The notes beneath the pieces are model-generated. The model was not told where the DNA came from. It was given only the letters and a program-made list of their open reading frames with translations, and made no database searches. The translations under genes were made by a program, and so were the position numbers. DNA of 34,004 nt from NCBI GenBank assembly GCA_021850485.1, contig JAJZLY010000024.1, positions 1 to 34,004 of the forward strand. Direction: 5' to 3'. Positions 1 through 34,004 of this stretch are shown one piece after another (positions within the stretch are counted from its first letter, which is position 1; every line of letters starts with the position of its first letter). The stretch comes from Bacillota bacterium (lineage in GTDB: Bacteria; Bacillota; Sulfobacillia; JAJZYS01; JAJZLH01).

Positions 1-375
1 CAGCACCTGGCGGATCTGTTCACCCGCCGCCTCACGGCAACCGTCCGAAACGACCACACCGTGCAGCGCCAGGGGCTGTGCCTGCAACTCACCCCGGCCG
101 CCGCAGAGCGTTCCTACTGCCGTTGCCGGGTCGAGATCTGGCGCTTCCTGGACGACCACCTCGAGGTCCGCTTCCAGGGACAGCGCATCAGCGCCCATCC
201 CATCCCGGCAGCTCCTCGGCCGCCGGCCAAGACACCTCCCATCCACCTCACCGCACCGCCCGCCTACAAGGGGCATGTCCCTGCCCCCAACCACCCCTGG
301 CGACGCTATCCCAGACCCCTCCCAGGCCCGCTGACGGACATAGTCGCAGAGCAGTTACCGGACATTTTCGCTTGA
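1..375 (+). CDS. Transposase C-terminus, ISNCY/IS1202-like (partial)
   Basis: The frame is open from the first base of the window to a TGA at 373-375, so the start and catalytic core lie outside. The visible 124 residues resemble the tail of DDE (rve) transposases of the ISNCY/IS1202 group. A stretch beginning HLADLFTRRLTATVRNDHTV is followed by an SH3-like strand segment (VEIWRFLDDHLEVRFQGQRI) and a proline-rich end with the typical HPWRR motif. The family moves its own element by DNA cleavage and strand transfer. The coding sequence runs into the element's terminal repeats at 336-383. Whether the full element is intact cannot be told. Family assignment is by recognition of motifs only. Confidence 0.75.
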   Translation, partial: QHLADLFTRRLTATVRNDHTVQRQGLCLQLTPAAAERSYCRCRVEIWRFLDDHLEVRFQGQRISAHPIPAAPRPPAKTPPIHLTAPPAYKGHVPAPNHPWRRYPRPLPGPLTDIVAEQLPDIFA

Positions 376-383
376 CAGTTACA
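336..383 (+). repeat. Tandem 24-bp repeat at the insertion sequence right end
   Basis: Two adjacent 24-bp units (336-359 and 360-383) share GGACAT at the start, TCGC in the middle and CAGTTAC near the end, 17 of 24 positions identical. The second unit contains the transposase stop codon. On the reverse strand the outer end reads TGTAACTGTC. Such sub-terminal repeats are expected to bind transposase at the element end. The element therefore probably ends near 383, 14 bp before the DUF951 stop codon. Confidence 0.55.
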
Positions 384-396
384 GGTGCGGTCTAGG

Positions 397-612
397 CTAG
401 ACGGTGGGAATCTCCCGGTTCACCGAGCGCTTCAGCGCCTTCTCCAGTTTCACCCGATCGATCAGCAGGCGGTGGCCGCAGCCGGTGCACATCAGTCCGA
501 TGTCTGCACCCAGCCGCACCACCTGCCAGTTGTTGGTGCCACAGGGGTGCGCCTTCTTGAGCTCTAGCACGTCACCAACCTGAAAGGCGAGCGGTCGACC
601 CAGCCGAGTCAC
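397..612 (-). CDS. DUF951 family small protein (YyzM-like)
   Basis: This 71-residue protein matches the DUF951 family. It has a short beta-rich N-terminus (FQVGDVLELKKAHPCGTNNW), a conserved HPCG motif and a CxxC pair (MCTGCGHRLLIDR), which suggests a small metal-binding or nucleic-acid-associated fold. Its function is unknown. The chosen start is GTG at 612, which overlaps the stop of the upstream cvpA-like gene as GTGA, with AAGG eight bases upstream. In Bacillus the homologue yyzM also lies near parB/spo0J, so the placement is conserved. It is the last gene of the leftward series, and the insertion sequence begins 14 bp after it. Confidence 0.85.
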   Translation of the reverse strand: MTRLGRPLAFQVGDVLELKKAHPCGTNNWQVVRLGADIGLMCTGCGHRLLIDRVKLEKALKRSVNREIPTV

Positions 613-1118
613 GCAGCGGCCTTCAGCCAAGACGGCTCCCAGCGCTGGATCAGCTGCTGGAACAAGGCGGAATGGGTAATCTCTGAACCAATAGTGGAGT
701 GCACGCCAACCAAGGGCCCGAGCACAAACAGCAAGATGCTGGCAAATAGCAGGTACTCGGCGGCACCGACCACGGCGCCGCACATCCGGTTGAGCATACC
801 GATCACCGGAATGCGCAGGCGGTGGGCCCCGAACAACCCGGTTACCGACCCGATCAGCCCTTCCGCCACGAGCAGCACCAAAACCAAAGCCGCCAGCCGG
901 TAGTCGAGTGCCGGATAAGCCGGTGGATGGGCGCCGAACAGCAGCGGCACCAGCTTGACCTGCAGGAAGGTCGCTACCGGCTGGTTCACGCTGATGGCGA
1001 TGACGTAGGCGATGATGAAGCTGACGATGCTGATCACCAACGCGATCAGGCCGCGCCGCCAGCCGTGCCAGAGCCCATAGAGGACGAACAACAAAATCCC
1101 GATGTCGACCGCGTTCAC
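609..1118 (-). CDS. CvpA family membrane protein
   Basis: This 169-residue protein has the CvpA layout. It starts NAVDIGILLFVLYGLWHGWRRG and then has four hydrophobic segments (roughly residues 3-18, 21-42, 72-92 and 115-133). Family members are inner-membrane proteins linked to colicin V production and envelope stress, but the molecular role is unclear. The GTG start at 1118 overlaps the upstream stop as GTGA, and AAAGGGG lies eight bases upstream, so translation is probably coupled. The frame stays open further upstream but without a ribosome site and without family similarity. Confidence 0.82.
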   Translation of the reverse strand: MNAVDIGILLFVLYGLWHGWRRGLIALVISIVSFIIAYVIAISVNQPVATFLQVKLVPLLFGAHPPAYPALDYRLAALVLVLLVAEGLIGSVTGLFGAHRLRIPVIGMLNRMCGAVVGAAEYLLFASILLFVLGPLVGVHSTIGSEITHSALFQQLIQRWEPSWLKAAA

Positions 1119-1513
1119 TGCACATGCCCCTTTCGCCTTGATGCCCCCTGGGCAAACCGCTGCAGATGGATCCGGCCCGCTGGCTCTGGCCAAAATGAGA
1201 CGGTCGGCCAAACGAGCGCCGCGATCAGCGGTCTCGGCGCCACTCCCAGCAACAACTGCGCCAGGGTCAATACCAGGGCCAACACCCCGCCGATGGCCAG
1301 CCCCTGCACCAGCTCGATGGTCAGGTCGCTGATCGTCCAGCTCCGACTGGGTAACAATACGGCACGCAGACCACCTTGGGTCAAGCTAATCAGTCCGAGC
1401 AGGACCAGACAAGCCGGGAAGACAGCCCAGTTCCGAGTCAGCGCCTGCCCGATGCTCAGCGCCACCACCACGGTCCCCAACCAGCCGATCAGCCGGCGCC
1501 GCCCCTCACCCAC
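1115..1513 (-). CDS. Small hydrophobic membrane protein, unknown function
   Basis: The product is 132 residues with four hydrophobic stretches (about residues 8-22, 28-44, 66-88 and 90-106) and a basic tail. I do not recognise the family. The GTG start at 1513 overlaps the end of the TPR gene by 8 bp, and the stop overlaps the cvpA-like start, so it sits in a continuous chain of coupled genes. The overlaps on both sides are the main argument that it is real. It may act with the TPR protein or CvpA in the membrane, but that is inference from position only. Confidence 0.6.
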   Translation of the reverse strand: MGEGRRRLIGWLGTVVVALSIGQALTRNWAVFPACLVLLGLISLTQGGLRAVLLPSRSWTISDLTIELVQGLAIGGVLALVLTLAQLLLGVAPRPLIAALVWPTVSFWPEPAGRIHLQRFAQGASRRKGHVQ

Positions 1514-2105
1514 GGGCCAGTGCCAAAATCACCAGCACCACCACCAGACCCGCCAGCCAGGGCCAGAGCGGACGGCCCCGGCTGAGCGGCTGGCGCCTCA
1601 ACCCTGAGCCACCGAGGCCGCCGGTGCCGAACCACCCTGGCCCGACCAGCTGCCGACGCAGCAGGCGATCTGCCCGCTTCAGTTCGCGGGCCATGGTGCC
1701 TGTGTCTCCCCGCCGTTTGGCCAGCGCTGCCAGCCCCCGGTGCGCAGGGGCCAGGTCTTCATTGAGCTCCAAGGCCCGGCGAAAGGCGACCTCGGCCTCG
1801 GCCAAGTCGCCCTTTTCCAGCAGTACGTTGCCTAGGTTGCTATAGCCGCGGGCAAAGCTAGAATCCCTGCGCACCGCTTCCCGGAACAAGCTCTCGGCTT
1901 TTTGCGTCTGCTGCAGCTGAACCTCAAAAATGCCCCATTGATTGCATGGCTCGGGATCAGAGGGAAACGCCTCCATCGCCGCCCGGTAGATCTGCCGGGC
2001 CTGCTCCCGCTCTCCGCGGTTGGCCGCTGCCTTGGCTGATGCCTGCCACTGTTCGTCTGCTGGCAACGCTGCCTCGGCGCTGCCGCCTACATCGCGCTGA
2101 CTCAT
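1506..2105 (-). CDS. TPR-repeat protein with C-terminal membrane anchor
   Basis: The 199-residue product contains about three tetratricopeptide repeats (roughly residues 17-125). Typical TPR positions are visible in GYSNLGNVLLEKGDLAEAEVAF and the following helix. A basic linker leads to a single hydrophobic segment at about residues 180-197 (WPWLAGLVVVLVILALARG), suggesting a tail-anchored cytoplasmic scaffold. The ATG at 2105 overlaps the lipid kinase stop as ATGA. TPR domains bind proteins; the partner is unknown, with neighbouring membrane proteins as candidates. Confidence 0.8.
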   Translation of the reverse strand: MSQRDVGGSAEAALPADEQWQASAKAAANRGEREQARQIYRAAMEAFPSDPEPCNQWGIFEVQLQQTQKAESLFREAVRRDSSFARGYSNLGNVLLEKGDLAEAEVAFRRALELNEDLAPAHRGLAALAKRRGDTGTMARELKRADRLLRRQLVGPGWFGTGGLGGSGLRRQPLSRGRPLWPWLAGLVVVLVILALARG

Positions 2106-2998
2106 GGCCGATCCATCGGCACGGCCTGGACGCCGCTCAATACCGTCAGCGCCTGCGGCAGAACTCGAAAGGTCACCGGGGTGGTCCCCGCCGGCTCACC
2201 GCCAAGGTGCGCAGACAAAGGCACCGGCGCCTCGACGATCACCTCTTTGGCCTGGTAGAAGCGGACCTTAGGGTGGCTGCGGTGGGCGCCGCTGAATACC
2301 TTAGGGAGCGTCAGCAGCGTATCGGCCACGCTGAGGTCCCCGACCACCACCACATCGAGCAGTCCGTCCCCGGTTAGGGCATAGGGCGCGATGCGCATGC
2401 CGCCAGCGTAATATTGGCTGTTGGCCACTGCCACCAGCAGGGCACGCTGCTCGGCGACCTCTTGGCCGTCTAGCGTCAGCCGGACCAGCCGGGGCCGATA
2501 GGTGCGCAGTACCTTGAACGTGGCGAGGAGGTAGGGCAGAGTTCCGGTCATACCGGTAGCTCGGGTGCGAGCGTCCTCCGCTGCCACCACCGCGTCAAAG
2601 CCGACGCCGGATACAGTCAAAAAGGCTTGATCTCCAGCCATGCCCACGTCCAGTGCGGTCGGCCGCAATTGGTCCAGGGCGGCCATGGCGTCGGCCGGGG
2701 CCTTAGGCAGGCCAAGCGCCCGCGCCAGGTCGCAACCGGCCCCAGTCGGGACATGGCCGAGCTGGACGTCTGTGCGCAGCAGCCCCTTGGCCACTTCGGC
2801 GACGGTGCCGTCTCCGCCAACCGCCACCACCCGCGTGGCCCCGGCGGCGACCGCCGCTCTAGCCAACTCCGTGGCATGACCCGGACGCTGGGTCACCTCA
2901 ACATGGTCATCTTTGCCGACCGATCGCGACAAAACGGGCCAAAGCCGCTGGGTCAGGCCGCGGCCGGCAGTGAGGTTGACGATGTAGGTCACAGACAT
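2102..2998 (-). CDS. Diacylglycerol/lipid kinase, YegS/DgkB-like
   Basis: This 298-residue protein belongs to the DAGK catalytic superfamily. It begins with a strand ending in NLTAGRG, a variant of the NPxaG nucleotide loop, and carries the hallmark GGDGT motif near residue 72, followed by the PTGAGCDLARALG segment. The C-terminal half is the beta-sandwich found in YegS and DgkB. Such enzymes phosphorylate diacylglycerol or related lipids with ATP at the membrane and recycle lipid intermediates. The start is ATG at 2998, chosen because GGAGG lies seven bases upstream; an upstream in-frame start has no such site. A 78-bp gap separates it from parB. Confidence 0.85.
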   Translation of the reverse strand: MSVTYIVNLTAGRGLTQRLWPVLSRSVGKDDHVEVTQRPGHATELARAAVAAGATRVVAVGGDGTVAEVAKGLLRTDVQLGHVPTGAGCDLARALGLPKAPADAMAALDQLRPTALDVGMAGDQAFLTVSGVGFDAVVAAEDARTRATGMTGTLPYLLATFKVLRTYRPRLVRLTLDGQEVAEQRALLVAVANSQYYAGGMRIAPYALTGDGLLDVVVVGDLSVADTLLTLPKVFSGAHRSHPKVRFYQAKEVIVEAPVPLSAHLGGEPAGTTPVTFRVLPQALTVLSGVQAVPMDRP

Positions 2999-3076
2999 GC
3001 CGACGCCTCCATTTGCAGCTCCCGCCAACTCCCCGCCTGCTTCGCCGGCTGTGTCGGCACTCCCTAGGGCTCCACG

Positions 3077-3916
3077 CTAGTCGTCGCCTGGCCAGGCGCT
3101 TCCCAGTTGGGCCAACAACTGCTCGAGTTCCGCACGGCTGCGGTAGGTCACCGTTAGACGCCCCCGCCGGACGTCCCCTGCGATCCGCACCGGCAACCCC
3201 AGATGGTCCGCCAGCTGGCGCTCCAAGTCTTGAACCAAGTTGGGCCGGGCATGGCTCGGGGGCCGGCTCGGGGCCGCTGCCAGCGCCTCTGTCTGGCGCA
3301 CGCTGAGCGCCCTCTGCCGCACGGCCGCCGCCAATTTGCGCTGGCGCCCTGGCGGCAGGGTGACCAGAGCCCGGCCATGGCCGGCGCTGAGCACCCCACT
3401 GCGCACCAGCTCCAATACGTCTGGCGTCAACTGCAGCAGGCGGATGGCATTGGCCACCGCCGATCGGCTGCGACCGACCTGCCGGGCGACCGCCTCCTGC
3501 CCGCCAGCAACCTGCTCCAACTGGGCCAGGGCCAGGGCTTCGTCGATCGGGTTCAGATCCTCACGCTGCAAGTTCTCGACCAGCGCAATCTCTAACAGCC
3601 GGCGATCATCGATCTGGCGGACCACAACCGGCACGGTGGCAAGGCCGGCCAGCCGGGCGGCCCGAAAGCGGCGCTCGCCGGAGACGATTTCGTACCCGAC
3701 CGCCGCCCGCCGCACGACCAGAGGCTGGATCACCCCTTGGGCCGCGATGGAGTCGGCCAGCGAGGCCAACGCCTCGGGCGGGAAGTCCCGGCGCGGCTGG
3801 GCCGGATTCGGCTTCAGGGCATCCAGGCTGACCTCTGCGCTGGCCTCGCCAGCCGCCACGTCCAGCTCCGGGATCAGGGCTGCGAGCCCCCTACCCAACC
3901 CTCTCTTCACCGGCAC
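3077..3916 (-). CDS. parB: Chromosome partitioning protein ParB (Spo0J)
   Basis: ParB is a CTP-dependent clamp that loads at parS sites near the origin, spreads on DNA, recruits SMC and works with ParA to segregate origins. The 279-residue product has the N-terminal RGLGRGLAALIP segment that contacts ParA, the ParB/Srx CTP-binding domain with the GERR motif at residues 80-83, a helix-turn-helix region near 150-175 (QVGRSRSAVANAIRLLQL), and a C-terminal dimerisation domain. The GTG start at 3916 lies inside the end of parA (26-bp overlap) behind a strong GAGGAGG. A matching parS site is present after gyrB at 14395. Confidence 0.96.
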   Translation of the reverse strand: MPVKRGLGRGLAALIPELDVAAGEASAEVSLDALKPNPAQPRRDFPPEALASLADSIAAQGVIQPLVVRRAAVGYEIVSGERRFRAARLAGLATVPVVVRQIDDRRLLEIALVENLQREDLNPIDEALALAQLEQVAGGQEAVARQVGRSRSAVANAIRLLQLTPDVLELVRSGVLSAGHGRALVTLPPGRQRKLAAAVRQRALSVRQTEALAAAPSRPPSHARPNLVQDLERQLADHLGLPVRIAGDVRRGRLTVTYRSRAELEQLLAQLGSAWPGDD

Positions 3917-4670
3917 GGCGCACCACCTCCTCGGCCAGTTGGCGATAGTTCAGTGCACCCTTGGAATTCGAGTCGTAGGTGGAAATCGCCTGGCCGTGGC
4001 TGGGGGCCTCAGCCAGTCGCACGTTGCGGGCGATCACCGTGTCGAACACCAGGTGCGCGAAGTACCGCCGCACCTCGCTTGCAACCTGCGCCGAATTGGC
4101 CGTGCGGCCATCATACATGGTCAGGAGCACGCCATCGATGGCCAGGCTGTGATTGAAGCTCGCCCGCACCCGCAGCACGGTCTTGAGCAGCTGGGAATAG
4201 CCCTCCAGGGCGTAAAACTCACACTGGATGGGGATCAGAACACCATCTGCGGCGACCAGCGCGTTCAGGGTGAGCAGACCTAAAGACGGCGGGCAGTCGA
4301 TCAATACCAAGTCGTATTCATCTCGAACGGTGCGCAGGGCGTCGCGCAACCGATATTCGCGCCGCGGCGCGTCGACCAGCTCCAGATCCGCACCGGTCAG
4401 CTCCACCGTCGCCGGCAGAATATCCACCCCGTTGCTGGCCGTGGTCAACCGGGTCTCACTCGCCGCTGCCTGATCCAGCAGGACTTCGTACAAGGTCGCA
4501 CGTAGCTTTCGCTTGTCGATGCCGAGCCCGGTCGTCGCGTTGCTCTGGGGATCGCTGTCCACCACCAGCACGCGCTGTCCCAATTCGCCCAGGCAGGCCG
4601 CCAGATTGACCGTGGTCGTGGTCTTGCCGACCCCGCCCTTTTGGTTGACCACTGCCACGATCCGCGCCAC
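3891..4670 (-). CDS. parA: Chromosome partitioning ATPase ParA (Soj)
   Basis: This 259-residue protein is a Soj/ParA-type ATPase that binds DNA and moves origins with ParB; in Bacillus the homologue also controls DnaA. The deviant Walker A motif KGGVGKTTT lies at residues 11-19 with the signature lysine, the next switch motif is VVDSDPQSNAT, and Walker B is VLIDCPPSLG. The length is normal for a chromosomal ParA without an N-terminal DNA-binding domain. The GTG start at 4670 has AAAGGGG eight bases upstream, and it overlaps the region just after the rsmG stop. Confidence 0.96.
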   Translation of the reverse strand: MARIVAVVNQKGGVGKTTTTVNLAACLGELGQRVLVVDSDPQSNATTGLGIDKRKLRATLYEVLLDQAAASETRLTTASNGVDILPATVELTGADLELVDAPRREYRLRDALRTVRDEYDLVLIDCPPSLGLLTLNALVAADGVLIPIQCEFYALEGYSQLLKTVLRVRASFNHSLAIDGVLLTMYDGRTANSAQVASEVRRYFAHLVFDTVIARNVRLAEAPSHGQAISTYDSNSKGALNYRQLAEEVVRRAGEERVG

Positions 4671-4671
4671 G

Positions 4672-5448
4672 TTATCCGCCCCTTTGCGCCTTCAGCCGCT
4701 GTTCGCCGCCGGCGGGTGGCGTCCCTGTGACCACCCGGATCCCCTGGCCGAGGGCTGGTGGCGTCCGGGGGTAGGCAGATGGGGTCGGGCGACGCTTTTC
4801 GACTAGCGCCACCCGGCCGCGGCGGACGAAGCCGGGCAGGCTTGGTTCCTGAACCAGGCGCAATTCGCCGCCAAGCACCTCGATCAACCCCTGCTCCAGC
4901 ACGTCGTTGTCCGCCGGGTGATCGCCGCGTGGCGACACCAGCACCCCGCCGTGGCGCAAAAGCGGCAACGCCAACTCGGCGACTAGGCCGAGCGAGCCCA
5001 CGGCCCTGGCGGTCGCCGCCGCCGCCTGCTGGCGTTTGGGGCCATGGCCTACCTGCTCCGCTCGCTGGTTCACGACCTGTGCGCTGAGTCCCAGTGTCGC
5101 CACCATCTCGCTGAGGAAGGCTGCCGGTTTATGCCGGCTCTCGATGAATAGCCAGGGCCGCTGTGGTTCGAGGCAGGCCAGCACCAGGCCGGGCAGGCCG
5201 GCCCCGGGGCCGATGTCGATCGCAAGGCCGCGGCTAGGCAAGAGCGGCCACAGAGCAAGGGACGGTCCGACGCCCTCGGTCCACAGGCGCTGCGGATCTC
5301 TCAGGGCCGTCAGGTTGCCGTGTGTGGTAGCCGCCAGCAGGCTCTCAACATACAGACCAAGGCGCCGGGCAGCGCCTTCATCCGGTGTGCGGCCGGCGCG
5401 TCGAGCAAGCTCGGCAAGCCAAGCTGCAAGCGGGTCGTAGAGAGTCAT
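4672..5448 (-). CDS. rsmG: 16S rRNA (guanine-N7) methyltransferase RsmG
   Basis: RsmG methylates N7 of G527 in the 530 loop of 16S rRNA using S-adenosylmethionine. The SAM-binding motif is at residues 78-87 (DIGPGAGLPG; the family more often has DIGSGAGFPG). Other visible family segments are the N-terminal NLTALRD and the C-terminal YPRTPP stretch that normally ends the protein. Here about 25 residues follow it, making 258 residues, longer than usual. The ATG at 5448 overlaps the jag stop as ATGA. No mnmE or mnmG lies between jag and rsmG, unlike in many Bacillota. Confidence 0.93.
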   Translation of the reverse strand: MTLYDPLAAWLAELARRAGRTPDEGAARRLGLYVESLLAATTHGNLTALRDPQRLWTEGVGPSLALWPLLPSRGLAIDIGPGAGLPGLVLACLEPQRPWLFIESRHKPAAFLSEMVATLGLSAQVVNQRAEQVGHGPKRQQAAAATARAVGSLGLVAELALPLLRHGGVLVSPRGDHPADNDVLEQGLIEVLGGELRLVQEPSLPGFVRRGRVALVEKRRPTPSAYPRTPPALGQGIRVVTGTPPAGGEQRLKAQRGG

Positions 5449-6140
5449 TCGTGAGGTTCCGGACCGCCCTCTGGCATCTCCTGGCGCTCTGGCGAGGATG
5501 CCTGTTCGTCGGACGCAAGCGGCCGGACCACCACCCGCCGGGCGGGCTCCTCCCCTTCCGAGGTGGTGGCGATCCCGGGGTAGTCGCGCAGGGCGATGTG
5601 CACCGCCCGCCGGTCGGAGGCGGACATCGGCTTCATCGGAATGGCTTCGCCGCTGGCCTTGGCCTGCGCCGCCAACTCCAGGGCCTCCTTTTCCAACTGC
5701 TCGTAGCGCCGTTCCCGCCAGCGACCGATGTCGATCGTGATCAGGTCGCCAGGCTCAACTTCGCCGCGCCCCTCCGCCTGCTGGGCAGTGGAGTTCACCA
5801 CCCGCTGCAGGGCGTCCAGGCTCTCGCCGGTGATGCCAGTGAACCACTCAAAATCGCCGCTGACCGATACCTGCAAGCGGTCCTCTTCCTGACGGACCAC
5901 CACCACGGCTTCGTCGCCGCTGGTCTGAAATAGGCCTTTGAGATAGCCCTTCACCCACTCAGCGCGGGCGGCGATCGCGGTGCCACGGACCAGGGCCATG
6001 TGCCCGCCCAGACCCATCAATCCGGGCTTGGGCTCCTCCAGCACCTCGAAGCGAATCAACGACTCGGCAACACCCAAGATGCCGACCAGGTCTTCTTTGG
6101 CGGCCTCAACGGTCTTGGCTCGAGCTTCTGCCGACCTCAC
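5445..6140 (-). CDS. RNA-binding protein KhpB/Jag
   Basis: The 231-residue product has the three Jag/KhpB domains in order. A Jag-N domain covers about residues 1-55 (with GLMGLGGHMALV, equivalent to the usual KGGLLGFG motif), a KH domain about 62-142 (GITG corresponds to GxxG), and an R3H domain about 145-210 (SASDRRAVHIAL to PARRVVVRP). These proteins bind RNA, often with KhpA, and influence cell division and envelope synthesis in Gram-positive bacteria. The GTG start at 6140 overlaps the yidC stop as GTGA, a conserved pairing near the origin. A glutamate- and proline-rich tail follows the R3H domain. Confidence 0.92.
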   Translation of the reverse strand: MRSAEARAKTVEAAKEDLVGILGVAESLIRFEVLEEPKPGLMGLGGHMALVRGTAIAARAEWVKGYLKGLFQTSGDEAVVVVRQEEDRLQVSVSGDFEWFTGITGESLDALQRVVNSTAQQAEGRGEVEPGDLITIDIGRWRERRYEQLEKEALELAAQAKASGEAIPMKPMSASDRRAVHIALRDYPGIATTSEGEEPARRVVVRPLASDEQASSPERQEMPEGGPEPHE

Positions 6141-6838
6141 TTGGCCTTGGCCCCCTTCGCCCTGCTGCTACCGGCGCCGGCGGCAATCGCCAGCGGCACG
6201 CCCTCACTGGCGGCCGGTTGCAGATGGTAGGTCAGGTATTGCTGACCGACCGAGAACAAGCTGGTCATCACCCAGTAGATGGACAGTCCAGCCGGGAAGC
6301 GGGTGCTCCAAAACCCCATCAACAGGGCGATGAACACGCCCATGACCAGGGTTTGCGTGCGGCTGGTCGCGGCGCCGGTGCCCAGCGAGCCGCTGAACGC
6401 CTGCCAGAAGGTGGAGATCAGGACCAAGACGGGCAAAATGAACAGCGGGTCTGGATGGGAGAGATTGGCCAGCCACAAAAATGCCGAGCTGCCGACGTAG
6501 GGGAAGTGCAGCAGCGATCCGTAGATGGCGTACAAAAACGGCAGCTGGATCAGCATCGGCAGACACCCGGACAGCGGGTTGATCTTGAACTCTTTGTACA
6601 GATCCATCTGCGCCTGATTGAAGCGGGTCATGTCGTTTTTGTACTTCTCTTTCAGTTCCTTGATCTTCGGCTGCAGTAGCTGCATCCGGCGCATCGAGTG
6701 CAGCTGCCGCTGGTAGAGCGGCATGATCAAGATCCGCACGGCAACCGTCAAGATGATAATCGCCAGACCGTACGACCCCGTGATCCCATAGAAGAAGTTG
6801 ATCACCGACGTCGTGGCCTGGATCACAGTGTTGAACAT
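6137..6838 (-). CDS. yidC: Membrane protein insertase YidC/Oxa1
   Basis: YidC inserts proteins into the cytoplasmic membrane, alone or with SecYEG. The 233-residue product is the short Gram-positive form with five membrane segments and no large periplasmic domain. The conserved arginine in the hydrophilic groove is visible in AVRILIMPLYQRQL, followed by the cytoplasmic coiled-coil loop (MRRMQLLQPKIKELKEKYKND) and the QLPFLYAIYG segment. I see no lipobox cysteine at the N-terminus. The start is ATG at 6838 with GGAGG seven bases upstream. The end is basic (SSRAKGAKAK), as is common for ribosome contact. Confidence 0.95.
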   Translation of the reverse strand: MFNTVIQATTSVINFFYGITGSYGLAIIILTVAVRILIMPLYQRQLHSMRRMQLLQPKIKELKEKYKNDMTRFNQAQMDLYKEFKINPLSGCLPMLIQLPFLYAIYGSLLHFPYVGSSAFLWLANLSHPDPLFILPVLVLISTFWQAFSGSLGTGAATSRTQTLVMGVFIALLMGFWSTRFPAGLSIYWVMTSLFSVGQQYLTYHLQPAASEGVPLAIAAGAGSSRAKGAKAK

Positions 6839-6851
6839 GTCGACGCCTCCC

Positions 6852-7088
6852 TCAGGCCACTGGTATGTGGGTCGGTGCGTCCGGTACCGGGTCGTACCCG
6901 CCTGCGTGCAATGGGTGACAGCGCGAGAGCCGGCCCAGCGCCAGCACGCTACCGCGCACCGCCCCGTGCCGAGCGATGGCTTCCAGGGCGTACTGCGAGC
7001 AACTGGGCACAAACCGGCAGCTGGGCACCAAGAAGGGCGACACGCCCATCTGGTACAGCCGAATCAGGCTCACCAGCAACCACCTCAT
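6852..7088 (-). CDS. yidD: Membrane protein insertion efficiency factor YidD
   Basis: This 78-residue protein is YidD, a small membrane-associated helper of YidC insertion. Family features are the start [19 protein letters not shown], the cysteine-containing core ([19 protein letters not shown]) and the [14 protein letters not shown] motif near the end. It lies between rnpA and yidC, its standard place. The ATG at 7088 has GGAGGT seven bases upstream and sits 5 bp after the rnpA stop; yidC begins 13 bp after its stop. Confidence 0.95.
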
Positions 7089-7093
7089 GCCCG

Positions 7094-7438
7094 CTACCTC
7101 CCCGCTGGACCGACGATCACGCCGGCCCGCTGACAAGCGTCTGCCACCAACTCTAACAGTACCCGAAACGGTTCGGTCAGGGTCGCTCGGCGAGCCACCA
7201 CCACCACGTCTTGCCCATCTGTCCAGGGGCCGCTTAGCGCTCGCACGGCGGCGCGCAGCCGACGGCGGGCACGGTTTCGGACCGTGGCCTTGCCCAAGCG
7301 CTTTCCGGCGACGATGGCCAACCGGCCCTCGCCAGTCGACTCCTGGGGGCAAACAAAAAGGGCGACGGCGCGGTTCCCCACCGTCTGCCCCTGGTCGAAC
7401 ACCCGCTGAAAGGCCTTAGGTCCGCGTAACTTGGCCAC
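7094..7438 (-). CDS. rnpA: Ribonuclease P protein component RnpA
   Basis: RnpA is the protein subunit of RNase P, which removes 5' leaders from tRNA precursors. The conserved [15 protein letters not shown] start, the FxV substrate groove and the RNR motif ([14 protein letters not shown]) are visible. The start is uncertain. GTG at 7438 gives the normal 114 residues, but AGGAG directly abuts it, which is poor spacing. The same frame is open without a stop back to GTG at 7603, which would give 169 residues and enclose rpmH in another frame, as reported for Thermus. I list the short form as the conservative choice. Confidence 0.9.
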
Positions 7439-7452
7439 CTCCTGGCTAGGAC

Positions 7453-7587
7453 TCAGACCGCCAGGCGGCGGCGTCCCTTCAGGCGGCGGGCCCGCAGGAC
7501 GCGCTGGCCCCCCAGGGACCGCATCCTCTTGCGGAAGCCATGCACCTTGTGACGGCGGCGGTTGTTCGGCTGAAACGTGCGCTTCAC
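7453..7587 (-). CDS. rpmH: 50S ribosomal protein L34
   Basis: The 44-residue product is L34: it starts [18 protein letters not shown], continues [18 protein letters not shown] and ends RRRLAV. It is a small basic protein of the large ribosomal subunit. The GTG start at 7587 has GAGGAG eight bases upstream. It is divergent from dnaA, the conserved arrangement at bacterial origins. The rnpA reading frame runs open across the whole gene in a different phase. Confidence 0.97.
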
Positions 7588-7661
7588 CGGGAGCACTCCT
7601 CACGTCCGAAAACTCTCAATCGCGACCCTTAGTCCAGGTCGCCAGCAGATAGGTGCATAGC

Positions 7662-7691
7662 ATTGTCCGTCCTCGGCCCTGTCGCTGTCAA
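7662..7691 (-). promoter_or_regulatory. Candidate sigma-A promoter for rpmH-rnpA-yidD-yidC series
   Basis: On the minus strand a perfect TTGACA (7686-7691) is followed after 18 bases by GACAAT (7662-7667, four of six matches to TATAAT). This would start transcription about 65-70 bases upstream of the rpmH start codon. It is the only good -35 in the leader. Confidence 0.55.
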
Positions 7692-7742
7692 GAAACGCAC
7701 GGTGACCTTGAGCAAGCTGGCGTGTTTTGCCAATTCAGGCGC

Positions 7743-7797
7743 TCCTGGGCAGAGCGATTGGCTCCTGCCATATATGGTGCTTTTGGCGCGCCCAGGA
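7743..7797 (+). repeat. Long-armed inverted repeat with internal palindrome
   Basis: TCCTGGGC (7743-7750) is matched by GCCCAGGA (7790-7797), a perfect 8-bp pair. The loop contains the 10-bp palindrome CCATATATGG (7768-7777). A second TCCTGGGC copy at 7816-7823 can pair with the same 7790-7797 arm, so two folds exclude each other. Confidence 0.6.
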
Positions 7798-7822
7798 AGT
7801 CGGCGCTTTGGCCTGTCCTGGG

Positions 7823-7850
7823 CGGGTCTGCGGGTTGTCCCGCAAACCCG
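7823..7850 (+). repeat. Strong hairpin in the rpmH-dnaA gap
   Basis: CGGGT (7823-7827) pairs with ACCCG (7846-7850), and inside it GCGGG (7830-7834) pairs with CCCGC (7839-7843) around a TTGT loop, with a 2x2 internal mismatch. No protein site is recognised in it. Confidence 0.6.
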
Positions 7851-7890
7851 TGCAGATTTTCTCAATCGGACGGGAGGAGGCCCCGTCGGT

Positions 7891-7916
7891 CGCCGAGAAC
7901 AAGGGGATTCTCGGCG
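7891..7916 (+). repeat. Perfect 9-bp inverted repeat
   Basis: CGCCGAGAA (7891-7899) and TTCTCGGCG (7908-7916) are perfect complements around an 8-base loop. It is the third strong stem between the rpmH promoter and the terminator at 7963. Confidence 0.65.
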
Positions 7917-7962
7917 CTCGGCAACCGTCAGTCGCTGCCCGTCGAGGGGAGCCAAAACAAGC

Positions 7963-7996
7963 CCCCATCTGCCATTGGGCAGCGCTGGGGTTTTTT
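7963..7996 (+). terminator. Rho-independent terminator upstream of dnaA
   Basis: An outer stem CCCCA/TGGGG (7963-7967 with 7986-7990) and an inner stem CTGCC/GGCAG (7969-7973 with 7978-7982) with an ATTG loop are followed at once by six T residues (7991-7996). It points rightwards. No annotated rightward gene precedes it, so it either ends a short unannotated transcript or shields dnaA and the DnaA boxes from read-through. Confidence 0.7.
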
Positions 7997-7998
7997 CA

Positions 7999-8007
7999 TT
8001 ATCCACA
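7999..8007 (+). other. DnaA box, perfect
   Basis: TTATCCACA matches the DnaA-box consensus (TTATNCACA) at every position. It starts two bases after the terminator T-run and lies in an A+T-rich patch. Confidence 0.85.
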
Positions 8008-8010
8008 CCC

Positions 8011-8019
8011 TGTGTACAA
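8011..8019 (-). other. DnaA box, one mismatch
   Basis: On the minus strand the site reads TTGTACACA, one mismatch (third base) from the consensus. It faces the perfect box three bases away, forming an inverted pair. Confidence 0.6.
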
Positions 8020-8203
8020 ACCTGTTGATTATCCTGTGTGTTCTTTATACCTCCTTCATTCACTTGACAGACCCCGTTACGGACCATCCCGACAGGCCGT
8101 CGCCCGCATCATCCTCCCTCCACCATCACGCATATCACGACCCGCAGTGCCTTGATCCACCTGCGACGGCGTTCGTTCCGACCAATTGACGGGGGGGTTC
8201 CCA

Positions 8204-9541
8204 GTGACCGAAGAGGTGACGAAACTGTGGGGCGAGACCTTGGCCGCAGTGTCGCATCTGGTGCCTCGACCAAGCTACGAGACCTGGCTCAGAGGCACGT
8301 CGCCGGTCCAACTGGAAGGCGGGGTCCTGGTGCTCGGCGTGGAGTCGCCGGCAGCCCGCCAGATGATGGAGAAGCGCTACCTGGGGCTGATCCAGGAAAA
8401 GGCCCAGGAGGTTTTCCAGCGGCCGCTGTCGATTCGTCTGGTCAGCGGCGACGCCAAGGCACCGCTGGCTGCAACCACTTCGGCTAGCCGACCACGCACG
8501 GCGGGGGCCGACACCCTCACCCGGGGTGCGACCATCAATCCCCGCTACACCTTTGAGGGGTTCGTCATTGGCGGTTCGAATCGGTTTGCCCACGCTGCTT
8601 CGTACGCGGTCGCCGAGTCACCGGCCAAGGCGTACAATCCCCTGTTTCTCTACGGCGGGGTCGGCCTTGGCAAGACCCACCTGATGCATGCCATCGGCAA
8701 CCAGATCGCCGCCCAGTACCCAAAGCTGCGGGTGGTCTATGTCTCGGCAGAAAGTTTCACCAATGACATGATCAACTCCATCCGCGACGACAAGATGGCC
8801 GCCTTTCGCAACCGCTTCCGGGGGATTGACGTGCTGCTGATCGACGACATCCAATTCCTTTCCGGCAAGGAGCGGACCCAGGAGGAGTTTTTCCATACGT
8901 TTGAGGCCTTGCATGGGGCGATGAAGCAAGTGGTGATCTCCTCCGACCGCTTGCCCAAGGAGATCCCCACCCTGGAAGAGCGTCTTCGTTCTCGCTTCGA
9001 ATGGGGACTGATCGCCGACATACAGCCACCGGACTTCGAGACCCGAGTCGCCATCTTGCGCAAAAAGGCCCAGTCCGACCAGCTCGACGTTCCGGACGAT
9101 GTGCTGTCCTTCATCGCCTCCAAGATCGATTCCAACATCCGCGAGCTCGAAGGTGCCCTGATCCGGCTGGTGGCCTTTTTGTCCCTGCACGCCGAACCCT
9201 GCACCGTGGCCATGGCAGACCGGGTTTTGCGCAGCATCCTGCCCAAGCCCAAGTTGCTGACCGTGCGCCTGATCCAGGAGGAAGTTGCCCGCCGCTACCG
9301 GGTTCCGGTCACCGATCTGACTGGCGCCTCACGCTCCCGTTCTGTCTCTCTGCCTCGGCAGGTGGCGATGTACCTGTGCCGCTCTTTGACTGATACATCG
9401 CTGCCGCGTCTGGGCGAGGCGTTTGGCGGTCGTGACCACAGCACGATCATGCATGGCTGTGCGCGGGTGAAGGAACAGATGGAGACGGACCCAGCCTTTC
9501 GGGCCGCTGTCGAGTCTCTGGGCGATAGCCTGCGGGCCTAG
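8204..9541 (+). CDS. dnaA: Chromosomal replication initiator DnaA
   Basis: DnaA binds DnaA boxes at oriC, unwinds the origin as an ATP filament and recruits the helicase. The 445-residue product shows the N-terminal helicase-contact domain (LWGETLAAV to about residue 75), a short linker, an AAA+ core with Walker A GGVGLGKTH near 151-159 and Walker B LLIDDIQF near 211-218, and a C-terminal DNA-binding domain with GGRDHSTIMHGC near 408-419. I chose GTG at 8204, six bases after a G-run (a weak ribosome site); TTG at 8186 is in frame but less likely. Its promoter was not found with confidence; a TTGACA at 8064-8069 lacks a good -10. Confidence 0.98.
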   Translation: MTEEVTKLWGETLAAVSHLVPRPSYETWLRGTSPVQLEGGVLVLGVESPAARQMMEKRYLGLIQEKAQEVFQRPLSIRLVSGDAKAPLAATTSASRPRTAGADTLTRGATINPRYTFEGFVIGGSNRFAHAASYAVAESPAKAYNPLFLYGGVGLGKTHLMHAIGNQIAAQYPKLRVVYVSAESFTNDMINSIRDDKMAAFRNRFRGIDVLLIDDIQFLSGKERTQEEFFHTFEALHGAMKQVVISSDRLPKEIPTLEERLRSRFEWGLIADIQPPDFETRVAILRKKAQSDQLDVPDDVLSFIASKIDSNIRELEGALIRLVAFLSLHAEPCTVAMADRVLRSILPKPKLLTVRLIQEEVARRYRVPVTDLTGASRSRSVSLPRQVAMYLCRSLTDTSLPRLGEAFGGRDHSTIMHGCARVKEQMETDPAFRAAVESLGDSLRA

Positions 9542-9791
9542 CTTCTCCGCCGCACTCTGTGGACAGGCAGTGCAGTCTTTGTGGATAAGGGGCATCTCCA
9601 CCGTTATCGTCGGTTTTTCCTTGATCGTTGGCCGCTTCATGCACAGGCTTCCGATCCTTCTCGTGCCCGCCCAGATTGTGGTTGCTAAGTTATCCCCGAT
9701 CTCCCCAGCCTCTCCTAATGACGACTAATCTTGAATATCTGGCATGATGAGTTCGGAACCCTGTGCACATTGGGAAGGGAGCGAAGCGTTG
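9542..9791. other. dnaA-dnaN intergenic region, second origin element
   Basis: About 250 bp without a gene. It carries one perfect DnaA box on the minus strand (9580-9588), weaker two-mismatch copies at 9558-9566, 9690-9698 and 9771-9779, and an A+T-richer stretch around 9600-9630 and 9680-9740. A possible extended -10 (TGC then TAAGTT, 9683-9691) could drive dnaN. The layout fits a bipartite origin flanking dnaA. Confidence 0.65.
9580..9588 (-). other. DnaA box, perfect
   Basis: The plus strand reads TGTGGATAA, so the minus strand is the perfect box TTATCCACA. It lies 38 bases after the dnaA stop codon. Confidence 0.82.
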
Positions 9792-10904
9792 GTGCTTTCT
9801 TTCGAGATACCGGCTTCTCGACTGACCGAACCGTTGCAACTTGTACTCAGGGCAACGGCCACCAGGGACCTTGTACCAGCGCTGACCGGTATTTTGATCG
9901 AAGCTCAAGACGACCAGCTGTCACTGACCGGAACCGATTTTGACCTTGGCTTGCGGATGAGTGTGGATGCCAAGGTGACCAGTCCGGGGAGAGCGCTGAT
10001 TCCAGCCCGCTCTCTGGCCGAGTTGGCCCGGCGCATACCGCCGGCCAGTTTGGTTGAGGTGAAGGCTGTCGACGGCAAGGCCACGATGCGGTTCGGAAAG
10101 TCCAGATTCGACCTACCGACCTTGATCGACACCGACTATCCGAGTGTGGATTTCGGGGCCGACAGCCAAGGAGAGGGGAAGACGCTGAAAGCGGCAGCGC
10201 TCCGCCATGTGCTGGGACGGGTCACCTATGCGGCGGCGCAGCGAGACGACAGTCTTCCCATCTTGTTGGGGATCAAAGTGTCCTTCAACAGCGATGGTCA
10301 CCTCGAGGTATGTGCCTCTGACAACTTCCGGCTGGCCTGGGCGCAAACCACGACCGAGGCAGTAGGCTTGAATGCCGAAGTGGTGGTCAAGGCAAGGGCG
10401 CTCACCGAAATGGTCCGATCGCTTCCCGATGAGGACGTGCGGGTAGCGCTCAGCGAGCGCCAGATGTTCTTTCGGAGCGGTTCCGTGCAGGGGTTTTGCC
10501 AGCGGGTGGAGGGGCAGTTCCCTGATCACCGTAAGCTGATCAAGGAGACCTACGAGACCACCATCCAGGTTCAGGTCGCAGACGTAATTCAGGCCGGAGA
10601 GCGGGCGTCGCTGGCCACCGACGTGAGAAGCCCACAGGTGATCCTACGCGCCGGTGAGGATGGCGTGTCCTTATCCGCCGAATCGGCTGAGATGGGCAGT
10701 GCCTACGAGGATATCCCGGCGACCTGGAGCGGGGCCCCGGTGGAAATCGCCTTTAACCCCAAGTTTCTGATCGACGCCCTGAAGAATGCCGGAGCCGAGG
10801 CGGTGGACATTGGGTTCAATGGGCCGCTGTCGGCGGCCAGGCTGCACCCGACCGGAGCCCCCGACGACCACTTGGCGCTTGTGTTGCCGATTCGCCGGAT
10901 GTGA
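9792..10904 (+). CDS. dnaN: DNA polymerase III sliding clamp (beta subunit)
   Basis: The beta clamp is a ring-shaped dimer that tethers the replicative polymerase to DNA. From GTG at 9792 the product is 370 residues, normal for the family, starting LSFEIPASRLTEPLQLVLRA. The three clamp domains are recognisable, with ILIEAQDDQLSLTGTDFDLG in domain 1, the GQFPDHRKLI segment in domain 2, and the end LALVLPIRRM, which corresponds to the conserved peptide-binding C-terminus. TTG at 9789 is equally well spaced from GGGAG. An upstream ATG at 9744 would add 16 residues unlike other clamps. recF begins 28 bp after the stop. Confidence 0.95.
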   Translation: MLSFEIPASRLTEPLQLVLRATATRDLVPALTGILIEAQDDQLSLTGTDFDLGLRMSVDAKVTSPGRALIPARSLAELARRIPPASLVEVKAVDGKATMRFGKSRFDLPTLIDTDYPSVDFGADSQGEGKTLKAAALRHVLGRVTYAAAQRDDSLPILLGIKVSFNSDGHLEVCASDNFRLAWAQTTTEAVGLNAEVVVKARALTEMVRSLPDEDVRVALSERQMFFRSGSVQGFCQRVEGQFPDHRKLIKETYETTIQVQVADVIQAGERASLATDVRSPQVILRAGEDGVSLSAESAEMGSAYEDIPATWSGAPVEIAFNPKFLIDALKNAGAEAVDIGFNGPLSAARLHPTGAPDDHLALVLPIRRM

Positions 10905-10932
10905 CCAGTCCGGCCGAAAGGGCGGCCCTGCG

Positions 10933-12001
10933 ATGATCCTGGAGCAACTGACCGTCGGCGGCTGGCGCAACCTGGAAGCCGTGAGCCTAGAGCCGGCCGC
11001 CGGGCTGACCGTGATCTCTGGTGCCAACGCCCAGGGCAAGACCAATGTCCTGGAGGCCATGGCGGCTGTGATCACCGGGACCTCGCACCGCGCCCTTAGA
11101 GATGACGAATTGATCACAGCCGGCGAGATCAAGGCTCGCCTGAGTGCAAAGTTCCGGCGGCCGAGCGGCAGCTTCGAACAGACGCTCGAGCTGGAGCGCG
11201 CCGGCCGCAAGAGCCGACGGCGCGAGGGCAAGCGCGTGGTCCCTGGCGCCGACCCCCTGGGCGATCCCATGGTCGTCTTGTTTTGCCCAGAGGATTTGGT
11301 CCTGGTGCAAAGCGGGCCGGCTGGCCGCCGCCGGTTCTTGGACCGAGAGGTGGCCCAGGCGACCGTCGGATACAGCGCCGCACAGCGCAGTTATCAGCGG
11401 ATCTGGACCCAGCGCAACACTGCCCTCAAGCGCGGCGAGGGGCACGTAGTCGATGCCTTGGATCTGCTTTGGGCACAGGCGGCCACCCGCTTGACTCGTT
11501 TGCGTCGACAGCTGGTTGAGGCCCTGGCCCCCTTGGCGCAAAAGGCGTACGCGGCGATGGCGCCGTTTGATCCGGCGCTGACGGTGAGGCTGGCAGCGGG
11601 CACCCCAGCGGAAGATCCCCAGGTGGCGTTGGCAGCCCTGCGCCAGCGGCGCGCTGAGGAGGAAGCACGGCGGATCAGCGTGCTGGGACCGCACCGAGAT
11701 GACATCCAGCTGACGATCGGCGACAATGAACTGAGGGCTTTTGGTTCCCAGGGCCAGCAGCGGACGGCGGCGGTAGCGCTGAAGTTGGCGACTGTCCAGC
11801 TGCTGCAAGAGGCGGCGGGGGTGCGGCCGCTACTGCTCTTGGATGATGTGCTTTCGGAACTCGATGGCCGCCGCCGGGAACTGCTGGCACAGCAAGTTCG
11901 TGAAGGGCAAACCGTGCTTACGACGACCGATGCCGAGTTTTTGCCAGAGCGCATGCGGGCAGACAGCTGGTGGGAGATCCAATCGGGAAAGGTGGCCGTG
12001 C

Positions 12002-12015
<14 letters not shown>
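10933..12015 (+). CDS. recF: DNA replication and repair protein RecF
   Basis: RecF is an SMC-like ATPase that helps load RecA at single-strand gaps with RecO and RecR. The 360-residue product has Walker A GANAQGKTN at residues 30-38, the signature region QGQQRTAAVALKLA, the LGPHRDDIQL motif, and Walker B LLLLDDVLSELD. The start is ATG at 10933; an in-frame upstream extension overlaps dnaN and has no similarity. The small S4-domain gene (yaaA/rlbA) often found between dnaN and recF in Bacillus is absent. The end overlaps the next gene by 14 bp. Confidence 0.95.
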
Positions 12016-14384
<2,369 letters not shown>

Positions 14385-14394
14385 GTCGGCGATT

Positions 14395-14410
14395 TGTTTC
14401 ACGTGAAACG
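14395..14410 (+). promoter_or_regulatory. parS centromere site (ParB binding)
   Basis: The 16-mer TGTTTCACGTGAAACG matches the consensus parS (TGTTTCACGTGAAACA) at 15 of 16 bases; only the last base differs. It begins 11 bases after the gyrB stop codon. No second copy was seen in the window. It should be the loading site for the ParB encoded at 3077-3916. Confidence 0.93.
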
Positions 14411-14413
14411 AGA

Positions 14414-14442
14414 GGGGGCGGCCAGCAATGGCCGCCCCCTTT
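14414..14442 (+). terminator. Strong intrinsic terminator after gyrB
   Basis: A perfect 10-bp stem (GGGGGCGGCC at 14414-14423 with GGCCGCCCCC at 14430-14439) encloses the loop AGCAAT and is followed by TTT. It would end the dnaA-gyrB transcript and, as a symmetrical stem, may also help stop the convergent peptidase gene. Confidence 0.85.
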
Positions 14443-14463
14443 GATCTGGTCAGAGAACTGGAA

Positions 14464-16653
14464 CTAGGCCGGATCTGGAAATCCCGGGGCCGACTCATCG
14501 GTGACCGGCTGGCCGCCATAGGCAGCGAACCAGCGCAGGATGCGCAGCACCCTGTCGATCGCCCGCTTCGGCTTAGAGATGGCGTGGTGTTCGTCTTGAT
14601 AGATGACCAGAGCTGTCGGCACACCGCGCTTGCGCAGGGTCATGTAGAGGAGCTCAGCCTGATCCAGCGGACAGCGCCAGTCGTGCTCGCCGGCCGTGAT
14701 CAGCAGTGGCGTGTGGATCTCGGCCGCGGCGCTGGCGGGCGAAAGTCTGCGGTAGCCAGCCTCATTTTGCCAGGGCACACCAAGATCGTCCTGCCACCAC
14801 AGGTGACAGTCGTCAGTGCCAAAGGCGGCCGCGTAGTCCCACATGCCGTGTTCGGAGACGGCCGCCCGGAAACGATCCGTGTGGCCAACGGCCCAGTTGG
14901 TCATGATGCCGCCCTGGGAGAAGCCGGTCACGAACAGGCAGCCGGGATCGGCCCAGCCCTGACTGATGGCGGCATCCACGCAGGCCATCACGTCAGCGTG
15001 TTCCCTAGGTCCCCAGTCACCCTGGATCGAACGGCAGAACTCCTCCCCGTACGAGGTGGATCCCCGGTAGTTGACCTTGAGCACCAGGTAGCCGTGAGCG
15101 AGGATCACCTGCTCGTCAAACGCCAGACCCGGCTCGTCATAAGCCATCGGGCCGCCATGAATCATGACCACCGTGGGCAGGGCGCTGGCCTCGGGCTGAT
15201 GGCCGGGGGGGAATAACGCAAAGCCCTCAATTTGTGGGCCGTCTGTCGCCGCGAAGCTAAAGCGGCGGGCTTGGCCCAAGCGGCGGGTCTGTAGGAGCGA
15301 GGCCAGCGGCGCCCATAGGCACGAGGAGTGCGAGGCGTCATCGATGCGATGCATTTGGGGGCCGCCGGTGGTGGAGTCGACTACGGCCACCGAGACCCCG
15401 TGGCTGTGCGCAAAGGCGCTCACAGAAGTCATGCGGTCGGCCGGAAAGGCGAGCTCAGCGCGCCCATCGACGACATGGACCAGCCGAGTTTGACCGCGGT
15501 CGCCGGCCAGGGCCCACAGGTCGCCGCGCTCGCCCCAGTGCGGAGCACTTTCAATCGGCCGATCAAGTCCAGCCGTCAGGATGGTCATCTGAGTGCGGCC
15601 AAGCGGCTGGGGGTAGACGCGGCCGCTAGCGATGGGGTCGGGACCGCCCTCGTCCCGTACGATGCCGCCGACCGTGGCAAAGCCCTCGCCCAGGTGCGTG
15701 AAATCAGCCACTTCCTGTGCGCTGTCCAAGGCCATCACCCCGAGATGGCTCAGGCAGTACGAGTTCTCCGGATCCAGCGAAACCACGAGCGCCACTTGTC
15801 TGCCGTCAGCGGAGAAAGAAAGGGCCCGTACCTCCAGGTCGCCGAGGGTGAGCCGACGGATATGGCTGCCATCTGGACGAATCAGCCAGGCATCGGTCCG
15901 CCGGTTGTTGTCCGGATCGCCTGTACGGTTTGATAAAAAGGCAATCTCCTGGCCATCGTCCGACCAAGAGGGAGCATATTCGCTGGCCGGACCGGTGGTG
16001 AGCTGGGTGACCTGGCGACTGGCCAGGTCCAAGACGAACAGGTGGCTTTGGACCGGATCCAAAAAGCCCTCGCCGTCCATCTTGTGCTGGGTGCGGGTCA
16101 GGACGATGGGTGCGCCGTCTTTCTTCAGCGCCGTCAGATAAGTCTTTTCTTTTGTCGTGGGCACGCGGGCGGAGAAGACCAGACGGGTGGCATCCGGAGA
16201 AAGCGCGAAATCGATCACACCCTCTTCCCAGGAAGTGAGTTGGCGCGCCTCGCCGCCACGTACTAGGTCAAATGCCCAGATTTGGGGCTTGGGCGGGTCG
16301 TCAGAGTCCGAACTGCCAGCCTTCTCGGCCTTGGCCTGATCGGAGCCAGCCTTGGCCGCCGCCTTGGCCTCGGCCACCTCGAGCTCGTCCGGCCGGCTGG
16401 CGAGGCAGGCCAGAAAGCGACCATCTCGGGAAAAAACGGGGTGCGACTCGTGGGCCGCGCTACGGCTGAGGCGGTGGGCAGGGGCCGAGCCATCGGTCGG
16501 GACCACGAAGAGGCTGTTGTAGCGCTCGTCGGCATCTTTAAGAAAGCCTCGCCAGACCGCAGCTGCCCAGCGGCCGTCTGCGGACAGGGCCAGGGCGCGC
16601 ATGTCCCCCAACTGGTACAAGTCGCGCAACTGCAAGGACTCTAAGTCGGGCAT
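14464..16653 (-). CDS. S9 family peptidase (acylaminoacyl/dipeptidyl peptidase type)
   Basis: The 729-residue product has the prolyl-oligopeptidase plan. An N-terminal WD40-like beta-propeller (about residues 15-430, with repeated LSPDATRLVFSAR and FSADGRQVALV blades) is joined to an alpha/beta-hydrolase domain (about 460-715). The nucleophile is Ser579 in GFSQGG, the acid is probably Asp658 (GEHDWRCP) and the base His690 (DEHHAIS). Such cytoplasmic enzymes cut short peptides, often releasing blocked N-terminal residues. No signal peptide is seen. The ATG at 16653 has GGGAGG upstream. A charged, alanine- and lysine-rich insert interrupts the propeller near residues 95-125. Confidence 0.88.
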   Translation of the reverse strand: MPDLESLQLRDLYQLGDMRALALSADGRWAAAVWRGFLKDADERYNSLFVVPTDGSAPAHRLSRSAAHESHPVFSRDGRFLACLASRPDELEVAEAKAAAKAGSDQAKAEKAGSSDSDDPPKPQIWAFDLVRGGEARQLTSWEEGVIDFALSPDATRLVFSARVPTTKEKTYLTALKKDGAPIVLTRTQHKMDGEGFLDPVQSHLFVLDLASRQVTQLTTGPASEYAPSWSDDGQEIAFLSNRTGDPDNNRRTDAWLIRPDGSHIRRLTLGDLEVRALSFSADGRQVALVVSLDPENSYCLSHLGVMALDSAQEVADFTHLGEGFATVGGIVRDEGGPDPIASGRVYPQPLGRTQMTILTAGLDRPIESAPHWGERGDLWALAGDRGQTRLVHVVDGRAELAFPADRMTSVSAFAHSHGVSVAVVDSTTGGPQMHRIDDASHSSCLWAPLASLLQTRRLGQARRFSFAATDGPQIEGFALFPPGHQPEASALPTVVMIHGGPMAYDEPGLAFDEQVILAHGYLVLKVNYRGSTSYGEEFCRSIQGDWGPREHADVMACVDAAISQGWADPGCLFVTGFSQGGIMTNWAVGHTDRFRAAVSEHGMWDYAAAFGTDDCHLWWQDDLGVPWQNEAGYRRLSPASAAAEIHTPLLITAGEHDWRCPLDQAELLYMTLRKRGVPTALVIYQDEHHAISKPKRAIDRVLRILRWFAAYGGQPVTDESAPGFPDPA

Positions 16654-16688
16654 CAAGGGCCACCTCCCAGTACAGGGCGTCAGGGCCG

Positions 16689-16697
16689 AGTGTAGCA
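16689..16697 (-). promoter_or_regulatory. Candidate extended -10 promoter of the S9 peptidase gene
   Basis: The minus strand reads TGC followed by TACACT, an extended -10, 35-45 bases upstream of the start codon. No clear -35 accompanies it. The same TGCTA core recurs before pdxS and tRNA-Arg. Confidence 0.4.
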
Positions 16698-16788
16698 GAT
16701 GCACCCTGGGTCGTAGGCGGGAGGGACCACCATCTGATATGGGGAAACTCAAAGTGACCAGCCAGCAAACGCTAAGGGGCGACAGCAG

Positions 16789-18444
16789 GTGACCCACCGC
16801 GACGACTTTCGGCCCTTGCTTGGACTAAGGATCCCGATGCGCGACGGTGTCGGCCTGGCTGCCGACATCTACTTGCCGTTGTCGGCTGGAGCGCACCCCG
16901 TCGTTTTGCTGCGCACGCCGTATCTGCGCACCACGGCGGAGATAGCTGCCACGGGCGCCTTCTGGGCTCGTTCTGGCTACGTCTTCGTCGCCGTCGACGT
17001 ACGCGGGCGCGGAGACTCAGAGGGGGAGTTTCGGCCGTATCGGGCCGAGGGCGAAGACGGCTTCGATGCGATCGAGTGGTGTGGAGCTCAGTCCTTCAGC
17101 ACCGGCGCCGTTGGCACCATCGGCGCCTCTTACAGCGGCAAGATCCAGTGGCAGGCGGCGCTGCAAAAACCGCCGCACCTGAGGGCGATGGTCAGCGTCG
17201 TGCCACCGTCCGATGCCCATGTTGAATCGCCCACTGGTGCGCCGTCGCCCATGTCTTTGTGCTGGCTACACCTGGTGAGTGGCCGCCTGAATCAGAACTT
17301 GGATCTGGTGGACTGGGAGAAGGTGTACTGGCACCTGCCGCTTGCCAGCATGGACCAAGAGCTTGGCGCAAAGAACGGACGCTGGCAGGCGAGCTGCGCA
17401 CCATCCACGCCCGGACCTTCTCCTACGGACTATCAACGGCGGATGGATGAGCTGGACCTGCCTGCCTTGCACATATCCGGCTGGTATGACGATGAGCAGA
17501 TCGGCACGCCCCTCAACTACCGGCTGATGTCACAGCGGGCGGCCAGCGAACGGGGAAGAAACAGCCAGCGGCTGCTGATCGGACCCTGGGGCCACCGGGT
17601 CAATCAGCAGAAGCTGGGGACGGTGGATTTCGGGCCCAGCGCCGTGATCGAGCTGGACGACATCATGCGCCAGTTTTTTGACCGCCACCTCAAAGGTACC
17701 CCAGAAGACGGGTGGGCCAAGCCTGTCCGCATCTTTATGATCGGTGATGGCTGGCGAGAGATCGATCAGTGGCCGCCCAGTGATATGACAACTCAGCCGT
17801 TGTACCTGACCTGCACGCACGGCGCCAATAGCCGACTCGGTGATGGCCAGCTCAGCCCAACGTTGCCCGCGGGTAGCGGCGAGGATCACTATCTGGCGAA
17901 CCCGCTGGACCCGGTGCCTTTTTTGACTGAAGCGCTCTCCCATCAGATCGGTGGCGCCGACGACTATCGAGTGGTTGAAGAGCGCCAAGACCTCTTGGTC
18001 TATACCTCGGCCAAACTTTCTGAACCGGTCGACCTTCTGGGGCCGGTGCGGGTGGTGGTGCATGTCGCCTGCAACGTGCGAGACCTTGACGTGATGGCCA
18101 AGCTGCTCGATGTCTTTCCGGACGGACGGGCGGAGCGGGTGGTCGATGGCATGGTGCGCGGGCGCTACCGTCACGGCATGGGGCCCCAATCCTTGCTCGA
18201 AGCGGGGAGCGAAATCGAGTTGGACATCGACCTCTGGAACGTCGGCCGGCGCTTCGCGCCTGGCCACGCCGTCCGGCTGGAGATTGCCTCAAGTGCTCAC
18301 CCCAAGTACCCGCGCAATCTGCACACCGGCGGCGACCTGGCACAGGAAACGGCTGATCAGGCGATCGTGGCCGAGGTGCGCCTGTTACACGGGCCGGACC
18401 ACCCGTCGCGCATCTTGCTGCCCGTGGTGCGTGGCCGTCTGTGA
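16789..18444 (+). CDS. CocE/NonD-type hydrolase (X-Pro dipeptidyl-peptidase fold)
   Basis: The 551-residue product matches the CocE/NonD family. An alpha/beta-hydrolase core has its nucleophile in GASYSG (Ser114), the acid in GWYDDEQIG (Asp234) and the base in GPWGH (His269); a C-terminal jelly-roll (PepX_C-like, from about residue 330) follows. Opening segments RIPMRDGVGLAADIYLP and VAVDVRGRGDSEGE are typical. Members hydrolyse esters or cut X-Pro dipeptides; the substrate here is unknown, though the neighbouring peptidases make a peptide role plausible. The GTG start at 16789 has AAGGGG nine bases upstream. It diverges from the S9 gene. Confidence 0.88.
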   Translation: MTHRDDFRPLLGLRIPMRDGVGLAADIYLPLSAGAHPVVLLRTPYLRTTAEIAATGAFWARSGYVFVAVDVRGRGDSEGEFRPYRAEGEDGFDAIEWCGAQSFSTGAVGTIGASYSGKIQWQAALQKPPHLRAMVSVVPPSDAHVESPTGAPSPMSLCWLHLVSGRLNQNLDLVDWEKVYWHLPLASMDQELGAKNGRWQASCAPSTPGPSPTDYQRRMDELDLPALHISGWYDDEQIGTPLNYRLMSQRAASERGRNSQRLLIGPWGHRVNQQKLGTVDFGPSAVIELDDIMRQFFDRHLKGTPEDGWAKPVRIFMIGDGWREIDQWPPSDMTTQPLYLTCTHGANSRLGDGQLSPTLPAGSGEDHYLANPLDPVPFLTEALSHQIGGADDYRVVEERQDLLVYTSAKLSEPVDLLGPVRVVVHVACNVRDLDVMAKLLDVFPDGRAERVVDGMVRGRYRHGMGPQSLLEAGSEIELDIDLWNVGRRFAPGHAVRLEIASSAHPKYPRNLHTGGDLAQETADQAIVAEVRLLHGPDHPSRILLPVVRGRL

Positions 18445-19160
18445 ACACCGGCCAGAGTGCTCGGCGCCAACAGATCTGGTGGATTGCCCGCATTGTTGGC
18501 GCGCTAATCGTTCTCGGTGCCATCGTCTGGGTGGGTAGCGACCCGCGTCTAATTGGCGCTGAATTCCACTGGTTTCACCAGACGGTGGCCCAGGCCGGCG
18601 CCATGGCACCGGTGATCACCGTGGCGGTGATCACCGTGCATGCTGTGTTGCCCTATCCGGTGACGCCGGTGATTGTGCTGGCGGTGGCCGTGATGGGACC
18701 GCTGACTGGACTCCTTTCCAGTTGGACTGGCTTGATGATGGCGGCCTACCTCGGTTTCTATCTGGCCAGATGGCTGGGCCAGCCGCTGTTGGCCCGGCTG
18801 GTGCCCGCCCCTGTGGTCGATCGACTCAGTCCCTATGTGATGGCATTGGGGCCGCTGGGTGTGTTTTTGGCCAGGGTACTGCCGGTGCCCTTCGCCCCGG
18901 TCTCCCTCCTGGCCGGCCTGAGCTCGGTCCGGCCGCTCGCCTACGGTCTGGCGACCGGACTCGGGATCTTGCCAGGCTTGGCCGTGGTTGGGCTGTTGCT
19001 CAATCGCAGTGCTGGAGTCTGGGAGGTGTGGGTGATCGGTGGCGGGTTTGTGGTCGTCCTCTTCTTTGCCTGGCAGGCACAGCACCGCCTGCTGCGGCGA
19101 GACCGGCCAGCGGTACAGGAGGGTGTGGGCTCCGGATCGAACTCTTCACCAGACAAGTAG
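18441..19160 (+). CDS. VTT/DedA-type (TVP38/TMEM64-like) membrane protein
   Basis: The 239-residue product has about six hydrophobic segments and the VTT-domain signature. It has a paired re-entrant region (VTPVIVLAVAVMGPLTGLLSSWTGLMMAAYLGFYLARWLG) and the conserved ARVLPVPFAPVSLLAGLSSV segment with the arginine and prolines typical of DedA-like proteins. Members are thought to move lipids such as undecaprenyl phosphate or phosphatidylethanolamine across the membrane. The GTG start overlaps the stop of the hydrolase gene as GTGA, so the two are coupled. Confidence 0.82.
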   Translation: MNTGQSARRQQIWWIARIVGALIVLGAIVWVGSDPRLIGAEFHWFHQTVAQAGAMAPVITVAVITVHAVLPYPVTPVIVLAVAVMGPLTGLLSSWTGLMMAAYLGFYLARWLGQPLLARLVPAPVVDRLSPYVMALGPLGVFLARVLPVPFAPVSLLAGLSSVRPLAYGLATGLGILPGLAVVGLLLNRSAGVWEVWVIGGGFVVVLFFAWQAQHRLLRRDRPAVQEGVGSGSNSSPDK

Positions 19161-19178
19161 CACCGAGGAGGAGTCCGT

Positions 19179-20252
19179 ATGCCCCGCCTCCAGCGCCTGC
19201 AGCAGGCGCTTGACCCCGGTCAAGCGCTGTTGGTCACATCCCCGATTAACATCCGCTATCTGGCCGGACTGATGATCCACCCGGCCGAACGGTTCTACGC
19301 GCTGCTGGTGACGCCCGAGCAGGCGGTTCTGTTTGTGCCGGAACTGGAGCAAACGGCGGCCCGAACCTTTCACGGCCAGATCGTGCCTGTCTCCGATGCC
19401 GAGGATCTAGCCGCCTTGCTGGCGGCGCACAAACCTGCCGGTTCGCTGGCCGTGGAAAAGCGCCACCTGACGGTGGAGCGCCTGGAGCTGGTACAGGCCG
19501 CCTGGAAGCTGCCGAGTGTTTCCGACTGCAGCGCACGATTGGAAGGCCTGCGGCTGATTAAGGATGACGATGAGTTGAGCGTGATCCGGCGGGCTTGCCG
19601 GGTGATCGACGAGGTGGTGCCGTGGGCCCACGAGCAACTGAGCGAAGGGATGACCGAGCGCGACCTGGTCAGCCTGATCGACCAGCGCTTGGCGCAGCAT
19701 TATAGCGTTCGCCCGGCGTTTTCATCGGCGGTTCAGTTTGGCAAGAACAGCGCCCTGCCGCACGGATCGCCAGGCAGCTACAAGCTGGCGGCGGGTGACG
19801 CCGTGTTGCTCGACATCGGGGCACAGGTCGAAGGCTATCCCTCAGACATCACCCGCACCGCCTTTTGGGGTCCTGCCTCAGCCCAGATGAAACGGGTCTA
19901 TGGCGTCGTTTTGGAGGCGCACCTGGCGGCCAGTGCCAAGTTGGGGCCGGGCGTGGTCGTCGGCGAGGTGGACAAGGCTGCTCGAGAGGTGATCGATCGG
20001 GCCGGCTTCGGCGACAAGTTCAGCCACCGGGTGGGACACGGGCTGGGGCTGGAGGTGCATGAGGCACCGTCGATGCATGGTCACAATACGACCACACTTC
20101 AGCCTGGCATGGTGGTGACGGTGGAGCCGGGGATCTACCTACCCGGCGAGGGTGGCGTTCGGATCGAAGACGACTATTTGATCACGGACCAAGGCGCCGA
20201 GCGGATGACGACGGCGGATCGTCACCTGATCGAGCTGTCGACCGCTCGCTGA
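19179..20252 (+). CDS. Xaa-Pro peptidase, M24B family
   Basis: The 357-residue product has an N-terminal creatinase-like domain (residues 1-125) and a pita-bread metallopeptidase domain. All five dinuclear metal ligands are present: Asp212 (LLDIGA), Asp223 (PSDITRT), His287 (GHGLGLEVHE), Glu316 (TVEPGIY) and Glu330 (VRIEDD). Such enzymes remove residues next to proline in peptides, in the cytoplasm. ATG at 19179 follows a strong GAGGAGGAG. It is the last gene of the rightward trio and, with the S9 and CocE-type genes, suggests a peptide-breakdown cluster. Confidence 0.92.
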   Translation: MPRLQRLQQALDPGQALLVTSPINIRYLAGLMIHPAERFYALLVTPEQAVLFVPELEQTAARTFHGQIVPVSDAEDLAALLAAHKPAGSLAVEKRHLTVERLELVQAAWKLPSVSDCSARLEGLRLIKDDDELSVIRRACRVIDEVVPWAHEQLSEGMTERDLVSLIDQRLAQHYSVRPAFSSAVQFGKNSALPHGSPGSYKLAAGDAVLLDIGAQVEGYPSDITRTAFWGPASAQMKRVYGVVLEAHLAASAKLGPGVVVGEVDKAAREVIDRAGFGDKFSHRVGHGLGLEVHEAPSMHGHNTTTLQPGMVVTVEPGIYLPGEGGVRIEDDYLITDQGAERMTTADRHLIELSTAR

Positions 20253-20264
20253 GGCGCACAAAAC

Positions 20265-21587
20265 TCAGCTCAAAAGTCCCGGTGCCAAGCGGGCGCAGGC
20301 GGCCTCCAGCTCCTGGTCGGAAACCGCAGTCTGGCGACCGGCATCGAACAACTGTGTGACCCAGGCAGCGACCGCGGCCAACTCCGGCTGCTCCTTGCGG
20401 ATCGGGGCAAGTCCAGCCAGCTGCCGCCGCCTGTTCACCCAAAAGGCGATCGCAGCCAGTCCGCCCTTGTCGCTGACCAGAACCCCGGGCAAGACGCCCA
20501 GCAGCGCACTGGTGTCAAAGATGGAGTAGATCTCAGGATCTTTCATCAGGCCATCGGCATGGATGCCGGCCGCCGTCAAAGCCATGGACGAGCCGACGAA
20601 CGGCATGGTGGGCGGAATCGTTACCCCCAGTTCTTGTTGGAAGAAGTGGGCCACCTCAGTGATCGCCAAGGTGTCGATGTCGGTGCGCCCGCTGATGCCC
20701 ATCCACAAAAAGATCAGCCCCTCGAGCGGAGTGTTGCCGGTGCGCTCGCCGAAGCCGAGAAGGGTGCCGTTGACGGCGGCCACGCCCTGCAGCCAGGCGG
20801 CCATGGCATTGGCCACGCCCAGATGGAAGTCGTTGTGACCGTGCCACTCCAACAGCCGGCCCGGTGTTCCCGTTTGGTCCACGATCGTCCGGATCAACTG
20901 CGGAACGCCGCGCGGCAAGTCAGCCTGCGACCACGGCAGTCCAAAGCCCATGGTGTCGCACAGGCGCACCCGGATCTCCACGCCGCTTTCCACGGACAGT
21001 TCGTGCAGGCGCTCCAGATACGGCACCACAAAGCCGGCCACGTCTGAACGGGTGACGTCCTCCAGGTGGCAGCGCGGCCGGATGCCCAGCGCCAGGATGT
21101 CCTTGACGATGCCCAGATAACGGTCCAGAGCCTGACTCCTGTTCAGCCCCAGCTTGGAGAAGATGTGGTAATCAGAGGCCGGTGTCAGCACTCCGGTCTC
21201 TGCAACCTGAGCCGCCTTGACCAACGGGACATCCGATGTGGCGGCGCGGATCCAAGCCGTGACCTCAGGGAAGCGATAGCCGCGCTCTTGGCACAGCGTC
21301 ACCGCCTGCCGATCCCGGTCGGCGTACAAGAAGAATTCACTTTGGCGAATCAGGCCGTCCGGCCCAGCCAGCCGATGCAGCAGGTCGAACAACTGTCCGA
21401 CCTGAGTCGGCGTGTAGGGCGGCCTGGCCTGTTGGCCGTCGCGAAAGGTCGTGTCGGTCAGGTACAGGTCGGGGCCTGGCGTCAGCGGCAGCCCTTCTTG
21501 CCGCATCGGAGACAGTGGTGGCGTGTGGTACGGGAAGAGGTCTCGGAATAGGACCGGTGCCGGTGGCTCGATCAGCGGCCTGGCCAA
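20265..21587 (-). CDS. LeuA/NifV-family acyltransferase, possible Re-citrate synthase
   Basis: The 440-residue product is a DRE-TIM metallolyase (HMGL-like domain). The motif TDTTFRDGQQARPPY replaces the common DTTLRDGEQ and supplies the arginine and metal aspartate. A metal-binding HGHNDFHLG and GERTGNTPLEG follow. The family joins acetyl-CoA to a 2-keto acid. The TTFRDGQQARPPY form and the N-terminal LFRDLFPY segment recall a clostridial subgroup that I associate with Re-citrate synthase (EC 2.3.3.3); homocitrate or isopropylmalate synthase remain possible. TTG at 21587 was chosen because GGAGAGGAG lies upstream and it keeps LFRDLFPY; ATG at 21506 would remove it. No LeuA regulatory domain is seen. 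Confidence 0.72.
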   Translation of the reverse strand: MARPLIEPPAPVLFRDLFPYHTPPLSPMRQEGLPLTPGPDLYLTDTTFRDGQQARPPYTPTQVGQLFDLLHRLAGPDGLIRQSEFFLYADRDRQAVTLCQERGYRFPEVTAWIRAATSDVPLVKAAQVAETGVLTPASDYHIFSKLGLNRSQALDRYLGIVKDILALGIRPRCHLEDVTRSDVAGFVVPYLERLHELSVESGVEIRVRLCDTMGFGLPWSQADLPRGVPQLIRTIVDQTGTPGRLLEWHGHNDFHLGVANAMAAWLQGVAAVNGTLLGFGERTGNTPLEGLIFLWMGISGRTDIDTLAITEVAHFFQQELGVTIPPTMPFVGSSMALTAAGIHADGLMKDPEIYSIFDTSALLGVLPGVLVSDKGGLAAIAFWVNRRRQLAGLAPIRKEQPELAAVAAWVTQLFDAGRQTAVSDQELEAACARLAPGLLS

Positions 21588-21684
21588 GCTGTCACGCTCC
21601 TCTCCACTCCACGAAACACCCCGGCCGGTGAAATGAGAAGCGCAACAGAAGGATCTGGTTGATGCGAAAAGCGAATCAGTCCCC

Positions 21685-22575
21685 ATGGACATCGATCTGC
21701 TGGAGACCTTTCTTACCGCCGCCAAAACCGAGAACTTTCGGCGGGCGGCACTGCTGCTGCATCGGTCGGAGGCGGCGGTCTCACGCCAGGTGCACAGCCT
21801 TGAACAGTCCATCGGCCGAGAGCTGTTCGTACGCGAGGCCAAACATATCCGGCTGAGCGAGGCAGGAGTCGAGTTCTTGCCCCAGGCTCGGCGGGTTCTG
21901 GACGCCTGGCAGGCGGCGCAGGAGTCGGCCCGGCCGCAGGGCACAGGTGGCCGGTTGCATCTGGCGGTATCGGCCATGGTGGCCGAGGTCTATCTGCCGC
22001 GCCATCTGGCTAGCTGGGCCAAAGGCCACCCCCACGTCGATCTGGATCTGGAAGTGCTGCCGTCTGCCGACATCCCGGCAACAGTCGCCAGTGGCCGGGT
22101 GGCCGTGGGCATCGGCCGCCATCTGATCTTCCTGCCCGGTCTGGCGGTTGGTCGGTTGTGGCAGAGCCGACTGGTGCTGGTGGTCGGCACCCCGACCGGC
22201 GACCATGACGCAGCGTTGCCCACGGCGGCCGATCTGCTGAGTGGCGGGGTGCTGTTCACGCATAGCCATCCCGGCTATTGGGACGAGCTGCTGGTCACGC
22301 TGCGCCGCCACGGGTACACACCCCGGGCCGTTGCCGTGCGTCAGGTGGCCGTCACCAGGCGGCTTGTGGAAGAGGGGTTAGGAGCATCCATCCTACCCCG
22401 GGTGGCGGTGGCCCGCGAACTGGCCGAGGGCCGGATGGCAGAGGTGGAGTTGCCGGGAGTGCCGCTGCCGGCCGACAGCGTCTATCTGATGGTGCGGCGC
22501 GGCTCGAACCCGCCGGCGGTTGAGGACTGGGTGGCCGGGTTAACCAGGGGCCGGCCCCTGCCCTTGGGCGGCTAG
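21685..22575 (+). CDS. LysR-family transcriptional regulator
   Basis: The 296-residue protein has an N-terminal winged helix-turn-helix (residues 1-60, AALLLHRSEAAVSRQVHSLEQSIGRELF) and a periplasmic-binding-protein-like effector domain (about 90-290). It diverges from the synthase-like gene with a 97-bp gap, the classic arrangement in which LysR proteins control the neighbour and themselves. The effector is unknown; a 2-keto acid or citrate-related compound would be a reasonable guess. I found no convincing T-N11-A operator in the gap. ATG at 21685 lacks a strong ribosome site. Confidence 0.88.
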   Translation: MDIDLLETFLTAAKTENFRRAALLLHRSEAAVSRQVHSLEQSIGRELFVREAKHIRLSEAGVEFLPQARRVLDAWQAAQESARPQGTGGRLHLAVSAMVAEVYLPRHLASWAKGHPHVDLDLEVLPSADIPATVASGRVAVGIGRHLIFLPGLAVGRLWQSRLVLVVGTPTGDHDAALPTAADLLSGGVLFTHSHPGYWDELLVTLRRHGYTPRAVAVRQVAVTRRLVEEGLGASILPRVAVARELAEGRMAEVELPGVPLPADSVYLMVRRGSNPPAVEDWVAGLTRGRPLPLGG

Positions 22576-22636
22576 GCATGGCGGAGTAGTCCGGGCTTCG
22601 GTATCCTAGAAGGGACCAATGGCAGGAGGGGACGGC

Positions 22637-25074
<2,438 letters not shown>

Positions 25075-25078
<4 letters not shown>

Positions 25079-25455
25079 CCAAGTGGGTCCGGTTACGGCG
25101 GCAGCCGAACGGACAGGTGATCCACGCCCACGTGGCAGTGGCGGACGCGTTCTGGACCAGATTCCAAGGCTGGATGGGGCGGAGCGCCATTGGCCCCCAA
25201 GATGCGCTGCTGTTGACCGAGACCCCGGCCATCCACACCATGTTCATGCGCCAGCCGATTGACGTGGTGATCTTGTCCAAGGCGGGCCGGGTCCTGGCGG
25301 TGGCGCCAGCAGTGGCGCCTTGGCGACTGCTCAAGCCGGTGCCGACGGGGCGCCACGCGCTGGAACTGGCGGCCGGCCAGGCCAGTGATCTGGCGATCGA
25401 GGTGGGAGACAGCCTGAGCTGGGAGCCGACCTCGCCGCCGGACCAGAGCGCCTGA
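25075..25455 (+). CDS. DUF192 family protein
   Basis: The 126-residue product belongs to DUF192. It shows the family pattern [18 protein letters not shown], the [21 protein letters not shown] core and a closing [11 protein letters not shown] strand. The family has a compact beta fold of unknown function; many members are secreted, but no signal peptide is seen here. The ATG overlaps the gyrA stop by four bases, so it is translated with gyrA. A link to gyrase function is not implied by the family. Confidence 0.85.
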
Positions 25456-25480
25456 GTGAGGCGGCGTCGCGGCCCGGATG

Positions 25481-25489
25481 TGCTAGCAT
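25481..25489 (+). promoter_or_regulatory. Candidate extended -10 promoter of pdxS-pdxT
   Basis: TGC followed by TAGCAT forms an extended -10 hexamer (four of six matches plus TGn). It lies about 40 bases before the pdxS ATG. No -35 of note is present, as is usual for extended -10 promoters. Confidence 0.5.
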
Positions 25490-25529
25490 GGTGGCGGCCC
25501 AAGATCGGCCCCAGAGGGAGATACACGAC

Positions 25530-26414
25530 ATGAGCGAACAGGGAACGTTTCGGGTCAAAGCTGGACTGGCCGAGATGCTCAAAGGCGGCGTCATCATGGA
25601 CGTCACCACTGCCGAGCAGGCCCTGATTGCTGAGCGTGCCGGTGCCTGTGCGGTGATGGCGCTGGAGCGCGTACCGGCAGACATTCGAGCCGCCGGTGGC
25701 GTGGCTCGGATGGCCGACCCGGTGAAGATCAAGGAGATCATGGCGGCGGTCACCATCCCGGTGATGGCCAAGGTCCGGATCGGCCACTTTGTGGAGGCCC
25801 AGATCCTTGAGGCGCTGGCTGTCGACTACATCGACGAGAGCGAGGTCCTGACGCCGGCTGACGACGCCAATCACATCGACAAGTGGAAGTTCACCATCCC
25901 CTTTGTCTGCGGTGCCAGAAACTTGGGCGAGGCCTTGCGCAGGATTGCTGAGGGCGCCGCCATGATCCGCACCAAGGGCGAGCCCGGCACCGGCAACGTG
26001 GTGGAGGCCGTGCGTCACCAGCGCCTGGTGCAGCAGGAGATCCGCAAGGCCGTCAGCACGCCGGAAGACGAACTAGCGGTCTACGCCAAGGAGCTCGGTG
26101 CACCCCTGGACCTGGTCAAGGCGGTGCATGACAGCGGCAAGCTGCCGGTGGTCAACTTTGCGGCCGGCGGAATCGCCACGCCAGCAGACGCGGCCCTGAT
26201 GATGCAACTTGGCTCAGACGGCATCTTTGTGGGTTCCGGCGTGTTTAAGTCGCAGGATCCTGAGGCCACGGCCCGAGCAGTGGTCCGGGCCACCACGCAC
26301 TACAAAGACGCCGCTGTGTTGGCCGAAGTGTCGGAGCATCTGGGTGAACCGATGCGCGGCCTGGAGATCTCGCGACTGGGTCCAGACGACAGGATGCAGG
26401 ACCGCAGCCGGTGA
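25530..26414 (+). CDS. pdxS: Pyridoxal 5'-phosphate synthase, synthase subunit PdxS
   Basis: PdxS makes PLP from ribose 5-phosphate, glyceraldehyde 3-phosphate and ammonia supplied by PdxT. The 294-residue TIM barrel has the exact family length from ATG at 25530. It has the key residues at standard numbers: Asp24 (VIMDVTT), Lys81 (VMAKVRIGH) and Lys149 ([12 protein letters not shown]). The AGGGAG ribosome site is nine bases upstream; an upstream in-frame start at 25488 would add 14 unrelated residues. The stop overlaps pdxT as GTGA. Confidence 0.97.
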
Positions 26415-26989
26415 GAGTCGGCGTCTTGGCCCTGCAAGGGGCCTTTCGGGAACACATCGCGACCTTGGCCCGACTTGGCGTTGAGAGTCGCGAGGTGCGC
26501 ACGGTCAAGGATCTCGAGGGAGTCGAAGGGCTTATCTTGCCCGGCGGAGAGTCCACCACCATTGGCATGCTGATGGATGAATACGGCCTGATCGAGGCCT
26601 TGCGTCAGGGAGAGATGCCGCTGTTTGGCACCTGTGCCGGCATGATCGTGTTGGCCAAAGACATCCAAGGCTCCACACAGCCGCGGCTGGGCCTGATGGA
26701 CATGGCGGTGGATCGCAACCACTACGGCCGCCAGCGAGAGAGCTTTGAAACCGAGATCGCCGTGACCGGCCTGCCCCAAGGTGTGCGCGGCGTGTTCATT
26801 CGGGCGCCGGTTGTGACCCGCACCGGGCGCGGGGTGGAGATCTTGGCCCGCCATCAGGGTGAGGTCGTTTTGTGCGCCGAAGGCAGATGCCTGGCAGCGG
26901 CGTTTCACCCAGAGTTGACCGACGACACCCGGCTGCATCGCATGTTCTTGGACCGCTTCGTAGAAAAGGTTCCGGCCCGCCGCCGCTGA
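26411..26989 (+). CDS. pdxT: Pyridoxal 5'-phosphate synthase, glutaminase subunit PdxT
   Basis: PdxT hydrolyses glutamine and channels ammonia to PdxS in a 12+12 complex. The 192-residue class I glutaminase shows the start [13 protein letters not shown], the LPGGESTT motif, the nucleophile Cys75 in FGTCAGM, and His166 and Glu168 in AFHPELTDD. The GTG at 26411 overlaps the pdxS stop. The pair lies between gyrA and serS, as in other Bacillota. Confidence 0.96.
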
Positions 26990-27054
26990 GCTGGTCGGCG
27001 GCTGGCCCAGACGATGGCTGGCGGCTGGGCGCTGCCTGCCCCTAGCGGACCAGC
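26990..27054. terminator. Possible bidirectional stem-loop between convergent genes
   Basis: GCTGGTC (26990-26996) pairs with GACCAGC (27048-27054), and GCCCAG (27005-27010) with CTGGGC (27025-27030) inside it. It spans the 52-bp gap between the convergent pdxT and membrane-protein genes. There is no T-run on either strand, so a terminator function is only suggested by position. Confidence 0.3.
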
Positions 27055-28124
27055 AGGCGGAGCGCTAGGACCACGGCGGCAATCGCCGGTATCAGCAGCC
27101 ACGCTTGCCAGCGGCCGAAGTTGAAGGTCCAGCCGATGCCGAAGCGCTTGGCCACGATAATGGCCGGGTCCTGGGGGTTGAAGTAGACCAGGCCGCCCTT
27201 CCACAGGCGGTCGTCGTCGCGGGCCACCAGACCGGTGTCCGGCCCCTCCGCAGACGGGAGACGCACCCCCTCCTGGCCCATCCGGTAGCTGATGAGGACG
27301 ACGGCGACGGCAGCCAGTAGCGGGACGAGAACGATGCCCAGGTGCACGGGGAGAGCAGGCGGCAGAAGTCCCCAGCTCAGCAGGCCGCTGGCCAGAAGGG
27401 TCAGATTGACGGCGGCGACGAGGAGCAGGAGCAGCCTGATCATACCGGTGCGAAACCGCCAACTGCGCTGCAGGGAGGCCTCTGGGTGGGCGGGGTCGAG
27501 CTGGCGGGGGCTTCGCCAGGTGAAGTACGAGAGTGCGACGAGCAGGGAGGTGACCACCAGTTCCACCCACAGGGGGAACAGGGCGCTGCCCCAACTCTTG
27601 CTTGCATACCGGTTTGGCTGACCGCTGAGGTTGAAGTGGACGGCGATCTGCGCCGGCAGGGCAGGATAACGTAGGGCGCCGACGACCGCGGTTAGGGCGA
27701 TCAGGAGGAGGGCCGGCAGCAGGTATAGCCAGGGGAAGGCGCCCTGCCCGAGATCGGGCGCCGTCGCTGCGGCAGCCCCCTGGTGCAGGCCGACGAACCA
27801 GTGCCCGGCCTGTTTCGCCCGCAGCACCTGGCGGTGAGCGACCAGGTAGTTGGCGAAGAAGAGGGCGAGGAGCAACAGCTGAGGCGCGATCAGAGTGACC
27901 GAGGGCCTGGCGATCAAGAGCAATAGCGCCAGGGAGATGAGGGCACTGAGCGCCAGCCGGAGGCGGAAGCCGCGGGTTGCCGCCCGCACAGCGATATCGC
28001 TCTGGTATGCCGGCGGGATGCGTACCCCGAAGGAGATGGTTTGGGCTACCATCCCGGGCAGGAACCAGAAGGCAGCGGTGACCGCCACCAAAGTGGCGGC
28101 TAGGACTAGGTCAATGGCGAGCAT
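27042..28124 (-). CDS. DUF1648/DUF5808-type membrane protein
   Basis: The 360-residue product has about eight hydrophobic segments. Between them lies a DUF1648-like segment (YPALPAQIAVHFNLSGQPNRYASKSWG). Near the C-terminus is a DUF5808-like stretch (DDRLWKGGLVYFNPQDPAIIVAKRFGIGWTFNFGR) ahead of the last membrane helix. Similar proteins (SdpI/YhfI-like) often sit beside GntR or ArsR regulators and are tied to immunity or envelope stress, but the role here is unknown. The ATG at 28124 has AAAGGGG eight bases upstream, overlapping the end of the GntR gene, so both form one operon under the operator at 28536-28558. Confidence 0.78.
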   Translation of the reverse strand: MLAIDLVLAATLVAVTAAFWFLPGMVAQTISFGVRIPPAYQSDIAVRAATRGFRLRLALSALISLALLLLIARPSVTLIAPQLLLLALFFANYLVAHRQVLRAKQAGHWFVGLHQGAAAATAPDLGQGAFPWLYLLPALLLIALTAVVGALRYPALPAQIAVHFNLSGQPNRYASKSWGSALFPLWVELVVTSLLVALSYFTWRSPRQLDPAHPEASLQRSWRFRTGMIRLLLLLVAAVNLTLLASGLLSWGLLPPALPVHLGIVLVPLLAAVAVVLISYRMGQEGVRLPSAEGPDTGLVARDDDRLWKGGLVYFNPQDPAIIVAKRFGIGWTFNFGRWQAWLLIPAIAAVVLALRLLVR

Positions 28125-28137
28125 GGCGACTACCCCT

Positions 28138-28527
28138 TTACGATGGAGATGAAGACAGATCGGCCACGACCTGCTGGCACAGCTGATTGATGAGATCCGG
28201 TCGCAGTCCGCCGGCGAGGCCCTCGGCGACCAGGCGGCGGAGCTGGGCGCCGAACTGGTCGCTGCGCGTCGGCGAAGGCGGAGGCAGCGCCAGAACCCGC
28301 GCCCCGTTATGGCGCTCGAGGCTGATCAGCCCCGCCTTGGCCAGCATGCCGTAGGCCCGGCGTACCGTATGGAGGTTGACCGAGAGATCCGCTGCCAGAC
28401 GTCTGACTGTCGGCAGGTGGCTGCCGGGCAGCAGCCGCCCGAGCGCCAGTGCCTCCACCAATTGATCGTAGATCTGGCGATAGAGGGGCCGCTCGGAGTT
28501 CAGGTCGAGAAGCAGAATCACTGGCAT
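28138..28527 (-). CDS. GntR-family regulator, YtrA-like
   Basis: The 129-residue product has the GntR winged helix-turn-helix at about residues 8-75 (RPLYRQIYDQLVEALALGRLLPGSHLPTVRRLAADLSVNLHTVRRAYGML). Only a short helical tail follows, the YtrA subgroup size. These regulators usually repress their own operon, including a membrane protein gene. ATG at 28527 is chosen because similarity begins there; the preceding bases hold a promoter and operator rather than a good ribosome site, so the mRNA may have almost no leader. Confidence 0.9.
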   Translation of the reverse strand: MPVILLLDLNSERPLYRQIYDQLVEALALGRLLPGSHLPTVRRLAADLSVNLHTVRRAYGMLAKAGLISLERHNGARVLALPPPSPTRSDQFGAQLRRLVAEGLAGGLRPDLINQLCQQVVADLSSSPS

Positions 28528-28535
28528 CACCACAA

Positions 28536-28558
28536 TTGATATAGCAAAGATATAACAA
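28536..28558 (-). promoter_or_regulatory. Candidate GntR operator overlapping the gene's own promoter
   Basis: TTGATATA (28536-28543) and TATAACAA (28551-28558) form an inverted repeat with one mismatch and a 7-bp spacer, extended by one more A/T pair. It is strikingly A+T-rich in this genome. It covers the -10 and spacer of the gntR promoter, which fits autorepression. Confidence 0.6.
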
Positions 28559-28566
28559 TAGTGCAA
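28538..28566 (-). promoter_or_regulatory. Promoter of the gntR-membrane protein operon
   Basis: On the minus strand TTGCAC (28561-28566) is followed after 17 bases by TATATC (28538-28543) preceded by TGC, an extended -10. Transcription would begin near 28531, only a few bases before the ATG at 28527. Confidence 0.6.
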
Positions 28567-28573
28567 CCGCCTG

Positions 28574-28602
28574 TTGACAGCGCTCTTCAGGTTTGTTACC
28601 GT
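28574..28602 (+). promoter_or_regulatory. Candidate promoter of the serS T-box transcript
   Basis: TTGACA at 28574-28579 is perfect; TACCGT after 17 bases (28597-28602) is a weak -10. If T-box Stem I begins as early as GTTACC near 28595, the start point would have to be a little further upstream. Confidence 0.4.
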
Positions 28603-28820
28603 CAGCGCCACGATGACGGAGCCCAAGGTCAGCTGACCGCGTAGAGACGCCACGGATGGTGCAAGTGGCGGGGCAGCAGATGGCGATCCACTCCTGAGGT
28701 CCTGGTGACGAGCCAGGCGCAGCCCAGCGTTAGCGGTCTCAAGTGGATCCTTGGGGATCAACTAGGGTGGTACCACGAGTTCAAGCGGCTCGTCCCTAAC
28801 CGGGGCGGCCGCTCGTTTCA
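28600..28820 (+). promoter_or_regulatory. T-box riboswitch leader of serS (specifier probably UCC)
   Basis: T-box leaders sense uncharged tRNA and then allow read-through. Visible parts are the AGAGA bulge (28643-28647), a CGCCAC/GTGGCG apical stem (28648-28653, 28665-28670) closing a GGATGGTGCAA loop, and lower stem GGAG/CTCC (28618-28621, 28691-28694). The serine codon TCC followed by A (28687-28690) lies just before CTCC, the usual specifier place. A CCTGG/CCAGG stem (28701-28717) and the T-box AGGGTGGTACCACG (28764-28777) follow. The TGGT would pair with the tRNA end GCCA through a U-G wobble. The 5' edge is approximate, and AGC at 28674-28676 is a less likely specifier. Confidence 0.9.
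28784..28817 (+). terminator. T-box-controlled terminator hairpin
   Basis: AGCGGC (28784-28789) pairs with GCCGCT, and inside it CGTCCC pairs with GGGGCG, with a bulged T; TTT follows a few bases later. It competes with the antiterminator formed by the T-box sequence and the CGAG/CTCG pair just upstream. Confidence 0.7.
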
Positions 28821-28842
28821 TTGCTGAAGGAGGCGAGTGGGC

Positions 28843-30117
28843 GTGCACGACCTCAAGGAGATCCGCCAAGACCCCGAACGGTTCCGGCGAGGGGTGGAGA
28901 AAAAGGGCGGCGACAGCGGCGAGATCGATCGGCTGGTGGACTTGGACGCACGGCGCCGCGGCGCCCTGGCTCGGGTCGAGGCGCTGCGCGCCCAGCGCAA
29001 TCGAGCTAGCGAAGCTATTGCCGCCAGTAGGAGAAGCGGCCAGCCAGTCAGTGAGATGGCCCAGACGGAGGCCCGAGGGCTGGGTGAACAAATCGGCCAG
29101 GTCGAGGCTGAGCTGGCCAAGGTGGAGCCCGAGATCCAGCAGATCCTGAGCGTGCTGCCCAATATCCCCAATGACGATGTGCCAGAGGGCGACGAGAGCC
29201 ACAATCGAGAGGTGCGCCGCTGGGGAGATCTTCCGGCTTTCTCTGGTCCAGCCAAGGCCCATTGGGAGATTGGCGTCGATCTTGGCATCGTCGATTTCGA
29301 GCGGGCCGGCAAGGTGAGCGGGCCGCGCTTCGCCTTTTTGAAGGGTGACGGGGCACGCCTGGAGCGGGCACTGATCGACTTCATGCTGGATCTGCACACC
29401 CGCCAGCATGGTTACACCGAGATCTGGCCACCGCTCTTGGTCAACGCCGCCAGCGCCTTTGGCACCGGCCAACTGCCCAAGTTTGGACAAGACATGTTCC
29501 AGACCACAGATGGCTACTATCTGATCCCCACCGCCGAGGTGCCGGTCACCAACCTGCACAGCGGAGAAATCCTGGCCGGATCAGACCTGCCGATCAGGTA
29601 CTGTGCCTACACGCCCTGCTTTCGGTCCGAGGCTGGGGCGGCTGGCCGGGACACCAGAGGGTTGATTCGCAACCACCAGTTCAACAAAGTTGAATTGGTC
29701 AAATTCACCGCTGAGGAAAGTTCCTACCAGGAACTGGAGACGTTGCGCCAAGACGCCGAGTCGGTGCTCGAGGCATTGGCCCTGCCTTATCGGACGGTGG
29801 TGGTGGCGACCAGAGAAATGACCTTTGCGAACACCAGGCAGTATGACCTGGAGGTCTGGTTCCCAGCCCAAAATACCTACCGGGAAATCTCGTCTTGCAG
29901 CAACTTCGAGGCCTTCCAGGCCCGCCGTGCGAACATCCGTTATCGCTCCACTGCCGGAGATGTCCGTCACGTGCATACGCTCAATGGGTCCGCCTTGGCT
30001 GTGGGCAGGACGTTTTCCGCTATCTTGGAGAACTATCAGCAGCCCGATGGCACGGTGATTGTCCCTGAGGTGCTGCGCAGCTACCTGGGTGGACAGGACC
30101 GGCTCGGCAAAGGTTAG
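28843..30117 (+). CDS. serS: Seryl-tRNA synthetase
   Basis: SerRS attaches serine to tRNA-Ser. The 424-residue class II enzyme has an N-terminal coiled-coil arm (about residues 28-100) that grips the long variable arm of tRNA-Ser, motif 2 ([22 protein letters not shown]) and motif 3 near the end ([19 protein letters not shown]), with [13 protein letters not shown] between them. GTG at 28843 is chosen because AGGAGG is nine bases upstream; GTG at 28837 would leave only three. A T-box controls the gene, and a tRNA-Ser starts five bases after the stop. Confidence 0.96.
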
Positions 30118-30122
30118 GTCGT

Positions 30123-30210
30123 GGAGGGGTGGCCGAGTGGCCGAAGGCGGCGGTCTTGAAAACCGCTAGGGTGAAAGCCCTCGTGGGTTCGAATCCCACC
30201 CCCTCCGCCA
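30123..30210 (+). tRNA. tRNA-Ser (anticodon TGA)
   Basis: The acceptor GGAGGGG pairs with CCCCTCC, followed by the discriminator G and an encoded CCA. The anticodon stem GCGGT/ACCGC encloses CTTGAAA, giving TGA, and the T-arm is GTGGG-TTCGAAT-CCCAC. A long variable arm marks it as a serine tRNA. It lies five bases after serS, so it is probably cut from the serS transcript. Confidence 0.96.
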
Positions 30211-30289
30211 ATCACCGATAGGCCGGCGGACAGGCGCGCACAGAGTGGTCCTCGAATAGGGTCGCACAGAGGAGAAGGGGGCGACGGGT

Positions 30290-31858
30290 ATGGAGGTGGC
30301 GCAGACCCCGATCCGTTTTCTGACGGAGAGCGAGCGGCTGTTTGCGGACAAGGAGGCGGTGGTCTGTAAGGACGTCCGCCTCACCTACCGTCAGTTCGGC
30401 AAGCGGGTGCGACAGATGGCCGGGGCACTTGCTGCCTTGGGCGTGGGCAGAGGTGACCGGGTGGCCTATTTGGGACTGAACTGCCACCGGCTGGTTGAGC
30501 TCTATTACGCGGTGCCGGGCCTCGGTGCCATCCTCAGCCCGCTGAACGTTCGCCTCACCCAGCCGGAACTGGAGTTCATCCTGGGCGATCTAGGGGCCCG
30601 CGTTTTGATCACAGACGCGACGCTGGCGCCCTTAGCCGCGCGCCTAGAGCCGACGCTGCGTGGTCAGGTGATCTGCCTGGACCAAGGACAGGTGCCGGCC
30701 AACTGGCTCGATTACGAGACCTTGCTGGCTGCCACAAAACCTCTGGCCGAGCTCGGCGCAGGCATCGACGAATCTGACGTCGCCGAGATCTTTTACACCT
30801 CCGGAACCACCGGTCGGCCCAAGGGAGTGATGCTCACCCATCGCAATCTCTATCAGCATGCCCTTGGCGTCGCCATCTCCCTGCCAGTGCAGCCGGAGGA
30901 GATTCAGCTGGTCGGCACGGTGCCGCTGTTTCATGTCAACGGCTGGGGTGCGCCGCACTACATCGTGGCCATGGGCGCCACCCAGGTGGTAACGGCCCGC
31001 TTCGAGCCCAGTGAGTTCTTCCGGCTGGTCAAGGCCGAACATGTGACCTTGGCCATGATGGTGCCGAGCATGCTGGCCGCCTTGCTCAGCGGTAGCGGCG
31101 AACATCAGGGAGATCTCACGTCGTTGCAGCACATTTTGATCGGTGGCGCGCCGCCGCCGCCGACCTTGATCCGGGCGGCCCGGCGCGATCTGGGCGTGCG
31201 CTGCACGGTCGGCTACGGACTCTCAGAGACGAGCCCGGTGCTGACCATCGCCAACGTCAAACCGGACCTGATGCATCTGCCGGCTGAGGCGCAAGATGAA
31301 TTGCGCGCCCGCACCGGCATCCCGATGGTCGGTGTCGAGGTACGGGTGATGGACGCACAGGGCCGGGAGGTGCCCTGGGACGACGAGAGCATCGGCGAGA
31401 TCTGGGCGCGGGCGGACAGCATCAGCCCCGGGTACTGGAACCGTCCGGCGGAGACCCAAGAGGTGTTTGTCGATGGCTGGTTTCACACCGGAGACATGGC
31501 CGTGGTGAATAAAGAGGGCTACCTGCAGATCGTGGATCGTAAGAAAGACATCATCATCAGCGGCGGCGAGAACATCAGTTCGGTCGAGGTGGAAAACGCT
31601 CTGTATAGTCACCCGGCGGTGTTTGAGGCTGCGGTGGTAGCCATCCCGGACGAAAAGTGGGGCGAGGTGCCGTATGCATTTGTGGCGCTCAAACCGGAAG
31701 CCACGGCGTCTGCAGAAGAGTTGCTCACCCACTTGCGCACGCAGATCGCTGGCTTCAAGATTCCGAAGAGCATCGAATTTCGTACGGAGTTGCCGAAGAC
31801 CGGTACCGGCAAGGTGATGAAGCAAGAGTTGCGGCGGCCGTTTTGGCCGGGCCGGTAA
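30290..31858 (+). CDS. Acyl-CoA synthetase, AMP-forming
   Basis: The 522-residue ANL-superfamily enzyme activates a carboxylic acid to an acyl-adenylate and then a CoA thioester. The P-loop-like motif YTSGTTGRPKG lies at residues 169-179. Other signatures are GYGLSETSP, GWFHTGDMA, the hinge DRKKDIIISGGENIS and the catalytic lysine in PKTGTGKVMK. The pattern fits medium- or long-chain fatty acyl-CoA ligases (FadD-like), but the chain length cannot be read from sequence. ATG at 30290 follows GAGGAGAAGGGGG. It stands alone between a tRNA and a membrane protein gene 28 bp downstream. Confidence 0.92.
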   Translation: MEVAQTPIRFLTESERLFADKEAVVCKDVRLTYRQFGKRVRQMAGALAALGVGRGDRVAYLGLNCHRLVELYYAVPGLGAILSPLNVRLTQPELEFILGDLGARVLITDATLAPLAARLEPTLRGQVICLDQGQVPANWLDYETLLAATKPLAELGAGIDESDVAEIFYTSGTTGRPKGVMLTHRNLYQHALGVAISLPVQPEEIQLVGTVPLFHVNGWGAPHYIVAMGATQVVTARFEPSEFFRLVKAEHVTLAMMVPSMLAALLSGSGEHQGDLTSLQHILIGGAPPPPTLIRAARRDLGVRCTVGYGLSETSPVLTIANVKPDLMHLPAEAQDELRARTGIPMVGVEVRVMDAQGREVPWDDESIGEIWARADSISPGYWNRPAETQEVFVDGWFHTGDMAVVNKEGYLQIVDRKKDIIISGGENISSVEVENALYSHPAVFEAAVVAIPDEKWGEVPYAFVALKPEATASAEELLTHLRTQIAGFKIPKSIEFRTELPKTGTGKVMKQELRRPFWPGR

Positions 31859-31886
31859 CCTCGAGCCTACGGAGGAGGAGCGCGCC

Positions 31887-32693
31887 GTGGGTCAGCTGAG
31901 TTTTGGTCAGGTTCTCGACGCGACCTGGGCCATCTACCGCAAGGGCTTTGTCAGCTTTGTGGCGGTCGGCCTGCTTAGCCAGGTGCCCTATGCCATCTTG
32001 GTGGCGCTCACCGGCGTGGTGGTTGGGGGCAGCTCGGCTGTGGGGGCCCTGGCCCTGGTTGCCATCTTTTCATTCCTGGCCGGCGTGCTGCTACAGGCGG
32101 CCTCGATCCGGCTGGCCGACTCGTTCTACGAGGGCAAGCCCACCTCAGCCTTAGATGCGGTACGCCAGATCGGTCCGGTGTTACTGCCGCTCGCCTTGCT
32201 CACCGTGCTGCTGGGTATCGGTACGAGTATTCTGACGGTCTTTTTGATCATTCCAGGACTCATTTTCTACTTCCGGTTCGTGCTCGCCATTCCCGGGCTG
32301 GTGATCGGGCGGGACACGGTATGGAGTTCCTTCGGCGACGCCTGGAGGATGTCCAAAGGTGCTTTCTGGCGGATCCTGGGGGCCAGCATCGTTTTTTCTC
32401 TGGCGATTGGCGTGGTGGATGCTCTGATCAGCGTCGTCGCCGGCAAGACCGGCTTGTCCGGTTCGCAGCAGGCCGCCTATCTATTGGCGCCCAGTGTCGG
32501 CGGCTACTTCAACGCACTTGGTCCAGGCTTGTTCGCCGGTGATGTGGTTAGTGCGGTGACCGGTTCGGTGATCCCGATCTTGCTCACCGTCCTCTACCAC
32601 GATCGGCGCGCCGCTATGCGTCTGGCCCTGGAGATGGGGCCGATGCCAGGGCAGTCTCCGGCCGCAGGGGAAAGCGAAACAGACCGGCCCTGA
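31887..32693 (+). CDS. Polytopic membrane protein, DUF975/GlpQ-membrane-domain-like
   Basis: The 268-residue product has about six hydrophobic segments and the start LSFGQVLDATWAIYRKGFVSFVAVGLL. This resembles proteins with the membrane domain shared by DUF975 and glycerophosphodiester phosphodiesterase membrane regions: a soluble opening helix, then repeated loops such as FRFVLAIPGLVIGRDTVWSSFGDAWRMSKGAFWRIL. The function is unknown. GTG at 31887 has GGAGGAG six bases upstream. It follows the acyl-CoA ligase in the same direction and may share its transcript. Confidence 0.75.
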   Translation: MGQLSFGQVLDATWAIYRKGFVSFVAVGLLSQVPYAILVALTGVVVGGSSAVGALALVAIFSFLAGVLLQAASIRLADSFYEGKPTSALDAVRQIGPVLLPLALLTVLLGIGTSILTVFLIIPGLIFYFRFVLAIPGLVIGRDTVWSSFGDAWRMSKGAFWRILGASIVFSLAIGVVDALISVVAGKTGLSGSQQAAYLLAPSVGGYFNALGPGLFAGDVVSAVTGSVIPILLTVLYHDRRAAMRLALEMGPMPGQSPAAGESETDRP

Positions 32694-32823
32694 ATCGCTC
32701 GTGGACCGGCGGCGGACTCCGTCCCGCCGGGGCCGAGCGCAAAAGTCGTCCACCGGCTGACGGGAAGGGACCCCACGAGGGGCACCGAGCGGCCAGGATC
32801 TGGCAACGCGTAGGACCATGGCC

Positions 32824-32859
32824 CCACGTGGCCTCAAAACATGGTGCAATGTGGCCACA
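32824..32859 (+). promoter_or_regulatory. Palindromes upstream of the antitoxin gene
   Basis: Two short perfect palindromes, CCACGTGG (32824-32831) and TGTGGCCACA (32850-32859), lie 20-56 bases before the antitoxin ATG and share a GTGGCC core. The second overlaps a possible -10 (CACAAT, 32856-32861). This is where toxin-antitoxin complexes typically bind to repress their operon. The rest of the gap from 32694 shows nothing recognisable. Confidence 0.4.
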
Positions 32860-32879
32860 ATAAAAAGGGGGTGATCCGC

Positions 32880-33155
32880 ATGGTTCGTGTGGGTATCCGC
32901 TATCTCAAGGACCACCTCAGCGAGCAGTTGGTTCGGGTCCGAAGCGGCGAGGTTGTGGAGGTCACCGACCACGGTGTGCCCATTGCCCGCCTGACTCCCC
33001 TGCCGAAAAGTCCCACCGCCGGCCTGTACGCTCTGGCGGAGCGGCTAGGCAATGACTGGCAGGGCGGCAAGCCGACGGGTCTGAACATTGAGCGGGCGCC
33101 GTTAATATCAGCTAAACTCTCGTTGTCGCGAGCGATCAGCGAAGACCGGGAGTAA
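32880..33155 (+). CDS. Antitoxin, Phd/YefM (VapB-type partner)
   Basis: The 91-residue product has the Phd/YefM fold at its N-terminus: VGIRYLKDHLSEQLVRVRSGEVVEVTDHGVPIARLTPL, the common DNA-binding dimer with the VTDHGxPIARL strand. A flexible C-terminal part (residues 55-91) would wrap around the toxin. The protein should neutralise the PIN toxin encoded two bases downstream and repress the operon. ATG at 32880 has AGGGGGTG at a normal distance. Confidence 0.88.
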   Translation: MVRVGIRYLKDHLSEQLVRVRSGEVVEVTDHGVPIARLTPLPKSPTAGLYALAERLGNDWQGGKPTGLNIERAPLISAKLSLSRAISEDRE

Positions 33156-33157
33156 TC

Positions 33158-33589
33158 GTGATTGCATACTTGGACAGCAGCGCGCTGGTGAAACTTTACG
33201 TCACCGAGCCGGGGTCTGATCGAGTGCGCAGTTTGATGGACCAAGCTGACGCTGCCGCCACCAGTGCTAGCGCCTATCCCGAGGTGCGGGCGGCGATGGC
33301 GCGCCGCCATCGAGCGGGGGTCCTGACTGCGGCGCAGCTGGCCGATATGGCTTCCGCCATCACTAGTGACTGGGGACGGTTGTTTGTCGTTCCGGTGGGA
33401 CCCCCGCTCGCCCTCGCCGCCGGGGGTGTGGCCGAGATGTATTCGCTACGTGGGATGGATGCGATTCATCTGGCTACGGCGCTATGGCTGCGTAGCCATG
33501 AAGAGGCCGTCGTGTTTGCAACATCCGATGTGCGTCTTTCGACCGCCGCCAGTAAAGCCGGCCTGGTCATCGACGAGCCTTGGCAATAG
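33158..33589 (+). CDS. PIN-domain ribonuclease toxin, VapC-type
   Basis: The 143-residue PIN-domain protein has the acidic metal-binding set: Asp6 (YLDSSALVKLY), Glu42 (YPEVRAAM), Asp101 (GMDAIHLATAL) and Asp124 (ATSDVRLS). VapC toxins cut specific tRNAs or rRNA when the antitoxin is degraded. The GTG start follows the antitoxin stop by two bases, the standard arrangement. The target is unknown; tRNA genes begin 71 bp downstream, but that is no evidence for a target. Confidence 0.92.
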   Translation: MIAYLDSSALVKLYVTEPGSDRVRSLMDQADAAATSASAYPEVRAAMARRHRAGVLTAAQLADMASAITSDWGRLFVVPVGPPLALAAGGVAEMYSLRGMDAIHLATALWLRSHEEAVVFATSDVRLSTAASKAGLVIDEPWQ

Positions 33590-33642
33590 GCGCATCGGTG
33601 TCTTTGAGCCCGGATTCCTGGCCATCACCACTCGACCTTCGG

Positions 33643-33648
33643 TATAAT
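33643..33648 (+). promoter_or_regulatory. -10 element before tRNA-Ser(GCT)
   Basis: A perfect TATAAT lies 12 bases before the tRNA 5' end. No good -35 is found at the usual distance. Confidence 0.55.
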
Positions 33649-33660
33649 GAGAAATCCTGC

Positions 33661-33754
33661 GGAGGGATACCCAAGTGGCTGAAGGGGCGGTCCTGCTAAG
33701 ACTGTAGGGGGCACAAAATGCCCCGCGAGGGTTCAAATCCCTCTCCCTCCGCCA
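33661..33754 (+). tRNA. tRNA-Ser (anticodon GCT)
   Basis: The acceptor GGAGGGA pairs with TCCCTCC, followed by G and an encoded CCA. The anticodon loop CTGCTAA gives GCT, reading AGC and AGU. The long variable arm is as expected for serine. It is the first of three closely spaced tRNA genes. Confidence 0.95.
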
Positions 33755-33811
33755 GCCACCACCCGACTCCCACCAGCGAGCCATCTGGGTCGTGAAATCT
33801 GGTGGGAGTTG

Positions 33812-33820
33812 TGCTATTCT
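33812..33820 (+). promoter_or_regulatory. Extended -10 before tRNA-Arg(ACG)
   Basis: TGC followed by TATTCT (five of six matches to TATAAT) lies 11 bases before the tRNA 5' end. It repeats the TGCTA core seen before pdxS and the S9 peptidase gene. Confidence 0.5.
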
Positions 33821-33831
33821 TACGGCCTGAA

Positions 33832-33907
33832 GCGCCCATAGCTCAGTGGATAGAGCGCGTGGCTACGGACCACGAGGCCGAGGGTTCAAATCCTTCTGGG
33901 CGCGCCA
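33832..33907 (+). tRNA. tRNA-Arg (anticodon ACG)
   Basis: The acceptor GCGCCCA pairs with TGGGCGC, then G and an encoded CCA. The anticodon stem CGTGG/CCACG encloses CTACGGA, giving ACG, whose first base is normally edited to inosine to read CGN codons. The T-arm has one G-T pair. Confidence 0.95.
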
Positions 33908-33913
33908 AGCTTC

Positions 33914-33992
33914 GCCCCTGTAGCTCAGGTGGATAGAGCGGGGGTTTCCTAAACCCTGTCTGCCGGGGGTTCGAGTCCCTCCAGGGGCGCCA
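33914..33992 (+). tRNA. tRNA-Arg (anticodon CCT)
   Basis: The acceptor GCCCCTG pairs with CAGGGGC, then G and an encoded CCA. The anticodon loop TTCCTAA gives CCT, reading AGG. It begins six bases after the previous tRNA, so both are probably one transcript. The window ends 12 bases later. Confidence 0.92.
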
Positions 33993-34004
33993 ATATTGGA
34001 GGGG

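Follow-up and report, generated by a model that had tools for sequence, protein, structure and literature searches.

A conserved putative terminator hairpin beside the DnaA boxes in a genus of Sulfobacillia

The dnaA region in described systems and in the window

Phyla differ in how cells match the supply of DnaA to initiation, and transcription in the vicinity of oriC is known to matter. In Bacillota, the dnaA region is laid out as rpmH, PdnaA, DnaA boxes, and dnaA; Paenibacillus and Bacillus loci, like most of the class studied here, have a dnaA promoter with an extended -10 element ahead of the boxes. In Bacillus subtilis, a promoter within the DnaA boxes drives leftward transcription of the antisense RNA ArrA (PMC12112137). 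In Escherichia coli, the asnC terminator adjoins a DnaA box beside the origin, and DnaA bound at that box blocks RNA polymerase (Schaefer and Messer 1988, 1989, as cited in PMC10950094).

The window (the whole stretch of DNA analyzed, 34,004 nt) belongs to a 1.6-Mb assembly of 33 contigs and shares the Bacillota gene order and box cluster. The interval of interest is flanked by rpmH on the minus strand (7453-7596) and dnaA on the plus strand (GTG start at 8204). As the initial annotation had observed, rpmH points the other way, and no plus-strand gene ends in the interval. The DnaA-box cluster (7999-8031) consists of TTATCCACA at 7999-8007 (plus strand), which is a perfect DnaA box, TTGTACACA at 8011-8019 (minus strand), and TGTTGATTA at 8023-8031. 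The rpmH-dnaA interval was aligned among three genomes, that of the window and those of two congeners, G001 and G002. The cluster is nearly invariant in this genus, and boxes occupy the same place in relatives. A second perfect DnaA box is found at 9580-9588 (minus strand), just downstream of dnaA and before dnaN; together with the upstream cluster, it suggests a bipartite origin as in Bacillus.

The promoter of rpmH (TTGACA-N18-GACAAT, 7662-7691, minus strand) is directed away from dnaA and is conserved in all three species with a score of 12.4 bits. When the three aligned species were scanned with a weight matrix, the stretch from the rpmH promoter to the hairpin described below yielded no sigma-A promoter conserved on the plus strand, in agreement with the initial annotation, which had reported no clear promoter. 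A TTGCCA near 7727 and a TATATG near 7773 were considered and rejected, each being without a partner element and without conservation. The best conserved plus-strand candidate, TTGATT-N15-TATACC (8025-8051), falls within the box cluster, on the downstream side of the hairpin; its spacing is weak, and it scores 7.8, 7.8, and 5.7 in the three species versus 12.4 for the rpmH promoter. Past the boxes, a TTGACA at 8064-8069 is invariant in the three congeners, two of which have no -10 element at the right distance from it.

A conserved hairpin with a T-run next to the boxes

On the plus strand directly before the box cluster lies a hairpin, designated T2 (7963-7996, about -16 kcal/mol), which consists of a GC stem with a 1x3 internal loop, a 4-nt loop (CCCCATCTGCC-ATTG-GGCAGCGCTGGGG, 7963-7990), and the T-run TTTTTT (7991-7996). 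The T-run ends at 7996 and the first DnaA box starts at 7999, leaving a gap of 2 bases. A GC-rich stem-loop with an immediate T-run is the sequence criterion for an intrinsic (Rho-independent) terminator, and T2 has both elements. Terminator candidates were ranked inside the 34,004-nt window. The initial annotation had described a textbook terminator with six T residues here; the GC hairpin and the six T residues are present, but T2 is not quite textbook because its stem contains the internal loop and a simple terminator consensus scan missed it. T2 also differs from described intrinsic terminators in that it follows no gene or recognizable transcription unit; it appears to lie outside the usual context of a terminator because no transcription into it is recognizable from the sequence.

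In the three-species alignment, no intergenic part other than the DnaA boxes is as conserved as the arms and tail of T2. The arms (7961-7973 and 7978-7990) are invariant at 26 of 26 positions compared to 49 of 91 positions in the background at 7863-7953 (Fisher P = 1.5e-6). Five of the six positions of the T-run are invariant (it reads TTTTTT or TCTTTT), and the loop varies, with a single invariant position out of four. The terminator that had been placed just ahead of the DnaA boxes is thus borne out as a rightward signal with arms conserved in three species. No compensatory changes occur in the arms among these three genomes, which are too few to separate constraint on pairing from constraint on sequence.

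On this evidence and the survey of the class given below, we propose that T2 acts as a terminator insulating the cluster of DnaA boxes and that it derives from a promoter-proximal hairpin in the dnaA leader found across the class, a reading to which we assign a probability of roughly 0.55. T2 would be an intrinsic terminator, acting mainly rightward, set flush against the boxes that form the dnaA-proximal part of oriC, and it would halt RNA polymerase coming from the left before it reached either the boxes or the region of the dnaA promoter. A barrier that shields the origin had been offered in the initial annotation as the alternative to a noncoding RNA, and it is the better fit of the two. 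T2 may also cooperate with DnaA bound at the adjoining box. The E. coli asnC terminator, as described in the work cited in PMC10950094, provides a precedent for such a model, as it likewise adjoins a DnaA box beside the origin; it differs in that it ends a gene transcript, and an effect of DnaA at T2 is putative.

Two other readings of the conserved hairpin were weighed. The invariance of the arms extends to their unpaired bases, and the hairpin directly abuts the boxes, both of which would suit a DNA element of the origin, either a protein site or a cruciform, that carries no transcription signal. However, a variable loop combined with a retained T-run is what one expects of a terminator, and relatives keep a hairpin of unrelated sequence at this place, so that a pure DNA element appears very unlikely. 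The second reading stems from the near symmetry of T2, the minus-strand version of which has a folding energy of -15.1 kcal/mol and a TTGTTTT tail. Along with a minus-strand GATAAT that is invariant in the genus, this would be compatible with T2 terminating antisense transcripts that leave the dnaA region leftward, comparable to ArrA. The minus-strand T-tract is interrupted in G001 (CTCGTTTGTGG), however, and the GATAAT has a poor -35 element, scores 7.6 versus 12.4 for the rpmH promoter, and coincides with a DnaA box. A primarily leftward function is therefore highly improbable. The locus resembles that of ArrA in placing a feature of untranslated RNA biology between rpmH and dnaA, beside the DnaA boxes, but the conserved signal in the window is a putative rightward terminator, in contrast to the leftward ArrA.

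Upstream stems and the proposal of a structured RNA

The initial annotation had proposed that a rightward structured RNA of 250 to 300 nt ends at T2. The stems on which this was based, at 7743-7797 or 7790-7823, 7823-7850, and 7891-7916, exist at or near these coordinates in an inverted-repeat check. The farthest upstream are two alternative plus-strand stems (7743-7750/7790-7797 and 7789-7797/7816-7824, spanning 7743-7824). They are followed by T1 (7828-7862, plus strand), a second terminator-like hairpin that is associated with an inverted repeat at 7818-7834/7839-7855 and ends in ATTTTCTC, and by H2 (7891-7916, plus strand), a hairpin with a perfect 9-bp stem (7891-7899/7908-7916) and no T-run.

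The 257-nt plus strand at 7740-7996 folds with a minimum free energy of -133 kcal/mol (z = -4.5), and 0 of 200 shuffles were as good. Of 200 control stretches taken from both strands at 100 positions of the window, 0 reached z = -4; in this comparison, which used 30 shuffles, 7740-7996 itself scored z = -3.5. The stretch therefore out-folds all of its shuffles and nearly all of the window. Its minus strand is more structured than its plus strand (z = -6.1), and because the reverse strand folds better relative to its shuffles, fold strength assigns no strand. The strong folding reports inverted repeats in the DNA and by itself does not indicate a plus-strand RNA, and it was rejected as support for one. 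The interval does not behave as a repeat or mobile element, having a single match in its own genome, nor as a coding region, as all six frames are about equally similar to the congeners, as DNA identity alone predicts, and no frame is favored.

The genus alignment falls into two zones, a poorly conserved one that extends from the rpmH promoter up to about 7855 and a conserved block from there on. Only 8 of 43 positions at 7812-7854 are invariant in the three species, and the stems before about 7856, including the two alternative stems, are absent or unrelated in both congeners. The T-rich tail of T1 (7855-7862) is invariant at 7 of 8 positions; at this same tail G002 has a hairpin of different sequence (-14.4 kcal/mol) and G001 has none. 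H2 is retained as 7 bp in G002 and is largely broken in G001. The equivalent 257 nt fold no better than shuffles in G001 (z = +0.54) and only modestly better in G002 (z = -1.7).

The conservation that a structured RNA of this length would predict is thus missing: the genus shows no conservation of its 5' part (7740-7855), the 5' stems are lost in the relatives, and the fold in G001 is at chance level. A conserved 250-nt structured RNA is not supported. Rfam 15 covariance models at gathering scores detected tRNAs only, 7740-7996 matched no family, and at a permissive threshold the best hit in 7550-8250 was P17 with 11.8 bits against a cutoff of 45, consistent with the initial annotation, in which no match to 6S RNA, tmRNA, the signal recognition particle RNA, or RNase P RNA could be made. 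We also considered a rightward noncoding RNA of about 100 to 300 nt that would start at an unrecognized promoter and end at T2. The strong folding, the presence of a conserved terminator with no gene upstream, and the partial conservation of H2 and of the T1 tail speak in its favor, but the absence of a conserved promoter and of an Rfam match, the unconserved 5' part, the loss of the fold in G001, and the stronger folding of the other strand make such an RNA rather unlikely. As far as the window is concerned, the outcome is modest: a conserved putative terminator guarding the origin and not a new RNA family.

A hairpin in the dnaA leader across the class

The regions upstream of dnaA were surveyed in 134 genomes of the class. 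A promoter-like sequence, P1 (TTGNNN-N16-18-TGNTATNAT), lies upstream of the box cluster in 100 of these genomes by a strict pattern, and a weight-matrix search adds further cases (for example, G004 and G098). Named Paenibacillus and Bacillus loci also have a P1-type promoter ahead of the boxes. As PdnaA of B. subtilis is likewise found upstream of the DnaA sites (PMC12112137), P1 is most likely the ordinary dnaA promoter.

In 25 of the 30 promoter-bearing families tested, a GC hairpin separates P1 from the first DnaA box. It begins at a median of 9 nt after the -10 element and ends shortly before the first box. Family-averaged folding has a z score of -1.30 (P = 5e-5) at +10 from the -10 element and is near 0 upstream and downstream, and a second, independent profile from a smaller set anchored on the first box has the same peak. 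The common layout (for example, L198, L139, L039, and L176) is an extended -10 promoter, about 9 nt, the GC hairpin, often a T-rich tract, and the DnaA boxes. This hairpin is missing between promoter and boxes in the Paenibacillus and Bacillus loci. Its sequence differs by family, with ATCGCCGG...CCGGCGAT-TCTTG, GGCCACCC...GGGCGGCC-ATTTTC, and CCTCCG...CGGAGG as examples, a pattern that, as judged from these comparisons, favors selection acting on the hairpin over selection acting on its sequence. T residues after the hairpins number 3.1 versus 2.2 of 8, a difference inflated by the TTAT of the DnaA boxes, and in one family (f10) about 8 nt separate the hairpin from the T-tract downstream, a spacing that is noncanonical for termination. 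The f10 alignment is out of register for a firm count of covariation, and the stem pairs of the hairpin in family f4 never vary and are hence uninformative in this respect. In the open-access papers searched, no account was found of a hairpin lying between dnaA promoter and DnaA boxes in this group. The occurrence of the hairpin with varying sequence in most families of the class suggests that dnaA is subject to an as yet unstudied layer of control.

Within the order of the window, sister families f3 and f4 have P1, the hairpin, ATTTT or TTTTC, and a box, and sister family f2 (G003) has P1 and no hairpin. In the genus of the window, the hairpin is directly upstream of the first DnaA box, as in the class, and P1 is absent about 9 nt upstream of it in 3 of 3 genomes by both the strict pattern and the weight matrix, in contrast to the usual Bacillota arrangement. 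We propose that the insulating terminator T2 descends from the class arrangement (TTGNNN-N17-TGNTATNAT, about 9 nt, GC hairpin, often a T-rich tract, DnaA boxes). Relatives that have P1 would transcribe the hairpin first, and it could act as a promoter-proximal attenuator causing partial termination, as a pause site, or as a 5' stabilizer of dnaA mRNA. As P1 is gone from the genus of the window, presumably by loss, the hairpin would have stayed as an insulator, and dnaA would probably be transcribed from inside or below the boxes.

T2 could instead still be a regulated attenuator of dnaA, read from a promoter upstream of it and either relieved by an alternative pairing or enforced by DnaA bound at the box. 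Class relatives have the equivalent hairpin downstream of P1, from which it would be transcribed, and the window contains an antiterminator-like competing pairing of 8 bp between CGCTGCCC (7933-7940) and GGGCAGCG (7977-7984) in the 3' arm of T2. By inspection of the alignment, this pairing reads as 6 bp in G002 but is absent in G001, and the required upstream promoter was not found, which leaves regulated attenuation in this genus doubtful. A broader and speculative version, which we consider unlikely, is that the class as a whole carries an autoregulatory attenuator in oriC: a terminator or pause hairpin no more than about 10 nt after the dnaA promoter, over which DnaA at the first box would trap RNA polymerase and so abort its own messenger, with the genus of the window keeping the hairpin after loss of the promoter.

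The genomes of this genus, which have no upstream dnaA promoter (7597-8204 in the window, and L017 and L018), are 1.5 to 1.6 Mb in size; other members of the order, at 2.0 to 3.5 Mb, retain the promoter.
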